DNA of 64,000 nt from Geodermatophilus sp. YIM 151500 (GTDB lineage Bacteria; Actinomycetota; Actinomycetes; Mycobacteriales; Geodermatophilaceae). Below, piece by piece: positions 1-64,000 of this stretch (its first letter is position 1; every line of letters starts with the position of its first letter). Made by a program: the position numbers and the translations under genes. The notes under the pieces are model-generated. The model saw only the letters and a list, made by a program, of their open reading frames with translations. It did not search any database and was not told where the DNA came from. The stretch is taken from positions 62,001-126,000 of the forward strand of contig NZ_JAOVZT010000001.1 of assembly GCF_025716945.1 (NCBI RefSeq), written 5' to 3'.

Positions 1-240
1 GTCGGGCAGGGCGGCGACCGCGCCGGTCACCCACAGCTGGGCGGCCAGGCCGGTGAGGAAACCGACCAGGTCGACCGCGAGCGCGGCGGCGAGGCTGGGG
101 CTGCTCCACACCGGCAGGTGCCGGAGCACGTCGGGCACGGCGTTGACCAGCGCGGCCGCGCCCGCCGCCAGGAAGGCGGGTCCCGGGGAGCGGACCAGCA
201 GGCGCAGGGCGGCCCGGACGACGGCGACCGGCCCGGTCAC
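1..240 (-). CDS. Membrane protein, partial (C-terminus outside window)
   Basis: Only the first 80 codons are inside the window; the gene runs off the left edge. It starts at GTG (240-238), which shares four bases (GTGA) with the stop codon of the methyltransferase gene upstream, so the two are probably translationally coupled. The visible part is rich in Ala, Val and Leu, with two likely hydrophobic helices at about residues 17-35 and 46-72 separated by a short polar loop (VLRHLPVWSS). No family motif is recognised. A small integral membrane protein is the most that can be said. Confidence 0.55.
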   Translation of the reverse strand, partial: MTGPVAVVRAALRLLVRSPGPAFLAAGAAALVNAVPDVLRHLPVWSSPSLAAALAVDLVGFLTGLAAQLWVTGAVAALPD

Positions 241-866
241 CGCGAGCGCGGGGCCACGATCTGCACCCAGCGGTCGCCGGCGCCGGTGCGGAGCCGGCTC
301 GGATCGACCTGCAGGCCGGCGTCGCGGAGCGCGGTCACCAGCTGCCGGACGTCGAACCGGTCGGCCGGGTGGCGGGAGACGGCGCGCAGCCACGGGGCGT
401 CGACCACGCGCGAGGTCATCTCGGTGAGCGCGAACAGCCCGCCCGGGCGCAGCACGCGGCCGGCCTCCCGCACAGCGGCCCGCCAGTCGTCGACGTGGTG
501 CAGGGCGTGGAAGCTCACGACCAGGTCGACGCTGCCGTCGTCCACGGGCAGGGCGGTGGCGTCGCCGACCTCGAACCGCACCCGGTCGCCGAGGTCGGCG
601 CAGCGGCGGCGCGCCCGCTCGACCGACGCGGCGTGCACGTCGAAGGCCCGCACGTCCGTGGCGCCGAACCGGGTGACCGCCACCCGGGCACCCAGGCCGC
701 GCCGGCCGGTGCCGATCTCGACGCAGCTCCCCCCCAGCGCGCCGAGCCGGGCCAGCCGGGACCCCTCGATCCGCAGGCCGAACTCGTAGCGCAGCCGCGA
801 GTCGACCCACAGGCGGTTGGCGTCCAGGAAGGTGGGGGGCGGGGTGCTCCGCCGGGTGCCGGCCAT
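237..866 (-). CDS. Class I SAM-dependent methyltransferase
   Basis: The 209-residue product has the Rossmann methyltransferase fold signature: motif I as VEIGTGRRGLG near residue 50, an acidic residue ending strand 2 (FDVHAAS), DATALPVDDGSVD as motif II and the post-II HALHHV. This is the Methyltransf_11 type that transfers the methyl group of S-adenosylmethionine to a small molecule; the substrate is unknown. The ATG at 866 was chosen because a longer start (944) would overlap the divergent YciI gene at 932, and the extra residues are low-complexity. The stop overlaps the next gene by GTGA, indicating a two-gene unit with the membrane protein. Confidence 0.8.
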   Translation of the reverse strand: MAGTRRSTPPPTFLDANRLWVDSRLRYEFGLRIEGSRLARLGALGGSCVEIGTGRRGLGARVAVTRFGATDVRAFDVHAASVERARRRCADLGDRVRFEVGDATALPVDDGSVDLVVSFHALHHVDDWRAAVREAGRVLRPGGLFALTEMTSRVVDAPWLRAVSRHPADRFDVRQLVTALRDAGLQVDPSRLRTGAGDRWVQIVAPRSR

Positions 867-931
867 GGCGGGCGACCTACCCGCGCGGGACGACCCGACA
901 CCCGCTGCGGCCGGCGTGCGAGAGTGGCGCC

Positions 932-1234
932 GTGCAGCCGACACCGGAGTACTCCGTGCTGGAGTACACGCTGGCCGACGACTACCTGGAGCGCCGCGCG
1001 GCGCTGCGCGCGGACCACCTGGCGCTCGCCCGCGCGGCCCACGAGCGGGGCGAGCTGCTGCTCGCCGGCGCGCTGCCCGACCCCTACGACCGGGCGCTGC
1101 TGGTGTGGATCGCCCCTCGCGAGGTGGTCGAGCGGTTCGTCGAGCAGGACCCGTACGTGGTCCAGGGTCTGGTCACCGGGTGGACCGTGCGCCCGTGGAA
1201 CGTCGCCGTGGGCGGGTCCTCCGGCGCGGCCTGA
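932..1234 (+). CDS. YciI-family protein
   Basis: This 100-residue protein has the layout of the YciI / EthD-like alpha-beta barrel family: an N-terminal strand (EYSVLEYTL), a R-x3-R-x2-HL helix, the ERGELLLAGAL turn, an Ala/Val/Trp core strand (ALLVWIA), and the closing DPYVVQGLVTGWTVRPWNV motif. Members are small dimeric proteins with a conserved His-Asp pair; their reaction is generally unknown. It starts at GTG 932, divergent from the methyltransferase, with about 65 bp between them. The gene appears monocistronic. Confidence 0.8.
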   Translation: MQPTPEYSVLEYTLADDYLERRAALRADHLALARAAHERGELLLAGALPDPYDRALLVWIAPREVVERFVEQDPYVVQGLVTGWTVRPWNVAVGGSSGAA

Positions 1235-1298
1235 GCCGTCCGGGGTGGGTCACCGGGCAGGACCCGGACCCCGCGGCGGCCGGGATCCGCCGGGCCGG

Positions 1299-2129
1299 TC
1301 AGCGCAGCGTCCACCGCTCCGGCCGGTCGCGGAGCTCGGCGAGCTGGTCGCGGGCCGCGGCGGCCACCCGGGGCTCGACGCCGAGACCGACGAGCTGCTC
1401 GGCCGCGGCCGCCATCTCGTCGGCGCGGCGACGCGCGTGCTGGCGGGAACCGGCGACCATCCGGTCGACCGTCGCGGGGCCGAAGCGCGCCATCTCGCGG
1501 CCGATGTCCTCGCGCAGCCAGTCGGCGAGCCCGGCCGTCTCCGCTCCCTGCATCGCCTCGACGACCGCCGCCGCGGTGCCCTTCCAAAACACGCTGCGCA
1601 GCAGCTTGCGGCTGCTGGCCGCCCCGGCCGGGCCGTTGACGACCTGCACGACGACCCCCAGGTCCGCGAAGATCCCGGCGTACCGGACGGCGCCCTCTCC
1701 GGAGACCACCTGCGGCGTGTGCATGCCGTTGCCGGGGACGACGGCCATGAGTGCCACGTCGACGACCGGGACGCCGGTGTCGGCCAGCTCCGCGACGAGC
1801 GCGACCTTGACCGCGGGGGCGGCGGCGTTGAGGTCGGCCCACACCGTGCCCGGCCGGAGCGCGGGGCGGGCGTTGACCAGCGCGAGCACGGCGTCGTGGG
1901 AGCTGTTCACGCTCAGCACGAGGTCGGCGTCGCGCACGGCGTCGGCCTCGTCGGACCGGACCTCGACCCCCTCCGGGGGCACCACGCGCGCCCGGCCGGG
2001 GGGCAGGTCGGACGGCGGGTCGACCAGGGGGTCGTAGCCGCGGACGTCGGCGCCGGCGGCGACCAGGTCGCGGGCGATCTCCGAGCCGGCCTCGCCGAGG
2101 CCGAGCAGGGCGATGCGGACGGCGCTCAT
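1299..2129 (-). CDS. NAD(P)-dependent oxidoreductase, 6-phosphogluconate dehydrogenase-like
   Basis: The 276-residue product begins with a dinucleotide-binding fold (ALLGLGEAGSEIA, residues 6-18) followed by a beta-hydroxyacid dehydrogenase core: LVLSVNSSH, ADLNAAAP, and VDVALMAVVPG where substrate-binding residues usually sit. The central helix has the motif N-G-P-A-G-x-A-x-S-x-K (NGPAGAASSRK), containing the catalytic Lys position of this superfamily. The C-terminal half looks like the DUF1932 domain found in phosphogluconate-dehydrogenase-like proteins. Start ATG 2129 opens directly on the Rossmann strand; an upstream extension is Arg/Pro rich and rejected. Substrate not predictable. Confidence 0.78.
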   Translation of the reverse strand: MSAVRIALLGLGEAGSEIARDLVAAGADVRGYDPLVDPPSDLPPGRARVVPPEGVEVRSDEADAVRDADLVLSVNSSHDAVLALVNARPALRPGTVWADLNAAAPAVKVALVAELADTGVPVVDVALMAVVPGNGMHTPQVVSGEGAVRYAGIFADLGVVVQVVNGPAGAASSRKLLRSVFWKGTAAAVVEAMQGAETAGLADWLREDIGREMARFGPATVDRMVAGSRQHARRRADEMAAAAEQLVGLGVEPRVAAAARDQLAELRDRPERWTLR

Positions 2130-2285
2130 CGCTGCGCCGTCCCGGCCGGGGCCGTCGCGGTCGTCGGCCGGGAGCCGTCGGGCGGGAGCGGCACGGTTCC
2201 TCCGGTGCGGTCGGTGTCCTCGCGGGCGAGAGGACACCCTGCCACGGACACCCTGCCACGCCCGAGCCGGCGACCCGGACGCCGG

Positions 2286-2921
2286 TCAGCCCTCGACCGC
2301 CCCGCAGGCGATGCGGCCGCCGGAATCGCCGGTGCCGCGCGTCGTCTCGTCCGGCCCGCCCGCGGCGTACCGCTCCGGGATGTTGGCGAAGTTGTCGGCC
2401 CCGGCGTGCACCATGACCGCGCTGCCGTCGTCGTCGGTCAGGTCGGCCGGCGTGAGCGCGCCGGTGACCGCGGTGAGCGATCCGGTGCCCGACTCGGCCA
2501 CGTACAGGCTCGGCAGGTCGCCGGGGTGCTGGCCGTGGTCGGACTCCCCCGCGCCGATGTGCCCGCCGGCCGACAGGAAGTCGCCGGTCATCGAGGGGTC
2601 GGTGGGGTTCGCGCTGTCCGGCTCGCAGACGCCGATCGAGTGCAGGTGCAGCCCGTGGAACCCCGGCGGGAGGCCGTCCACCTCCACGACCACCTCGGTG
2701 CCCTCGTCGACCTCGGTGATCTCGACCGTGCCGACCTCGGTGCCGTCGGGGTCGACCAGGGTGGCGCTGAGCTCCGGCTCGTCGGTCGACTCGGCCGGCG
2801 AGGTGTCCGCGGCGGCGGTGTCCTGCCCGGCGTCGGCGGGCGGGTCCTCGCCGCCTCCGCAGGCCGTGAGCAGGGCGACCGCGCTGGCGGTCACGAGCAG
2901 CGGGACGGGGGTGCGGCGCAC
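2286..2921 (-). CDS. sodC: Cu/Zn superoxide dismutase lipoprotein
   Basis: This 211-residue protein has a lipoprotein signal peptide (VALLTACGGG, lipid-modified Cys 21), an acidic Asp/Glu/Pro linker, then a Cu/Zn superoxide dismutase domain. Copper and zinc ligands are visible in GFHGLHLHSIG and in AGGHIG...DHGQHPGDLPSLYV, and the structural disulfide Cys residues are in VCEPD and RIACG. It dismutates superoxide at the outer face of the membrane. Start GTG 2921 was preferred over upstream ATGs because it is preceded by GGGAG at good spacing and puts the signal peptide at the N-terminus. It appears monocistronic. Confidence 0.9.
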   Translation of the reverse strand: MRRTPVPLLVTASAVALLTACGGGEDPPADAGQDTAAADTSPAESTDEPELSATLVDPDGTEVGTVEITEVDEGTEVVVEVDGLPPGFHGLHLHSIGVCEPDSANPTDPSMTGDFLSAGGHIGAGESDHGQHPGDLPSLYVAESGTGSLTAVTGALTPADLTDDDGSAVMVHAGADNFANIPERYAAGGPDETTRGTGDSGGRIACGAVEG

Positions 2922-3148
2922 GGATGTCTCCCTCGGTCGGCGTCGGCGGGCTGCGATGCAGCGGTGATGGTCCGTCATCCGCGGGTTGACCGGCGGGTTT
3001 CCGGCCACGCCGAGCGACGGAGGTGGCCCGTGGCCCCGGCGCGTCGACGCCCGGCATCACGGGAGGACGACGACGGGTCGTCGAGGGAGCCGTGCGCGCA
3101 GGGACCCGCCGACCTGTCCGGTTCGGTCGTCGTCCGCGCCGACCCGCG

Positions 3149-3988
3149 TCAGCGGCTGCGGTAGAGGCGCGTGGTGAGCGGCAGGAACACCAGCGCCAGA
3201 CCGGCGGCGACGGCGAGCGACACCAGCACGGCACCGGTGTCCGGCGTGCCGGCCATCAGCGACCGCGAGGCCGTCGACAGGATCGAGATCGGGTTGACGT
3301 CGACGAACGCCTGCAGCGGCCCGGGCAGCGTGCGCGGGTCGACGAAGACGTTGGACAGGAACGTCAGCGGGAAGATGCCGGTGAAGCCGGCGTTCATGAC
3401 CGCGTTGGGGGAGCGCAGCAGCAGGCCGAGCACCGAGAACACCCAGGACAGGCCGAACGAGAAGACCACGACCAGCGCGAGCGCGGCGACCACGCCGAGC
3501 AGGCCGCCCTCGGGCCGGTACCCGAGCACGACACCGACCACGAGGATCACCGTGCCGGCGAGCACGTAGCGCACGCTGTCGCCCAGCAGGGCCCCGAGCA
3601 GCGGGGCCGGCCGCCAGATCGGCAGCGAGCGGAAGCGGTCGACGACGCCCTTGGTGAGATCGGTGTTCAGCGAGACGCCGGAGTAGACCGTCGTGAACAG
3701 CACCGACATGACCAGGATGCCCGGCAGGATGTACTGCAGGTACGCGCCGGTGGAGCCGGCGATCGCGCCGCCGAACAGGTACGTGAACATCAGCACGAAC
3801 ATGACCGGTGAGATGGTCACGTCGAGCAGCTGCTCCGGCACGTGCTTGATCTTGAGCATGCCCCGCCAGCCGAAAGCCAGGGCGGTCGCCAGCCGCCCCG
3901 GGCGGGGCGGCCGGGCGGTGGATGCGATGGCCCGGCGGACGGCGGCGGTGTCGGCGGCGCCGGCCGGCGTCGTGGTCGTGCTGGTCAT
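3149..3988 (-). CDS. ABC-2 type transporter permease (DrrB-like)
   Basis: The 279-residue product has a cytoplasmic N-terminus and six hydrophobic segments, with the ABC-2 membrane signature YLFGGAIAG in the first exoplasmic loop and the late segment [15 protein letters not shown]...[15 protein letters not shown] that is typical of DrrB and other antibiotic-resistance exporters. The start ATG overlaps the stop of the ATPase gene (ATGA at 3985-3988), so both are made from one mRNA in an ATPase-permease pair. The complex probably exports a hydrophobic drug or lipid; substrate unknown. Confidence 0.88.
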
Positions 3989-4986
3989 GACGCCTGCTCC
4001 TGCAGGGTGTCGGCGGCCGGGGCGGACGCGGCCGGGCCGTCGTCGGCGGTGTGGCCGGTGAGCGCCAGGAAGACCTCGTCCAGGCTGGGCCGGGCGAGGG
4101 AGAACTCGGCGATGCCGACGCCCGCGCGGGTCAGCGCCGCGACACCGAGCGCCGCCCGGCCGGCGTCCGGGCACTTCACGGTGAGGGCCGCCGCATCGGG
4201 GGCGAGCAGGACGCCGCCGACCGCGGCCTCGAGGATCTGCGCGGCCTCCGCGCGCCGCACGGGGTCGAGCAGGCGCACGTGCAGCGCGCCGGTGCCGACC
4301 GACGCCTTCAGCTGGCCCGGGGTGCCCTCGGCGATGACCCGGCCGTGGTCGATGACCGCGATGCCGTCGGCCAGCTGGTCGGCCTCCTCCAGGTACTGGG
4401 TGCAGAGCAGGATCGTCGTCCCGCCGGCCACGAGCGCGCGGGCGATCTCCCAGACCTGGTTGCGCGAACGGGGGTCGAGCCCCGTCGTCGGCTCGTCGAG
4501 GAACATCAGCTCCGGGGTGACGACGATGCTCGCGGCGATGTCGAGCCGCCGCCGCATGCCGCCGGAGTAGTGCTTGACCAGCTTCCCCGCGGCATCGGCG
4601 ATGCCGAACGCCTCCAGCAGCTCGTCGGCCCGTGCCCGCGCCGCCCCCCGGCGCAGGCCGAGCAGCCGCCCGAGCAGCGCCAGGTTCTCCCGCCCGGTGA
4701 GCTCCTCGTCGACCGAGGCGAGCTGGCCGGTGAGGCTGACCAGCCCGCGGACGGCGTCGGCCTCGGCGACGACGTCGTGCCCCAGCACGCGAGCGCTGCC
4801 CGCGTCAGGGGCGATCAGCGTGGCCAGCATCCGGATCGTCGTCGTCTTGCCCGCGCCGTTGGGCCCCAGGACGCCGTAGATGGCGCCGGCCGGCACGGCG
4901 AGGTCGATGCCGTCGACCGCCCGGGTCGAACCGTACGACTTCGCCAGGCCGGTCGCCTCGATCGCGAGGGCGGTGCGGGCTGTCAT
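3985..4986 (-). CDS. Daunorubicin-resistance-type ABC transporter ATPase (DrrA-like)
   Basis: This 333-residue ATPase shows Walker A (GPNGAGKTT, Lys 47), the Q-loop ([10 protein letters not shown]), signature [12 protein letters not shown], Walker [17 protein letters not shown] and the H-loop region. The C-terminal ~90 residues ([12 protein letters not shown]...[13 protein letters not shown]) form the DUF4162 extension characteristic of DrrA-family ATPases. It powers the DrrB-like permease encoded immediately downstream with a 4-base overlap. ATG 4986 is preceded by GGAGG at short spacing; upstream open sequence has no family similarity. Confidence 0.9.
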
Positions 4987-5210
4987 GGCGCCTCCACCTA
5001 CGGGGTCGGCTCGGAACGGGTCGCATGGTGCCTGCTGCCTACGACAGAACGTGCTCCGCCGGCTCATCGGTCGCCACCGATTTACGGCCCGCCCGTCCGG
5101 TCGCCGGGCTGCGCGCCATCGTCGGACTTCGAGCCGACTCGAGGTCAAGGCCCGGTCCGCCGAGGCGATCGCGATCCCGGCAGCTCGATGCGCTCGACGC
5201 TCCAGGCGTA

Positions 5211-5234
5211 CCGGCCGGGGACGTGTCCGGCCGG
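5211..5234 (-). terminator. Possible hairpin terminator after the first TAP hydrolase
   Basis: A hairpin with two identical self-complementary 8-base arms (CCGGCCGG) and an 8-base loop lies 14 bases past the stop of the 5248-6888 gene. No U tract follows, as is usual in high-GC actinobacteria. It could also be chance in such GC-rich DNA. Confidence 0.35.
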
Positions 5235-5247
5235 CCCGTCCGGTGGC

Positions 5248-6888
5248 TCAGCGCCGTCCGACGAGCACCCCGGTCCAGGTGAAGGCGGTGCGGCTGCCGG
5301 CGGTGACCTCCTCCGGCGCGACGAAGGGCACCTCCTGCTCGCAGACGGTGCCCGGCTCGGGCAGCGCGAGCTCGACCAGGTAGTCCTCCACGGCCGCGTC
5401 CACGCAGGTCGACTTGCCGCCGTAAGCGGTGTGGCCGTCGCCGTCCATGGTGAGCAGCCGCGCGTTGCCCAGGTCGGCGACCAGGCGCAGCCCGCCCGGG
5501 TAGGGCGTGGCCGGGTCGTAGGTGGTGTTGACGACCAGCGGTGCCGGGGCGGCGGGGTCCACGGTGAACGGGCCCGCGTAGGAGTCCTCGTCGTGCACCG
5601 GCCACAAGCCGTAGTTCAGCTCGGCGTAACCGCTGTTCCGCCAGAAGTGCGGGAACGACGCCCACGACTCCGAGCCGCGGTCGAGGTAGACGTCGACGTC
5701 ACCCTTCGGGTAGCGCTGCTCCGACGCGCCGATCGCGAAGTACAGGTCCAACGCGTTCGAGTAGGTGCCGTCCTCCTCGCGCCCGTACGAGGCGTCGACG
5801 ATCGCCCGGATGGAGCTGCCGTCGCCGGCGGCCGCCTCGACGAGCGCCGCGGCCAGCGCGCCCCACGCCCTCTCCGCGTAGAGCAACGACGAGGTCGCGG
5901 TCCGGATGGAGTCACCGCTGACCGGTTCCGGGTTGGGCTCGTACCCGTCGGCCGGGAGGGGTTCGGCGTCGGCGGCGGCGACCAGGGCGTCGTAGGCCTG
6001 CGACGGGCTCTCGCCGCCGAAGCCGGAGCACGCCTCCTGGTCGGCGGCGCAGGCCTCGAAGAAGCGGGACAGGGCGAGCTCGAAGCCGGCGGTCTGCTCG
6101 GCGAGGTTGCTCAGCGGGTCGTTGATGTAGCCCTCGGCGTCGATCGGGCCGTCGAGCACGAGCGCGCGGTGGTTCTCGGGGAACAGCGCGGCGTACGTCG
6201 CCCCGAGGAAGGTGCCGTACGAGAAACCCAGGTAGCTGAGCTTCTCGTCACCGACGGCCGCGCGCAGCAGGTCCAGGTCGCGCGCCACGTTCGCGGTGGA
6301 GACGTGCTCGAGGATCGGGCCGTTGCTCTCCAAGCAGGCGTCGACGTACGTCTGCACCTTCGTCATGTAGGCGTCCACGTCGATGTCGAGCGGCGTGGGG
6401 AAGGGGCTGGAGTAGATGCCGGTGGTCTCCTGGTCCACCCCGCAGTCGATGCCCGGAGTGCTCTGGCCGGTGCCGCGCGGGTCGAAGGCGACGAGGTCGA
6501 AGCGCTCGTTCAGCCCGCTCAGGAAGCCGGCACCCGCCCGTTGCAGGTAGTAGACCGACGGGGCACCAGGGCCACCGAAGTTGAAGAACAGCGACCCGAT
6601 GCGCTGGTCGGGGGCGGTCGCCGGCGCCTTGGCGACGGCGATCTGCACCTGCTCACCGTCCGGATCGTCGTGGTCCAGGGGGAGGCCGGCTGTGGCGCAC
6701 TGGACGCCGGCGGCGGTGGCCTCCTCCGTCAGCCCGCAGTCGACCCACGCCAGGTCGGGCACCGTGGCGGTGGACGGCGCCGGAGACGGCGCCGCGGGAC
6801 CGGCCGCGGCACCGGAGGCCCCCACGGGGACCGACACTGCGAGCGCGACGCCGACGACGGCGGCGCGACGGGACACGGTTGCAGGCAC
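5248..6888 (-). CDS. Secreted alpha/beta hydrolase, TAP-like (tripeptidyl aminopeptidase family), copy 1
   Basis: The 546-residue protein has a Sec-type signal peptide (RRAAVVGVALAVSVPVGASG), then an alpha/beta hydrolase fold with oxyanion motif NFGGPG, nucleophile elbow GFSYGTFLG, acid residue in NTTYDPATPY and catalytic His in GDGHTAYGG, followed by the TAP-like C-terminal region with the pair of Cys residues (STCVD, GTVCEQE). Family members (Streptomyces tripeptidyl aminopeptidase and SlpD/E) release tripeptides or cleave esters outside the cell. GTG 6888 follows a GGGGGG ribosome site. It is a tandem paralogue of the next gene. Confidence 0.88.
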   Translation of the reverse strand: MPATVSRRAAVVGVALAVSVPVGASGAAAGPAAPSPAPSTATVPDLAWVDCGLTEEATAAGVQCATAGLPLDHDDPDGEQVQIAVAKAPATAPDQRIGSLFFNFGGPGAPSVYYLQRAGAGFLSGLNERFDLVAFDPRGTGQSTPGIDCGVDQETTGIYSSPFPTPLDIDVDAYMTKVQTYVDACLESNGPILEHVSTANVARDLDLLRAAVGDEKLSYLGFSYGTFLGATYAALFPENHRALVLDGPIDAEGYINDPLSNLAEQTAGFELALSRFFEACAADQEACSGFGGESPSQAYDALVAAADAEPLPADGYEPNPEPVSGDSIRTATSSLLYAERAWGALAAALVEAAAGDGSSIRAIVDASYGREEDGTYSNALDLYFAIGASEQRYPKGDVDVYLDRGSESWASFPHFWRNSGYAELNYGLWPVHDEDSYAGPFTVDPAAPAPLVVNTTYDPATPYPGGLRLVADLGNARLLTMDGDGHTAYGGKSTCVDAAVEDYLVELALPEPGTVCEQEVPFVAPEEVTAGSRTAFTWTGVLVGRR

Positions 6889-7062
6889 GCGCGACCCCCC
6901 GTGGCAGAGGGCGCTGCGCGACCGAGCACCCGGTGGTCCCGGATCGAACACCCGGCTCCCGGCGATCACAAGTCGGTCTCGCGCGGACTCCGCCGGACTC
7001 CGCCGACCTCCGCCCCCGTGACGGCGGCGGGGGTGCGCTCCCGGGACAGGACCCTCCGCGCG

Positions 7063-7100
7063 CCGACGTGCCGGTGCCCCGCGGGGCATCGGCACGTCGG
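7063..7100 (-). terminator. Strong hairpin terminator after TAP hydrolase copy 2
   Basis: Two 18-base arms (7063-7080 and 7083-7100) pair completely except for one G-U wobble, with a 2-base GC turn. It lies 11 bases past the stop of the minus-strand gene ending at 7111, so it should end that transcript and insulate the downstream paralogue. Confidence 0.75.
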
Positions 7101-7110
7101 GTGCGGTGGA

Positions 7111-8766
7111 TCAGCGGATGTGGGCGATGTGCGGCAGGGCGGTGCGCACGGCCGCCGAGGCCTCGGCCGGAGACGGCGCCGGGGCGACGAACGGCGTCTC
7201 CTCTTCGCAGACCGTCCCGGCCTCGGGCAGGGCGAGGTCGAACAGGTAGGCCTGGGTGGCTCCGTCGATGCAGGTCGACTTGCCGCCGTAGGCGGTGTGC
7301 CCGTCGCCGTCCATGGTGATCAGCCGGGCGTTGCCCAGGTCCTCGACGCTCCGGAGGGCCGCGTAGTACGGCGTCGCCGGGTCGTAGGTCGTGCCGATGA
7401 CCAACGGTGCGGGCGCCGCCGGGTCGATGTCGAACGGCCCGGCATAGACGTCCTCGTCCTCGACCGGCCACAGCGCCAACGGGATCTCGGAGTAGGCGTA
7501 GTTCGGCCAGAAGTGCCGGATGGCCGCCCACTCGTCCTCGCCGCGCTCGATGTAGCTGTCGACGTCGGTCGGCCACTGCCTCTCGCTGCCCTGGATGGCG
7601 AAGAACCGGTCCGTCGACGGGTCACCCTCGGGGTAGACGATCTGGTCGATGATGGCCCGCACCAGCGAGCCGTCACCGGCCTCGGCCTCGGCCAGGGCCA
7701 GGGCCAGCAGTCCCCACAGCCGCTTCGCGTACAGCAGGGTGGTCGTGATGTCGCGGATGTCGTCGGCGATCACCGGCGTGGGGTCGGCGGTGTAGCGGTC
7801 CGCCGGGAGGGGGTCGGCCGCCGCGCGGGCGAGCAGCGCGTCGTAGGCGGCCAGCGGGTCCGCCCCGCCGAAGCCGGAGCAGGCCTCCTGGTCCTGCCCG
7901 CACGCGGCCGCGAACCGGTCGAGGGCCCGCTCGAAGCTGGCGGCCTGGGCGGTGGCGAGGCCCACCGGGTCGGAGATGTACCGCGCGATGTCGACCGGCC
8001 CGTCGAGCACGAGGGCCCGGTAGCCGTCGGGGAACAGGGCGGCATAGGTGGCGCCGAGGAAGGTGCCGTAGGAGAAGCCGATGTAGCTCAGCTTCTCGTC
8101 GCCCACGGCCTGGCGCAGCTGGTCGAGGTCACGCGCGACGTTGGCGGTCGAGAGGTGCGCGAGTGCATCGGGGTCGTTGGTGGCCACGCAGGCGTCGACG
8201 TAGGCCTGCGCCCCCGCGACGAGTTCCTCGGGGTTCACGTCGAACGGAGTGGGAGCGGGGCGCGGGAAGAACTCCCCGCTCAGCAGGTCGACCTGGCAGT
8301 TCACGGAGGGGACGCTCTGCCCGACGCCGCGCGGGTCGAACGCGACGATGTCGAAGCGCTCGTTGAGGGCGGCGAACAAGCCCGGCCCGGCCGCCTGGAG
8401 GTACTCGACCGCCGGCCCACCCGGCCCGCCGAAGTTGTAGAACAGCGAGCCGATCCGGTTCGCCTCGTCCGCCGCCGGCACCTTCGCCACGGCGATGGAG
8501 ACCTGCTCGCCAGAGGGCTCGTCGTAGTCCAGCGGCAGCTCGGCCGAGGCGCACTGGACGCCGGCCGCGACGGCCTCCTCGGTCTCCCCGCAGTCGACCC
8601 AGTCGAGCGTCGGCACGGTGGCCGTCGTCGTGGCCGTCGTCGGGGCCGTCGTCGTCGCCGTCGCCGCGGTCGGCTCCGTGGCGCCGACCGCGGAGGCGCC
8701 GGTGGCGATCGTGGAGGTGACGGCCACGCCGACGACGGCGGCGCGGAGGGACGCGGTTGTCTTCAC
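7111..8766 (-). CDS. Secreted alpha/beta hydrolase, TAP-like, copy 2
   Basis: The 551-residue product has the same plan as its neighbour: signal peptide (SLRAAVVGVAVTSTIATGASA), a Thr-rich linker, oxyanion NFGGPGGPA, nucleophile GFSYGTFLG, acid residue in GTTYDPATPY, catalytic His in GDGHTAYGG and a C-terminal disulfide pair. The two are clearly tandem duplicates that have since diverged. GTG 8766 is preceded by GGGGG at suitable spacing and places the signal peptide at the N-terminus. It has its own terminators on both sides, so the two copies are probably transcribed separately. Confidence 0.88.
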   Translation of the reverse strand: MKTTASLRAAVVGVAVTSTIATGASAVGATEPTAATATTTAPTTATTTATVPTLDWVDCGETEEAVAAGVQCASAELPLDYDEPSGEQVSIAVAKVPAADEANRIGSLFYNFGGPGGPAVEYLQAAGPGLFAALNERFDIVAFDPRGVGQSVPSVNCQVDLLSGEFFPRPAPTPFDVNPEELVAGAQAYVDACVATNDPDALAHLSTANVARDLDQLRQAVGDEKLSYIGFSYGTFLGATYAALFPDGYRALVLDGPVDIARYISDPVGLATAQAASFERALDRFAAACGQDQEACSGFGGADPLAAYDALLARAAADPLPADRYTADPTPVIADDIRDITTTLLYAKRLWGLLALALAEAEAGDGSLVRAIIDQIVYPEGDPSTDRFFAIQGSERQWPTDVDSYIERGEDEWAAIRHFWPNYAYSEIPLALWPVEDEDVYAGPFDIDPAAPAPLVIGTTYDPATPYYAALRSVEDLGNARLITMDGDGHTAYGGKSTCIDGATQAYLFDLALPEAGTVCEEETPFVAPAPSPAEASAAVRTALPHIAHIR

Positions 8767-8909
8767 AGGCAGCCCCCGTGTCGGTGGGCACTGCTCTGCG
8801 AGCGCCCGGTGATCGGCATGGAACAGCACGAACACCGGGCATCACAAGTCGGTCACGCGCCGTGGATCTCCGAATCTGCACGTCAGCGTCCCGCGCCGGG
8901 GTCGTCCAG

Positions 8910-8950
8910 CGGAGGGGATCCGTGCGCGTGACGCGCGCGGATCCCCTCCG
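8910..8950 (-). terminator. Hairpin terminator directly after thioesterase gene
   Basis: Arms 8910-8927 and 8933-8950 (18 bases, one G-U type mismatch) with a 5-base loop GTGAC abut the stop codon at 8951. The loop side and upper stem share a 15-base stretch (ATCCGTGCGCGTGAC) with the hairpin at 20533-20573, so they belong to one family. Confidence 0.75.
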
Positions 8951-9481
8951 TCAGGTCGTCGGCTCGTCCGCCGCGGCCTTGATCTCGCTGTTCACCCGCT
9001 CGATCTCGCGGCGCAGCGCGCGCCGCCGCTCGGCGGCCGCGTGCCGGCGGCGCTCCTCCGCCGTGCGCGGGACCCACCGCGGCACCTCGACCGGACGGCG
9101 GTCCGGGTCGACCGCGACCATCGTGAAGTAGCAGCTGTTGGTGTGCCGGAGGGTGCGGCGGACGAGGTCCTGCGTCGTCACCCGGACGCCGATCTCCATG
9201 GAGGTGCGGCCGGTGTAGTTGACGCTGGCCTGGAAGGTCACCAGTTCGCCGACGTGGATGGGCTCGCGGAAGACGACCCGGTCGACCGACAGGGTCACCG
9301 CGTAGTTCCGCGCCCACCGCGTCGCGCAGGTGTAGGCGACCTGGTCGAGGTACTTGAGCAGCGTGCCGCCGTGCACGTTGCCCGCGAAGTTCGACATGTC
9401 CGGCGTCATCAGGATGGTCATGGACAACCGGTGCAGGTCGTCCTCGTCACCGCCGGGTGCTACCGGCCCTGGATCGTCCAC
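8951..9481 (-). CDS. Acyl-CoA thioesterase, hotdog fold
   Basis: The 176-residue protein is a single-hotdog acyl-CoA hydrolase of the BFIT/YciA type. The catalytic signature N-F-A-G-N-V-H-G-G-T-L-L-K-Y-L-D-Q is at about residues 31-47, followed by VTLSVDRVVFREPIHVGE and the NYTGRTSMEIGVRV dimer strand. It hydrolyses acyl-CoA thioesters in the cytoplasm. The C-terminal 35 residues are Arg/Glu rich and helical (ERRRHAAAERRRALRREIE), a tail seen in actinobacterial members. GTG 9481 has an ideal GGAGG six bases upstream. Confidence 0.88.
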   Translation of the reverse strand: MDDPGPVAPGGDEDDLHRLSMTILMTPDMSNFAGNVHGGTLLKYLDQVAYTCATRWARNYAVTLSVDRVVFREPIHVGELVTFQASVNYTGRTSMEIGVRVTTQDLVRRTLRHTNSCYFTMVAVDPDRRPVEVPRWVPRTAEERRRHAAAERRRALRREIERVNSEIKAAADEPTT

Positions 9482-9591
9482 GGGGTCCTCCTTCCCTGCC
9501 GCCGATCCTCACCCGCGGGGGACGGCGAGGTCGACCGACACGGGCACGAGCCCGCCGTCCCCCGGGGCGGCCGCCGGACCGGCCCCCGGCG

Positions 9592-10575
9592 TCACCGTGC
9601 CGCGCCGGTGATGTCGATGCCGATCTTCACCGCGCCCCGCCCGAGGTCGCGGGCCGCCTCCAACGCCTCCGGCACCTCCTCGAGCGGGAAGTCCGATCCC
9701 AGGCAGTGGTCGACCTCGACCCGCCCGGCGGCGACGTGCTCGACCGCGTCGCGGAAGGCGCGCAGCCCGGGCTCGCCCTGCGCTCCGGAGGCGAACAGCA
9801 CACGCGCCGACTTCCGGTAGGCGGCGTACGTCGGAAAGGGGGCGTCCCCGAACCGCTCGGGGAAGCCGAAGCAGCCGACCGTGCCCTGCACCCGGACGGC
9901 GGCGACCGCCTCCGCCCGGGTCGCGTCGAGACCGACGGCCTCGACGACGAGGTCGGCCCCGACGCCGCCGGTGAGTTCGTGCACGGCCTCGACCAGCGAC
10001 TCCCCCGGCGCGAGGACCGTGACGTCGGCCCCCAGGCGGCGGGCCACGGCCAGCCGCGCGGGACTGCGGTCGGACACCACGACCCGCGCGGCGCCCAGCC
10101 GCCGGAGCTGCTGGAGGAAGAACAACCCGGCCGACCCGGCCCCGACGACCGCGGCGGTCGCCACCGGCCCGGCGGGTGCGAACAGGCGCATCGCGAACAG
10201 CGTGGTGCCGTACTGCTGCGCCATGAGCAGACGGGCCGGGTCGCCGTCCGGCGGGAGCGGGACGAGGTGGTGCTCGGACACCAGTTGCTGCTCGGCGAAG
10301 CACCCGCCGACCACGGGCACGGTGAGCACGCGGTCGCCCGGCGCGAAGGCGGACGAACGGCTCTCCAGCACCGTCCCGACCCCCTCGTGCCCCGGGTAGC
10401 CGGGACGGCCGACGCCCTCGGGCTTGAGGAACCCGTGGTGGACGGCGTGGACGTCCGAGCCGCAGATCGACGCCCGCTCCATGCCGACGACGACGTCGCC
10501 CTCGCGCCGCGGCACGGGCGCGGGGAACTCGCCGACCTCGACCCGCCCCGGCCCGGGGACGAACGCCGCTCGCAT
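9592..10575 (-). CDS. Zinc-binding alcohol dehydrogenase, MDR family
   Basis: This 327-residue medium-chain dehydrogenase has the catalytic zinc region ASICGSDVHAVHHG (Cys 38), GHEGVGTV with the Glu near residue 64, no four-Cys structural zinc lobe, and a cofactor site VVGAGSAGLFF. It resembles threonine/polyol dehydrogenases. As last gene of the aldarate operon, 50 bases after the aldehyde dehydrogenase, it could oxidise a sugar alcohol or sugar acid feeding the pathway, but this is inference. The lack of the structural zinc Cys cluster is unusual for a polyol dehydrogenase and suggests a divergent subgroup. Confidence 0.8.
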   Translation of the reverse strand: MRAAFVPGPGRVEVGEFPAPVPRREGDVVVGMERASICGSDVHAVHHGFLKPEGVGRPGYPGHEGVGTVLESRSSAFAPGDRVLTVPVVGGCFAEQQLVSEHHLVPLPPDGDPARLLMAQQYGTTLFAMRLFAPAGPVATAAVVGAGSAGLFFLQQLRRLGAARVVVSDRSPARLAVARRLGADVTVLAPGESLVEAVHELTGGVGADLVVEAVGLDATRAEAVAAVRVQGTVGCFGFPERFGDAPFPTYAAYRKSARVLFASGAQGEPGLRAFRDAVEHVAAGRVEVDHCLGSDFPLEEVPEALEAARDLGRGAVKIGIDITGAAR

Positions 10576-10626
10576 CAGGGCCCTGCCCGGTGGACGGGCG
10601 GCGCGGCCACCGGCTCCGGCGCCCGC

Positions 10627-12159
10627 TCAGGCACCGGCCGGGCGGAGCACCCCGTCGACGCGGCGCGGGATGCCGGTGAAGCCGTCGGTGAGCTCCTCCG
10701 GGAGGACCTCCTGCGGCGCGTTCTGCCAGGCGACCGGGCGCAGGAACCGGCGGACCGCCGTGGTGCCGACGGAGGTGTGCTGGGAGTTCGTGCTGGGCCA
10801 GGGCCCGCCGTGGTGCTGCGCCCACGACACCGCCACCCCGGTCGGGTAGGCGTCGTAGACCAGCCGCCCGGCGCGGCCGCGCAGCTGCTGCGACACCGCC
10901 AGCGGCAGCGCGGTCTCACCGTCGCCCCGTAGCACCGTCGCGGTCAGCGACGACGGCATCCTCTCCAGCGCGGCCGACAGCCCGGCCTCCCCGTCGTAGC
11001 GGGCCACGACGGCCACCGGTCCGAAGCACTCCTCGGTCACGGCGTCCGGCAGGTCGGCGGCGTCCGTGGTGAGCAGCAGGGGCACGGCCTCGAAGCCCGC
11101 ACCCGCCGGGTCGGCCCCCCGCGCGACCGGCCGGACGGCGCGCTGCCGGGCGAGCTCCCCGGAGATCCGCGCGTAGGCGGCCGCGATGCCCTCGTTGAGC
11201 AGCACCTGGGCCGGCAGCCGACCCACGGCGGTCGCCATTGCGTCGACCAGCGCGTCGCCGTCCGCGCCCGAGGGCACGAACGCCAGCCCCGGCTTGGTGC
11301 AGAACTGCCCGGCGCCCAGGGTGAACGACCCGACCAGCCCGGTGGCGATGTCGGCGGCCCGCTCCGCGGCCGCCTGCGGCGTGACGACCACCGGGTTGAG
11401 GCTGCTCAGCTCGCCGAAGAACGGGATCGGGTCGGGTCGGGACTCGATGATCTGCAGCAGCGCCCGGCCTCCGCCCACCGAGCCGGTGAAGCCGACGGCA
11501 CGGATCGCCGGGTGGGCCATCAGGTCGGCGCCGCCCTGCACGCCGTGGACCAGGCCGAGGGTCCCCTCCGGCGCGCCGGCCTTCCGCGCCGCCTGCTCCA
11601 GCACCTCGAACACCAGCTGGGAGGTGGCCGGGTGGGAGCCGTGGGCCTTGACCACCACCGGGCAGCCGGCCGCCAGGGCCGAGGCGGTGTCGCCGCCGGG
11701 CACGGAGAAGGCCAGCGGGAAGTTGCTCGCGCCGAAGACGGCGACCGGGCCGATCGGCACGAGCATCCGGCGCAGGTCGGGGCGCGGCCCCATCGGCGTG
11801 TCGCCGGCGGGGTCGAGCGCCGCCTCCAGGTAGCCGCCCTCCTCCAGCACCTCGGCGAACAGGCGCAACTGGAAGCGGGTGCGGGTCAGCTCGCCGTTCA
11901 GCCGGGTCGCGCCGAGGGCCGTCTCCCGGTCGGCGACGGCGACCACGTCGTCCCGCCGGCCCTCCAGCGCGTCGGCGAGCGCCCGCAGCAGCGCGGCGCG
12001 GCCGGCCCGCCCCCGCTCCTCCAGCGCCGGTGCGGCCGCCAGCGCGGCGGTGCAGAGGCGGTCGACCTCCGCGGTCGTGGTCTCCTGCGCGACGACCTCG
12101 ACGGTCGCGCCGGTGCGCGGGTCGATGCTGGCGACTCCGCGGACGGTGTCATCTGCCAT
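10627..12159 (-). CDS. Alpha-ketoglutaric semialdehyde dehydrogenase (NADP+)
   Basis: The 510-residue aldehyde dehydrogenase has the type III alpha-ketoglutaric semialdehyde dehydrogenase features: PIGPVAVFGASNFPLAF, VVVKAHGSHPATSQL, VGFTGSVGGGRAL, catalytic Glu in GELSSLNPVVV and nucleophile Cys in LGAGQFCTKPGL. It oxidises 2,5-dioxopentanoate to 2-oxoglutarate, the last step of oxidative glucarate/galactarate breakdown. Context confirms this: the three upstream genes make 2,5-dioxopentanoate from aldarates. ATG 12159 follows GGAGG. Only 24 bases separate it from the upstream dehydratase. Confidence 0.92.
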   Translation of the reverse strand: MADDTVRGVASIDPRTGATVEVVAQETTTAEVDRLCTAALAAAPALEERGRAGRAALLRALADALEGRRDDVVAVADRETALGATRLNGELTRTRFQLRLFAEVLEEGGYLEAALDPAGDTPMGPRPDLRRMLVPIGPVAVFGASNFPLAFSVPGGDTASALAAGCPVVVKAHGSHPATSQLVFEVLEQAARKAGAPEGTLGLVHGVQGGADLMAHPAIRAVGFTGSVGGGRALLQIIESRPDPIPFFGELSSLNPVVVTPQAAAERAADIATGLVGSFTLGAGQFCTKPGLAFVPSGADGDALVDAMATAVGRLPAQVLLNEGIAAAYARISGELARQRAVRPVARGADPAGAGFEAVPLLLTTDAADLPDAVTEECFGPVAVVARYDGEAGLSAALERMPSSLTATVLRGDGETALPLAVSQQLRGRAGRLVYDAYPTGVAVSWAQHHGGPWPSTNSQHTSVGTTAVRRFLRPVAWQNAPQEVLPEELTDGFTGIPRRVDGVLRPAGA

Positions 12160-12183
12160 GGGTTCCTCCAGGTGGGACGGGGT

Positions 12184-13356
12184 TCAGCGGGGCGCGTCGA
12201 CGTGCACGCGATCCACGGTCCAGGCGCGCAGCTGGTCGCTGGGGGTCACGCCCAGGCCCGGGCGGTCGGAGAGGTGCATCCGGCCGTCCCGCGTCTCGAG
12301 CCGCTCGTCGAACAGGGGGTGCAGCCAGTCGAAGTGCTCGACCCACGGCTCGATCGGGTAGGCGGCGGCCAGGTGGACGTGGATCTCCATGGCGAAGTGC
12401 GGCGCCAGCCCCAGGTTGCGGTGCTCGGCGAGGGCGGCCAGCTTCAGGAACTGCGTGATGCCGCCGACCCGCGGCGCGTCGGGCTGGAGGATGTCGACCG
12501 CGCCCCGGCGGATGAGCTCGTGGTGCTCCGCCACGCTGGTGAGCATCTCGCCGGTGGCGATCGCGGTGTCCAGCGAACGGGCCAGCTGGGCGTGGCCCTC
12601 GGCGTCGTAGGCGTCGAGCGGCTCCTCGATCCACACCAGGTCGAACTCCTCCAGCCGGCGGCCGACCCGCATCGCGGTCGAGCGGTCCCACTGCTGGTTG
12701 GCGTCGACCATGAAGGGGACGCCGTCGCCGAGGTGCTCGCGCACGGCGCGCACCCGGCGCAGGTCCTCGGCGGAGTCCGGCAGGCCGACCTTGATCTTGA
12801 TGCCCCCGACGCCCGACTCGAGGGTCCGGGTGGCGTTCTCCTTCACCTGCTCGACCGACTCGTGCAGGAAGCCGCCGGAGGTGTTGTAGCAGCGCACCGA
12901 GTCGCGGTGCGCACCGAGGAGCTTGGCCAGCGGCAGGCCGGCCCGTTTGGCCTTCAGGTCCCACAGCGCCACGTCGATCGCCGCGATGGCCTGGGTGGCG
13001 GCACCGCTGCGGCCGACGGAGGCACCGGCCCACACCAGCTTGGTCCACAGCCGGCCGATGTCGCTGGGGTCCTCCCCGATGAGGTCCGGGGCGATCTCGC
13101 GGGCGTGCGCGAACTGGGCCGGGCCGCCGGCGCGCTTGCTGTAGCTGAAGCCGACGCCCTCCAGCCCGGCCTCGGTGCGGATCTCGGCGAACAGGAAGGC
13201 GACCTCGGTCATCGGCCGCTGCCGGCCGGTGAAGACCTTCGCGTCGCTGATCGGGTTGGGCAGCGGCAGCGTGACCGAGGAGAGGGTCACCGACTCGATG
13301 CGGTCGAGCACCGCCGGGGCGCTGCGGGGGGCGAGGGTGGGGACGGTCGTGGTCAC
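12184..13356 (-). CDS. L-talarate/galactarate dehydratase (enolase superfamily)
   Basis: The 390-residue product is an enolase-superfamily acid sugar dehydratase. It carries the GVGFSYSKRAGG loop, ALWDLKAKRAGLPLAKLLGA, the K-x-K base motif GIKIKVG, metal ligands in MVDANQQWDR, IEEPLDAYD and ATGEMLTS, and the His base in LAPHFAMEIHVHL. From memory it resembles Salmonella talarate/galactarate dehydratase along its whole length. It removes water from galactarate (or talarate) to give 5-dehydro-4-deoxyglucarate, which the KdgD product uses. GTG 13356 follows AGGAG and lies 24 bases after the gudD stop. Confidence 0.9.
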   Translation of the reverse strand: MTTTVPTLAPRSAPAVLDRIESVTLSSVTLPLPNPISDAKVFTGRQRPMTEVAFLFAEIRTEAGLEGVGFSYSKRAGGPAQFAHAREIAPDLIGEDPSDIGRLWTKLVWAGASVGRSGAATQAIAAIDVALWDLKAKRAGLPLAKLLGAHRDSVRCYNTSGGFLHESVEQVKENATRTLESGVGGIKIKVGLPDSAEDLRRVRAVREHLGDGVPFMVDANQQWDRSTAMRVGRRLEEFDLVWIEEPLDAYDAEGHAQLARSLDTAIATGEMLTSVAEHHELIRRGAVDILQPDAPRVGGITQFLKLAALAEHRNLGLAPHFAMEIHVHLAAAYPIEPWVEHFDWLHPLFDERLETRDGRMHLSDRPGLGVTPSDQLRAWTVDRVHVDAPR

Positions 13357-13379
13357 GGGGGCTCCTGGGTCGCGGACGG

Positions 13380-14711
13380 TCAGCGGACGAGGCAGGGACG
13401 CTTCGGGTCGAAGGACCAGCCGGGGACGAGGTACTGCATGGCGGCGGCGTCGTCGCGGGCACCCAGGCCGTGCTCCAGGTAGAGCTGGTGGGCGGCCCCG
13501 AGCGCGTCGCGGTCGATCTCCACACCGAGCCCGGGTGCGGTGGGCACCGCGATGGCGCCGTCCCGGATCCGCAGGGGCTCGCGGGTGAGCACCTGCCCGT
13601 CCTGCCAGATCCAGTGCGTGTCCAGCGCGGTGACGCTGCCGGGGGCGGCGGCGCCGACGTGGGTGAACATCGCCAGCGAGACGTCGAAGTGGTTGTTGCT
13701 GTGCGAGCCCCAGGTCAGCCCGAAGTCGGCGCACAGCTGGGCGACCCGGACCGAGCCGCGCATCGTCCAGAAGTGCGGGTCGGCCAGCGGGATGTCCACC
13801 GCGGAGGCCCGGATCGCGTGCGCCATCTGCCGCCAGTCGGTGGCGATCATGTTGGTCGCGGTCGGCAGTCCGGTGGCCCGCCGGAACTCGGCCATCACCT
13901 CGCGCCCGGAGAAACCGCCCTCGGCCCCGACCGGGTCCTCGGCGTAGGCGAGCACACCGTGCAGGTCGCGGCACAGCTCGACGGCCTCGGTCAGCAGCCA
14001 GCCGCCGTTGGGGTCCAGCGTGATCCGCGCGTCCGGGAACCGCTCGGCCAGCGCGCGGACGGCGGCCACCTCCTCCTCGCCGGGCAGCACGCCGCCCTTG
14101 AGCTTGAAGTCGGAGAACCCGTAGCGGGCCTGCGCCGCCTCGGCCAGCGCCACGACGGCGTCGGGCGTCAGCGCCGGCTCCCGGCGCAGCCGCTCCCAGT
14201 CGTCGGCGGGGTCGTCCTCGGCGAGGTAGGGCAGGTCGGTGGCCCGCCGGTCGCCGACGTAGAAGAGGTAGCCGAGCATCGGGACGGCGTCGCGCTGCTG
14301 CCCCTCGCCCAGCAGCTCGGCCACCGGCACGCCCAGGTGCTGGCCGAGCAGGTCGAGCAGGGCCGACTCCAGCGCCGTCACCGCGTGGATCGTCGTCCGC
14401 AGGTCGAAGGTCTGCAGTCCGCGGCCGGCGGCGTCCCGGTCGGCGAAGGCGGTCGCCACCGACCGCAGGAGCTGGGCGAACTGCGCGACCGGCCGGCCGG
14501 TCAGCAACGCGCCGGCGTCCTCGATGGTGCGCCGGATGGCCTCCCCGCCGGGCACCTCCCCGACGCCGACCCGCCCCTCGCTGTCGGTGACCAGCGCGAT
14601 ATTGCGGGTGAAGAAGGGACCGTGCGCGCCGCTGAGGTTCAGCAGCATGCTGTCGTGCCCGGCGACGGGCACCGCTTCGACGGACACGACGGTGGGCGTG
14701 CGGCCTGTCAT
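13380..14711 (-). CDS. gudD: D-glucarate dehydratase
   Basis: At 443 residues this matches the usual GudD length. Recognisable parts are the N-terminal [15 protein letters not shown], the base pair Lys residues in FSDFKLKGG, metal-binding LDPNGGW, YAEDPVG and TNMIATDW, and the His base in [10 protein letters not shown]. The enzyme dehydrates D-glucarate to 5-dehydro-4-deoxyglucarate. It is the second gene of the aldarate operon, 26 bases after kdgD. ATG 14711 has GGAGG upstream. Presence of both GudD and a galactarate-type dehydratase means both stereoisomeric aldarates can enter the same pathway. Confidence 0.95.
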
Positions 14712-14737
14712 CGCTCGTTCCTCCGGGCGGTGGGCGG

Positions 14738-15652
14738 TCAGGAGACCTTCTCGACCAGTGCGGTCAGCTCGGCCAGCTCCGCCTCCGTGAGGTCGGTCAG
14801 CGGCGGGCGCACGCGGCCGCCGTCCCGGCCGACGGCGGTGAGCCCGGCCTTGACGATGGAGACGGCGTACCCCTTGGCGCGGTCGCGGATGTCGAGGTAG
14901 GGCAGCACGAACTCGCCGAGCATCCGGTACACCGCCGTCCGGTCCTGCGCGCGCACCGCCGCGTAGAAGCGGAGGGCGAACTCGGGCAGGAAGTTGTACA
15001 GCGCCGACGAGTAGGTGCTCACGCCGAGCTGGAGCAGCGGCAACGCGAACGTCTCGGCCGTGGGCAGGCCGCCGACGTAGATCAGCCGGTCGCCGACCCG
15101 GGCGTAGGTCCGGGTCATCTGCTCGATGTCGCCGACGCCGTCCTTGAGCCCGATCAGGTTCGGGTTGCGGTCGGCGACCTCGGCCACGGTGGCGTCGGTG
15201 AGCACGGCGTTGGCCCGGCTGTAGACGATGACGCCCAGGTCGGTCGCTCGGCAGACCGCGCCGATGTGCTCGACCAGGCCGCGCTGGTCGGCCTCGGTGA
15301 GGTACGGCGGGAACAGCAGCAGCCCCGAGGCCCCGGCGGCCTGGGCGGCCTTCGCCTGCGCCACCGACACCACCGTGCCGCCGGTCGCCGGCGCGACGAC
15401 CGGCACCCTGCCGGCCACCTCGTCGACGGCGACGCGCACCACGCGGTCCATCTCCTCGGAGGTCAGCGAGAAGCCCTCACCGGTCCCGCCGGCGGCGAAC
15501 AGCCCGGCGACGTCGAAGCCGGACTGCCAGGCGAGGTGCTGCCGGTAGCGCGGCTCGTCGAACTGCAGGTCGGCGTCGAAGTGGGTCACCGGGAAGGAGA
15601 GCAGGCCGGACTTCAGCCGGGCGGCGAGCTCTTCGGGGGACATCGCGGTCAC
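14738..15652 (-). CDS. kdgD: 5-dehydro-4-deoxyglucarate dehydratase
   Basis: The 304-residue TIM-barrel protein belongs to the dihydrodipicolinate synthase family. It shows [14 protein letters not shown], the Tyr motif [11 protein letters not shown], and the Schiff-base Lys in [10 protein letters not shown], a pattern typical of KdgD, which dehydrates and decarboxylates 5-dehydro-4-deoxyglucarate to 2,5-dioxopentanoate. GTG 15652 was chosen over the in-frame ATG 15643 because GAGGA precedes it and nothing does the ATG. It is the first gene of the aldarate catabolic operon and sits below a 175-base leader containing palindromes. Confidence 0.92.
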
Positions 15653-15754
15653 GGGGTCGTCCTCGGGATCGACGGGGCGCCGCGCTCGACCGGCGCGGGC
15701 GGTGGTCGGCGTCACCGTAGGAACGCCTGTCGATGCGTGTCCAAGTGCGCTTCC

Positions 15755-15768
15755 GCATCGCGCGATGC
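15755..15768. promoter_or_regulatory. Palindrome in the kdgD operon leader
   Basis: The 14-base perfect palindrome GCATCGCGCGATGC lies about 100 bases upstream of kdgD, with further GATGC/GCATC half-sites on each side (15731-15782). It is a candidate regulator site for the catabolic operon. It differs from the LysR-side palindrome at 16730, so a second regulator or chance are both possible. Confidence 0.35.
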
Positions 15769-15827
15769 CCGATGAGCATCGACGGGGTCGGCACCGGGGT
15801 GCAGGACCGCGGGTTGGACGATGCGGT

Positions 15828-16715
15828 TCAGAACCGCCGGCCGGACAGGACGCGCAACACCTGCCGCAGCGCGGGGTTGCGGGAGCCGCGGAGCCAGAGC
15901 AGGTGCAGCTCGACCGGCTCGGGCACGGGCAGGTCGAGGGCGACGAAGTCGACACCGGCGATGCCGAGCCGGGCCGCGGACGCCGGCACGAAGGCGATCC
16001 CCCGTCTCGCGGCGACCAGCCACACCATGGTGAGCACCTGGCTCACGGTGTGGACGACGTTCTCGTGGGCGAGCGGCACGGAGGTCACGACCAGGTCGTA
16101 GAAGTACCGCGCACTGACCGGCGAGTGCATGATCACCGGCTCGGCGGCCAGGTCGGCCGGTCCGGCGGGACGGCCGAGCCGGGTCAGGGGATGCCCCTCG
16201 GGCACCGCGACCAGGAGGGCCTCCCGGTGCAGCAGCCGGGAGTCGAAGGTCTCCCGGTCGAAGGGCGGGCGGCTCAGGCCGAGGTCGAGTTCCTCGCGCA
16301 GCAGCGCGGCGACCTGCTCCCGGGTGACGCCCTCCTGCAGGTCGATGTCGACGTCCGGCAGCTCCGCCGCGAGCACGTTGAGCAGCCGGCCGAGCGTCCC
16401 GTACGTCGACGCGGCGGTGAAGCCGATCCGCACCAGACCGGCCGAGCCCGAGGACACCCGGCGCGCCAGCGCCGGGGCCGCGTCGGCGAGGGCGAGCAGC
16501 CGGCGGGCCTCGGTGAGGAAGGCCTGCCCGGCGGCCGTGAGGACGACCCGGCGGTTGTCGCGTTCGAGCAGTTGCGCGCCGACGACCCGCTCGAGCTTCT
16601 GGATCTGCCGGCTGAGCGGGGGTTGGGTGATCTGCAGCCGCTCGGCGGCGCGCCCGAAGTGGAGCTCCTCCGCGACGGCCACGAAGCCGCGGAGCTGCTC
16701 CAGGGTGAACGCCAT
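15828..16715 (-). CDS. LysR-family transcriptional regulator of the aldarate locus
   Basis: The 295-residue protein has the LysR N-terminal winged helix ([23 protein letters not shown]...[13 protein letters not shown]) and a periplasmic-binding-like effector domain ([12 protein letters not shown] through LLRGS). It lies between the aldarate catabolic operon (same strand, downstream) and the divergent tctCBA transporter, the classic position for a LysR activator responding to the pathway substrate, probably an aldarate or its first intermediate. A 19-base palindrome 15 bases upstream of its start is its likely autoregulatory site. Confidence 0.9.
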
Positions 16716-16729
16716 GCCGTCAAGGTATC

Positions 16730-16748
16730 AACCAATGCTCCATTGGTT
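16730..16748. promoter_or_regulatory. LysR operator between lysR and tctC
   Basis: A perfect 8+3+8 inverted repeat (AACCAATG-CTC-CATTGGTT) lies in the 149-base divergent region, just upstream of the LysR start. It is relatively AT-rich and contains the T-N11-A arrangement of LysR sites. It likely controls both lysR and the tct transporter. Confidence 0.65.
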
Positions 16749-16864
16749 TTGGACAGGCATGAGACGCCGTCCATACGCTCCGCTCGACCGAGATCCGGTG
16801 AGCCCGCTCACACCGACGGACCACCACCCCGCGCGTTCGACGAGCGCTCGACGAGGAGATGGAC

Positions 16865-17864
16865 ATGCCCAGCACCCACCACGCCCGGCGGACCGCGCTC
16901 GCGGCCGCAGGCCTCGCCGCGACCCTCACCCTGGCCGCCTGCGGCGGCAACCTCGGCGGCGGGAGCACCGAGGCCGGCGCCGACACCTTCCCCGACGGCC
17001 CCATCACGTGGCTGGTCGGCCAGGACCCGGGCGGCAGCACCGACCTGATCACCCGCGCCATCGCCGAGCAGCTCTCCGACGAGCTCGGCGTCCCCGTCAC
17101 GGTCGAGAACCGCCCCGGCGCCAACGGCGCGGTGGCCGCCCAGGAGCTCGCCGGCGCCGAGCCGGACGGCCAGACGCTGCTGACCTTCGTCGGGAGCCTG
17201 GCCTACATCACCCCCCTCGCGGTGAGCGAGGAGGAGGCGGTCGACATCAACGACTACGAGGTCGTCACCGGCCTCTCGCTCGACGACTACGTCCTCGTCA
17301 CCGCGCCGTCCTCGGGCTTCACCACCGTCGACGACCTCGCGGCGGCCGGGCGGCCGGTCACCTTCGGCACCACCGGCGTCGGCACCGGCAGCCAGCTCTC
17401 CCAGGAGCTGCTGTTCAACCAGGCCGGCATCGACGCCACCGCGGTGCCCTTCGACGGCGGGGCGCCCACGCTGACCGCCGTCCTCGGCGGTCAGGTCGAC
17501 GTCGCGTCCGTGCAGCTCGGCGAGGCGATCACCCAGATCGAGGCGGGCGAGCTGACCCCGATCGTCACCTTCGCCGAGGAGCGCCCGAGCTACCTCCCCG
17601 ACGTCCCGACCGCGATCGAGGCCGGATACGACGTGCCGGTGCAGCAGTCGCGCGCGGTCGTCGCGCCCCAGGGCACCCCGGAGGAGGTGCTCGACGAGCT
17701 GCGGACGGCCTTCGAGGGCGTCTTCGGGTCGGAGACCTACCAGACGTTCAACGAGGAGCGGCTGCTCACCCCCAACGAGCTCGGCGGCGACGAGCTGCAG
17801 GCGCAGTGGACCGAGAACCTCGAGCGCTACCGCACCGTGGTCGACGAGTACGGCATCGACCTGA
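16865..17864 (+). CDS. tctC: Tripartite tricarboxylate transporter substrate-binding lipoprotein (TctC), stop codon lost
   Basis: About 333 residues match a TctC/Bug-family binding protein: lipoprotein signal ending LAACGG, then ITWLVGQDPGGSTDLITR, ENRPGANGAVA, FGTTGVGTGSQLSQELLF and VAPQGTPEEV. It captures a carboxylate outside the membrane for TctAB; context suggests an aldarate. ATG 16865 has GAGGAG six bases upstream, whereas ATG 16859 sits against it. The family-like sequence ends at ...YGIDLS (17866) but no stop follows in frame until 18775, well inside tctA; a TGA is present one frame over at 17862-17864, taken here as the probable ancestral end. A mutation or sequence error is likely. 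Confidence 0.8.
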
Positions 17865-17876
17865 GCGGGACCGCGG

Positions 17877-17898
17877 GACCGACCCCGCGGGGTCGGTC
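17877..17898 (+). terminator. Intercistronic hairpin between tctC and tctB
   Basis: Perfect 10-base arms GACCGACCCC / GGGGTCGGTC with a 2-base turn lie between the expected end of tctC and the tctB start. Such hairpins after binding-protein genes usually act as partial terminators or mRNA stabilisers that raise binding-protein levels. Its presence supports the idea that tctC once ended before it. Confidence 0.6.
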
Positions 17899-17951
17899 AC
17901 GCGACCCGCACCCCGGGGCACGGCCCCGGCGACCGGAGCCGAGGAGGAGCC

Positions 17952-18614
17952 ATGACATCCGCCCGCAACGGCACGGCGCGGCCCTCCGGTCCCGGCGGCA
18001 CCCCCGCCGCCGGGACCGGCCCGGCCGGCGACCCGGCCGGCGACCCGGCCGGCGACCCGGTCCCCGCTCGGCCGGCGCCGCAGGACGGCGGCGTCCCCGC
18101 TGTCGCGGAGGCCGCCGACGAGGTCCTGGACGACGAGGTGGCCGCCGACGAGGTGCTGGAGGAGGAGCGCCCGCCACCCGCGGGCCCGGTCGCCAACGCC
18201 CTGATCGCCCTCGGCGTCATCGCCCTCGGCGTGGTGACGGCGGTCGGCGCCACCGCGCTGGAGCTCGGCACCGCCTCGGCGCCCCGCCCCGGGCTGTGGC
18301 CGTTCCTGATCGGCATCGCGCTGGTCGCCTTCGGCGTGGGCCTGCTGGCGCTGGTCCGCCGGACCGCCGACGCCGAGCGCTTCACGCGGGCGAGCTGGCT
18401 GGTCGTCGCGGGGCTGGCCACCATGGTCGCCTTCGTCGCGCTCGTCGGCGTGATCGGCTTCGAGATCCCCGCCGCGCTGCTGCTGTTCGTGTGGCTGCGG
18501 TTGCTCGGTCGCGAGGGCTGGCGGCTGTCGCTGGTCACCAGCGTCGCCGCGGTCGTCGCCTTCTACCTGGTCTTCGTCGTGGCCCTCTCGGTCCCGATCC
18601 CCCACCTGTTCTGA
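17952..18614 (+). CDS. tctB: Tripartite tricarboxylate transporter small membrane subunit (TctB)
   Basis: The 220-residue product has an 80-residue low-complexity, Pro/Gly/Glu-rich N-terminal tail and then four hydrophobic segments (ALIALGVIALGVVTAVGA, LWPFLIGIALVAFGVGLLAL, WLVVAGLATMVAFVALVGV, ASVA...FYLVFVVALS) with the APRPGLWPF motif of TctB proteins. TctB supports the large permease TctA. The N-terminal tail is unusually long and includes three tandem GDPA repeats coded by 12-base repeats. ATG 17952 follows GAGGAGGAG; tctA starts 11 bases after the stop. Confidence 0.88.
   Translation: MTSARNGTARPSGPGGTPAAGTGPAGDPAGDPAGDPVPARPAPQDGGVPAVAEAADEVLDDEVAADEVLEEERPPPAGPVANALIALGVIALGVVTAVGATALELGTASAPRPGLWPFLIGIALVAFGVGLLALVRRTADAERFTRASWLVVAGLATMVAFVALVGVIGFEIPAALLLFVWLRLLGREGWRLSLVTSVAAVVAFYLVFVVALSVPIPHLF
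18023..18060 (+). repeat. 12-base tandem repeat inside tctB
   Basis: Three copies of GGCCGGCGACCC in tandem code for repeated Gly-Asp-Pro-Ala in the cytoplasmic tail of TctB. Unit length is a multiple of three, so copy number can change without a frameshift. Confidence 0.7.
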
Positions 18615-18624
18615 GGAGTCAGCG

Positions 18625-20139
18625 GTGGATCTCGCCCCGGTGCTGGACGGCTTCGGCGTCGTCCTCGAACCCACGAACCTGCTCTACTGCCTGCTGGGCG
18701 TGCTCATCGGCATGCTCATCGGCGTCCTGCCCGGCCTGGGTCCGGCGGCCACCATCGCCATCCTGCTGCCGCTGACCCTCGGCATCGAGCCGGTCACCGC
18801 CATCATCATGCTGGCCGGCATCTTCTACGGCGCCCAGTACGGCGGGACGATCACCTCGGTCCTGCTCCGGCTGCCCGGCGAGGCCTCCTCGGTGGTGACC
18901 GTCTTCGACGGGCACGCGCTGGCGCGCTCCGGTCGCGCCGGGACGGCGCTGGGCATCGCGGCCATCGGTTCCTTCGTCGGCGGGACCGTGTCGGTCGTCG
19001 CCCTCTCCCTGGTCGCGCCGCTGGTGGCCGGCTTCGCCCTGGACTTCGGCCCTCCGGAGTACACGGCACTCGCCCTGCTGGGCATCCTGCTCGTCTCCAC
19101 GGTCAGCGTCGGCGACCGGCTCAAGGCGGTCACCGCCGCCGCCGTCGGACTGCTGCTGGCCACGGTGGGCCGGGACAGCTTCACCGGCGCCGAGCGCTTC
19201 ACGTTCGACAACCTGAACCTGGCCGACGGCCTGGACTTCGTGCCGATCGCGATGGGCCTGTTCGGCCTCGGCGAGATCCTCTACAACCTGGAGGAGCGGC
19301 ACCGGGCCGTGCAGGCCCCGTCGACGGTCGCCAACGTGTGGCCCTCGCGGGCGGACCTGCGCCAGTCCTCCGGCGCGATCGGCCGCGGCTCGGTCCTCGG
19401 CTTCTTCCTCGGCATCCTGCCCGGCGGCGGGGCGACCCTGTCCTCCCTGGCGGCCTACGCGCTGGAGAAGCGGCGGTCGAAGACCCCCGAGCGGTTCGGC
19501 AAGGGCGCGGTCGAGGGCGTGGCCGCCCCCGAGACGGCGAACAACGCCGCCGCGACGTCGTCGTTCATCCCGCTGCTCACCCTGGGCATCCCCGCGAACG
19601 CGACGATGGCGGTGATCTTCGGGGCGCTGCTCATCCAGGGCATCACGCCCGGTCCCCAGCTCGTCGACCAGGACCCCGAGCTGTTCTGGGGCGTGGTCAA
19701 CTCCATGTACATCGGCAACATCCTGCTGCTGATCATGAGCATCCCGCTGGTCGGCGTGTTCGTGCGCATCCTGCGGGTCCGCGCGACGGTGCTGGCGCCG
19801 ATCACGGTCCTCATCACGCTGATCGGCGTCTACACCGTCCGGAACAGCGTCTTCGACATCGGCCTGGTCGTCGTCTTCGGCGCCCTCGGCTACCTGATGA
19901 AGAAGCTCGGCTTCGACCCCGGGCCGCTCGTGCTGGCCTTCGTGCTCGGTGCCCTGCTGGAGAACAACCTGCGCCGGTCGCTGCTGATCTTCGAGGGCGA
20001 CCCGAGCGGCTTCCTGACCCGCCCGATCTCCGGGACGCTGCTGGTCCTGCTCCTGGTCGTGGCGGTCCTGCCTGTGATCACCAAGACCGTCGCCCGGCGC
20101 CGTGCCGCGCGCCCGGCCGAGACCGAGGAGCTCGTGTGA
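18625..20139 (+). CDS. tctA: Tripartite tricarboxylate transporter large permease (TctA)
   Basis: The 504-residue protein has about twelve hydrophobic helices and the duplicated TctA signature: IGVLPGLGPAATIAILLP near the N-terminus and LGILPGGGATLSSLAAY in the middle, plus GAQYGGTITSVLLRLPG and PLLTLGIPANATMAVIFGAL. It is the substrate-translocating subunit driven by ion gradient. Divergence from the aldarate catabolic operon around one LysR regulator makes aldarate uptake likely. GTG 18625 follows GAGGAG. Its stop overlaps the start of the universal stress gene. Confidence 0.93.
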   Translation: MDLAPVLDGFGVVLEPTNLLYCLLGVLIGMLIGVLPGLGPAATIAILLPLTLGIEPVTAIIMLAGIFYGAQYGGTITSVLLRLPGEASSVVTVFDGHALARSGRAGTALGIAAIGSFVGGTVSVVALSLVAPLVAGFALDFGPPEYTALALLGILLVSTVSVGDRLKAVTAAAVGLLLATVGRDSFTGAERFTFDNLNLADGLDFVPIAMGLFGLGEILYNLEERHRAVQAPSTVANVWPSRADLRQSSGAIGRGSVLGFFLGILPGGGATLSSLAAYALEKRRSKTPERFGKGAVEGVAAPETANNAAATSSFIPLLTLGIPANATMAVIFGALLIQGITPGPQLVDQDPELFWGVVNSMYIGNILLLIMSIPLVGVFVRILRVRATVLAPITVLITLIGVYTVRNSVFDIGLVVVFGALGYLMKKLGFDPGPLVLAFVLGALLENNLRRSLLIFEGDPSGFLTRPISGTLLVLLLVVAVLPVITKTVARRRAARPAETEELV

Positions 20140-20525
20140 CCGTCCTGCTCGGATACCTGCCGACCCCCGAGGGCGACGCCGCCTTCCTGGCCGCGCTCGG
20201 GGAGGCCCGCCGCCGGGGGGAGCGCCTCGTCGTGGTCAATTCGCCCCGCAGCGGGGCGCCGGTGAGCACCGAGGTCGCCCCGGACACCGCCGTCCGGACG
20301 ATGACCGCACGGGCCGAGGAGGCCGGCGTCGAGCTGGAGCTGCGGCAGGCCGCTCACGACGGTGACGCGGCCGACGAGGTCCTGCGCGTCGCGGGCGAGG
20401 CGGACGCCTCGGTGATCGTGATCGGCCTGCGCCGCCGGTCGCCGGTGGGCAAGCTGCTGATGGGCAGCACCGCGCAGCGCATCCTGCTCGACGCCGACCG
20501 CCCGGTGCTCGCGGTCAAGCCCTGA
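20136..20525 (+). CDS. Universal stress protein (UspA family)
   Basis: The 129-residue protein has the UspA fold: N-terminal strand VTVLLGYLPTPEG, LVVVNSPRSG, helix EVLRVAGEADASVIVIGLRRRSPVGKLLMGSTAQRIL and the final strand PVLAVKP. The G-2x-G-9x-G(S/T) ATP-binding motif is only partly kept (VGKLLMGSTAQ). The GTG start lies within the last codons of tctA (20136-20138 against stop 20137-20139), so it is translated with the transporter and may sense energy state or modulate it. Confidence 0.85.
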   Translation: MTVLLGYLPTPEGDAAFLAALGEARRRGERLVVVNSPRSGAPVSTEVAPDTAVRTMTARAEEAGVELELRQAAHDGDAADEVLRVAGEADASVIVIGLRRRSPVGKLLMGSTAQRILLDADRPVLAVKP

Positions 20526-20532
20526 CCCCGAG

Positions 20533-20573
20533 CGGAGGAGATCCGTGCGCGTGACCCGCACGGATCTCCTCCG
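20533..20573. terminator. Bidirectional terminator between usp and the histidine kinase
   Basis: Perfect 17-base arms (20533-20549 and 20557-20573) with loop CGTGACC lie between two converging genes, 8 bases past the usp stop and 1 base past the kinase stop. The stem resembles the hairpin at 8910-8950 and shares 15 bases with it. Confidence 0.85.
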
Positions 20574-20574
20574 G

Positions 20575-21993
20575 TCAGGTCAGGGGCAGGCGCACCTGGA
20601 AGCGGGTGTCCCCCGGGGCCGAGCGCACCCGCAGGTCGCCGCCGTGCCGCTGGACGACGATCCGCCACGAGACGTCCAGGCCCAGCCCGGTCCCCTGCCC
20701 GACCGGCTTGGTGGTGAAGAACGGCTCGAAGATCCGCCGCCGCAGCTCCTCGGGCACGCCGGGTCCGGTGTCGGCCACCTCGACCAGGGCGCTGTCGCCG
20801 TCGCGGGCGGTGCGCAGGGTGAGGGTCCCCTCCCCGGCCATCGCATCGAGCGCGTTGACCACCAGGTTGGTCCACACCTGGTTGAGCTCGCCGGCGTAGG
20901 CCGGCACCCGCGGCAGCGAGCGGTCGTACTCCTTGACCACCCGGACGCCGGCGCCGATCTTGCGGCCGAGCATCACCAGCGTCGCGTCCAGGCCGGCGTG
21001 CAGGTCGGTCGGCTGGTGCGGCGCGCGGTCCAGCTGGGAGTACTGCTTGGCCGCGTCGACCAGCGCGGTGATGCGGCCGGTGCTGTCGGTGATCTCCGCG
21101 AGCAGCGTCTCGGTCTCGACGGTGTACGCCAGCCAGCGCAGCGCCGGTTCCAGGAAGGACGGCGCCACGGTGGCCGCCACCCGGTCGAGGTCGCCGGCGT
21201 CCAGTCCGGCACCCACGAAGACGGCGGCGAGCTCCCACGGCGAGGCGATCCCGCGCTGCTCCAGCCAGTCGCCCAGCTCGTCCTCGCGGTCGGACCGCTG
21301 CAGCGCGGTCAGCTCCACACCGCCGTCGATGCGGGCGACGAAGTCCTCCTGCAGCCCGGTCAGGGAGCGCAGGACGGCACCGTCGATGCGACCGTCGGAC
21401 AGCAGCGCCAGCTTGTGCCGCATCCCGGCGAACCGGTCGCGGAGCGCGGCGGTGGCCCGCGCCGCGGCCGCCGCCGGGTTGTTCAGCTCGTGGGTCAGGC
21501 CGGCGGTCAGCTTGCCGAGGGCGAGCAGCCGCTCCCGCTGGCCGACCAGCTCGGCCGCGCTGCGCTGCCCGACGAACATCCCCTCCAGCAGGTGCACCGC
21601 CATCGGGTACCACCGCCGGAACACGGTGGCGAACTGCTCGGCGGGCAGCGCCAGGAACCGGCAGTCGGTGAGCGCGGTGACGCTGCCGCCGTAGACCTGG
21701 TCGAGCCGGTCGCCGAAGTAGAACTGCACGGCGCCGGCGTAGACCCCCGGGGAGTCGGTCCGGACGATCTCCACGTCGTCGCCCCCGACCCGCCGCGACA
21801 TCCGCAGCGCGCCCTCGAGCAGCACGTAGAAGCACTCGGCCGGCTCGCCCTCCCGGTAGAGGGCCGTGCCGGCGGGGCAGCCCACGACGTCACCGTGCTC
21901 GGCGACCCACGCCAGCTGGTCGTCGTCGAGGTCCTCGAAGAGGAACAGCTCGCGCAGCTCGGCCGGTCCGAGCCGCGCGGCCGGGCCGCTCAC
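20575..21993 (-). CDS. Histidine kinase with N-terminal cyclic-nucleotide-binding domain
   Basis: The 472-residue protein starts with a cNMP-binding/CRP-type beta-roll (residues about 15-130: [33 protein letters not shown], and an MSRRVGGDD strand), then a dimerisation domain with the phospho-acceptor His in [12 protein letters not shown], and a HATPase_c domain with N-box [11 protein letters not shown]1 [10 protein letters not shown]-box EPFFTTK and G2 GTGLGLDVS. No membrane segment is present, so it acts in the cytoplasm. Its GTG start overlaps the stop of the receiver-flavoprotein gene (GTGA at 21990), making the two a coupled pair. The THELNNP variant matches kinases that pair with atypical receivers. 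Confidence 0.9.
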
Positions 21994-23648
21994 CGCTCCC
22001 CCAGGTAGCGGTGCACGAGCGTGACCGCCATGGCGCCCTCCCCGACCGCCGAGGCGACCCGCTTGACCGAGTCGGCCCGGACGTCACCGGCGACGAAGAC
22101 GCCCGGCAGGCTCGACTCCAGGAAGTAGGGGTCGCGCTCCAGCGGCCAGCCCGCCGGCGGGCGGCCCTCGCGCAGCAGGCCCGGGCCGGTCGGGATGAAC
22201 CCCCGCCCGTCCCGCAGCACCTGCCCGTCGAGCCAGTCGGTGCGCGGCGCCCCGCCGATGAAGACGAACAGGTGGGACGCCGGCACCGTCGTCCGTTCTC
22301 CCGTCCGGGCGTCCTGCAGGGTGAGCGCCTCCAGGTGGCCGTCGCCCCGCGCCGCGGCCACCGTCGTGCAGGTGTGCACGGTGACGGTGTCGATCCCGGA
22401 CAGCTGCTCGACCAGGTAGTGCGACATCGAGCTCTGCAGCGACGAGCCGCGCACCAGCAGGTGCACCGCGCGGGCGTACCGCGCGAAGAAGACCGCCGCC
22501 TGGCCGGCGGAGTTGGCCCCACCGACCACGTACACCTCCCGGCCGGCGCACTCGGCCGCCTCGGTCAGCGCCGAGCCGTAGTACACGCCGCGGCCGGTGA
22601 GGCCCTCCGCGCCGGGCACGTCGAGCTGGCGGTACGACACACCGGTGGCCAGGACGACGGCGTGCGCGGCGATGCTGCCGCCGTCGGCGAAGCGCAGCAC
22701 CCGCTTGGGGCCGTGGACCTCCAGCGCCACCGCGTCGCGGGCGAGCAGCAGCTCGGCGCCGAACCTGCCCGCCTGCCGCCGCGCCCGCTCGGCGAGCTGG
22801 CCGCCGGAGACGCCGTCCGGGAAGCCGAGGTAGTTCTCGATGCGGCTGCTCTGGCCGGCCTGGCCTCCGGTGGCCGACCGCTCGACGAGCACCGTCCGCA
22901 GCCCCTCGGACGCCCCGTACACGGCCGCGCCGAGCCCGGCCGGGCCGCCGCCGACCACGACCAGGTCGTAGAAGTCGGCGGTCGGCTCGACCCCGAGGCC
23001 GACGACTGCGGCGACCTCCGCCTCGGACGGCGAGCGCAGCACCCGGGCGTCCGGCGTCACGACGACCGGGACGTCGTCCTCGGAGGCCCCGGCGGCGGCC
23101 AGCAGCCGGCGGGCCTCCGGCTCGTCGACGCCGTACCACCGGTAGGGGACGGCGTTGCGCGCGAGGAAGTCGCGGATCCGGAACGACGGCGCCGACCACC
23201 GGTGCCCCACCAGCTTGACGTCCTCGACGGCCGTGTCGCGGCTGTCCCGCCAGGCCTCGGTCATCGCGTCGACGACCGGGTAGAGCTTCTCCTCCGGCGG
23301 GTCCCACGGCTTGAGCAGGTAGGCGTCGACGTCGACGAGGTTGATCGCCTGGATGGCCGCGTCGGTGTCGGCGTACGCGGTCAGCAGGCAGCGTCGCGCC
23401 CGCGGGAACAGGTCCATCGCCTGCTCGAGGAACTCGATGCCGTTCATCGCCGGCATCCGGTAGTCGGCCAGCAGGACCGCGACCCGGTCGCCGCGGAGCT
23501 TGAGCTCGCGCAGCGTCTCGAGCGCCTCCGCGCCGGAGCCCGCGCGCAGCACCCGGTGGTCGTCGCCGTAGCGGCGGCGCAGGTCGCGGGCGACCGCGCG
23601 GGACACCCCCGGGTCGTCGTCCACGCTGAGCAGGACCGGCTTGCCCAT
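21990..23648 (-). CDS. Response regulator receiver fused to thioredoxin-reductase-like flavoprotein
   Basis: The 552-residue protein joins three parts. Residues 1-130 are a receiver domain with acidic pocket DDD (10-12), acceptor Asp 62 (LLADYRMP), Thr 90 and Lys 113 (LLKPWDP). Residues about 145-215 resemble a thioredoxin/glutaredoxin-like segment (RIRDFLARNAVPYRWYGVD) without a CxxC. The rest is a two-domain FAD/NADPH oxidoreductase with VVVGGGPAGLGAA, TGGQAG, VYVVGGANSAGQAA and FVAGDVRADSVKR. The CATC disulfide of thioredoxin reductase is replaced (GVYYGSALTEAAEC), so it cannot be a classical thioredoxin reductase. ATG 23648 has GGGAGG upstream. Confidence 0.9.
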   Translation of the reverse strand: MGKPVLLSVDDDPGVSRAVARDLRRRYGDDHRVLRAGSGAEALETLRELKLRGDRVAVLLADYRMPAMNGIEFLEQAMDLFPRARRCLLTAYADTDAAIQAINLVDVDAYLLKPWDPPEEKLYPVVDAMTEAWRDSRDTAVEDVKLVGHRWSAPSFRIRDFLARNAVPYRWYGVDEPEARRLLAAAGASEDDVPVVVTPDARVLRSPSEAEVAAVVGLGVEPTADFYDLVVVGGGPAGLGAAVYGASEGLRTVLVERSATGGQAGQSSRIENYLGFPDGVSGGQLAERARRQAGRFGAELLLARDAVALEVHGPKRVLRFADGGSIAAHAVVLATGVSYRQLDVPGAEGLTGRGVYYGSALTEAAECAGREVYVVGGANSAGQAAVFFARYARAVHLLVRGSSLQSSMSHYLVEQLSGIDTVTVHTCTTVAAARGDGHLEALTLQDARTGERTTVPASHLFVFIGGAPRTDWLDGQVLRDGRGFIPTGPGLLREGRPPAGWPLERDPYFLESSLPGVFVAGDVRADSVKRVASAVGEGAMAVTLVHRYLGER

Positions 23649-23781
23649 CGGGCCTCCCGTCACGGCGGTCCGGGCGGCGGCGGACGCCGGCCGGCGGACA
23701 GCACGGCGGCGGCGGGCTTGCGGCGACCACCCCGCGCGCGCAATCTCACGCTAGACCGTCGGCGTGGACACGGGAGGGGCC

Positions 23782-24129
23782 ATGACGGCACCGGCCGGCA
23801 TCGACGTGACGGCCCCGCCCTCCGGCGCGGGGTGCCTGGAGTGCGAGGCGACCGGCGGGTGGTGGTTCCACCTGCGCCGGTGCGCGCAGTGCGGGCACGT
23901 CGGCTGCTGCGATTCCTCGCCGTCCCGCCACGCGCGGGCGCACGCCGCGGACACCGGCCACCCGGTGATCCGCAGCTTCGAGCCCGGCGAGAGCTGGTTC
24001 TACGACTTCACCACCGAGCGGATGCTGCGCGGGCCCGAACTCGCCCCGCCGCAGCACCACCCGCTCGACCAGCCGGCCCCCGGGCCGCGCGGCCGGGTAC
24101 CGGCCGACTGGCAGGTCCACCTCCGCTGA
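23782..24129 (+). CDS. UBP-type zinc finger protein
   Basis: The 115-residue protein is almost entirely a ZnF-UBP domain: CLEC, RRCAQCGHVGCCDSS, HARAHAADTGHPV, then FEPGESWFYDF, giving the Cys/His zinc ligands and the aromatic residues that bind a C-terminal Gly-Gly tail in eukaryotic ubiquitin-specific proteases. Bacterial members are stand-alone and of unknown function. It is divergent from the receiver-flavoprotein/kinase pair with 133 bases between. ATG 23782 follows GGGAGGGG; an upstream in-frame GTG (23764) lacks such a site. Confidence 0.88.
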   Translation: MTAPAGIDVTAPPSGAGCLECEATGGWWFHLRRCAQCGHVGCCDSSPSRHARAHAADTGHPVIRSFEPGESWFYDFTTERMLRGPELAPPQHHPLDQPAPGPRGRVPADWQVHLR

Positions 24130-24290
24130 GGGGCCTCCGCGACCCGGTCTCGCGGACCGGCCTCGCCCCGCGGTGCCGGTCCTCGTGCTGCAGGGTGAGG
24201 GCGGCCACCGCACGGTGGGGGTCGACGGGGGGGCGCGGGAGGACGGCGACGGCCGGCCCGCCGTGAGGACGCCCGGGTGACGCCGCGCGG

Positions 24291-24767
24291 TCAGGCGGAC
24301 GGCGGCTCGCCCGCGGCGACCGGCTGGATGCGCGGTCGCACCTCGCGCGCCCCGGAGAGCTCGTGCCCCGCGCCGCAGACCAGCGCCAGCCGCACCGGCT
24401 CCCCGCAGTCGCGGTGCCGCAGCTCGACCGGGCGGTCCCCCTCCTCGGCCAGCCACCGGTCGCCCCAGTGCATGAGCGCCACCAGCGTGGGATAGAGGTC
24501 GAGGCCCTTCTCGGTCAGCCGGTACTCGTGCCGCTGCCGCTCCCCCTCGGCGCGGTAGGGCACCCGGCGGAGGATGCCCTGCTCGACGAGCGTCGCCAGC
24601 CGGTCGGTCAGCACCGCCTTGGGGGCACCGAGCACCCGCTGCAGGTCGGCGAACCGCCGTACGCCGAGGAAGGCCTCGCGGAGCACCAGCAGGCTCCACT
24701 TCTCCCCCACCACCGCGAGCGTGCCCGCCACCGAGCAGCGCGACCGGTCCCACGAGGCGTCCGTCAC
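24291..24767 (-). CDS. HxlR-family transcriptional regulator
   Basis: The 158-residue protein has the HxlR/MarR-like winged helix: CSVAGTLAVVGEKWSLLVLREAFLG, RRFADLQRVLGAPKAVLTDRLATLVEQGILRRV and EYRLTEKGLDLYPTLVALMHWGDRW. The C-terminal 40 residues contain two Cys (HRDCGEPV, LVCGAGH) that may sense a thiol or redox change. It starts at GTG 24767 with no clear ribosome site, so it may be leaderless. It is divergent from the GNAT gene, with twin inverted repeats between them, suggesting repression of both. Confidence 0.88.
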   Translation of the reverse strand: MTDASWDRSRCSVAGTLAVVGEKWSLLVLREAFLGVRRFADLQRVLGAPKAVLTDRLATLVEQGILRRVPYRAEGERQRHEYRLTEKGLDLYPTLVALMHWGDRWLAEEGDRPVELRHRDCGEPVRLALVCGAGHELSGAREVRPRIQPVAAGEPPSA

Positions 24768-24790
24768 AGGTGCAGCGTATCCGACGCTGA

Positions 24791-24839
24791 GTTCACTTGA
24801 CGAACCTGGCCATAGAAGAGCAAAGTTCGTATCACGAAC
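24791..24839. promoter_or_regulatory. Twin HxlR operators
   Basis: Two 15-base elements, GTTCACTTGACGAAC (24791-24805) and GTTCGTATCACGAAC (24825-24839), share the GTTC-N7-GAAC frame with centres 34 bases apart, about three helical turns. The second extends to a perfect 7+3+7 palindrome (24824-24840). They fill the intergenic region between the divergent HxlR and GNAT genes and overlap the likely promoters. Confidence 0.7.
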
Positions 24840-24852
24840 TCAGGAGGTCGCC

Positions 24853-25383
24853 ATGGACGTCGTGGTCCCGACCCGGCCGGTGAGCCCGGACGACCTGCCG
24901 CGCTTCGGCCGGCTCTGGCCGCGGCTGTCGCCCGACACCGTCTACCGCCGCTTCCACGCGCCCCTGCGCAGCCTCCCGCCGGAGACGGTCCGCCGCTTCG
25001 TCGAGGTCGACCACGACCGGCGCGAGGCCGTGGTAGCGACGCTCGGCGACGAGGTGATCGGCGTGGCCCGCTACGACCGCTCCCCCGACGACCCGGGGAC
25101 GGCGGAGTTCGCGATCGTCGTCGAGGACGCGTGGCAGGGCGCCGGCGTGGGCCGGCAGCTGCTCGTCGAGCTGGTCGACCTCGCCGCCCGGCGCGGCGTG
25201 CACACCTTCACCGCGACCGTGCAGCCGGACAACGAGCGGGTCCTCGGCCTGATCCGCCGCGTGCTGCCCGGCTCGACGCTGCACCCCGACGGCGACGTGG
25301 TCGAGGTGCGCAGCCCGCTGCGCCCGCCCGCCGCGGCCGCGCCGGCCGCCGTCCCGCCCGAGCCCCTGGCCCTGTCCTGCTGA
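24853..25383 (+). CDS. GNAT-family N-acetyltransferase
   Basis: The 176-residue product resembles GNAT domains of the bacterial protein-acetyltransferase group: RLWPRLSPDTVYRRFHAP at the N-terminus, GVARYDRSPDDPGTAEFAIVVEDAWQGAGVG with the acetyl-CoA loop (Q-x-x-G-x-G/A variant QGAGVGRQL) and a C-terminal strand. The N-terminal motif S-x-x-S/T-x-Y-x-R-F-H recalls acetyltransferase domains attached to acyl-CoA synthetases. ATG 24853 follows AGGAGG. The C-terminal tail is Ala/Pro rich and its stop falls inside a 15-base tandem repeat. Confidence 0.85.
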   Translation: MDVVVPTRPVSPDDLPRFGRLWPRLSPDTVYRRFHAPLRSLPPETVRRFVEVDHDRREAVVATLGDEVIGVARYDRSPDDPGTAEFAIVVEDAWQGAGVGRQLLVELVDLAARRGVHTFTATVQPDNERVLGLIRRVLPGSTLHPDGDVVEVRSPLRPPAAAAPAAVPPEPLALSC

Positions 25384-25428
25384 GCCCTGTCCTGCTGAGC
25401 CCTGTCCTGCTGAGCCCTGTCCTGCTGG
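25370..25428 (+). repeat. 15-base tandem repeat carrying repeated stop codons
   Basis: Nearly four copies of CCCTGTCCTGCTGAG run from the last codons of the GNAT gene into the spacer. Each unit contains TGA in the same frame, so the first copy supplies the gene's stop and the others act as backup stops. Recent slippage-type expansion is likely since copies are identical. Confidence 0.85.
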
Positions 25429-25444
25429 ATCCGGAGGAACCGCC

Positions 25445-25588
25445 GTGACCGTCCTGCGCACCTACCTCGCCCGCACCCGTGCGGCCCGCGCCCGCCGGCG
25501 CGACGAGCGCGCCCTGCGCCGCGCGCTGGCCGGCGCGCCGACCCTCGAGTCGGCGCACGAGATCGCCGCCCTCGCCGCCCGTCGCTGA
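25445..25588 (+). CDS. Small Arg/Ala-rich protein, 47 residues
   Basis: A short gene starts at GTG 25445, ten bases after a clear GGAGG-AAC ribosome site, and ends at 25588. The product is highly basic and helical: residues 1-25 contain RTYLARTRAARARRRDE, residues 26-47 LRRALAGAPTLESAHEI and AALAARR. The amphipathic pattern resembles small uncharacterised actinobacterial proteins with a basic helix, but no named family is recognised. It follows the GNAT gene by about 60 bases and probably shares its HxlR-controlled transcript. Confidence 0.6.
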   Translation: MTVLRTYLARTRAARARRRDERALRRALAGAPTLESAHEIAALAARR

Positions 25589-25712
25589 CCGTGAGCGCGG
25601 TCCGGTGATGCCCGCGTGACGCGGGGGTGACACCGCTCCGGGACAGTTCCCGGCGGCGGGGCGGTGGTCGCCGCCCGCGGCCGGCGGCCCGGTACGCGCG
25701 CCGCTCCCCGGG

Positions 25713-28172
25713 TCACCGTCCGCCGGTCACGACTCCGGCCGCCCTGATGGCGGCCCGGAGCCGGTCCGGGGTCATGGGCAGCTCGGTGACCCGCACGCCG
25801 AGCGGCGCGAGCGCGTCGTTGACCGCCGCGTTCAGCGCGGCGGGAGCCATCATCCGACCGCCCTCCCCGCCCCCCTTGATCCCGTGCGGCGTGTAGGGCG
25901 ACGGCGTCTCCACGTGGCCGATGCGCAGGTGCGGTACCTCCATGGCCGTCGGGATCGAGTAGTCCAGGAAGCTGCTGGTGATCAATTGGCCGGTGTCGTC
26001 GTAGACGAACTCCTCGTAGAGCGCCGTGCCGATGCCCTGGGCGGTACCCCCGACGATGTGGCCGGCCAGGGAGCGCGGGTTCACCAGCGTGCCGCAGTCG
26101 TGCACGGCGGCGTAGGCGAGGATCCGCACCTCACCGGTGGCGATGTCCACCTCGACTACGGGGACGTGGCAGGCGTGCCCCATGAACGGGTAGAAGACGC
26201 CGAGGTCCTTGCGGTCCGCCGAGGGCATCGTCGTGTAGGGGTGGTCGAAGACCTGGCTCTCCTCCAGGCCGCTCTCCACGTCCTCCGGGAAGCTGTGCTT
26301 GAACAGGTGCAGGGCGATCGCGATGTCCCCGAGGGTCTTGCGCTGCTCGGGCACCCCCCTGACCTGGTAGCCGCCGTCGAACCACTCGAGGTCGTCCGGG
26401 TCGACCTCCATCAGCTCCGAGGCCGCCCGTCGGGCCTTCCGCTTGATCTTCGCGCTGGCTCCTTCCACCGCACCCGCGAGCATCACGGTGGTACGTGACC
26501 CTCCAGGGCCGGTGGCCGGCAACCCACCCTGGCTGCCGTGGTAGATGATCGAGACGTCGTGCGGATCGCAGTCGAACTCTTCGGCGACCAATTGGGCCAC
26601 CATCGTCTCGGGGCTGTTGCCCCAGAACGCGCAGCTGTACAGGGTGGCCGTGATCCCCCCGGTCGCGTCCACGTTGAGGGTGACCGATTCCGGCATCGAC
26701 GTCACCGGTGCGCCGGGCTCGTCGAACCAGAACCAGAACTCGGTGGCGGAGAAGACGCTCCGTTCCTGGGCGGCGATGAGCCCGACGCCGAGGTAGCGGC
26801 CCTCCTCGCGCGCCTGGGTCTGCTCGGCCCGCCAGCGGTCGTACTCGCCGATCTCGAGGGCCTGGTCCAGGACGGCGTCGTAGTTCCCCGAGTCGTAGAC
26901 GTTGCCGGTGGGGATGAAGTACGGGAACTGGTCCGGCCGGATGAAGTTGCGGCGCCGGATCTGCACGGGGTCCATGCCTAGCTCCCGCGCGGCCTTGTCC
27001 ACCATCTGTTCGAGCATCCAGTTGTTGACCTCGGAACCGAAGCCGCGGTAGGCGCCCTGCTGGTTCTTGTTCGTCAACGCCGCCCGGACGCGGTACCGGA
27101 CGCTGTCGATCGTGTACGGACCCGTGACCTGGGCGAGCGCATTGCCGTGGTGCCCCACGCCGAACTGGATGTAGGCCCCGTAGTCGTCGACGGTGTCGAT
27201 GTCGATGCCGCGGATCCGGCCGTCCCTCGTCACCGCGAGCCGGACGTCGTACACCCGGTCGCTGCCGTGGTGGTCGCAGTTGGAGATGTTGTCGACCCGG
27301 TCCTCGAGGTAGACCACCGGCCGCCCGACGAGCCGCGAGCACATCGCGGCCAGCACCAGCGGCTTGGTGACGAACAGTTTCGAGCCGAAGCTGCCGCCCG
27401 CCGGCACCTGGTGGATGTCCAGCTTGTTGGCGGGGATCCTGAGGGTGTTGGCCACCATGAACAGGTAGCTCGTGAACGACAGCGAGTTGGTGTGCGCGGT
27501 CAGCTGCCCGGTGCTCGGGTCGAAGTCGGCGATCGCGCCCACCGTCTCCAGCGGCTGGCCGCCGGAGCGGTGCCAGCGCAACCGGTCCCGCACCACGAGG
27601 TCCGCGGCCGCGAAATCCGCGTCGACGTCACCGAAGTCGAACGTGCGCTCGTAGGCCAGGTTGCTGCCGAGCGCCTCGTGCACGAGGGGCGCGCCGGCAT
27701 CGAGTGCACGCTCCGGGTCGACGACGGGGGGCAGCGGGTCGTAGTCGACGTCGATGAGGGCGAGTGCGTCCTCGGCCAGGTAGCGGTCGTCGGCGACCAC
27801 GACCGCCACCCCCTCGCCCACGTAGCGCACCTTGTCGACGGCCAGACAGCGCCACGTGTGCTTGGCCGGGTCGGGGCCGAAGTCGGGCAGCGGTTCGGTC
27901 AGCTCCGCCGCTTGCGCCCCGGTGACCACGGCGTACACCCCGTCCAGCGCAGCCGCGGCGTCGGTGTCGATGGAGACGATGCGGGCGTGCGCGTGGGGGC
28001 TGCGCAGCACGGCGGCGTGCAACGTGCCCGGACGCACGAGGTCGGCGATGTAACCGCCGCGGCCGCGCAGGAACTTCGGGTCCTCGACGCGCCGGATCGA
28101 CTTGCCCACCCACTTACGGTTCTCCGGGTGGCTGCGCACCGGGGGTGCCGGCGGACGAGCGGTGGTGGTCAT
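25713..28172 (-). CDS. Molybdenum hydroxylase large subunit (CoxL/XdhB-like)
   Basis: The 819-residue protein is the molybdopterin-cytosine-dinucleotide subunit of a xanthine-dehydrogenase-family enzyme. It has VEDPKFLRGRGGYIADL near the N-terminus, AGGSFGSK and GPGGSRTT cofactor loops, and the catalytic Glu in IKGGGEGGR near the C-terminus. The active-site loop reads AYRGFGSE, not the AYRCSFR of form I CO dehydrogenase nor AYRGAGR of form II, so CO is not the expected substrate; an aromatic, heterocyclic or aldehyde substrate is more likely. ATG 28172 overlaps the stop of the iron-sulfur subunit gene (ATGA). Confidence 0.9.
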   Translation of the reverse strand: MTTTARPPAPPVRSHPENRKWVGKSIRRVEDPKFLRGRGGYIADLVRPGTLHAAVLRSPHAHARIVSIDTDAAAALDGVYAVVTGAQAAELTEPLPDFGPDPAKHTWRCLAVDKVRYVGEGVAVVVADDRYLAEDALALIDVDYDPLPPVVDPERALDAGAPLVHEALGSNLAYERTFDFGDVDADFAAADLVVRDRLRWHRSGGQPLETVGAIADFDPSTGQLTAHTNSLSFTSYLFMVANTLRIPANKLDIHQVPAGGSFGSKLFVTKPLVLAAMCSRLVGRPVVYLEDRVDNISNCDHHGSDRVYDVRLAVTRDGRIRGIDIDTVDDYGAYIQFGVGHHGNALAQVTGPYTIDSVRYRVRAALTNKNQQGAYRGFGSEVNNWMLEQMVDKAARELGMDPVQIRRRNFIRPDQFPYFIPTGNVYDSGNYDAVLDQALEIGEYDRWRAEQTQAREEGRYLGVGLIAAQERSVFSATEFWFWFDEPGAPVTSMPESVTLNVDATGGITATLYSCAFWGNSPETMVAQLVAEEFDCDPHDVSIIYHGSQGGLPATGPGGSRTTVMLAGAVEGASAKIKRKARRAASELMEVDPDDLEWFDGGYQVRGVPEQRKTLGDIAIALHLFKHSFPEDVESGLEESQVFDHPYTTMPSADRKDLGVFYPFMGHACHVPVVEVDIATGEVRILAYAAVHDCGTLVNPRSLAGHIVGGTAQGIGTALYEEFVYDDTGQLITSSFLDYSIPTAMEVPHLRIGHVETPSPYTPHGIKGGGEGGRMMAPAALNAAVNDALAPLGVRVTELPMTPDRLRAAIRAAGVVTGGR

Positions 28173-28690
28173 GCCTTCGCCTCCGTCGGCACGGTCGGGT
28201 CCCACGGGTTCTCGCTGCGCATCCGGGGTGCGGCGGCGAGCACCGCCTCCACGATGTACTGGTAGCCGGTGCACCGGCACAGGTTGCTGGCGATGCCCTC
28301 GCGCACCTGGTCGGGCGTCGGGTCGGGGACCTGCTCGAGGATCTCGACCGCCCGCATCAGCATCCCGGGCGTGCAGTAACCGCACTGCAGCCCCTGTTTG
28401 TCCCAGAACTCCTCCTGCAGCGGATGCAGCCGCATCCCGTCGGCCAGCCCCTCCACCGTGCGCACGGACCGCCCGTCGGCCTGGACCGCCAGCGTGATGC
28501 AGGCCCGGACGCTGGCATCGTCGAGCAGGACGGTGCACGTGCCGCAGACCCCGTGCTCGCAACCGATGTGCGTGCCCGGCAGGCCCAGGTCGTCGCGCAG
28601 CACGTCGACGAGCAGCCGCCGCGGCTGCACCGCGAGGACGTGCCGGCGCCCGTTGACGGTCAGCGTGATCTCCTGCAGTTCCTCGGTCAT
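28169..28690 (-). CDS. Molybdenum hydroxylase [2Fe-2S] subunit (CoxS-like)
   Basis: The 173-residue protein has the plant-type ferredoxin cluster (GCEHGVCGTCTVLLDD ... ACITLAVQ) and the second all-helical cluster domain (QCGYCTPGMLM ... ASNLCRCTGYQYIVEAV), the two [2Fe-2S] centres that pass electrons from the molybdenum site to FAD. Length matches CoxS-type subunits. It is the middle gene of the FAD / FeS / Mo order, with overlap to the large subunit and eight bases to the FAD subunit. ATG 28690 follows a GAGGTGAG site. Confidence 0.93.
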   Translation of the reverse strand: MTEELQEITLTVNGRRHVLAVQPRRLLVDVLRDDLGLPGTHIGCEHGVCGTCTVLLDDASVRACITLAVQADGRSVRTVEGLADGMRLHPLQEEFWDKQGLQCGYCTPGMLMRAVEILEQVPDPTPDQVREGIASNLCRCTGYQYIVEAVLAAAPRMRSENPWDPTVPTEAKA

Positions 28691-28698
28691 GTCGGGTC

Positions 28699-29568
28699 TC
28701 ACCTCCGGTCGAGCGCGCGCTCCGTGGCGCGCTCCAGCGCCTCGCGCAGGCAGCTCCTGGCGATGTCGATACGGGTGGCCGAGCCGGCGTGCAGATCTCC
28801 GGCGGGGTCGAGCCCTGCCGTCCCCGCGTCGACGGCCGCATCGATGGCCGCGCTCCCGGCGGTCGATCCTTCCCATGCCTGCTCCGCTGCGGTGAGGCGC
28901 AGCGGCGTCCCGCCGAGACCGCTGGCCGCGATGGCGGACCGGGTGATCCGCCCGTCGGCCAGGGCGACGAGCACAGCGACGGCGACGACGGCGAAGTTGC
29001 CGTGCGTGCGCGAGAACTCGACGAAGGCGTGCCCGCCGGGGAAGGACCGGAAGCGCACCTCGGTGAGGATCTCGTCGGCTCCGAGCGCGGTCGTGAAGGG
29101 ACCTTGGAAGAAGTCGGCGGCGGTGATCCGCCGCTCGCCCCCGGGACCGACGGCGGTCAGCTCGGCGTCCATCGCGAGGGCGACGGCGGGGAGCTCGGCG
29201 GCCGGGTCGGCGTGGGCGATGCTGCCGACGACGGTGCCGCTGTTGCGGATCGGCGGGTGCGCCACGTGCCCCAGCGCCTCGGCGAGCAGCGGCGCGGCCA
29301 GCGCGACCTCCGGGCTCCGCTCGGCCGTTGCCTGCCGGACCATGGCGCCGATGACGAGCTCCCCGCCGGCGAGCCTGATGGTGTCCAGCCCCGCCACGCG
29401 GCGGAGGTCGATGACGTGGCCGGGCTGGGCGAGCCGGAAGTTCATCAGCGGCACCAGGCTCTGGCCTCCGGCGAGGACGCGAGCGTCGTCGGCGGCGTGT
29501 TCCGCGAGCAGGGCGACCGCGTCCGCGACGGTGGTCGGCGACGAGTAGCGGAAGGGCGGCGGCTTCAC
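28699..29568 (-). CDS. Molybdenum hydroxylase FAD-binding subunit (CoxM-like)
   Basis: The 289-residue product contains the FAD_binding_5 domain: LAGGQSLVPLMNFRLAQP, VIGAMVRQ, and the second flavin motif RNSGTVVGSIAHADPAAE, then the CO-dehydrogenase flavoprotein C-terminal domain (GGHAFVEFSRTHGNFAVV, AASGLGGTPLR). It accepts electrons from the iron-sulfur subunit and passes them to the respiratory chain or oxygen. GTG 29568 follows GAGGAGG. First structural gene of the three-subunit operon, 146 bases after the GAF-PucR regulator gene. Confidence 0.92.
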   Translation of the reverse strand: MKPPPFRYSSPTTVADAVALLAEHAADDARVLAGGQSLVPLMNFRLAQPGHVIDLRRVAGLDTIRLAGGELVIGAMVRQATAERSPEVALAAPLLAEALGHVAHPPIRNSGTVVGSIAHADPAAELPAVALAMDAELTAVGPGGERRITAADFFQGPFTTALGADEILTEVRFRSFPGGHAFVEFSRTHGNFAVVAVAVLVALADGRITRSAIAASGLGGTPLRLTAAEQAWEGSTAGSAAIDAAVDAGTAGLDPAGDLHAGSATRIDIARSCLREALERATERALDRR

Positions 29569-29714
29569 GGCGGCCTCCTCGGTGCGACCGGCTCCTCGGG
29601 ATGTGCGGCGATCGTCCCGGGCGGTCCCGTGCGGCGACCATGGTGCGGCGGCCAGCAAGCCGTCCGACGGTTGGGGCGTGGCACAACGCCTCCCCGCGGC
29701 CGACCCGCCTCCGG

Positions 29715-31559
29715 TCAGGACAGGTCGTGGACCGTCAGCGCGAGTTGGAGCTCGAGACGCACATCCGGGCCCCGGAGATCACGATCGAGCAGCCGTTCCA
29801 CCTTGGCCAGGCGGTAGGCGACGGTGTTGGGGTGGACGACGAGCACCGAGGCGGTCGTGGCGGTCGAACACCCCGTCGACAGCCAGGTCCGGAGCGTGGC
29901 CAGGAGATCACCGCCCCGTCCGCGGTCGTGCTCGATCAGCGGCGCGAGCTGCCGCCGCGCGAAGCTGCGAAGGACCTCCGAGGTCCCGGTCTCCAGCAAC
30001 AACGCGCTGAGACCGAGGCTGCGGACGTCGACGAAGCCCCCGGGGACTCGCGCCGTCCGCCGGAGTCGGGCCGCACCGGCAGCGATCCGGAAGGCGACGG
30101 CGTAGTCCGCCACGCGCGTCACGGTCGGACCGACGGCCACCGTGACGGTGGCCCCGGACCCCAGGGCCCGCTGCAGATTCTCGTGGGCACGCCGCAGTCC
30201 GGCCGCCGGGTCGTGCTCGGCCGGGGCGAGCAGGACCTCGAGGTCCTCGTAGGGACCGATGAGGGCGGGCACCTCCCGCTCGGTGGCGGCCCGGACCGAC
30301 CTTCGCCACCGGTCCACGGGCTGCGGGGGATCGACGGCGAGCACGGCCAGCACGTGCGGGCGCAGCAGGTCGTGGCCGAGTGCGGCCGCGCGCGCGACGA
30401 CGGTGCGTTGCTCCAGCCCCTCCGACCGGAGCAACCCGCCGATCAGATCACCGGACGCCCGGGCCTCGACCTCGGCCAGCCGCCGCTGGTGGCGCAGTTC
30501 CAATCCGACCACGAGAGCGAAGCGCTCGATGACCTGCCGCTCCGCGGACGTCGGGCCGCCCCGCGGGTCGACCACCCAGAGACGACCTGCGAGATCGTCG
30601 TCGAGCACCAGGGGCACGACCCACACCTCCGGCTCGGGTCGGGGTGGGTGACCGACCGCCGCCGCGCCGGGCCGCCCTCCCCGGCCGTCGGGCACACGCA
30701 TCGCGGAGCAGCGGTGTGCCGACCCGGCGCGTGCCGCCCACCGGGCAGCGCGGTGCCGGGACGCGACCGGCGGCGGCCGGTACCCCTCCTCCGGCGCCCG
30801 GGCCAGGACGTCCCCTCCGGCGTCCTCGACGGTCACCGAGGCCCGGCACGTGGTCGCCAGAGCCGACACCAGACCCGGGAGACCGACGTCTGCCATGGCC
30901 AGTCCCATGAGGGCGTGGTCCTGCTGCTCGGCCCACTCCTGCAGCGCCCGACCGCGCCGCAGCTCGTCGTTCGCCCGTGACAGCTCGCCGATCGTGCGCT
31001 CCTGCGCGACACGCAGCCGCGCGCTCTCCAGCGCGACTGCCGCCTGGTCGGCCAGCAGCTCGACCAGCTCCCGGTCTGCGACGCCGAACGTGCGCGGGGC
31101 CGCCGAGTGACCCACGAGCACACCGGACCGCGCCGTCGCGGCACCCAGGGGGGCGGCGACCAGGCTCCGGTAGCCCTGCGCCTCGGCGAGCACGCGAAGC
31201 CTGCCGTGTCGACGGTCCGCGAGCACGTCCGGCACCACGACCGTGCGGTTCTCGCGGAAGGCCCGGGCCGCGGGGGTGTCCAGGTCCGGACCCGGCGGAT
31301 GGATCAGCGGTGATCCGTCGTCCGCGACCATCGCGACGTAATCGGCCGTCAGCCCGGACGAGCCGGCCAGCTGCAGGCGCTCCCCTCTCGAGTCGGCCAG
31401 GAGGACGGCGCAGTACTCGAACCCGATGAGCGAGCAGGCGCCGGCCGCGACGCGGCCGAGCAGCACGTCCGGCGACTCGGCCGCGTTGGCCGCACGGACG
31501 ATGTCGCCGACGGCGGCCATCCAGGAGCGCAGCGGGACGGGCACCCCAGGCGCGCGCAC
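29715..31559 (-). CDS. GAF-PucR transcriptional regulator of the molybdenum hydroxylase operon
   Basis: The 614-residue protein begins with a GAF domain (VGDIVRAANAAESPDVLLGRVAAG ... ADQAAVALESARLR, about residues 15-190), has a central GGDEF-like/PucR linker (VTVAVGPTVTRVADYAVAFRIA), and ends with the PucR C-terminal helix-turn-helix LVVHPNTVAYRLAKVERLLDR. Such regulators usually activate adjacent purine or aromatic catabolic genes after sensing a small ligand in the GAF domain. It lies directly upstream of, and on the same strand as, the hydroxylase genes. Start GTG 31559 is chosen; TTG 31595 is possible. Confidence 0.85.
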   Translation of the reverse strand: MRAPGVPVPLRSWMAAVGDIVRAANAAESPDVLLGRVAAGACSLIGFEYCAVLLADSRGERLQLAGSSGLTADYVAMVADDGSPLIHPPGPDLDTPAARAFRENRTVVVPDVLADRRHGRLRVLAEAQGYRSLVAAPLGAATARSGVLVGHSAAPRTFGVADRELVELLADQAAVALESARLRVAQERTIGELSRANDELRRGRALQEWAEQQDHALMGLAMADVGLPGLVSALATTCRASVTVEDAGGDVLARAPEEGYRPPPVASRHRAARWAARAGSAHRCSAMRVPDGRGGRPGAAAVGHPPRPEPEVWVVPLVLDDDLAGRLWVVDPRGGPTSAERQVIERFALVVGLELRHQRRLAEVEARASGDLIGGLLRSEGLEQRTVVARAAALGHDLLRPHVLAVLAVDPPQPVDRWRRSVRAATEREVPALIGPYEDLEVLLAPAEHDPAAGLRRAHENLQRALGSGATVTVAVGPTVTRVADYAVAFRIAAGAARLRRTARVPGGFVDVRSLGLSALLLETGTSEVLRSFARRQLAPLIEHDRGRGGDLLATLRTWLSTGCSTATTASVLVVHPNTVAYRLAKVERLLDRDLRGPDVRLELQLALTVHDLS

Positions 31560-31631
31560 GCGCCCACTGTGGCGCCGCTCGCCGGCGGAGGACAAGGGAC
31601 ACGATGCCGGGTCGGTCAGGTCGGCCGGACA

Positions 31632-31663
31632 GGCCGCCGTCCCGACTCTGCGGGACGGCGGCC
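31632..31663 (-). terminator. Hairpin terminator after BTAD regulator
   Basis: Perfect 13-base arms (31632-31644 and 31651-31663) with loop ACTCTG lie 24 bases past the stop of the minus-strand BTAD gene and upstream of the GAF-PucR gene. This should separate the two transcripts. Confidence 0.7.
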
Positions 31664-31686
31664 GCCGGACGGGACCGACGGCCCGG

Positions 31687-32448
31687 TCAGCGCGCGGGGA
31701 CCCGCGCCAGCCGGGCGACCGGGCGCTGCCGCGGGCACAGGCCAGCGACCAGGCCGTCCATCTGCGCGCTGGGCGCGACGCCGAGCTCGTCGTCGAGCAA
31801 CGTCCGGAAGGCGTGGTAGGCGCGCAGCGCCTCGGCCAGGTTGCCCTCGGCCAGGTGCACCCGGACGACGGCGCGGTGCGCGCTCTCCCGCAGCGGCTCG
31901 GCCCGCACCGCGGCGTAGGCCGCCTGCACGGCCTCGCCGTAACGCCCGCCGTCGGCGAGTCTGCCCGCCAGCGCCTCGAGGGCGTGCATGCGCAACTGGC
32001 GCAGCCGCTCCCGCTCGACGATCACCCAGTCGTCGTACCAGCCGGGCAGCAGCTCCCCGCGCGGACCGACGTCCGGGACCAGGAGGTCGTCCAGCGGCGT
32101 CCCGGGGTCGAGGACCGCGCGTGCCCACTCGGCCAGCTCGCGGACGTCGACCCGGACGCCGGCGGCCAGCGCCAGGGCGCCGCCGGAGACCTCGACCAGC
32201 CCGGGGACCACCTTCTGCAGCCGCCACAGCGCGGAGCGCAGGCTGCCGTGCGCCTGCTCCTCGGGCACGTCGGGCCACAGCGAGCCGGCGACCGCCGTCC
32301 GGGTGGGCCGGCCGACCAGCCCGAGGAGGGCGACCAGCCGCTGCACCCCGTGCGGCAGGTCCTCGACGGCGGCGCCGCCGGGCCGGCCGCACGGCTGCAG
32401 CGTGAAGCCGTCGAGCAGCCCGATCCGCACGTGCGCCGTCGCGTCCAC
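31687..32448 (-). CDS. BTAD-domain transcriptional regulator (SARP-like)
   Basis: The 253-residue protein has an OmpR-like N-terminal domain (RIGLLDGFTLQPCGRP, LPHGVQRLVALLGLVGRPTRTAVAGSLWPDVPEEQAHGSLRSALWRL) followed by a bacterial transcriptional activation domain of TPR-like helices (WVIVERERLRQLRMHALEALAGRL ... EPLRESAHRAVVRVHLAEGN ... YHAFRTLLDDELGVAPS). It is the compact SARP layout known from antibiotic-cluster activators, but no biosynthetic cluster is adjacent, so its target is unclear. GTG 32448 follows GGGGGA; an upstream extension is low-complexity. Confidence 0.85.
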   Translation of the reverse strand: MDATAHVRIGLLDGFTLQPCGRPGGAAVEDLPHGVQRLVALLGLVGRPTRTAVAGSLWPDVPEEQAHGSLRSALWRLQKVVPGLVEVSGGALALAAGVRVDVRELAEWARAVLDPGTPLDDLLVPDVGPRGELLPGWYDDWVIVERERLRQLRMHALEALAGRLADGGRYGEAVQAAYAAVRAEPLRESAHRAVVRVHLAEGNLAEALRAYHAFRTLLDDELGVAPSAQMDGLVAGLCPRQRPVARLARVPAR

Positions 32449-32612
32449 GCCGCGTCCCCCTCGGACATCCACGGGTCGCCGCGCGGCGGACGCCCCGGTG
32501 CCGCAATGCGCGATCGTGAAGAGGGCGGCCGGGGCTGTCAACGAGTCCGGCACCGCCCCGGGCACCGGGCTGCCGCCGCGCACGGAACGCGCGGACGACG
32601 TCACGCTGCGCG

Positions 32613-32678
32613 GTGGGTACCGGCGTCCGAGCCGGCGTGGGTACCGGCGTGGGAGCCGACGTGGGAGCCGGCGTGGGC
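32613..32678 (+). repeat. Degenerate 12-base tandem repeat
   Basis: Five and a half copies of a GTGGGAGCCGGC-like unit lie in the 253-base spacer between the BTAD and MarR genes. Units vary at one to three positions. No gene is supported in this spacer. Confidence 0.75.
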
Positions 32679-32701
32679 GCGCACCCGGTCCGCCCCCGCG
32701 A

Positions 32702-33208
32702 TCAGCCCGCGGCGTGCCGCTCGACGGAGGCGAGCGCCCTGCGGAGCAGGTGGTTGAGCCGCCGCTGGTCGGCGGCCGGCAGGTCGGCCAGCAGCTGCTG
32801 CTGCACGGCCAGCCCCGCCCCGACCGCCTCGTCGACGAGCGCTCGCCCGGCGTCGGTGAGCACCACGAGCAGCGCCCGCCGGTCGGCCGGGTCGGGCCGG
32901 CGCTCGACGAGCCCGGCCCGCTCCAGCCGGTCGAGCCGGCTGGTCATGCCGCCGCTGGTCAGCATGAGCGCGCTGGTCAGCCGGCCCGGCGACAGCCCGT
33001 GCGGATGGCCGGCGCGCCGCAGCGTGGCCAGCACGTCGAAGTCGGCGCGGGTGATGCCGAAGCGGCCGTAGCAGCGCTCCTGGGAGTCGCCGACCAGGCG
33101 GGCCAGCCGGTAGACGCGGCCGAACAGTGCCATGGCGGTGGTCTCGAGCTCGGGACGCTCGCGCGCCCACTGGTCGACGATCGTGTCGACGCCGTCCCGC
33201 TCGGTCAC
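32702..33208 (-). CDS. MarR-family transcriptional repressor
   Basis: The 168-residue protein has the MarR winged helix: YGRFGITRADFDVLATLRRAG, GLSPGRLTSALMLTSGGMTSRLDRLERAGLVERRPDPADRRALLVVLTDAGRALVDEAV, which includes the wing D-x-R-(A)3 motif. It probably represses the divergent EamA exporter: a long inverted repeat covers the exporter promoter 39-76 bases upstream of its own start. GTG 33208 has no clear ribosome site and may be a leaderless start. Confidence 0.9.
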   Translation of the reverse strand: MTERDGVDTIVDQWARERPELETTAMALFGRVYRLARLVGDSQERCYGRFGITRADFDVLATLRRAGHPHGLSPGRLTSALMLTSGGMTSRLDRLERAGLVERRPDPADRRALLVVLTDAGRALVDEAVGAGLAVQQQLLADLPAADQRRLNHLLRRALASVERHAAG

Positions 33209-33234
33209 GGCGAGTATCGTCGCACGAATCTCTC

Positions 33235-33262
33235 TTGACGGCTACACGACAGCAAGTATCTT
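33235..33262 (+). promoter_or_regulatory. Promoter of the EamA exporter gene
   Basis: A -35 box TTGACG (33235-33240) and -10 box TATCTT (33257-33262) are spaced by 16 bases, close to the housekeeping sigma pattern, about 35 bases upstream of GTG 33298. The -10 box lies next to the first arm of the MarR inverted repeat. Confidence 0.55.
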
Positions 33263-33284
33263 GTCGTCAAGCTACTTGCTGTCG
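33247..33284. promoter_or_regulatory. MarR operator
   Basis: Perfect 12-base arms CGACAGCAAGTA and TACTTGCTGTCG are separated by 14 bases (TCTTGTCGTCAAGC), which themselves carry a CTTG/CAAG half pair. The repeat covers the EamA -10 box and ends 13 bases before the start codon, so bound MarR protein should block transcription. Confidence 0.75.
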
Positions 33285-33297
33285 AGGAGTGAGGGCT

Positions 33298-34308
33298 GTG
33301 GACACGACGACCGCTCCCCCGCCGGTCCGGCCGGCGGCGCACGACCGGGCGCGCCTGTGGGCGCTGACGGCGGCCACGGCCGTGGCACCCGCGACCTGGG
33401 GCACCACGTACGCGGTCACGACGGAGTGGCTGCCGCCGGACCGGCCGCTGCTGGCCGCGACCGCCCGGGCGCTGCCCGCCGGTCTGCTGCTGGTCGCCGT
33501 GGGGCGCCGGCTGCCGCGGGGCGTGTGGTGGTGGAAGGCCGCCGTCCTCGGCACGCTGAACATCGGCGCGTTCTTCGCCCTGCTGTTCGTGGCCGCGTAC
33601 CGGCTGCCCGGTGGGGTCGCCGCCGTCCTCGGAGCGGCGCAGCCGCTGGTCGTCGCCGTGCTCGCCGTGCCGCTGCTCGGCGAACGGCTGCGCGGTCGCA
33701 CGCTGCTGCTCGGCGCGACCGGCGTCATCGGGGTCGCCCTGGTCGTGCTCGGCGGCCAGGCGCGGCTGGACGCCGTCGGCGTCGCCGCGGGCCTGGCCGG
33801 CACCGCCTCGATGGCCGCGGGCGTCACGCTGACCAAGCGGTGGGGCCGTCCGGTCCCCGTCCTGGCCTTCACCGGGTGGCAGCTGACCGCCGGGGGCCTG
33901 GTGCTGCTGCCCGCCGTGCTCGCCGTGGAGGGGCTCCCCCCGGGCGTGACAGCCGGGCAGCTGGGCGGCTTCGTCTACCTCGGCGCCGTCGGCACCGCGC
34001 TCGCGTACGCGCTGTGGCTGCGCGGCGTGCTGGCGCTGCCGGCCGACCGGGTGAGCTTCCTCGGGCTGCTCTCCCCGGTGGTCGCCGCCGCGGTGGGGTG
34101 GGCGCTGCTGGGCCAGCAGCTCGGCCCGGCGCAGGTCGCCGGTACGGCGCTCGCCCTGGGCAGCCTCGTGCTCGCCCAGCGTCCCGGTGCCGATGCACGG
34201 GCGGCCCGGCCGATCCCGGCGGGCACGGCCGGGCCGCCGGTCACGGCTCAGCTGCCGATGCGACCGCCGTCCTCGCGGTGGACGACCGCGACGCCCGGCC
34301 GCGGGTAG
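33298..34308 (+). CDS. EamA/DMT-family transporter
   Basis: The 336-residue protein has ten hydrophobic helices in two EamA repeats: ATAVAPATWGTTYAVTTEWLPP (typical first helix), ALPAGLLLVAVGRRLP, FFALLFVAAYRLPGGVAAVLGAAQPLVVAVLAVPLLGERL, and in the second half TASMAAGVTLTKRW, YLGAVGTALAYALWLRGV and FLGLLSPVVAAAVGWALLGQQL. Members export metabolites or drugs. GTG 33298 follows GGAGTGAGG. A MarR operator covers its promoter. The last 20 codons overlap the 3' end of the convergent PhoX gene by 61 bases, which is unusual and may reflect a lost earlier stop. Confidence 0.88.
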   Translation: MDTTTAPPPVRPAAHDRARLWALTAATAVAPATWGTTYAVTTEWLPPDRPLLAATARALPAGLLLVAVGRRLPRGVWWWKAAVLGTLNIGAFFALLFVAAYRLPGGVAAVLGAAQPLVVAVLAVPLLGERLRGRTLLLGATGVIGVALVVLGGQARLDAVGVAAGLAGTASMAAGVTLTKRWGRPVPVLAFTGWQLTAGGLVLLPAVLAVEGLPPGVTAGQLGGFVYLGAVGTALAYALWLRGVLALPADRVSFLGLLSPVVAAAVGWALLGQQLGPAQVAGTALALGSLVLAQRPGADARAARPIPAGTAGPPVTAQLPMRPPSSRWTTATPGRG

Positions 34309-36491
34309 CCGCCGTCGGGCCAGACGCTCGACGGGCTCTCGAGCGTGGAGCCGTCGGTCTCACCCGGGTGCTGCACCGAGACGAAGACCGAACGGGCGTC
34401 CGGGGTGATGAGCGGACCGCTGCACTCGGCGCCGCGGGGCACGGTGAGGAAGGCCTTGACCCGCCCCCGCTCGGGTCCGGCCGTGGGCACCGCGAACAGC
34501 CCGTCATTGGTGCCGCCGATCGTGCCGGCCTCCTGGTTGACCGCCGAGAGCACGTTGCCGTCGGTCGCGATCCACAGGTTGCCGGCCGGGTCGAAGTCCA
34601 GGTTGTCGGGGCAGGAGATGGCGCTGACCTGCGACGGGTCGTACCCGGCGAAGTACGTGCCCGGGTAGGCCGGGTCGCCGGCGAGGAGGAAGATCCGCCA
34701 GTAGAAGTCGTCGCCGGTGGTGCCGTCGGTCTCCTGCCACTCGATGACGTGGCCGTTGCGGTTGCCCGGGCGCGGCTGGAAGGCGCCGTCCTCCAGGTCG
34801 AACGCGTACGACACCGTCACCGGGTTCGCCTCGTCGGCGCCCGGCTGTGCGTCGGTGGCGGTCCGTTCGTCGTTGTTGGTCAGGGCCGCGTAGACCCGGC
34901 CGTTGACCGGGTTGACCTGGATGTCCTCCGGGCGGTCCATCTTGGTGGGGACCTTGGCGGCGTCGACCACGATCTCGTTCCCGTCGGCGTCCAGCACCGG
35001 GTTGCCGGACTCGTCGAGCTGCTTGCCGAGCCGGTCGGCGGCCAGCCGGGTGAACGTGAGCACCCAGGCGACGTCCTTGCCGGGGATCATCGACCCGCCG
35101 TCCTCCACCAGCGGGATCCACCGGCCGGTGCCGTCGAACTCCCCGTCCGGTGGCACCGTCCCGGCGCCGTCGATCGTCTCCTGCGGCGAGTCGCCGGTGA
35201 AGTGCGCGACGTAGAGGTCGCCATCCTCGAGCAGGGTCAGGTTGTGCCGCCGCGCATCCTCGCCGGTACCGCGCCGGTAGCGCTTCTTCGACACGAACTT
35301 GTAGATGTAGTCGAACCGCTCGTCGTCCCCGGAGTAGGCCACGACGCGACCGTCCTCGGCGATCCGGACGTTGGCGCCCTCGTGCTTGAACCGGCCCAGC
35401 GCGGTGCGCTTCTTCGGCGTCGAGGTGGGGTCGTGCGGGTCGAGCTCGACGATCCAGCCGAAGCGGTTCGGCTCCTGGGGCTCCCGCGCCAGGTCGAACC
35501 GCGGGTCGACCTCGTCCCAACGGCGTCCGGCGGGCTCGTCGGTCGGGACGCCGTAGCGCGAGTACCGCGGCTCGGCCGCGTCCTCCTCGACCGGGGTGGT
35601 GGCGCCGAAGTAGAGGTTGAAGTTCTCCTCGCCGTGCAGCGTCGTACCCCACGGCGTCGTGCCGCCGGCGCAGTTGTTCAGCGTGCCGAGGACGGTCCGG
35701 CCCTCGGGGTCGGCGGAGGTGCGCACGTACTCCGAGCCGGCGGCCGGGCCGGTGAGCTCCATCTCCGTGCTCGCGGTGATCCGGCGGTTGTGGCTGCGCC
35801 GCTCCGAGAGCTTCCAGGCGCCCCTGCCCTTCCGCTCGATCTGCACCACCGAGATGCCGTGGGCCATCATCGCGATGCGCTTCTGGTCGGCGGTCGTCGG
35901 TGCCTCCTGGTCGGCGACGCCGGCGAACATCAGCTGCTCGTCGGTGTACTCGTGGTTGACCACCAGCAGGGCCCGCTCGTCGCTGCGGCCCAGCGGCAGG
36001 AAACCGACGTAGTCGCAGTTGTAGCCGAACTGCTGCGCCTGGGCCTCCGGCGTCTGGGCGGCGATGTCGAACGCCGGGGCACCCTCCTCGACCGGATCCC
36101 CCCAGGCGACGACGACCGAGTGGTCGTACCCCGCGGCGGTGACCAGCTCGTCGAGCAGGTTCTGCCCGACCGGCTCGAAGGTCAGGGCACCGTCCCGCGC
36201 GGCCTTCGCCGCCGTCTCGTCACGCGCGGACCCCCGTGCCGCGGCGGCCGGCACGAGCGGTGCCGCGACCACGAGGAGGGCGCCGGCACCGGCGGCCTGG
36301 AGCACCTTCCGGCGGCTGACCGCCGACTGCACGACATCGGCGAACGTCGGGTTGCCGGTGCGGTTGGGCACCGGCGCGTCGCAGGCGTTGCCGCACTTGT
36401 AGTGGCAGGTGACATGGGTGCGGCTGCCGTGCCGGAACCCCGTCCGGAGGAGGGGGAGCAGCCGGCGGGACGGGCGTGCGACGTCGGTCAT
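34248..36491 (-). CDS. PhoX-family alkaline phosphatase (DUF839), Tat-exported
   Basis: The 747-residue protein has the actinobacterial PhoX N-terminus (VTCHYKCGNACDAPV), a twin-arginine signal SRRKVLQAAGAGALLVV near residue 60, and the beta-propeller motifs of DUF839: LVVNHEYTDEQLMF, NNCAGGTTPWGTTLHGEEN, GRFKHEGANV and DRPEDIQVNPVNGRVYAALTNN. PhoX enzymes are calcium- and iron-dependent phosphomonoesterases that supply phosphate outside the membrane. ATG 36491 follows AAGGAC. It converges on the EamA gene with a 61-base 3' overlap. No Pho box was identified. Confidence 0.9.
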   Translation of the reverse strand: MTDVARPSRRLLPLLRTGFRHGSRTHVTCHYKCGNACDAPVPNRTGNPTFADVVQSAVSRRKVLQAAGAGALLVVAAPLVPAAAARGSARDETAAKAARDGALTFEPVGQNLLDELVTAAGYDHSVVVAWGDPVEEGAPAFDIAAQTPEAQAQQFGYNCDYVGFLPLGRSDERALLVVNHEYTDEQLMFAGVADQEAPTTADQKRIAMMAHGISVVQIERKGRGAWKLSERRSHNRRITASTEMELTGPAAGSEYVRTSADPEGRTVLGTLNNCAGGTTPWGTTLHGEENFNLYFGATTPVEEDAAEPRYSRYGVPTDEPAGRRWDEVDPRFDLAREPQEPNRFGWIVELDPHDPTSTPKKRTALGRFKHEGANVRIAEDGRVVAYSGDDERFDYIYKFVSKKRYRRGTGEDARRHNLTLLEDGDLYVAHFTGDSPQETIDGAGTVPPDGEFDGTGRWIPLVEDGGSMIPGKDVAWVLTFTRLAADRLGKQLDESGNPVLDADGNEIVVDAAKVPTKMDRPEDIQVNPVNGRVYAALTNNDERTATDAQPGADEANPVTVSYAFDLEDGAFQPRPGNRNGHVIEWQETDGTTGDDFYWRIFLLAGDPAYPGTYFAGYDPSQVSAISCPDNLDFDPAGNLWIATDGNVLSAVNQEAGTIGGTNDGLFAVPTAGPERGRVKAFLTVPRGAECSGPLITPDARSVFVSVQHPGETDGSTLESPSSVWPDGGYPRPGVAVVHREDGGRIGS

Positions 36492-36616
36492 CGATGTCCT
36501 TCGCTGGGATGGGTGGGACCGCCGGAACCCTGGTCCGCGGACGGGACCGTGACGTGGCGGCCGGGTGAACGCTCGGTGAGCGCTCCCGGCGGGGTGGCCG
36601 CCCGCGCCACGGTCGC

Positions 36617-38299
36617 TCAGGCGTTGCGCACGGCGGCGGCCCGCTGGAGCCCGAGCTCCTCGACCGAGATCTCCCGCATCTCGACCTTGCGCACCTTGCC
36701 GGTCACCGTCATCGGGAAGGCATCGACGATCTTGACGTACCGCGGGATCTTGTAGTGGGCGAGCCGGCCGGCGCAGAACTCGCGCAGCGCGTCGGCGCTG
36801 AGCGGCTCGGCGCCGTCACGCAGCCGCACCCAGGCCATCAGCTCCTCGCCGTAGCGCTCGTCGGGCACCCCGATCACCTGGGCGTCGACGACGTCGGGGT
36901 GGGTGTAGAGGAACTCCTCGACCTCCCGCGGGTACACGTTCTCGCCGCCGCGGATGACCATGTCCTTGATCCGGCCGACGATGTTGAGGTAGCCCTCCTC
37001 GTCCATGACCGCGAGGTCACCGGTGTGCATCCACCGCGCCCGGTCGACGACCTCGGCGGTCTTCTCCGGCTCGTCCCAGTAGCCCAGCATCACCGAGTAG
37101 CCGCGGGTGCAGAACTCCCCCGGCGTCCCGCGGGGCACGGTCAGCCCGGTCTCGGGGTCGACGACCTTGACCTCCAGGTGCGGGTGCACCCGGCCGACGG
37201 TCGAGGTCCGCCGGTCCAGGTCGTCGTCGGCGCCCGTCTGGGTCGACACCGGCGAGGTCTCGGTCATGCCGTAGCAGATCGTCACCTCGGTCATGCCCAT
37301 CTCGCCGACGACCCGTTTCATCACCTCCACCGGGCACGGGGAGCCGGCCATGATGCCGGTGCGCAGGCTGGACAGGTCGTGGTCGGCGAAGTCGGGCAGC
37401 GCCAGCTCGGCGATGAACATGGTCGGGACGCCGTACAGCGACGTGCAGCGTTCCTCCTGCACCGCCCGGAGCGTCAGCGCCGGGTCGAAGCCGGGGGCCG
37501 GGATGACCATGGTCGCGCCGTGCGAGGTGGCGCCGAGGTTGCCCATGCCCATGCCGAAGCAGTGGTAGTAGGGCACCGGGATGCACACCCGGTCGGCCTC
37601 GGTGTAGCCGCAGCCCTCACCGACGAAGAAGCCGTTGTTGAGCAGGTTGTGGTGGGTGAGCGTGGCGCCCTTGGGAAAGCCCGTGGTGCCGGAGGTGTAC
37701 TGGATGTTGATCGGGTCGTCGGCCGACAGCTGGGCGGCGCGCTCGGCCAGCAGCGACCGGTCGGCCGCCCGGCCGCTGTCCATCAGCCGCTGCCACTCGG
37801 GGTCGCCCAGGAAGACGACCTCCCGCAGGTCCGGGCAGTCGGCGCGGACCTCGGCCACCATGGCGCGGTAGTCGGAGGACTTGAACTCCGGCGCCGAGAC
37901 GAGCACCGAGACGCCGGACTGCTCGAGCACGTACGCCAGCTCGTGCGTGCGGTAGGCGGGGTTGACGTTGACCAGGATGGCGCCGAGCTTGGCCGTCCCG
38001 TACTGGACGAAGACCCACTCGGCGCAGTTGGGCGCCCAGATGCCCACCCGGTCGCCCTTGCCGACGCCGAGCGCGTCGAGGCCCAGGGCGCAGGCGTCGA
38101 CCTCGGCCACCAGCTGCGGGTAGGTCCAGCGGCGGCCGGTCGCGCACTCGACCAGCGCCTCGTGGTCGCCCACGCGCGCCGCCGTCCGGTCCAGGTCGGC
38201 GCCGATGGTGTCGCCGAGCAGCGGCACCGTCGACGTCCCGCTGCTGTAGGAGGGCAGGGCCGGCACCGCCGGTCCCGTCTGCCGTCGCGCGTCGGTCAC
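36617..38299 (-). CDS. AMP-binding acyl-CoA synthetase
   Basis: The 560-residue adenylate-forming enzyme carries the P-loop [19 protein letters not shown]5 [12 protein letters not shown]7 [37 protein letters not shown], and the catalytic Lys in [11 protein letters not shown]. It resembles medium-chain fatty-acyl-CoA synthetases of the FadD35/AcsA-like group and activates a fatty acid to its CoA thioester. GTG 38299 has GGAGGTG seven bases upstream. It stands alone, with a 381-base spacer on its upstream side. It could supply the beta-oxidation genes at 54-59 kb. Confidence 0.9.
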
Positions 38300-38410
38300 C
38301 GTCGCACCTCCGGGTCCTGCCGTCGCGTCCCTGCCCCGCACTCTGGCACGACGCGGCGGCCGACGCCGGACCGGGCACCGCCCGGGAACGGACGACGCTC
38401 CGGACGGCGG

Positions 38411-38441
38411 CGGGCCCGCGGCCGTTCGACCGCGGGGCCCG
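38411..38441. terminator. GC-rich hairpin in the 38.3-38.7 kb spacer
   Basis: Arms CGGGCCCGCGG and CCGCGGGGCCCG pair with one bulged base around an 8-base loop. It may end transcription past the degraded fragment at 38453-38610 on the minus strand. Confidence 0.4.
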
Positions 38442-38452
38442 TGCGACGCCGA

Positions 38453-38610
38453 TCAGCCCTCGGTGAACCCGGCCGCGTCGAGGCGGACCACCTCGCGGTC
38501 CGTCCCTCGCCGGTGAGGCCGGTCAGGCCGTCGATGACGTCGACCCCGTTGCCGTCGAGGTCGAGCACGTGCACCCGTGCGGCGCCCTCCGCCTCGGCAC
38601 CGCGGCCGGG
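38453..38610 (-). pseudogene. Probable degraded gene fragment, frameshifted
   Basis: In the 381-base spacer between the acyl-CoA synthetase and mscR, the minus strand has a plausible protein segment (AARVHVLDLDGNGVDVIDG, then LTGLTGEGRT) that after a one-base shift continues as DREVVRLDAAGFTEG and a stop at 38453. The alternating hydrophobic/Asp-Gly pattern is protein-like and unlike antisense noise. No family is recognised. I see nothing else in this spacer except the hairpin at 38411-38441. Confidence 0.35.
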
Positions 38611-38680
38611 CGCCCCGCAGCGGTGCCCGGGGGGCGGGGCAGGGGAAGCCGTGGGGCGGCGGCTGGCATAGCCTCCGGCC

Positions 38681-39766
38681 ATGGCATCGGAGGTGAAGGC
38701 CGTGGTCGCCCGCGGCAAGGGCGCGCCCGTGGGCATCGAGACGATCGTCGTCCCGGATCCCGGTCCCGGCGAAGCGGTGGTCGACGTGCAGGCCTGCGGG
38801 GTCTGCCACACGGACCTGCACTACCGCGAGGGCGGGATCTCCGACGACTACCCGTTCCTGCTCGGCCAAGAGGCCGCCGGACGGGTGTCGGCGGTCGGCG
38901 AGGGCGTGGCCGAGGTGGCCGTCGGCGACTACGTCGTCCTCAACTGGCGCGCGGTCTGCGGGCGGTGCCGGGCCTGCCTGGCCGGCAAGCCGTGGTACTG
39001 CTTCGCCACGCACAACGCCGCGCAGAAGATGACGCTCGCCGACGGCACCGAGCTCTCCCCCGCGCTGGGCATCGGCGCCTTCGCCGAGAAGACGCTGGTG
39101 CACGCCGGCCAGTGCACCAAGGTCGACCCGGCCGCCCCGCCGACCGCCGCCGGGCTCCTCGGCTGCGGGGTGATGGCCGGCGTCGGGGCCGCGATCAACA
39201 CCGGCGCGGTCCAGCGCGGCGAGAGCGTCGCCGTCTTCGGCTGCGGCGGCGTCGGCGACGCCGCCATCGCCGGCGCCCGGCTCGCCGGGGCGACCACGAT
39301 CATCGGCGTCGACCTCGACGACCGGAAGCTCGAGTGGGCGCGGAAGATGGGCGCCACCCACACCGTCAACGCCTCGAGGACCGACCCCGTGCAGGCGGTC
39401 AAGGAGCTCACCGGCGGCTTCGGCGTCGACGTCGCCATCGACGCCGTCGGCCACCCGAAGGTCTTCGAGCAGGCCTTCTCCGCGCGCGACCTGGCCGGTC
39501 GGGTCGTCCTGGTCGGAGTCCCGACGCCGGACATGCGCATCGACCTGCCGCTGCTGGACGTGTTCGGCCGGGGCGGGGCGATCAAGTCCTCCTGGTACGG
39601 CGACTGCCTGCCCTCCCGCGATTTCCCCATGCTCGTCGACCTCTACCTGCAGGGCCGCTTCGACCTCGACGCCTTCGTCTCCGAGACCATCGGCCTGGAC
39701 GAGGTGGAGGCCGCGTTCGAGAAGATGCACCGCGGCGAGGTCCTGCGCAGCGTGGTGGTGTTCTGA
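38681..39766 (+). CDS. mscR: S-(hydroxymethyl)mycothiol dehydrogenase
   Basis: The 361-residue medium-chain alcohol dehydrogenase has catalytic zinc motif [22 protein letters not shown], structural zinc lobe [15 protein letters not shown], cofactor site [11 protein letters not shown] and the mycothiol-type loops NWRAVCG and [13 protein letters not shown]. It oxidises S-hydroxymethylmycothiol, formed spontaneously from formaldehyde and mycothiol, and also acts as S-nitrosomycothiol reductase. Its stop overlaps the start of a metallo-beta-lactamase-fold gene (TGATG), the same pairing seen in mycobacteria (Rv2259-Rv2260). It is a strong sign that the host makes mycothiol. Confidence 0.93.
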
Positions 39767-40380
39767 TGGCCGGCGTCCTGAGCGTCGACCGGGTCGTCGT
39801 CAGCGGTGTGTTCAGCCTCGACGGGCAGGACTTCGACGTCGACAACAACGTCTGGCTGGTCGGGGACGACGACGAGGTGCTGGTGGTCGACGCACCGCAC
39901 GACGCCGCCCCGATCCTGGACGCCGTGGGCGGCCGCCGGGTGACCGCGATCGTGCTCACCCACGGGCACAACGACCACATCACGGCCGCGGTCGACCTGC
40001 GGGCGGCCACCGGGGCGCCGATCTGGTTCCACCCCGCCGACCGGATGCTCTGGGACGCCGTGCACCCCGGCGTCGACCCCGACGAGGAACTGGCCGAGGG
40101 CACCCGGTTCCGCGTCGCCGGCAGCACCCTGCAGGCGCTGCACACCCCCGGGCACTCCCCCGGCAGCACCTGCCTGCACGCACCCGACCTGGGCACGGTC
40201 TTCACCGGCGACACGCTCTTCCGCGGCGGCCCCGGCGCCACCGGCCGCTCCTACAGCGACAAGCCGACGATCCTGCACTCGATCAGATCCCGGCTGCTGA
40301 CGCTGCACGGCGACACCGTCGTCCGCACCGGCCACGGCGAGGACACCACCATCGCCGCGGAACTGACGACCGTCCGCTGA
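39766..40380 (+). CDS. MBL-fold hydrolase, probable S-formylmycothiol hydrolase
   Basis: The 204-residue protein has the metallo-beta-lactamase metal motifs: THGHNDHIT, HTPGHSPGST, FTGDTLFRGGPG and the final TGHGEDTT, in the glyoxalase II-like order. Its start shares a base with the mscR stop (TGATG), so the two are co-translated. Because mscR makes S-formylmycothiol, this glyoxalase II-like protein is the natural candidate for the thioester hydrolase that frees formate and mycothiol. The role is inference from context; the fold call is firm. Confidence 0.85.
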   Translation: MAGVLSVDRVVVSGVFSLDGQDFDVDNNVWLVGDDDEVLVVDAPHDAAPILDAVGGRRVTAIVLTHGHNDHITAAVDLRAATGAPIWFHPADRMLWDAVHPGVDPDEELAEGTRFRVAGSTLQALHTPGHSPGSTCLHAPDLGTVFTGDTLFRGGPGATGRSYSDKPTILHSIRSRLLTLHGDTVVRTGHGEDTTIAAELTTVR

Positions 40381-40600
40381 CCGGCCGCCCCGCGTGGCTG
40401 CTCTCGCACCTGCTCGCGGTCGCCGGGTTCCTGCTCTTCCCCAGTACCTGGCCCCGGCGCCGGTGCGGATCCTGCACGGCCTGCTGCTGGGCGCGAGCTG
40501 CCTCCTGCTCGCCCGCGCGCTCCGACCGCCCGCCGGGTCGGCGGCCGGGTCAGCGGCCGGGTCAGCGGCCGGGTCAGCGGCCGCTGCGGTGCGGTGGTGA
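40377..40600 (+). pseudogene. Possible decayed small two-helix membrane protein gene
   Basis: Immediately after the MBL gene, one frame gives LTGRPAWLLSHLLAVAGFLLF and a second frame takes over with YLAPAPVRILHGLLLGASCLLLARALRP. Together they would form a typical small two-helix actinobacterial membrane protein, but a frameshift near 40440 separates them and the expected start codon overlapping the MBL stop reads CTG. An intact alternative from GTG 40394 would encode 68 residues with only the second helix. The tail contains a 12-base tandem repeat. Confidence 0.35.
40533..40583 (+). repeat. 12-base tandem repeat
   Basis: Four copies of CCGGGTCAGCGG (first copy with one change) plus a partial copy lie just upstream of the quinone reductase gene. 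The unit is a multiple of three bases. Confidence 0.85.
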
Positions 40601-40610
40601 GATCAGCGGC

Positions 40611-41549
40611 ATGCGCGCGGTCTTCTTCGACTTCCACGGCGGTCCCGATGTCCTCGGCTACCGGGAGGCGCCCGATCCCGAGCCCGCCGAGGGGCAGGTG
40701 CTGGTCCGGGTCGAGGCCGTGGGCGTCAACTACCGCGACGTCTACGAGCGGGCCGGCGCGGGCTACGGCTCGCCGCCGCCGGCCGTGCTCGGCGCGGAGG
40801 GGGCGGGCACGGTCGTCGACACCGGCGAGCGGGTGGCCTGGGTCGCCGTCCCGGGCAGCTACGCCGAGCTGGTCGCCGCGCCGCGCGAGCAGCTGGTGCC
40901 GGTGCCCGACGGGGTCGGCAGCGACGTCGCAGCGGCGAGCCTCCTGCAGGGCATCACCGCGCAGTACCTGTGCGCCGACTCCTACCCGGTCCAGCCGGGC
41001 GACTGGGTGATCGTCCACGCCGCGGCCGGCGGGGTGGGCCTGCTGCTCACCCAGCTGGTCAAGGCCCGGGGCGGACGGGTGATCGCCACGACGTCGAACG
41101 AGGAGAAGGCCGCCCTGGCCCGCAAGGCCGGCGCCGACGAGGTGCTCGGCTACGAGGGCTTCGCCGATCGGGCCCGCGAGATCACCGGCGGCGAGGGCGT
41201 CGCGGCCGTCTACGACGGCATCGGACGGACGACGTTCTCCGCCGGGCTCACCGCGCTGCGCCCGACCGGGAGCATGATCATCTACGGCGCGGCGAGCGGC
41301 GCACCCGAACCCGTGCACGTGTCGACCCTGCAGAAGCTGGGGTCGCTGTACGTCCAGCGCCCGACGATGAACACCTACCTCCGGACGCCGGAGATGCTGC
41401 AGACCCGCGCCCGCCAAGTCCTCGACCTGGTCGCCCGCGGCGACCTCGACGTCCGGATCGGCGCCCGCTACCCGCTCGAGCAGGCACGGCAGGCGCACGA
41501 GGACCTCGAGGCCCGGAAGACCACCGGGAAGCTCCTCCTCGTGCCGTAG
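40611..41549 (+). CDS. NADPH:quinone oxidoreductase, zinc-independent MDR family
   Basis: The 312-residue protein is a QOR-type medium-chain reductase: VNYRDVYERAG, GAEGAGTVVD, the helix LLQGITAQYLCADSYPVQPGDWVIVHAAAGGVGLLLTQL with its nucleotide-binding AAxGGVG, and the closing LEARKTTGKLLLVP. It lacks zinc ligands. Such enzymes reduce quinones or other electrophilic carbonyls with NADPH. ATG 40611 opens the standard N-terminal strand MRAVFF. It follows the mscR/MBL unit by 230 bases and could be an independent detoxification gene. Confidence 0.88.
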   Translation: MRAVFFDFHGGPDVLGYREAPDPEPAEGQVLVRVEAVGVNYRDVYERAGAGYGSPPPAVLGAEGAGTVVDTGERVAWVAVPGSYAELVAAPREQLVPVPDGVGSDVAAASLLQGITAQYLCADSYPVQPGDWVIVHAAAGGVGLLLTQLVKARGGRVIATTSNEEKAALARKAGADEVLGYEGFADRAREITGGEGVAAVYDGIGRTTFSAGLTALRPTGSMIIYGAASGAPEPVHVSTLQKLGSLYVQRPTMNTYLRTPEMLQTRARQVLDLVARGDLDVRIGARYPLEQARQAHEDLEARKTTGKLLLVP

Positions 41550-41581
41550 GGCGGCGTTCCCCGGCGCCGGGGCGGGCCCGC

Positions 41582-42025
41582 TCAGCGCTGGGAGACCGGC
41601 TCGCTGATCACGTGGTCGACCGGCAGCCCGCAGGTCCGCGCGATGCGGCTGGGCAGGTCGATGCGCAACCAGCGCGAGACGCCCAGCGGCAGGGTGGAGA
41701 CCAGCACCTCGTCGGCGGAGAAGCGGTTCAGCGCCTGCCGCGTGGCCTCCAGCGCGTCGGCGTCCCCCACCTCGCCGTCGACGACGGCGCCGAGGTCGCG
41801 CAGGCGGGTGAGCGCGCGGTCGAGCCGCTGCCGCGCCAGCGCGTAGGCCCGCTCCTCCGGCGACGGCCCGGCTCCGAGGTCCTCGGCCAGCGCCTGGTCG
41901 TGCAGCGGGGTCGCCGGGACGACGACGTAGAAGGTGGCGAGCCCCTTGTTCACCCGCCGCTGGACGGCCTCGACCAGCGCCTTGCCGCCGAGCGTCTGGT
42001 TGGCCACGACCAGGCAGCGCGCCAT
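41582..42025 (-). CDS. USP-like / hypothetical alpha-beta protein
   Basis: The 147-residue protein has a nucleotide-binding-like alpha/beta pattern resembling truncated universal stress proteins: RCLVVANQTLGGKALVEAVQRR, ATFYVVVPATP, helix EERAYALARQRLDRALTRLRDLGAVVDGEVGDADALEATRQAL and DEVLVSTLPLGVSRWLRIDLPSRIARTCGLPVDHV. This is a recurrent actinobacterial family often annotated as hypothetical or permease-like; its role is unknown. ATG 42025 starts the first strand. It is convergent with the quinone reductase. Confidence 0.75.
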   Translation of the reverse strand: MARCLVVANQTLGGKALVEAVQRRVNKGLATFYVVVPATPLHDQALAEDLGAGPSPEERAYALARQRLDRALTRLRDLGAVVDGEVGDADALEATRQALNRFSADEVLVSTLPLGVSRWLRIDLPSRIARTCGLPVDHVISEPVSQR

Positions 42026-42060
42026 GCCCGCATTGTGCTCCCCGGCCCGGCGACCGGTAG

Positions 42061-42116
42061 GTCCCGGCGCACGCCGATGGGTCCCGGCGCACGCCGATGG
42101 GTCCCGGCGCAGGCCG
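42061..42116 (+). repeat. 20-base tandem repeat
   Basis: Two perfect copies of GTCCCGGCGCACGCCGATGG and a third partial copy lie in the spacer between two divergent genes. The third copy differs at one base before diverging. Confidence 0.85.
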
Positions 42117-42171
42117 AGCCGGGCGGGCGGTCGCCCTTCCCCGCGCGTCCGGTCGGCGCCATGCTCGACCC

Positions 42172-42933
42172 GTGGCAGCCACGCACGAGTCGGTCACCCG
42201 GGCGGAGACCCGCGACGCGTACCAGGAGCCCTTGGCCCGGGCGCACCACGAGGGGTTCGGATCGCTGGCGGAGGCCGCCGCCGACGACGTCGTCGGGCTG
42301 CTGCACCGGGCCGGCCACACCGGCGGGCTGGTCGTCGACCTCGGCTGCGGCAGCGGCATCGGTGCCCGCGTGCTCGGCGAGGCCGGCTACGACGTCCTGG
42401 GCGTCGACGCCTCCCCGGCGATGCTGGAGATCGCCCGTGCGACCGCCCCGCGGGCGGACTTCCTCGTCGCGTCGCTCCACGAGGTGGACATCCCCCCGTG
42501 CGTGGCCGTGACCGCAGTCGGGGAGAGCGTCAACTACGCCGTGGGCGGACTGCCCGGGCCGCGGACGCTGCGGGCGCTGGCGCGGCGGGTGGCGGGGTCG
42601 CTGGCTCCCGGCGGGGTCTTCGTCCTCGACGTCGCGGGGCCCGGGCGGCACGGGGCGGACGTCCACCAGGCGGTCACCGACCGGCCCGACTGGACGGTGT
42701 GCCTGACCGCCACGGAGGACCGGGTGGCCGGCACCCTGACCCGGCACGTGATCACCTTCACCCGCGGCACGCACGGGTGGTCCCGCTCCGACGAGGTCCA
42801 CCACCTCGTGCTGTTCGACCCGGAAACCGTCGAGGAGGCGCTGACGGCGGAGGGGCTGGCCGTGGAGCGCATCACCGGTTACGGCGGGGTGCCGCTCGGG
42901 CGGGGCTGGGCCGGCTGGATCGCCCGCCGCTGA
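42172..42933 (+). CDS. Class I SAM-dependent methyltransferase
   Basis: The 253-residue product has motif I VVDLGCGSGIGARVL, motif II-like GVDASPAMLEIAR, FLVASLHEVDIPP and a late Rossmann strand GGVFVLDVAGPG. Methyltransf_25-type proteins of this layout modify small molecules. GTG 42172 (VAATHESVTRAE) is the best start, giving the usual N-terminal helix; longer starts enter the 20-base repeat. No ribosome site is visible. It converges with another methyltransferase, 7 bases away. Confidence 0.85.
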   Translation: MAATHESVTRAETRDAYQEPLARAHHEGFGSLAEAAADDVVGLLHRAGHTGGLVVDLGCGSGIGARVLGEAGYDVLGVDASPAMLEIARATAPRADFLVASLHEVDIPPCVAVTAVGESVNYAVGGLPGPRTLRALARRVAGSLAPGGVFVLDVAGPGRHGADVHQAVTDRPDWTVCLTATEDRVAGTLTRHVITFTRGTHGWSRSDEVHHLVLFDPETVEEALTAEGLAVERITGYGGVPLGRGWAGWIARR

Positions 42934-42940
42934 CCGCTGG

Positions 42941-43600
42941 TCAGGGGGTGCGGACCGCGGTCCCGAGGACCTGCGGGGTGGTGGGGGTCGACAGCCGGGT
43001 GTCCGGGAACCGGAAGCGGTCGAGCCGCTCGATCGCGAACCCGGCCTCCGCCATCGCCGCGGCGGTGTCCCGGCCCGTGCGGCAGCCACCGGCCAGCCGC
43101 GGCCACACCGTCGCGTCGGCGATCCGCTGGACCCGGGACAGGACGCGGCCGTCGGCCCGCACGTGCTCCCAGACGTGCAAGCGCCCGCCCGGCCGGAGCA
43201 CGCGACGGATCTCGCGCAGCGCCGCGGCCACGTCCGGCACGGAGCAGAGCACCAGCGTCGAGACGGCGGCGTCGAACACCCCGTCCGCCGCCGGGAGCCG
43301 GTCGGCCACCCCGTCGACGACCGTCACCGGCACCGGCGCGCCGGCCGCGGCCCGGCGAGCCAGCTCGCGCAGGTGCGCCTCCGGCTCGACGGCGACCACC
43401 TCCCGGACGGTGGGCGGGTAGTGCGCGAAGTTCGCCCCCGAGCCGGCACCGACCTCCACCACCCGACCGGCGCAGCCGGCCAGCAGCCGCCGCCGGTGCT
43501 CCGCGGCGCCGCGACCCTCCATCGCCCGCGCCAGCCGCGCGTAGACGCGGGCGAACACCGGGTGGTGCACCGGCGCCGGGACGCCCGGCCGTCCCGCCAT
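42941..43600 (-). CDS. Class I SAM-dependent methyltransferase, UbiE/phospholipid type
   Basis: The 219-residue protein resembles the actinobacterial Methyltransf_11 group: N-terminal HHPVFARVYARLARAMEGRGAAEHRRRLL, motif I VVEVGAGSGANFAHYP, EVVAVEPEAHLRELARR, VDGVADRLPAADGVFDAAVSTLVLCSVPD and VLRPGGRLHVWEHVRA. Many relatives sit near phospholipid or quinone genes. ATG 43600 follows GGAGG with seven bases spacing. It is the last gene in the direction of the tyrosine operon, after the IclR fragment. Confidence 0.87.
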   Translation of the reverse strand: MAGRPGVPAPVHHPVFARVYARLARAMEGRGAAEHRRRLLAGCAGRVVEVGAGSGANFAHYPPTVREVVAVEPEAHLRELARRAAAGAPVPVTVVDGVADRLPAADGVFDAAVSTLVLCSVPDVAAALREIRRVLRPGGRLHVWEHVRADGRVLSRVQRIADATVWPRLAGGCRTGRDTAAAMAEAGFAIERLDRFRFPDTRLSTPTTPQVLGTAVRTP

Positions 43601-43679
43601 GACCCACCTCCTCGAGCGGCGCCTCCCCGCGGCGGACCGCCTGCCGGCATCCTGCCCGCCCGGACGAGCGCACCGCGGC

Positions 43680-43878
43680 GTCCCGTCATCGGCTGAGCCG
43701 GTCGGTCCCGGAGCGCGCGCTCGATCTCCCGGGCCGCGGCCACGACCCGCTCCCCGTGGACGGCTCCGGGGCCGGGCTGGACGCGAGGTGGCGGCGCGGG
43801 CACGCAGACGGGGGCGACGACCGCTCCGTGGTGGCGCACCGGCGCGCTGACCGAGGGCGCCGTCGTGCCCGGGGGCAC
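43680..43878 (-). pseudogene. Remnant of an IclR-type regulator, C-terminal part only
   Basis: Just past the fahA stop, the minus strand encodes APSVSAPVRHHGAVVAPVCV, a proline-rich turn, then GERVVAAAREIERALRD. This matches the end of the IclR effector domain (SAPVRDHxGxVVAAxxV ... AAxEISRxL). The helix-turn-helix and most of the effector domain are absent, since fahA begins two bases upstream. The frame stays open into the methyltransferase gene but without similarity. It is best read as a leftover of a lost pathway regulator. Confidence 0.45.
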
Positions 43879-43880
43879 CG

Positions 43881-45089
43881 TCAGACCGCCGGCACGACCT
43901 GCCCGCTGACCTCGCCGAAGCCGATCCGCGTGCCGTCCGGGCCCGGCGCCGTCCCGCTGATCGTGACGACGTCACCGTCCTCGAGGAAGGTGCGGCTGGT
44001 CCCGTCGGCCAGCGCGAGCGGCTCCTGCCCGTTCCAGGAGAGCTCGATGAACGATCCGCGCTGGTCGCGTCGCGCGCCGCTGACCGTGCCCGAGGCGAAC
44101 AGGTCCCCGGTGCGCAGGGAGGCACCGTTGACGGTCATGTGCGCCAGCTGCTGCGCCGGCGTCCAGTACAGCTGGCCGAACGGCGGCCGGCTGACCAGCT
44201 CTCCGTTCAGCCGCACCTCGAGCGTGATGTCCAGGCCCCACGGGTGGCCGTCGTCGCGGAGGTAGGGCAGCGGCTCGGGGTCGCGCGGCGGCGCGGCCAC
44301 CCGGGCGGCCCCCAGCGCGGCCAGGGGCACGACCCAGGGGGCGATCGACGTGAGGAACGACTTGCCGAGGAAGGGGCCGAGGGGCACGTACTCCCAGGCC
44401 TGCAGGTCGCGTGCCGACCAGTCGTTGACCAGGCACACGCCGAAGACGTGGTCGGCGAAGGCGTGCACCGGCACCGGCGCACCCAGCTCGGACGGCACGC
44501 CGACCACGAAGCCGACCTCGGCCTCGATGTCCAGCCGCTGGGAGGGCCCGAAGGAGGGCACCGGATCGCCGGGGGCCCTGCGCTGGCCGCAGGGCCGCCG
44601 CACCGGCGTCCCGGACACCCGCACCGTGCCCGAGCGGCCGTGGTAGCCGATCGGCAGGTGCCGCCAGTTGGGCGTCAGCGGCTCGGAGTCCGGGCGGAAC
44701 ATCCGGCCGAGGTTCTCGGCGTGGTGCTGCGAGCTGTAGAAGTCGACGTAGTCGCCGACGGAGAACGGCAGCCGCAAGGTGACGTCGGTGCGCGGCCGCA
44801 GGTGCGGTTCCACTGCGCCCCGGTGCGCCGGGTCGGCGAGCCAGCGGGTCACGAGGTCGCGCACCTCCCGCCAGCTCGCCGGCCCCTGCGCCATGAACGC
44901 GTCCAGCGTCCCCGTCGCGTGCACCGGGTCGCCGGTCACGCCGGCCAGGTCGAGCACGAAGTCGCCGATGGCGACGCCGGTCCGCGGCGCCGTGCCCGGG
45001 GTGGAGAAGACGCCGTACGGCAGGTTCGCCGGGCCGAACACGGTGTCCGCGGGCAGGTCCAGCCAGGTGCTCGGTGCGCTCCCGGTCAC
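43881..45089 (-). CDS. fahA: Fumarylacetoacetase
   Basis: The 402-residue protein has the FAH N-terminal domain (FGPANLPYGVFS) and catalytic domain with metal ligands and active-site residues in YVDFYSSQHHAENLGRMFRP, GYHGRSGTVRVSGTPV, LDIEAEVGFVVG, NDWSARDLQAWEYVPLGPFLGKSF and the final LEDGDVVTISG. It hydrolyses fumarylacetoacetate to fumarate and acetoacetate, the last step of tyrosine/homogentisate breakdown. GTG 45089 overlaps the stop of the preceding gene (GTGA). It is the last gene of the hpd-hmgA-unknown-fahA operon. Confidence 0.95.
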   Translation of the reverse strand: MTGSAPSTWLDLPADTVFGPANLPYGVFSTPGTAPRTGVAIGDFVLDLAGVTGDPVHATGTLDAFMAQGPASWREVRDLVTRWLADPAHRGAVEPHLRPRTDVTLRLPFSVGDYVDFYSSQHHAENLGRMFRPDSEPLTPNWRHLPIGYHGRSGTVRVSGTPVRRPCGQRRAPGDPVPSFGPSQRLDIEAEVGFVVGVPSELGAPVPVHAFADHVFGVCLVNDWSARDLQAWEYVPLGPFLGKSFLTSIAPWVVPLAALGAARVAAPPRDPEPLPYLRDDGHPWGLDITLEVRLNGELVSRPPFGQLYWTPAQQLAHMTVNGASLRTGDLFASGTVSGARRDQRGSFIELSWNGQEPLALADGTSRTFLEDGDVVTISGTAPGPDGTRIGFGEVSGQVVPAV

Positions 45090-45943
45090 GCGGGCATCCT
45101 CTCCGGCGAGGGCAGCAGCCCGAGGGTGACGAGGTCGTCGACCGGTTCCTGCACGCTGCAGGTGCCGAACGACGTGAACGCGGTCCGGGCCCGGCGCGCC
45201 TGCGACGGCGGCCAGTCGCGCACGGCAGCCACCAGGACGGCGGGATCCCGCTCGGCCAGCCACCCGGCCGCGAGGTCGGCGTCGGCTCCGCCCGCGAGCG
45301 CGTCGGCAGCGACGAGCACGTTGAGGAAGCCCGAGTGCTCGAACCCGGTGGCCGGGTCGGTGTGCCGGACGGCGTGGTGCAGGCCGGCGGTGCACTTGAC
45401 CGGCACCCCACGGCGGGTGCACGCGGCCAGCGCACCGGCCAGCTCCGCCTCGTCGGGGAACAGCTCGGCGCGCAGGCCACCGGTGCGGAGCTTGGCCCGG
45501 TACCACGTGCCGGCCAGGACGTCGAGCACCTCGGCCCGCGCCGGGCCGCGCGGCAGCTCGACGGCGGCCGGCACCGGCGGTGGGAGGACGGCGCCGAGCA
45601 CCTGCACGGCCGCCCGCGCGGCCACCCGGTCAGGCACGACGGGCACCTCGACGGCGGCCAGGGTGAGTCGCGGCTCCGCGGCGACGCGGGCGGCGGCCGC
45701 CGGCAGGTCGGCGGCCGCCGCGATCAGCGACAGCTCGAGGACGGGGCCGTCGTCCAGGTGGTCGGTCAGCTCGCCGAGCCGACCGGCCGGCACGACGAAC
45801 GGTCCGACCAGGGCGCCCAGGGCCCGCCGCAGCCCGCGGTGCGCCGGCACGGCGGCGGCCATCGGGGCGTCGCCGGGCGGGAACAGCGCCGCGTCGTCGA
45901 AGAGGCCGTCGAACAGACCTGCCGGGGCCACCTCGACGGTCAC
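45086..45943 (-). CDS. Conserved protein of unknown function between hmgA and fahA
   Basis: The 285-residue protein overlaps both neighbours by four bases (GTGA at 45940-45943 and 45086-45089), so it is translated in step with homogentisate dioxygenase and fumarylacetoacetase. No named family is recognised. Visible features are FDDAALFPPGDAPM at residues 14-27, a repeating alpha/beta layout (LELSLIA, LAAVEVPVV, AAVELPRG), WYRAKLRTGGL, VPVKCTAGLHHAVRH near residue 200 and FTSFGTCSVQEPVDDL at the end. The alternating strands with conserved Lys, Cys and His suggest a TIM-barrel enzyme. A maleylacetoacetate isomerase gene is missing from the operon. Confidence 0.8.
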   Translation of the reverse strand: MTVEVAPAGLFDGLFDDAALFPPGDAPMAAAVPAHRGLRRALGALVGPFVVPAGRLGELTDHLDDGPVLELSLIAAAADLPAAAARVAAEPRLTLAAVEVPVVPDRVAARAAVQVLGAVLPPPVPAAVELPRGPARAEVLDVLAGTWYRAKLRTGGLRAELFPDEAELAGALAACTRRGVPVKCTAGLHHAVRHTDPATGFEHSGFLNVLVAADALAGGADADLAAGWLAERDPAVLVAAVRDWPPSQARRARTAFTSFGTCSVQEPVDDLVTLGLLPSPERMPA

Positions 45944-47145
45944 CGGCCGGGTCCGCGGCCCGACCACGACCAGGCGTACCGACCGTCGTCCGCGACGGTG
46001 CCGCCCTCGCCGAGGGCGAGCGGCCGGAAGGTGTCGACCATGACGGCCAGCTCGTCGAAGAACTCCACCCCCAGCGACCGCTCCACCGCGCCGGGCTGCG
46101 GGCCGTGGCTGTGCCCGCCGGGGTGCAGGCTGACCGAGCCCTTGCCGATGCCCGAGCCCTTGCGGGCCTCGTAGTCGCCGTCGACGTAGAACATGACCTC
46201 GTCGCTGTCGACGTTGGCGTGGTAGTAGGGCACGGGGACCGCCAGCGGGTGGTAGTCGACCTTCCGGGGCACGAAGTTGCAGACCACGAAGTTGTGCCCC
46301 TCGAAGACCTGGTGCACCGGCGGAGGCTGGTGCACCCGGCCGGTGATGGGCTCGTAGTCGGCGACGTTGAACGCGTAGGGGTACAGGCAGCCGTCCCAGC
46401 CGACCACGTCGAACGGGTGCTCAGGCAGCACGTGCACCGTGCCTGCCAGGCCGCCGGGACCGTCGCCGCGGTGCTTGACGTACAGCTCGACGTCGGTGCC
46501 CTCGGCGAGCAGCGGCTCCTCCGGCGCACGGAGGTCGCGCTCGCAGTAGGGGGCGTGCTCGAGGAACTGCCCGTACCGGGAGAGGAACCGCTTGGGCGGC
46601 GCGATGTGGCTGTTGGCCTCGATCACGTACGTGCGCAGCGGCTCGTCCCCCGTCGGCACCCAGCGGTGGGTGGTCGCTCGCGGCAGGAGGACGTAGTCGC
46701 CCGCGCCGACGTCCAGGGCGCCGAACACCGTCTCGACCGTCGCCGTCCCGCGTTCCACGAACACGCACTCGTCACCCACCGCGTTGCGGTAGTACGGGCT
46801 GGGCAGGGCGCTGACCGCGTAGGAGAGGCGGACGTCGCCGTTGCCGAGCACCAGCCGCCGGCCGGTGACCGCGTCGACGGCCTTGTGCTCCTCCCCCGGG
46901 AACAGATCGTGCAGCTTGAGGTGCCGCGGCACCAGCGGGCTGTTGGTCGTCAGCGACTGGTCGGGCAGCTCCCACGGCCGGGCGTCGACCATCGCCGACG
47001 GGATGCCCCGGTGGTACAGCAGCGCGGAGTCCGAGGAGAAGCCCTCCTCCCCGACCAGCTCCTCGGAGTACAGACCGCCGTCCGGACGGCGGAACTGGGT
47101 GTGCCGCTTCGGCGGGACCTCGCCCACCTGCCGGTAGAACGCCAT
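45940..47145 (-). CDS. hmgA: Homogentisate 1,2-dioxygenase
   Basis: The 401-residue cupin-like dioxygenase has the iron ligands and core motifs of HGD: HRWVPTGDEPLR, HPFDVVGWDGCLYPYAFNV, RVHQPPPVHQVFEG, FVPRKVDYHPLAVPVPYYHANVDSDEVMFYVDGDY (iron His and Glu region) and SLHPGGHSHGPQPG. It opens the homogentisate ring to maleylacetoacetate. ATG 47145 has an ideal GAGGAGG upstream; a longer start is low-complexity. It follows hpd by 111 bases containing a hairpin. It is shorter than human HGD, as usual for actinobacterial enzymes. Confidence 0.95.
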   Translation of the reverse strand: MAFYRQVGEVPPKRHTQFRRPDGGLYSEELVGEEGFSSDSALLYHRGIPSAMVDARPWELPDQSLTTNSPLVPRHLKLHDLFPGEEHKAVDAVTGRRLVLGNGDVRLSYAVSALPSPYYRNAVGDECVFVERGTATVETVFGALDVGAGDYVLLPRATTHRWVPTGDEPLRTYVIEANSHIAPPKRFLSRYGQFLEHAPYCERDLRAPEEPLLAEGTDVELYVKHRGDGPGGLAGTVHVLPEHPFDVVGWDGCLYPYAFNVADYEPITGRVHQPPPVHQVFEGHNFVVCNFVPRKVDYHPLAVPVPYYHANVDSDEVMFYVDGDYEARKGSGIGKGSVSLHPGGHSHGPQPGAVERSLGVEFFDELAVMVDTFRPLALGEGGTVADDGRYAWSWSGRGPGR

Positions 47146-47212
47146 CTCGTCCTCCTCGTGACCGACGGGAACGGCCCCCTCGGGGCCGCTGGGCTCGGCC
47201 CCGCCGCAGGAG

Positions 47213-47238
47213 CCCACCGCGAGCCTGCGAGCGGTGGG
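47213..47238 (-). terminator. Hairpin between hpd and hmgA
   Basis: Arms CCCACCGC and GCGGTGGG with a 10-base loop lie 19 bases past the hpd stop. Because hmgA follows on the same strand, this may be a partial terminator or an mRNA-stability element rather than a full stop. Confidence 0.45.
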
Positions 47239-47256
47239 GAGCAGCGGGGTCCTTCC

Positions 47257-48593
<1,337 letters not shown>

Positions 48594-48646
48594 AGTCTTT
48601 CTGCACAGGGGGGCCGGACCCGGCGCGACGGGAGCGGAGGGCACGG

Positions 48647-49168
48647 ATGGCGCGACGACCCGCCGATGCGCTGGACATCGCGCTGCTGGAGGCGCTGCGC
48701 GACAACCCGCGCGCCGGCGACCTCGAGCTCTCCCGGCTGACCGGGGTCGCCCGTGGCACCGTGACCGCCCGGCTGCGCCGGCTGGAGGAGGCCGGCGTGG
48801 TCAGCGGCCACGGTCCGGACGTGGACGTGACGGCAGCGGGCTTCGGCGTCCAGGCCTTCGTCACCCTGGAGATCGCCCAGGGCGCGATCGAGGACGTGAC
48901 CCGTGACCTCGAGGCCATCCCCGGCGTCCTGGAGGCGCACGCCACCACTGGCAGCGGCGACGTGCTGTGCCGGGTCGCCGCCGCCTCCCACGAGGACCTG
49001 CAGCGGACGCTGCTGGCCATCGACCGCTCCTCCTCGGTGCGCCGGTCCACCAGCGTCATCGCGCTCTCCTGCCTGGTGCCGTGGCGCACGCTGCCGTTGC
49101 TGCGGTCGGAGGCGGCACCGGGCACCGGCCGCTCCCCTACGGCCAGCCGGCCGGGACGGGTGCCGTGA
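48647..49168 (+). CDS. Lrp/AsnC-family regulator of tyrosine catabolism
   Basis: The 173-residue protein has the AsnC helix-turn-helix ([49 protein letters not shown]) and the RAM effector domain ([49 protein letters not shown]). The N-terminal motif and position, divergent from hpd, match the AsnC regulators that control hpd operons in actinobacteria, probably sensing an aromatic amino acid or keto acid. ATG 48647 opens the domain after a GGAGCGGAGGG region. Its last 11 codons overlap the degraded RNase Z gene on the other strand. Confidence 0.9.
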
Positions 49169-49408
49169 CCCGCGGGGGCACCGGCACGGTCTGCAGATCG
49201 CGGGCGACGACCACCTCGCCGGCGAGGACGCCGGCCGCCTCGGCGAGGAAGGCGGCCTCGTCCCAGCGTCGTGCCGGGGGTCGGCAGCGCGCCCGGGGTC
49301 GAACAGCAGGCCCTCGCCGTCCCAGCGGAGCAGGTAGCCGTCGTGGTTGCAGGTCCGCGTCGGGACCTGGCTGGCCGTGCCGAGGACGACGAGCTCGCGG
49401 GCGCTCAC
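49137..49408 (-). pseudogene. Ribonuclease Z gene collapsed by an internal deletion
   Basis: From GTG 49408 the frame encodes an RNase Z N-terminus ([20 protein letters not shown], then [14 protein letters not shown]), the substrate-binding and first sheet of the MBL fold. At about 49290 a frame change leads straight to [20 protein letters not shown] and [14 protein letters not shown], the usual RNase Z C-terminus, ending at 49137. The central ~200 residues with the HxHxDH metal site are absent, so the product cannot be active. It overlaps the end of asnC. A functional copy must exist elsewhere for tRNA 3' processing, or this was a paralogue. Confidence 0.75.
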
Positions 49409-49450
49409 CCGGGAGGTGGCGCGGTCACCGTGGCCTCCCTCGCAGCGTCC

Positions 49451-50026
49451 TCAGCGCTCGGTGCCCCGCCTGCTCACCGCGTCGCGCAGGCGGTCGAACA
49501 GCCCGGCGACGGGGCCGAGCAGCTTGTCGCCCGGGGGCTCGTCGGGCGCCGAGGGGTGCGGCCGGGTCGGCGCGATCTTCTTCACCGACTCGACCTTGGC
49601 ACCCAGTTCGACCAGTTCCTGCCGGGAGAACACCTGGCGCATGTGCGGGAACATCTGGCCCTCCTCCTCGGCCACGTGCTCCCGGATCTCCTGCATCAGC
49701 GTCGCCAGCTCCGCGTCGAAACTCGCGTCGTCGGGGTCGAGCGACTCCAGCCGCTTCATGGTCTTCTCGGCCTCGGCGTGCTCGTGCTTGGCCCGCTCGG
49801 CCTCCTCGGCGCTCACCTTGTCCTTCACCGCCGGGTAGACCTCGGCCTCCTCCGCGACCGAGTGGCGCACCAGCTCGATGGTGACCTGGTCGACCAGGTC
49901 CTTGCGGCGCCGCCGCTCGGTCTCGCCCGTGGCGCCGCGGAGCGCGTCGAGCTCCGCGAACATCCGCTCCACCTCGCGGTGGTCGTGGGTGAGCACCTCG
50001 ATCACGTCGCGCTGCTGGTCGGCCAT
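49451..50026 (-). CDS. Hemerythrin domain protein
   Basis: The 191-residue protein has a four-helix hemerythrin HHE domain: iron-binding His and Glu in LTHDHREVERMF, RHSVAEEAEVYPAV, KHEHAEAEKTMKRL and IREHVAEEEGQMFPHM. Such cytoplasmic proteins bind a di-iron centre and respond to oxygen, nitric oxide or peroxide. The C-terminal ~50 residues are a Pro/Arg-rich tail. ATG 50026 follows AGGAGG. It stands next to, but in its own unit from, the hydrolase-DUF6221 gene upstream. Confidence 0.88.
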   Translation of the reverse strand: MADQQRDVIEVLTHDHREVERMFAELDALRGATGETERRRRKDLVDQVTIELVRHSVAEEAEVYPAVKDKVSAEEAERAKHEHAEAEKTMKRLESLDPDDASFDAELATLMQEIREHVAEEEGQMFPHMRQVFSRQELVELGAKVESVKKIAPTRPHPSAPDEPPGDKLLGPVAGLFDRLRDAVSRRGTER

Positions 50027-50145
50027 CCGGAGGTCCTCCTCGTCGTCGAGGAAACGGGTCGCGCGTCTTGCGACCGTGCTGTGGTTCCCCCGGCGCGGTG
50101 ACGGGAAACCGCCGGTCGACGGCGAGGGACCCGGCGCGACGGTGG

Positions 50146-51315
50146 TCACGGACGCCATTCGGGCCGGTAGTCGCGGTGGTCGGCGTACGGCAGCGCCAGC
50201 AGGGCGAGGGTGAGCGCGGCCAGCTGGTGGGGGTCGCGGGGGGACAGCGGGAAGTCGGCCATCCCGCTGGGACGCCGCCCGAGGAAGTGCATGTCCGGCC
50301 GGACGTCGCGGCAGGCCAGGACCAGGTGCCGCTTGGCGGCGCACTCGGCGTGCACGCGGGCCGGGTCGTGCCGGGCGACGTGCTCGGCCGTCCTCCGGTC
50401 CGCCGCCCCGGTGCCCCGTGGGTCCGTGCTCCAGTCCTTGCGGCCGCTGTCCTCGGCGGCGTCGGCGGCCACCCGGTCGTCCTCGGCGATCCGGGCCAGC
50501 AGGAACTCGTCGAGACCCGGCCGTGCGTCCCACTGGTCGTCCGTCCCCCAGCCGACGTCCATGCCCGCATCCTGGCCGCTCGACCGGTGCAGGGCGACCC
50601 GGGAACGCGCCCGCGACCTCCCGCTCGTTCGGTCGCGCGACCGGGGCCGGCCCCGCAGCCACCGGAGCAGCCAGGCCGTCGTCCGCTCGACGACCTCCTC
50701 GAGTGCGCCGGGCTCCTCGAACAGGTGGGTGGCCCCGGGGACGACGGCCACCTCGTGCTCGGCGGCCAGGTGCGCGGCGGCGTCCCGGTTGAGCCGGAGC
50801 ACCTGGACGTCGTGCCCGCCGACCACCAGCAGCGTCGGCGCCCGCACCCGCTCGAGCGCGTCGCCGGCCAGGTCGGGTCGCCCGCCGCGGGAGACGACCG
50901 CGCGGACCGCCTCGGGCCGGTCGGCCGCGGTGATCAACGCGGCCGCCGCACCGGTGCTGGCGCCGAACGTGGCCAGCGGCAGCCCGGCCGTCCCCTCGGC
51001 GGCCCCGAGCCAGTCGGCGGCCGCGGTCAGCCGGCCGGCGAGCAGGTCGATGTCGAAGCGCAGCGCCCGGGTCCGGGCGTCGATCCGCTCCTCCTCCTCG
51101 GTGAGCAGGTCCAGCAACAGGGTGCCGAGACCGGCGTCGTGCAATCCGGCCGCCACCCGCCGGTTGCGCGGGCTGTGCCGGCTGCTGCCGCTGCCGTGCG
51201 CGAACAGCACCACGCCGCGGGCGCCCTCCGGGACCACCAGGTCACCGTCGAGCACCGCGCCGGACGCCGGCACCCGCACCGGGCGTCGCAACCCGCCCGC
51301 AGAAGCCATGCCCAT
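50146..51315 (-). CDS. Alpha/beta hydrolase fused in frame to a DUF6221 protein
   Basis: One uninterrupted 389-codon frame joins two parts. Residues 1-225 are a dienelactone-hydrolase-type alpha/beta hydrolase (LFAHGSGSSRHSPRNR, nucleophile in FGASTGAAAAL, acid in VVGGHDVQV, His in GATHLFEEPG). An Arg/Ser-rich linker follows, then from Met 252 (50562) a DUF6221 domain: LDEFLLARIAEDDRVA, HVARHDPARVHAECAAKRHLV and LLALPYADHRDYRPEWRP. DUF6221 proteins are normally separate. Either a true fusion or a hydrolase that lost its stop, with DUF6221 still starting at ATG 50562. Confidence 0.75.
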   Translation of the reverse strand: MGMASAGGLRRPVRVPASGAVLDGDLVVPEGARGVVLFAHGSGSSRHSPRNRRVAAGLHDAGLGTLLLDLLTEEEERIDARTRALRFDIDLLAGRLTAAADWLGAAEGTAGLPLATFGASTGAAAALITAADRPEAVRAVVSRGGRPDLAGDALERVRAPTLLVVGGHDVQVLRLNRDAAAHLAAEHEVAVVPGATHLFEEPGALEEVVERTTAWLLRWLRGRPRSRDRTSGRSRARSRVALHRSSGQDAGMDVGWGTDDQWDARPGLDEFLLARIAEDDRVAADAAEDSGRKDWSTDPRGTGAADRRTAEHVARHDPARVHAECAAKRHLVLACRDVRPDMHFLGRRPSGMADFPLSPRDPHQLAALTLALLALPYADHRDYRPEWRP

Positions 51316-51366
51316 GGACCGCCCTGCCGATCACCCGCCGTGGGCCGCGCGGCCGTGCCCGGCCGG

Positions 51367-51729
51367 TCAGCCGAACAGGTCGCCGAGGAAGCTCTCCTTC
51401 TTGCGCTTGTGCCCGTACCCGTGCGAGCTCGACTTCTGGCCGCGCACCTGGGAGAGCACCTCGTTGACCACGGCGCCGAGGCCCGCCGCCTGGCCGGACG
51501 ACGTCCCGTAGGAGGCCCCGCCCTGCGGCGCGCCGCCGTGCGCCGCGTGCCCCGAGCCGCTCGACGGCTGCCGCGACCCGGCGTGCCAGGCGTTCTCCGC
51601 GTCGACGAGCCGTTCGAGCTCACCGCGGTCGAGGAAGATGCCCCGGCAGTCGGAGCACTGGTCGACGTGCACGCCGTTGCGCTCGTAGGTGCGCATCGTG
51701 CCGTGGCACTTGGGACAGGTCAGCTCCAT
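51367..51729 (-). CDS. zf-TFIIB zinc ribbon protein
   Basis: The 120-residue protein has an N-terminal zinc ribbon (MELTCPKCHGTM, then DQCSDCRGIFLDRGELERLV) with the CPxC and CxxC pairs of the zf-TFIIB family and its typical G-x-x-x-D-x-G-E-L tail. The rest is a low-complexity Ser/Gly/His region and a basic C-terminus (HGYGHKRKKESFLGDLFG), a motif seen at the end of many actinobacterial members. Function unknown; zinc binding is likely. ATG 51729 has no clear ribosome site. Confidence 0.85.
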   Translation of the reverse strand: MELTCPKCHGTMRTYERNGVHVDQCSDCRGIFLDRGELERLVDAENAWHAGSRQPSSGSGHAAHGGAPQGGASYGTSSGQAAGLGAVVNEVLSQVRGQKSSSHGYGHKRKKESFLGDLFG

Positions 51730-51892
51730 GCGGGGCCAACGCGCGCGCGACCGGGCGGGGTTCCCACCGGGTTCCGCGCCGGACGACGTCCGTCGTGGCG
51801 GCGGCCGCACGGTCGGGGACGGCCCACGGGGGGACGGCCGGTCACACTTCGGGCAGAAGGCACGTCGGAGCCCACGGGACGCGGAGGTCGGC

Positions 51893-52924
51893 ATGGGTCT
51901 GGAGCTGCGCCGTGCGATCGTGCAGGCGCCGATGGCCGGGGGACCGTCCACGCCCGAACTCGTCGCGGCGGTCTCCGAGGCCGGTGGACTCGGTTTCCTC
52001 GCTGCCGGCTACAAGAGCCCCGCGGCCGTGCGGGAGGAGATCCGAGCCGTCCGGGCGGTGACCGGGCAGCGGTTCGGGGTCAACGTGTTCGCCCCCGGAC
52101 CGCCCGGGGACGCGGAGGCCGTGCGCCGCTACGCGAGCGAGCTGCGGGGCGAGGCCGAGCGGTGGGGCGTCGACCTGGGGGAACCCCGGGCCGACGACGA
52201 CGCCTGGGCGGCGAAGGTCGCCCTTGTCGCGGAGGAACGGGTGCCCGTGGTGTCGTTCACCTTCGGCCTGCCCCACCCGGACATGGTCGCCGCGCTGCAC
52301 GCGGTCGACGTCACGGTGCAGGTCACCGTCACCACCCCGGAGGAAGCGCTGGCCGCCCGCGACATCGGCGCGGATGCGCTGGTCGTGCAGGGCATCGAGG
52401 CCGGTGGGCACCGGGGCGGGTTCCGCGACGACGACGGGGGCGGGGAGTACGGGCTGCTGACGCTGCTGCGCCTGGTCGCCCGGGCGGTGGACCTGCCGCT
52501 GGTCGCCGCCGGCGGGATCATGGACGGCCCGTCGGTCGCCGCCGTGCTCGTCGCAGGTGCCGAGGCCGCCCAGCTCGGCACGGCGTTCCTGCGCTGCCCC
52601 GAGGCGGGAACCAGCCCGGCACACCGACGGGCGCTCACCGCGTACCAGGAGACGGCGTTGACCCGGGCGTTCAGCGGCCGGCGCGCTCGCGGCCTGGTCA
52701 ACCGGTTCCTCACCGAGCACACCGCCACCGCCCCGGCGGCCTATCCGCAGGTGCACCACCTGACGACCCCGCTCCGCGCCGCCGCCCGGCAGGCCGGAGA
52801 CCCCGACGGACTGAACCTGTGGGCCGGGCAGGGCCACCCGCTGGTCGAGGCCCTGCCCGCCGGGGAGTTGGTGCGCCGCCTGGCGGAGGACGCGCAGGCG
52901 GCACTGACCCGCGGTTCCGCGTGA
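51893..52924 (+). CDS. Nitronate monooxygenase
   Basis: The 343-residue TIM-barrel FMN protein has IVQAPMAGGPSTPELVAAVSEAGGLGFLAAGYKSP at the N-terminus, NVFAPG, the FMN/substrate loop VVQGIEAGGHRG with the catalytic His, and LVAAGGIMDGPSVAAVLVAGAEAAQLGTAFL. Members oxidise alkyl nitronates, protecting from 3-nitropropionate-type toxins. ATG 51893 follows GGAGG. It is convergent with the MshC-like gene, 17 bases away. Annotated nitronate monooxygenases of class II share these motifs; true substrate unproven. Confidence 0.9.
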   Translation: MGLELRRAIVQAPMAGGPSTPELVAAVSEAGGLGFLAAGYKSPAAVREEIRAVRAVTGQRFGVNVFAPGPPGDAEAVRRYASELRGEAERWGVDLGEPRADDDAWAAKVALVAEERVPVVSFTFGLPHPDMVAALHAVDVTVQVTVTTPEEALAARDIGADALVVQGIEAGGHRGGFRDDDGGGEYGLLTLLRLVARAVDLPLVAAGGIMDGPSVAAVLVAGAEAAQLGTAFLRCPEAGTSPAHRRALTAYQETALTRAFSGRRARGLVNRFLTEHTATAPAAYPQVHHLTTPLRAAARQAGDPDGLNLWAGQGHPLVEALPAGELVRRLAEDAQAALTRGSA

Positions 52925-52941
52925 GGGCGCCCCTCCCCCGG

Positions 52942-54177
52942 TCAGTTGAGCGCCAGCAGCCGGATGAACAGCCGGGCGGCGTCCCCGCCCTCCTCCTCGG
53001 CGACGGCCCGGGCCCGCGGCACGTCGAGGTCGTCGAGCAGCGCCTCGAGGACGCCGTCCCGGCCGGACGGCGACCGAGCGGGACGCGCGGCCGCGGCGTA
53101 GAGCCGGTCGAGCGCCGCTGCGGCCCCGTCGAGCAGGTCGGCGGTGAAGTCCCAGGAGCGCGCCCACGGCCGGTCGAGGGTCATCAGCCGGATCGCCGCG
53201 GGTGGACGGGTGGCGAGCAGGTCGGCGATGAGGACCAGGTTGCCCGTCGACTTGGCCATCTTGGCGCCGCCCAGGCCCACCGTGCCCACGTGCATGTCCC
53301 GCCGCGCGAACGGGACGACGCCGGTCGCCGCCTCCACCATCGCCGACTGGTAGGCGTGGTGCGGGAAGGTCAGGTCGAGCCCGCCGACGAGCACGTCGAC
53401 GCTCGCCCCGAGCGCGGCCACCGCCATCGCCGCGCACTCCGCGTGCCAGCCCGGCCGGCCCCAGCCCCACGGGCTGGGCCAGGCCGGGTCCAGCTCGCCC
53501 GACGGCAGCCAGACCGGCACGTCGAACGGGTCCTCGCGCCGCGGATCGCCGGGGTCGTCGCCGTACCGGTCGGACAGCTCCCGGGCCTCGGCGCGGGTCA
53601 GCCCGACCCGGCCCGGCACGTCCCCGCCCCGGAAGTAGACCGTGCCGTCGCGCTCGTAGGCCGCTCCGGCGCGCAGCAGGGCGGCCGCGAGCTGCCGGAC
53701 GTGCGGCACGTGGTGGCGCGCCCGCGGGGCGAGGGCGGGCCGGTGCACCCGCAGTGCCTGCATGTCCTGCTCGAACAGGTACTCCTGCGACAGCGCGAAC
53801 TCGTCGTAGTGCCGGCCGCGGGCGATCGCCGCGCGCGTCAGCACGTCGTCGACGTCGGTCACGTTCCGGCACGTCAGCACGTCGACGCCGACGGTGCCGA
53901 GCACCGTGGCGAGGACGTCGGCCCAGACGAAGGTGGCCGCGTGCCCGAGGTGGGTGACGTCGTAGGGCGTGATGCCGCAGATGTAGACCCGCGCGGTGCC
54001 CAGGACGGGCAGCGGCCGCCCGCCCAGGCGCAGCCCCGCCGCGGGGACGGCGCCGTCGCGGGGGTCGGCCACCCGCCCCGCGGTGCCCACGACGCCGGAG
54101 GAGGCCAGCGGGTGCACGACCATGCCGGCATCCTGCTCCGGGCGGAGCCGCTGCGGCACTCGCCGGGGCAGCGTCAT
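52942..54177 (-). CDS. MshC-like cysteine ligase (divergent paralogue)
   Basis: The 411-residue protein is a class I aminoacyl-synthetase-like ligase: YICGITPYDVTHLGHAATF (HIGH box HLGH, zinc Cys), NVTDVDDVLTRAA, RPGWHAECAAMA, FPHHAYQS and the KMSKS variant GGAKMAKSTGN. No anticodon-binding domain follows. Length and GITPYD motif match MshC, which joins cysteine to GlcN-inositol in mycothiol synthesis, rather than CysRS. However the HHE motif conserved in both families reads HHAYQ and KMSKS reads KMAKS, so it may be a specialised paralogue. ATG 54177 overlaps the gabD stop (ATGA); Met at 54123 is an alternative. Confidence 0.75.
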   Translation of the reverse strand: MTLPRRVPQRLRPEQDAGMVVHPLASSGVVGTAGRVADPRDGAVPAAGLRLGGRPLPVLGTARVYICGITPYDVTHLGHAATFVWADVLATVLGTVGVDVLTCRNVTDVDDVLTRAAIARGRHYDEFALSQEYLFEQDMQALRVHRPALAPRARHHVPHVRQLAAALLRAGAAYERDGTVYFRGGDVPGRVGLTRAEARELSDRYGDDPGDPRREDPFDVPVWLPSGELDPAWPSPWGWGRPGWHAECAAMAVAALGASVDVLVGGLDLTFPHHAYQSAMVEAATGVVPFARRDMHVGTVGLGGAKMAKSTGNLVLIADLLATRPPAAIRLMTLDRPWARSWDFTADLLDGAAAALDRLYAAAARPARSPSGRDGVLEALLDDLDVPRARAVAEEEGGDAARLFIRLLALN

Positions 54178-55595
54178 TCCGACGCCGTCGCCGGATCGCC
54201 TCCCCGCTGCCCCGAGCTCGACGGGCCGACCCAGACGGTCTTGGCGTTCATGAACTCGTGCATGCCCAGGTCGGTGAGCTCCCGGCCGTAGCCGCTCTGC
54301 TTGATCCCGCCGAAGGGCAGCTCCGGGTAGGAGGTGACCATGCCGTTGATGAACGCCATCCCGGCGTGCACGTCGCTGATGAACCGCCGGCGCTCGTCCT
54401 CGTCCTCGCTCCACAGGTTGGCGCCGAGCGCGTAGGGGTGGCTGTTGGCGATCTCGAGGGCCTCGTCGAGACCGCCGACGGTGAACAGCGCGGCGACCGG
54501 CCCGAAGACCTCCTCCGAGTACACGTCCATCTCCGGCGTGATGCCGGTGAGCAGGGTCGGCTCGTAGAACCAGCCGGGCCCGTCGACCCGCCGTCCGCCG
54601 GTGACCACGGTGGCGCCCTTCCGCACGGCGTCGTCGACGTAGCGCTCGACGTCCTCCCGCCCGGCCTCGGTGGCCAGCGGGCCGATCTTCGTGTCGTCGG
54701 CCATCGGGTCGCCGACCTTCTGCGCGGCCAGCTGGTCGGCGAACAGCCGGGTGAACTCCTCGGCCACGTCGGCGTGGACGAAGAACCGCTTGGCTGCGAT
54801 GCAGCTCTGCCCGTTGTTCTGGCAGCGTGCGGTCACGGCGACCTCCGCCGCCTTCTCCAGGTCGGCCGACGGCATGACGATGAACGGGTCGCTGCCACCG
54901 AGCTCGAGCACCGTCTTCTTCAGCGCGTCGCCGGCCACCGAGGCGACCGAGGCGCCCGCCGGCGCGCTCCCGGTCAGGGTCGCCGCGGCCACCCGGTCGT
55001 CGCGCAGCACCCGCTCGACCGTCGCGGAGCCGATGAGCAGGGTCTGGAAGACGTCGTCCGGGAAGCCGGCCTTGCGGACCAGTTCCTCGAGGTAGAGCGC
55101 GGTCTGCGGCACGTTGCTGGCGTGCTTGAGCAGCCCGACGTTGCCGGCCATGAGCGCCGGACCGGCGAAGCGCAGCGCCTGCCAGAGCGGGAAGTTCCAC
55201 GGCATGACCGCGAGGACCACCCCGATCGGCTGGTACTCGACGAAGGCCTGCGTGGCCCCGACCGCCTCGGCGTCGGCGGGCCGGCGCTCGAGGAACCGCG
55301 GCCCGTGCTCGGCGTAGTACCGCAGCGCCTTGGCGCACTTGCCGATCTCGGCCTTCGACGCGGCGAGCGTCTTGCCCATCTCGGTGGTCATCAGCTCGGC
55401 GACCGTGCCGACGTCGGCGTCGAGCACGTCGGCGGCCGCGCGCAGCCAGCCGGCGCGCTGCTCGACCGTCGTCCGCCGGTAGGCCTCGAAGGCCGTCGCG
55501 GCGCGGGCGATCTTTTCCTCGAGCGCCTCGTCCGACAGGGGCTCGTACGTCTTCAGCGTCTCCCCGGTGGCCGGGTTGATCGTCGCGATGGCCAT
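54174..55595 (-). CDS. gabD: NADP-dependent succinate-semialdehyde dehydrogenase
   Basis: The 473-residue aldehyde dehydrogenase has NPATGETLKTYEPLSDEALEEKI, VMPWNFPLWQALR, LTGSAPAGASVAS, catalytic Glu in LELGGSDPFIVM, nucleophile Cys in NNGQSCIAAKRF and a C-terminal FGGIKQSGYGRELTDLG. This pattern matches the actinobacterial GabD1-like group that oxidises succinate semialdehyde to succinate. ATG 55595 follows GGGAGG. Its stop overlaps the MshC-like gene start by ATGA, an unusual pairing that suggests joint function or a chance operon. Confidence 0.88.
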   Translation of the reverse strand: MAIATINPATGETLKTYEPLSDEALEEKIARAATAFEAYRRTTVEQRAGWLRAAADVLDADVGTVAELMTTEMGKTLAASKAEIGKCAKALRYYAEHGPRFLERRPADAEAVGATQAFVEYQPIGVVLAVMPWNFPLWQALRFAGPALMAGNVGLLKHASNVPQTALYLEELVRKAGFPDDVFQTLLIGSATVERVLRDDRVAAATLTGSAPAGASVASVAGDALKKTVLELGGSDPFIVMPSADLEKAAEVAVTARCQNNGQSCIAAKRFFVHADVAEEFTRLFADQLAAQKVGDPMADDTKIGPLATEAGREDVERYVDDAVRKGATVVTGGRRVDGPGWFYEPTLLTGITPEMDVYSEEVFGPVAALFTVGGLDEALEIANSHPYALGANLWSEDEDERRRFISDVHAGMAFINGMVTSYPELPFGGIKQSGYGRELTDLGMHEFMNAKTVWVGPSSSGQRGGDPATASE

Positions 55596-55710
55596 GGTCG
55601 TCCTCCCGACGGGCTCGGCGGTGTCGGAGGTGCCGTGCCCCTCGGGCGTCCGGTGAAACGAGCGGCCGGGAGGGAAGGGCGCCGGCCGCGCGAGCCCGAG
55701 GCCGCCGCGT

Positions 55711-56859
55711 CTACAGCAGCTCGAGGATCGTGGCGTTGGCCTGGCCGCCGCCCTCGCACATCGTCTGCAGGCCGTAGCGGACGCCGGCGTCGCGCATGTG
55801 GTGGACCAGCGTGGTCATGATGCGGGCGCCGGACCCGCCCAGCGGGTGGCCGAGGGCGATGGCCCCGCCGTTCGGGTTCAGCCGCGCGGGATCGGCGCCG
55901 AACTCGGCCAGCCAGGCCAGCGGTACCGGCGCGAAGGCCTCGTTCACCTCGACGACGCCGATGTCGTCGAGCGCGAGGCCGCTGCGCCGGAGCGCCTTGG
56001 CGGTGGCCGGGATCGGCGCGGTCAGCATGATCACCGGGTCGGCGCCGGCGAGGACGGCGGTGTGCACGCGGGCCAGCGGCGTGAGGCCGAGCTCGCGGGC
56101 CCGGTCGCTCGTCGTCATCAGCAGCGCGGCGGCGCCGTCGGAGATCTGCGAGGAGTTGCCCGCGGTGATCACCCCGCCCTCGGGCTTGAAGACCGTCTTG
56201 AGCCCGGCGAGCACCTCGGGCGTGGTGCCGGGCCGGATGCCCTCGTCGTGCGCGACCGCCGTGCCGTCGGTCAGCGGGACCGGCGCGACCTGGGCGTCGA
56301 AGCGCCCCTCCTTCTGCGCGGCGGCGGCCTTCTCGTGCGAACCGACGGAGAAGTCGTCGCAGGCCTCCCGGGAGAAGCCCCACCGCTCGGCGATCATCTC
56401 GGCGCCGACGCCCTGGTTCGGGAAGACCCCGCCGTAGCGGTCGGCGAAGGCCGGCGGGAAGGGGTTGGCCTCGCCGACCGAGGAGCCCAGCGGCACCCGG
56501 CTCATCGACTCCACGCCGCCGGCGACGACGACGTCGTACTGGCCGGCCACCAGCCCGGCCGCCGCGAAGTGCACCGACTGCTGCGAGGACCCGCACTGCC
56601 GGTCGACCGTCACGCCGGTCACCGTCTCCGGCCAGCCCGCGGCGAGCACGGCGGTGCGCCCGATGTCGAACGTCTGCTCCCCCACCTGGCCGACGCAGCC
56701 CCAGATGACGTCGTCGACCTGCGCCGGGTCCAGCCCGGCCCGCTCGACCAGCGACCCCAGCACGTGCGCCGACAGCTCGGCCGGGTGCACCCCGGACAGC
56801 CCGCCGCCGCGCTTGCCCACCGGCGTGCGCACCGCCTCGACGATCACCGCGTCCCGCAT
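55711..56859 (-). CDS. Acetyl-CoA acetyltransferase / 3-ketoacyl-CoA thiolase
   Basis: The 382-residue thiolase starts with RDAVIVEAVRTPVGKRGGGLSG, has the acyl-accepting Cys in VDRQCGSSQQSVHFAA, NEAFAPVPLAWLAEFG, GGAIALGHPLGGSGAR with the catalytic His and CEGGGQANATI with the second Cys. It cleaves 3-ketoacyl-CoA with CoA or runs in reverse. ATG 56859 follows GAGGGAG. It groups with the acyl-CoA dehydrogenase and CoA-transferase-type racemase on the same strand as a short beta-oxidation set. Confidence 0.92.
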   Translation of the reverse strand: MRDAVIVEAVRTPVGKRGGGLSGVHPAELSAHVLGSLVERAGLDPAQVDDVIWGCVGQVGEQTFDIGRTAVLAAGWPETVTGVTVDRQCGSSQQSVHFAAAGLVAGQYDVVVAGGVESMSRVPLGSSVGEANPFPPAFADRYGGVFPNQGVGAEMIAERWGFSREACDDFSVGSHEKAAAAQKEGRFDAQVAPVPLTDGTAVAHDEGIRPGTTPEVLAGLKTVFKPEGGVITAGNSSQISDGAAALLMTTSDRARELGLTPLARVHTAVLAGADPVIMLTAPIPATAKALRRSGLALDDIGVVEVNEAFAPVPLAWLAEFGADPARLNPNGGAIALGHPLGGSGARIMTTLVHHMRDAGVRYGLQTMCEGGGQANATILELL

Positions 56860-56926
56860 GACCGGCTCCCTCCGCTCGCGTGCCCCCACCCTACGGACCC
56901 GCGGCCGGCGATCCGCGGAGCGGCGC

Positions 56927-58075
56927 TCACAACCCGAGGTCGCGCCCGACGACCTCCTTCATGATCTCCGTGGTGCCGCCGTAGATGCGGGTGACCCGGG
57001 CATCCGCCCACGCCCGGGCGATCGGGTACTCCGTCATGTAGCCGTAGCCGCCGTGCAGCTGCAGGCAGGTGTCGACGACCCGGCCCTGCAACTCGCTGGA
57101 CCACCACTTGGCCTTCGCCGCGTCGACCGCGGTCAGCTCCCCGGCGGCCAGCGCGCGGACGCAGTCGTCGACGTAGTGCTGGGCGACGTCGACCTCGGTG
57201 GCGATCTCGGCCAGCCGGAAGCGGGTGTTCTGGAAGGAGCCGACCGGCCGGCCGAACGCGGTCCGGGTCCGCACGTGCTCGAGGGTGAGCGCCAGGGCCC
57301 GCCCCGCCCCGGCGACCGCCGCCACCGCGATGCCCAGCCGCTCCTGGGGCAGCCGGTCGACCAGGTGGGCGAAGCCGCGGCCCTCCTCGCCGAGCAGGTT
57401 GCCGACCGGCACCCGGACGTCGGCGAAGGACAGCTCGGCCGTGTCCTGGGCGTGCTGCCCGAGCTTGGCCAGGTTCCGACCCCGCGTGAACCCGGGCATG
57501 CCGCGCTCGAGGACCAGCAGGCTCATGCCCTCGTGCCGCCGCGCCGGGTCGGTCGTCACCGCCGTGATCACCAGGTCGGCGTTGATGCCGTTGGTGATGA
57601 AGGTCTTGGCGCCGTTCACCACGTAGCAGTCGCCGTCCCGGACGGCGGTCGTCGTGATCGCCGCGAGGTCGGACCCGGCACCCGGCTCGGTCATCGCGAT
57701 CGCCGGCACGAGCTCGCCGGACACGACGCCCGGAAGCCACCGGGCGCGCTGCTCGGCGGTGGCCAGGTCCAGGAGGTACGGCAGGCAGACGTCGTTGACC
57801 AGGCACAGCCCGTTGCCGGCGCCGACGACGCCGGCCCGCACCACCTCCTCGGTGAGGACGGCGTTGAAGCGGAAGTCGGGCGTCCCGCCGCCCCCGAACT
57901 CCTCGGGCGCCGCCATGCCGAGCAGCCCCTGCGCACCCGCGGCGGCGAACAGCCCGCGCGGCACGATGCCCGCGCGCTCCCACTCGGCGTCGTGCGGCAG
58001 CACCTCCTTGGCCACGAAGGTGCGCACCGTCTCGCGGAAGGCCTCGTGGTCGGCCCCGTACAGGGTTCTGCGCAT
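56927..58075 (-). CDS. Acyl-CoA dehydrogenase
   Basis: The 382-residue flavoenzyme has the ACAD signatures AMTEPGAGSDLAAI and QLHGGYGYMTEYPIARAWADARVTRIYGGTTEIMKEVVGRDLGL, which includes the FAD-binding loop and the late Glu position near residue 370. N-terminal helices GADHEAFRETVRTFVAKEVLPH are standard. It introduces the first double bond in fatty or branched acyl-CoA, transferring electrons to ETF. ATG 58075 follows GAGGAGG. The gene is 10 bases after the racemase stop and probably shares its transcript. Confidence 0.93.
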   Translation of the reverse strand: MRRTLYGADHEAFRETVRTFVAKEVLPHDAEWERAGIVPRGLFAAAGAQGLLGMAAPEEFGGGGTPDFRFNAVLTEEVVRAGVVGAGNGLCLVNDVCLPYLLDLATAEQRARWLPGVVSGELVPAIAMTEPGAGSDLAAITTTAVRDGDCYVVNGAKTFITNGINADLVITAVTTDPARRHEGMSLLVLERGMPGFTRGRNLAKLGQHAQDTAELSFADVRVPVGNLLGEEGRGFAHLVDRLPQERLGIAVAAVAGAGRALALTLEHVRTRTAFGRPVGSFQNTRFRLAEIATEVDVAQHYVDDCVRALAAGELTAVDAAKAKWWSSELQGRVVDTCLQLHGGYGYMTEYPIARAWADARVTRIYGGTTEIMKEVVGRDLGL

Positions 58076-58085
58076 GGTGTCCTCC

Positions 58086-59288
58086 TCAGCCCCGCTCGCG
58101 GTCCTCGCGCAGCCACTCCTCCAGCACCGCCCGGACCTCGCCGCCGCGCGGTCCCGGCGGTTCCGGCGGCCCGGCGGGCGTGCGGGAGAACCGGGGCGCG
58201 GGCGCGGCCTGCACGTCGCCGTCGACGGCCAGCAGCGTCCCCCGCGCCGCCAGGTGCGGGTGCCCGGCGACCTCGTCCGGTTCGAGCACCGGCGTCACGC
58301 ACGCGTCGACGCCGTCGAAGACCGCCGCCCACTCGTCACGCGGCCGGGCGGCGAACGTCGTCGTGAAGGCCTCCCGCAGCCGGGGCCAGCCGGCGCGGTC
58401 CTGCTGCTCGGGCAGCTCCGCGGAGGACAGCCCGAGCCCGTCGAGCAGCGCCGCGTAGAACTGCGGTTCCAGGGCGCCCACGGCCACGTACCGGCCGTCC
58501 GCGCAGGGGTAGACGTCGTAGAACGGCGCTCCGCCGTCGAGCAGGTTGGTGCCGCGCTCGGCCGACCACGCGCCCTGGGCGCGCAGCGACCACATCGGCT
58601 GCGACAGCAGGCTCACCCCGTCGACCATGGCCGCGTCGACGACCTGGCCGCGGCCGGAGCGCTCCCGCTCGACCAGGGCGGCGAGGATGCCGACCAGCAC
58701 CAGCATCGACCCGCCGCCGTAGTCGGCGACCAGGTTGGCCGGGAAGGTCGGCGGGCCGCCGGCGCGGCCGAGCGCGTGCAGGGTGCCGGTCAGCCCCAGG
58801 TAGTTGAGGTCGTGCCCTGCCCGCGTCGCCCAGGGCCCGGTCTGCCCCCAGCCGGTCATCCGCGCGTAGACCAGCCGCGGCTGCCGGGCCAGGCAGGCGT
58901 CCGGTCCCAGGCCGAGCCGCTCGGCCACCCCGGGGCGGAAGACCTCCAGCAGCACGTCGGCGCTCGCGACCAGGTCGAGCACCGAGGCGAGGCCGCCGGG
59001 CTCCTTGACGTCGGCGGCCACCGAGCGGCGCCCGCGCAGCACGAGGTCGCGGTCGGCCGCCCCGACCTGCAGCCCGCCGGCGGGGCGCTCCACGCGGACG
59101 ACGTCGGCGCCCAGGTCGGCCAGCACCATGGCGGCGTGCGGACCGGGGCCGATGCCGCCGAGCTCGACCACGCGCAGGCCGGCCAGCGGGCCGGCGGGGC
59201 GACGGGGGGCGGGCCGGACGTCCGGACGGCCGGGCACCGCCGGTGCCGTCGACGCCGGTGCCGCTTCGGGCTGACGAGCGTGTGACAT
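58086..59288 (-). CDS. CaiB/BaiF-family protein, alpha-methylacyl-CoA racemase-like
   Basis: The 400-residue family III CoA-transferase fold protein has [83 protein letters not shown] (with active-site His and Asp) and the substrate loop near [12 protein letters not shown]. The motif set matches alpha-methylacyl-CoA racemase rather than formyl- or succinyl-CoA transferases. It would convert 2R-methylacyl-CoA to the 2S form for the neighbouring acyl-CoA dehydrogenase. ATG 59288 opens an Ala/Pro-rich 30-residue leader. Confidence 0.9.
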
Positions 59289-59399
59289 GACCGTGACCTT
59301 TCCGCGTGGGGCCTCGGCGCCGCACACCGGCCCTGCCAGGGTGGAGACCCGCCGCCACCCGGCGGACACGGACGGGCGCGACGACGGGAGGCACCACCG

Positions 59400-59819
59400 A
59401 TGCGCAGGCCGACCCGGGACGCGCCCCCCGCCGTCGTCGTCCCGCTGACCGCCGCGCGGCGTCGCCCGGGCCCGGACCGGCGCCGCCGCCCCCCGGTCCC
59501 GCCGCCCGCCGCGGAGGAGGCGGCGGTGCCGAGAGCCGGCGACCGGCCGTTGCTCACCGCGGTGGTCGACACCCGCGGCGGCGGCGTCCGGGCCACGGGC
59601 CACCTCACGGTGCAGGGCGCCGACCTGCTGCGCGGCACCGTGGAGACGCTGCGCCGCCTCGGCCACCGGCGGATCGTCCTCGACCTCGCCGGAGTGGGCG
59701 GCACCGACCCCGACGGCGTGGCCGCGCTCGACGCGCTGCGTTCCGCACCCGCCGGCGCCGTCGGCGACCTGGTGGTGCGCTCCGCACCGGACCGCCCCGG
59801 GCATCCGTGCCCCCGGTGA
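59400..59819 (+). CDS. STAS-domain protein
   Basis: The 139-residue product has a 50-residue Arg/Pro-rich N-terminal tail and then a STAS-like domain: [69 protein letters not shown]. In anti-sigma-factor antagonists a Ser follows the DL loop (D-L-S-x-V/L-x-x-x-D-S); here it reads [12 protein letters not shown] with Thr in place of Ser, so phosphorylation would need that Thr. Function in partner switching is possible but unproven. ATG 59400 follows GGGAGG. Confidence 0.75.
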
Positions 59820-59913
59820 CCGGGGCCCACCGGCACGGGCTGCTGCGCAGCGGGGACGCCGCCACCCGATCGGTGCGGCACCGACGCCGCAGCAGTGGTA
59901 CGGGAGGTGAGGC

Positions 59914-60609
59914 ATGGGCACACTTCTCGACGTGCCCCAGTCGGTCCTGATCATCGAGGACGACGTCCGCATCCGGCGGATCGTCGCGATGGCGCTGCGC
60001 AGCGAGGGCCTCGACGTGCAGGAGGCCGGGTCCGGCGAGGAGGGGCTGGAGCGGCTGGGCGAGCGCCGGTTCGACGTCATCCTGCTCGACCTCATGCTGC
60101 CCGGCGTCGACGGCTTCGAGGTGTGCCGGCGGATCCGCCGCACGTCCGACACACCGGTGATCATGGTGACCGCCCGCGCCGACAGCCACGACGTCGTGGC
60201 CGGGCTGGAGGCGGGCGCCGACGACTACGTCACCAAGCCCTTCGTCGCCAAGGAGCTCTCGGCCCGGATCCGCGCGCTCGTGCGCCGGTCCCGGGGCACC
60301 GGCCTGCGGCAGCGGATCACCGTCGGCGACATCGAGATCGCACCCGAGGAGGGCACCGTGACCCGCGGCGGCGAAGCCGTGGAGCTCACCCGCACGGAGT
60401 TCAAGCTGCTGACCGAGCTCGCCCTCGAGTCCGGCCGGGTGCTCAGCCGGGAGGAGCTGCTCGAGCGGGTGTGGGGTTACGACTACTTCGGCGACTCCCG
60501 GCTGGTCGACGTCCACGTGCGGCGGCTGCGGAAGAAGGTGGAGGCCGACCCCAGCAACCCCACCGTGGTGACCACCGTCCGGGGGATGGGGTACCGGATA
60601 CCGGCGTGA
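59914..60609 (+). CDS. OmpR/PhoB-family response regulator
   Basis: The 231-residue protein has a receiver domain with acidic pair IIEDD, acceptor Asp in [23 protein letters not shown] and Lys in DYVTKPF, then a winged-helix DNA-binding domain [52 protein letters not shown]. It is closest in style to the CseB/MprA/MtrA group. ATG 59914 follows GGGAGGTGAGG. It is the first gene of a three-gene unit with a sensor kinase and a GerMN lipoprotein. Confidence 0.92.
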
Positions 60610-60694
60610 GCGGGATCGCGCAGGGGCACGGTGCCCCCGACGGGACCGACGGGCCGGGAGCGGGTCCCGCGCGCGGGGACCGCGAGGAGGCGCC

Positions 60695-62227
60695 GTGAGC
60701 AGCACCGTCCGGCCGCCGGGGGCGCCGCCGGCGGCGGTGTCCGCCCCGGTGGCCCCGCCGCCGGGCGGCGGCGCGCCCGTGCCGGCCCGGGCGGCCCGGG
60801 CGGCCGCCCGGCCCGCGCGGGGCGCCCACCGGGTCCGCCGGCGGTTGCGCGGTCTGCGGCCGCACACGCTCCGCGGACGGGCCACGTTCGCCTTCACGGC
60901 GGTCATGCTCGCGCTGACCACCGTGCTGGTCACCGGGGTCTGGGTGACGGTGTCCCAGTACCTGCTGGTGCAGCGGGAGCGCGCCACGCTCGTGCAGACC
61001 ACGGCCAACGCCGCCCAGGTCGAGCGCGGCCTGGCCGGCGGTGTCGCCCCGGCCCAGCTGCTCTCCCAGCTCGCCCGCGAGACGGGGTCGACGTCGCTGC
61101 TGCTGTACGGCGGTGAGTGGAGCACCACGTCGCTGCGCATCGGGCGCGACGACCTGCCCGCGGAGCTGCGCGAGCGGGTCGTCGACGGCGGACCGGCCCG
61201 CCAGCGCATCACCGCCGACGGCAGCACGATGCTCGCCGTGGGCGTCCCGCTGCCGCAGCCGGGCACCGCGTACTTCGAGATCTACTCGCTGGAGGAGCTC
61301 GACAGCACCTACCGGGTGCTGGGCATCGTGCTCACCGCCGCGGCGCTGACGGTGGTCCCGGTCTCGGTGCTGGCCGGCTGGTGGGTGACCCGGCCGGCGC
61401 TGCGTCCCCTCGACCGGCTGGCGGGAGCGGCGGCCGCGATCGCCGACGGGGCGCTGGCGACCCGCATCGACCCGCGGGGGGACCCGTCGCTGGAGCCGCT
61501 GGCCACCTCGTTCAACCGCACCGCCGACACCCTGGAGGAGCGGCTGCGCAGCGATGCGCGCTTCGCCGCCGACGTCAGCCACGAGCTGCGCACCCCGCTG
61601 ACCACCATGGTCAACGCGGCCGCCCTCGTCGACGGCTACCGGGACGCGCTGCCGCCCGACGGCCGGGAGAGCCTCGACCTGCTGCGGTCGGAGGTGGAGG
61701 CGTTCGAGCGGCTGGTCGCCGACCTGCTGGAGATCTCCCGGGCCGACGCCGGCAGCACCGACGTCGCCCTCGAGGAGGTGTGCCTGGCCGACCTCGTGCG
61801 CGCCAGCCTCGCCCGTCGCAACCTGGCGGCGACCAGCCCCGCCGACCTCGACGTCGCTCCGGCGGCCGAGGACCTGCGGGTGCGGATCGACAAGCGACGC
61901 CTGGAACGCGTCATCGCCAACCTGATGGACAACGCCGACAAGCACGGCGACGGGCTGGTCCGGGTGTCGGTCGACCGGCTCCGGGAGCACGCCCGCGTGG
62001 TGGTGGACGACGCCGGCCCGGGCATCCCCGTCCAGGAGCGGAGCCGGGTCTTCGAGCGGTTCGCCCGCGGCAGCGGCAGCATCCGGGTCAGCTCCGAGGG
62101 CAGCGGGCTGGGGCTGTCGCTGGTGCAGCGGCACCTGCAGCTGATGCACGGCGAGGTCGCCGTCGAGGACAGCCCGCAGGGCGGCGCGCGGTTCGTCGTC
62201 CGGCTGCTCGTCGTGGAGGCCGACTGA
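60695..62227 (+). CDS. Sensor histidine kinase with HAMP domain
   Basis: The 510-residue kinase has a 60-residue Ala/Pro/Arg-rich cytoplasmic leader, membrane helix 1 (FAFTAVMLALTTVLVTGVWV), an extracellular sensor of about 130 residues, helix 2 (VLGIVLTAAALTVVPVSVLA), a HAMP linker, HisKA with phospho-His in ADVSHELRTPLTTMVN and HATPase_c (NLMDNADKHGDG, VDDAGPGIP, RFARG, GSGLGLSLVQRH). It likely senses envelope state and phosphorylates the response regulator upstream. GTG 60695 follows GAGGAGG. Its stop overlaps the lipoprotein gene (TGATG). Confidence 0.92.
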   Translation: MSSTVRPPGAPPAAVSAPVAPPPGGGAPVPARAARAAARPARGAHRVRRRLRGLRPHTLRGRATFAFTAVMLALTTVLVTGVWVTVSQYLLVQRERATLVQTTANAAQVERGLAGGVAPAQLLSQLARETGSTSLLLYGGEWSTTSLRIGRDDLPAELRERVVDGGPARQRITADGSTMLAVGVPLPQPGTAYFEIYSLEELDSTYRVLGIVLTAAALTVVPVSVLAGWWVTRPALRPLDRLAGAAAAIADGALATRIDPRGDPSLEPLATSFNRTADTLEERLRSDARFAADVSHELRTPLTTMVNAAALVDGYRDALPPDGRESLDLLRSEVEAFERLVADLLEISRADAGSTDVALEEVCLADLVRASLARRNLAATSPADLDVAPAAEDLRVRIDKRRLERVIANLMDNADKHGDGLVRVSVDRLREHARVVVDDAGPGIPVQERSRVFERFARGSGSIRVSSEGSGLGLSLVQRHLQLMHGEVAVEDSPQGGARFVVRLLVVEAD

Positions 62228-62919
62228 TGCGCCGGGCCGGGGGCCGGCGGGTCCTGCTCGCGCTGCTGCTGGCGGCGGCCGGCTGCGGCGTGGACCCCGA
62301 GCAGGCCCCGGAGGAGATCCAGGTCAGCGCCGTGCCCGACGCCCGGCCGGCACCCGACGGCGCGGCCGGGGGTTCCGAGGTGACGCTGTTCTTCGTCCGC
62401 GGGTCGCGGCTGGAGCCGGTCCAGCGGCCGGCCGACCGGGTCGACCGCGAGACCGCGCTCGAGCTGCTGGCCGACGGCCCGACGCCCGCCGAGGTGGCCG
62501 CGGGGCTGCGCACGGCGCTGCTCCCCCAGCCCCTCGTGCCCCAGCCGCCCGCCACCGGCGCGGACGCGGTCACGGTGGTGGTCAGCCGGGAGTTCACCGG
62601 GGTCGCGGGCGGCGACCAGATGCGCGCGGTCGCCCAGGTCGTCTTCACGGTCACCGAGCTGTCCGGGCCGGAGCAGGTGCGCTTCGCCACCGCCGACGGG
62701 CCCGTGGAGGTGCCCACCGACCAGGGGCTCACCGTCGTCCCCGTCGACCGGGACGACTACGCGTCGGTCGCGCCCGTGCCCGCGGCGGCTGCCGCCCCGG
62801 TCCCGGGCGACGCCGCCGACGCCGGCCCCCCGCCGCCGGCCGCCCCGCCGGCTGCGCCGGGGTCGACCGGCGGACGCCGGCCCGCGCGGGTGCACAGCCG
62901 GCCCGGCAGCCCGGCGTGA
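62227..62919 (+). CDS. GerMN-domain lipoprotein, LpqB-like partner of the two-component system
   Basis: The 230-residue product starts with a lipoprotein signal (VLLALLLAAAGCG, lipid Cys 20), an acidic/Pro spacer, then a GerMN domain (VTLFFVRGSRLEPVQR, ALELLADGPTPAEVAAGLRTALL, VTVVVSREFTG, AVAQVVFTVTELSG). The last 60 residues are Ala/Pro rich. Order regulator-kinase-GerMN lipoprotein mirrors mtrA-mtrB-lpqB, but LpqB is about 580 residues with a beta-propeller and this is far shorter. It could modulate the kinase outside the membrane. ATG 62227 overlaps the kinase stop. Confidence 0.88.
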   Translation: MRRAGGRRVLLALLLAAAGCGVDPEQAPEEIQVSAVPDARPAPDGAAGGSEVTLFFVRGSRLEPVQRPADRVDRETALELLADGPTPAEVAAGLRTALLPQPLVPQPPATGADAVTVVVSREFTGVAGGDQMRAVAQVVFTVTELSGPEQVRFATADGPVEVPTDQGLTVVPVDRDDYASVAPVPAAAAAPVPGDAADAGPPPPAAPPAAPGSTGGRRPARVHSRPGSPA

Positions 62920-64000
62920 CCGGCCGGCCCGGCACCCCGCCGGTCCTGTGGCTCCGGATCCGCAGCGCCCTCTGGCCCATCCCGCTGCTCGCGGTGGCCA
63001 CGGCGGTGGGCCTGGGCATCCTCCTGCCCGAGCTCGACGGCGTCCTCGTCGGCCCCGACGGCCATCCGCTCGACTTCGTCTTCGGCGGCGGCCCGTCCGC
63101 CGCGCGCGACCTGCTGGCCGCGATCGCCGGCTCCCTCATCTCGGTCACCGGCCTGGTCTTCTCGCTGACCGTGGTCAGCCTCCAGCTGGCCAGCAGCCAG
63201 TACTCGCCCCGGCTGCTGCAGACCTTCGTCAGCGATCCCGTCGTCCAGGCGACGCTGGCGACGCTGGTGGCGACCTTCGTCTACGCCCTCACGGTGCTCC
63301 GCACCGTGCGGACCGAGAGCGCCACCGAGGGCGAGAGCGCCTTCGTCCCGCGCCTGGCGATCACCGTCGCGTACGCGCTGTCGCTGGCCAGCGTCTCGGC
63401 GCTCGTGTACTTCCTCGGCCACCTGGCGCGGTCGCTGCGGGTGGAGGACATGCTGCGCGACGTCCACGACGAGGCCCGCGAGGTCCTCGCCCGCGAGCGG
63501 CCCGGGGACGACGGTCCCCGGCCCGGCCCGTCGGCGTCCGCGTTGCCGGAGGGTCCCCCGACCGTCGTCTGCAGCACCGGCAGCGGCTTCCTCACCGACG
63601 TCGACGAGCCGGACCTCGTCGGCGCGGCCGCCCGGGCCGGTGCCGTCGTGCAGCTGACCGCGCGCATCGGTGACTCGGTGACCGTGGGCGTGCCCGTGGC
63701 GCACGTGTGGTGGCCGGGCACCACGGACGGCGCCGCGGGGGGCACCGCCGACGACACCACGGACCACGCCGCCGGCGACGGCGCGCGGGAGCAGGTCGTG
63801 CGGGCGGTGCAGCGGGCGGCGCGGCTGGGCTTCGAGCGGTCGACCGACCGCGACGTGGCGTACAGCCTGCGCAAGGTCGTCGACATCGCCGTCCGCGCCC
63901 TCTCCCCCGGCATCAACGACCCGACGACCGCGGTGCACGCGCTGTCGCACCTGTCGGCCATGCTCGGCGACCTGCTGGCGGACCCGCTGCGCCCCGTGGA
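62916..64000 (+). CDS. DUF2254 membrane protein, partial
   Basis: About 361 codons are visible; the gene runs off the right edge. The N-terminus has two helices (PIPLLAVATAVGLGILLP and LLAAIAGSLISVTGLVFSLTVVSLQ) with the DUF2254 signature SLQLASSQYSPRLL, then ATLATLVATFVYALTVLRTVR and ITVAYALSLASVSALVYFLGHLARSLR, and a cytoplasmic domain with LSPGINDPTTAVHALSHL. DUF2254 proteins are integral membrane proteins of unknown role. The GTG start overlaps the lipoprotein stop (GTGA), so it is the fourth gene of the two-component operon. Confidence 0.85.
   Translation, partial: MTGRPGTPPVLWLRIRSALWPIPLLAVATAVGLGILLPELDGVLVGPDGHPLDFVFGGGPSAARDLLAAIAGSLISVTGLVFSLTVVSLQLASSQYSPRLLQTFVSDPVVQATLATLVATFVYALTVLRTVRTESATEGESAFVPRLAITVAYALSLASVSALVYFLGHLARSLRVEDMLRDVHDEAREVLARERPGDDGPRPGPSASALPEGPPTVVCSTGSGFLTDVDEPDLVGAAARAGAVVQLTARIGDSVTVGVPVAHVWWPGTTDGAAGGTADDTTDHAAGDGAREQVVRAVQRAARLGFERSTDRDVAYSLRKVVDIAVRALSPGINDPTTAVHALSHLSAMLGDLLADPLRPV

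Follow-up and report, generated by a model that had tools for sequence, protein, structure and literature searches.

What a stand-alone UBP-type zinc finger does in a bacterium, next to a histidine kinase and a receiver-bearing flavoprotein, is the question raised by three linked genes in a window of 64,000 nucleotides (the whole stretch of DNA analysed) from Geodermatophilus sp. YIM 151500. With slightly better than even confidence, we read these genes, here termed HK (kinase), FP (flavoprotein) and ZF (finger), as a two-component redox module, whose output would be a phosphorylation-controlled, dithiol-free NADPH/FAD oxidoreductase, and in which ZF would act as partner of FP or HK. The module itself is real. 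As noticed in the first-pass annotation, HK and FP overlap by four bases, namely a GTGA shared by the HK start and the FP stop, and ZF is divergent across 133 bases when counted between ATG starts (Table 1). The start of FP may be the GTG at 23663 or the ATG at 23648, with its stop at 21990-21992, and residues are numbered here from the GTG. All three proteins scored above the Pfam cut-offs, namely, cNMP_binding and HATPase_c for HK, Response_reg and Pyr_redox_2 for FP, and zf-UBP (PF02148) for ZF, the latter with 52.0 bits against a cut-off of 22.7. Within the 133-base gap, our scan found no sigma-70-like promoter or terminator, and an alignment of five of the seven Geodermatophilaceae-type gaps, the two longer than 300 bases having been dropped, gave no convincing conserved operator.

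Table 1. Features of the HK, FP and ZF genes and of the proteins they encode, in window coordinates.
Feature	Position	Strand	Details
HK, sensor histidine kinase, CRP/cNMP-type domain at its N-terminus	20575..21993	-	472 aa, GTG start; ORF listing, Pfam
HK HATPase_c domain	20581..20889	-	Residues 369-471; Pfam
HK His168, predicted phospho-acceptor	21490..21492	-	HELNNP motif kept in alignment of 114 HK rows
HK cNMP-type domain	21616..21876	-	Residues 40-126; Pfam; the usual Glu of GE and the PRxA are both missing
FP, receiver + glutaredoxin fold + thioredoxin-reductase fold	21990..23648	-	ATG start; ORF listing, Pfam, structure model
FP thioredoxin-reductase-fold domain	21996..22970	-	GxGPAG FAD, GGANSAG pyridine-nucleotide and GD motifs kept
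FP YYGSALTEAAEC, where the CATC disulfide is expected	22548..22583	-	Gly363 at first Cys; Tyr362 family-invariant; lone Cys372
FP glutaredoxin-fold domain	22998..23219	-	Residues 149-222 (fold at about 146-226); hhalign, AlphaFold, VIA-align
FP WSAPS, replacing the glutaredoxin WCPDC active site	23184..23198	-	Ser157, Ser160
FP receiver	23295..23630	-	Asp67 23463-23465, Thr95 23379-23381, Lys118 23310-23312; Pfam, alignment
FP-ZF divergent intergenic region	23649..23781	.	133 bases
ZF, stand-alone bacterial UBP-type zinc finger	23782..24129	+	ATG start; in-frame GTG at 23764
ZF zf-UBP domain	23833..24018	+	Pfam; Asp50 (23911-23913) at the ubiquitin-type Arg position
ZF C-terminal tail	24031..24126	+	Conserved PGPxGRVPxDW-like end

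Conserved co-occurrence, which had been proposed as a check, was found well beyond this genome. First, HK adjoins FP in 78 of the 80 named actinobacterial loci, and a UBP finger lies within 4 kb in 39 of these, being farther away or absent in the other 41. Second, in a survey of 197 genomes of the phylum, where a match counted as FP from about 325 bits upwards and weaker ones (to Cys-bearing proteins, fragments or ordinary reductases) were set aside, ZF occurs in 34 of 42 FP genomes and FP in 34 of 46 ZF genomes (Fisher p 1.5e-20, without phylogenetic correction), and the two lie within 10 kb of each other in 13 of the 197. Third, among plasmid ZF records, proteobacteria included, FP is found within 3 kb in 64/77, a count that was not dereplicated. 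On the FP tree, ZF linkage switches at least 13 times (37 linked, 56 not), and HK and ZF are fused in one ORF in one genome, with no further fusion among 35 genomes of that family. Because the trio recurs in many bacteria, HK-FP-ZF looks like a real redox signalling unit; the 41 named loci with no finger within 4 kb, the 12 of 46 ZF genomes that lack FP in the 197-genome set and the rarity of the fusion count against our main reading. An antiphage defence role was rejected, as no PADLOC match was obtained for HK, FP or ZF.

The two-component part of this reading concerns HK and the N-terminus of FP. Cyclic-nucleotide-binding pockets carry the canonical residues GE...PRxA, which are absent from the HK of the window and present in the HKs of four other loci (L147, L148, L151 and L152). 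The cyclic-nucleotide-type N-terminal domain of the first-pass annotation is upheld by Pfam, but without its usual pocket residues. In HELNNP we take His168 to be the phospho-acceptor. The receiver, previously called complete on the basis of Asp 62, Thr 90 and Lys 113 (counted from the ATG), indeed has all three residues, and FP shows the marks of a response regulator with an enzymatic output, namely, an Asp/Thr/Lys receiver and a cognate kinase encoded next to it. HK is adjacent in 23 of 26 REC-type FP loci, the exceptions (L036-L038) being paralogues with a degenerate receiver, which argues that the pairing of HK and FP is more than chance. Sorted by receiver, HK is adjacent in 23/23 loci with Asp, Thr and Lys intact and in 0/18 without (p 4.9e-12), leaving out L159 (contig end), L143 (cut receiver), L172 (cNMP-type) and lower-scoring loci; this match is a single contrast on the FP tree, not 41 independent cases, and to that extent it counts against our main reading. 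In one FP clade, a cNMP-type domain replaces the receiver.

What kind of enzyme FP may be was approached through its remaining two domains. By Pfam and alignment, FP retains the FAD and NAD(P)H Rossmann motifs of low-Mr thioredoxin reductases, and it would bind FAD together with NAD(P)H, probably NADPH. It shares its fold and these motifs with low-Mr thioredoxin reductase and AhpF, from which it differs by the loss of both dithiol centres and by the receiver in front. As for the first centre, the replacement of the CATC disulfide, by YYGSALTEAAEC, had been seen correctly: the reductase CxxC is absent from FP and from 165 of 172 aligned sequences (some genomes entered twice), the other seven being glutaredoxin-reductase proteins with no REC or cNMP match. 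An alternative CxxC that would restore thioredoxin reductase activity was looked for by alignment and none was found, Cys372 being single, and the NCBIfam model TRX_reduct gives 206 bits, under its cut-off of 343. As for the second, FP had been described as a receiver joined to a thioredoxin-reductase fold; both are there, but a cysteine-less glutaredoxin-fold domain in the middle had been missed. This domain aligns with the Cys-bearing glutaredoxin domains of homologues (hhalign probability 99.4), is modelled by AlphaFold with pLDDT of 91.6, and matches 3zit with a VIA-align Z of 12.7; searched alone against Pfam it gave no match. It has the glutaredoxin/thioredoxin fold but not the active-site cysteine, Ser157 taking its place, and none of 160 FPs in the REC, RECdeg and cNMP groups has the first glutaredoxin Cys, which all 7 Cys-bearing homologues have. 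Since the cysteines of both domains are gone, the usual dithiol relay would be closed to FP.

Thiol chemistry of another sort may nevertheless be available to FP, because Cys372 is widely kept, namely, in 120/129 REC and 9/9 cNMP FPs, but in 1/22 of those with a degenerate receiver. FP could then still be a disulfide reductase, in which Cys372 pairs with a second cysteine, such as one in ZF, or with a low-molecular-weight thiol held on the glutaredoxin fold; that trxA adjoins ZF and a cNMP-type FP in the Rhodococcus plasmid locus L126 speaks for this. We consider this improbable, given that there is no CxxC and that Cys372, which is Thr in L019, lies nine residues past the first-Cys position.

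Another acceptor altogether is offered by the thioredoxin-reductase-like ferredoxin/flavodoxin reductases (FNRs), which have the fold of FP and likewise lack a CxxC, and for which the passages concerned mention neither a receiver nor a glutaredoxin-fold domain, both present in FP (PMC10294844). FP may accordingly be a ferredoxin, flavodoxin, quinone or small-molecule reductase of this kind placed under a receiver, with ZF as a separate, co-regulated stress protein, a possibility to which we give a minor share of our confidence. That FP has kept its FAD and NAD(P)H motifs agrees with it, as does an NAD kinase gene that adjoins the module in 8 of the 80 named loci, at two positions; both observations speak for our main reading too. 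However, neither a ferredoxin nor a flavodoxin gene could be recognised among the neighbours in 34 genera, a clustering of unfiltered ORFs with families only partly named, in which no cluster beyond FP, HK and ZF, NAD kinase included, recurs in more than 6 of the 34; and ZF linkage, which recurs across the tree as well as in different phyla, speaks against an unrelated ZF.

In the phosphorylation-controlled oxidoreductase that we favour, HK, signalled at its CRP-type domain, would phosphorylate Asp67 of FP; upon phosphorylation, the docked glutaredoxin-fold domain would change its position with respect to the flavin, as would the receiver, and this movement may control whether electrons reach an acceptor other than a disulfide. 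The output of the module would be an oxidoreductase rather than a DNA-binding protein. No DNA-binding or c-di-GMP domain was found by Pfam in HK, FP or ZF, which leaves without a known output the view that FP is a redox sensor and not an enzyme, its FAD/NAD(P)H occupancy setting its shape and tuning HK or ZF via the receiver. Such a sensor, which we hold to be rather unlikely, would suit the retention of the nucleotide motifs with both dithiol sites lost, and the N-terminal place of the receiver, taken in one clade by the cNMP-type domain; yet Tyr362 and Arg535, invariant in the FP family and different in its Cys-bearing relatives, fit altered chemistry as well as sensing. The full-length model of FP (mean pLDDT 78, pTM 0.62) has AhpF (4o5q) as its top Foldseek match. 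Compared with the Lactococcus lactis thioredoxin reductase, it is closer to the flavin-reducing form 5mh4 (TM by target 0.90) than to the other form, 5mjk (0.61), but the model is poor near the flavin, with pLDDT below 50 at residues 263-286 and around 62 at 361-370, so that no conclusion is drawn from this preference or on the occupant of the disulfide position; the weakness of the model there also counts against our main reading.

Turning to ZF, an Arg at the CGR position is the mark of UBP fingers that bind the ubiquitin C-terminus. At this position, which matches GCGR of USP16, Arg is replaced by Asp in 67 of 69 aligned fingers. Because of this replacement, Asp50 in ZF, binding to a ubiquitin-like C-terminus is disfavoured, and the earlier suggestion that the finger could bind a protein C-terminus loses ground. 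That ZF reads the C-terminal tail of a ubiquitin-like modifier in a protein-tagging pathway is therefore highly improbable, even if the zf-UBP fold is common to ZF and ubiquitin-specific proteases; nor was any tagging-pathway gene recognised among the recurrent neighbours. The nearest solved relative, PDB 2ida, belongs to the same bacterial finger subfamily, with GCCD, is listed in the PDB as a hypothetical protein, and lacks the additional tail of the ZF of the window.

Given its genomic linkage and the one HK-ZF fusion, ZF may bind FP or HK, and within the module it would be their dedicated protein partner, be it adaptor, regulator or target. The finger as such is not dedicated to FP, since it is also found as a tail domain of Na+/H+ antiporters. 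It is tempting to speculate further, and more doubtfully, that we are dealing with a widespread two-component system for phosphorylation-gated NADPH electron transfer to a new kind of acceptor, where FP descends from, or is sister to, a glutaredoxin-thioredoxin-reductase fusion that lost both dithiol centres and gained a receiver, and where the UBP finger, with its charge-reversed ligand pocket, serves as docking or target protein. Overall, the interpretation put forward by the first-pass annotation is partly supported. If the reading is correct, a widespread signalling unit has an enzymatic output, and the module lends itself to experiments on the role of UBP fingers in bacteria and on whether electron flow can be switched directly by a two-component system.

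No function was thought to have been described for this combination, which does not hold. Burroughs, Iyer and Aravind reportedly predicted in silico, in 2011, a cyclic nucleotide-dependent redox signaling system with bacterial ZF-UBP proteins, in which genes for UBP fingers are found in linkage with cNMP-type domains and with flavoproteins resembling thioredoxin reductase; the same linkage is found here. The window differs in that the cNMP-type domain, with its usual pocket residues missing, sits on a histidine kinase that would act on a receiver-bearing flavoprotein. Within the library searched, no paper on the HK-FP-ZF trio was found. Response regulators with a receiver joined to a thioredoxin-reductase fold, as in FP, have been named a 'Mycobacterium-like combination' and called thioredoxin reductase, in a passage that does not mention loss of the CxxC (PMC5847659); FP lacks the CxxC and has the extra cysteine-less glutaredoxin-fold domain. 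REC-thioredoxin reductase proteins are named by their fold, which is misleading if the FP family cannot reduce disulfides, and one plasmid annotation reads 'thioredoxin-disulfide reductase'. In favour of our main reading, a separate reductase with CATC is encoded in the genome of Geodermatophilus sp. YIM 151500, near a thioredoxin-like sequence with WCGPC.

The three open reading frames of the first-pass annotation, with their four-base overlap, 133-base gap and receiver residues, were all borne out in the window, the residues of the flavoprotein (FP) and of the UBP zinc finger (ZF) being numbered here from upstream GTG codons. The FP stretch between receiver and reductase domain gave no Pfam match. 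In a profile comparison it matched the domain at the N-terminus of seven homologues (probability 99.4, E 6e-22, 34% identity), and the one tested of these, from locus L032, is a Pfam Glutaredoxin. In AlphaFold this middle domain adopts a confident b-a-b-a-b-b-a fold (pLDDT 91.6), whose top structural matches were thioredoxin-like BC3987 (Z 12.7), cGrx1 and NrdH. The seven homologues, none of which gave a REC or cNMP match, bear CxxC at the reductase site and, in six of seven, two cysteines at the glutaredoxin site (CPDS in one).

Both cysteine pairs are gone from the FPs. The absence of the thioredoxin-reductase CxxC, initially noticed in the window, proved general: the first reductase cysteine is Gly, Ala or Ser in 160/160 FPs. 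The first glutaredoxin cysteine is likewise missing in 160/160, with Ser at its position in 125/129 members with an intact receiver (REC), 9/9 with a cNMP-type domain instead (cNMP) and 14/22 with a degenerate receiver (RECdeg), and the second is kept in 4/129 REC and 1/9 cNMP members. Tyr362 and Arg535 are invariant in the 160 FPs, the seven homologues having Phe/Ser and Gln, respectively; Cys372 is present in 120/129 REC and 9/9 cNMP but only 1/22 RECdeg members. The glycines for FAD and pyridine nucleotide are retained throughout.

The FP tree, built by a quick method and with some long branches, resolves four separate groups, namely, Cys-bearing (support 100), degenerate-receiver (98), intact-receiver (94) and cNMP-type, so that the dithiol difference falls across one branch. 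Among sampled loci, the histidine kinase (HK) is adjacent to 23/23 FPs with intact D/T/K and to 0/18 without; this match is one tree contrast, yet it is what coupling predicts. The degenerate-receiver sister clade (L149, L153-L171, L036-L038) lacks an adjacent HK, and L166 alone in it has an adjacent ZF.

HK itself retains the HELNNP H-box, the N-box and the G-boxes. Its cNMP-type domain in the window is without GE...PRxA, which is retained in deeper-branching HKs (L147, L148, L151, L152); nine cNMP-type FPs keep GE and lack PRxA. ZF retains all the cysteines and histidines that serve as zinc ligands in UBP fingers of the two-zinc type, and 67/69 finger rows have Asp in place of the Arg of ubiquitin-type fingers. 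Its closest solved relative is a hypothetical protein (PDB 2ida).

In a search of 41 genomes, FP orthologues occur at 55-81% identity throughout family and order. HK adjoins 23/26 REC-type FP loci, the other three (L036-L038) being degenerate-receiver paralogues, and ZF was found in 9 of the 26, within flanks of only 1.5 kb. Among the best 80 named FP loci of a larger set, HK lies on the same strand ≤200 bp from FP in 78 and ZF ≤4 kb away in 39. Since 38 of these ZFs are downstream and co-directional and 1 is divergent, the common order is FP-HK-ZF and the divergent ZF of the window is a rearrangement. An even sample of 197 genomes across the phylum had ZF in 46 and FP in 42, with both in 34, ZF alone in 12 and FP alone in 8 (odds ratio 50.6, p 1.5e-20, relatedness ignored); ZF was ≤10 kb from FP in 13, several assemblies being fragmented. 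The co-occurrence check proposed at first pass thus came out positively, for FP with ZF (34/42 FP genomes) and for HK beside FP (78/80 loci). Plasmid searches returned 86 and 87 ZF-bearing records; among the 77 examined, a count inflated by near-identical Rhizobium plasmids, FP was ≤3 kb away in 64, distant in 4 and without a row in 9. Hosts include Rhizobium, Agrobacterium, Burkholderia, Paraburkholderia, Rhodococcus and Streptomyces. FP-ZF linkage requires at least 13 changes along the FP tree. In L147, cNMP, HATPase_c and zf-UBP domains are fused in a single ORF, a fusion found in no other genome among 35 of its family.

Linkage, domain composition, double dithiol loss and an intact receiver with adjacent kinase are features of the module. 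Mechanistically, HK would transfer phosphate to FP, which may gate electron flow towards a putative non-disulfide acceptor, with ZF as a probable protein partner. Burroughs et al. (2011) reportedly assign bacterial ZF-UBP domains to a novel redox signalling system that depends on cyclic nucleotides, and we therefore file the module as a variation on this predicted, already known type. PMC5847659 names REC-thioredoxin-reductase fusions, and same-fold reductases without CxxC are known as FNRs (PMC10294844). In the passages of the literature consulted, we found no description of the glutaredoxin domain without cysteines, of the loss of both dithiol sites, of the correspondence between intact receiver and adjacent HK, or of the link to NAD kinase.

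No gene beyond the trio recurs in more than six genera (40 loci, 34 genera). An NAD kinase gene lies beside the module in 8/80 of the best named loci, upstream of FP (L048, L060, L065, L068, L070, L077) or directly downstream of HK (L085, L106), which points to NADPH; in the latter two it occupies the position held elsewhere by ZF. On a Rhodococcus sp. PD04 plasmid (L126:1-7924), dnaK, grpE, a J-domain gene, cbpM, clpB, trxA, ZF and a cNMP-type FP form one co-directional run, suggesting a stress setting.

Features around the module and loci sharing an upstream element
Feature	Position or loci	Strand	Remark
Tripartite tricarboxylate transporter-type/LysR neighbourhood, second part	window 15828-16715	-	
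Tripartite tricarboxylate transporter-type genes	window 16859-20139	+	TctA confirmed; beside LysR regulator
Universal stress protein gene	window about 20140-20525	+	adjoins HK
Conserved ~100-residue stretch of HK	residues about 190-290 (gene at window 20575-21993)		between H-box and second dimerisation helix; unusual in kinases of this type
CATACGATGG upstream of FP	L051, L062, L072, L073, L079, L081, L093, L119		

In the host assembly (53 contigs, 4.77 Mb), a thioredoxin-like sequence with WCGPC lies close to a thioredoxin reductase with the CATC motif (L004), and FP is therefore not the only such reductase there. The assembly's second zf-UBP forms the C-terminal end of a Na+/H+ exchanger that also carries TrkA_N (L002, Pfam-confirmed); similar antiporter-like proteins with a C-terminal finger are seen, from sequence, in L188, L189, L191 and L193. 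Kinase number varies, with three tandem HK genes downstream of a single FP in L141 and L142 and one FP flanked by two HKs in L120 and L122. In Streptomyces fungicidicus (L119), a universal stress protein gene adjoins FP. The promoter-like element CATACGATGG is conserved in 8/8 Streptomyces upstream regions, about 60-130 bases 5' of FP.
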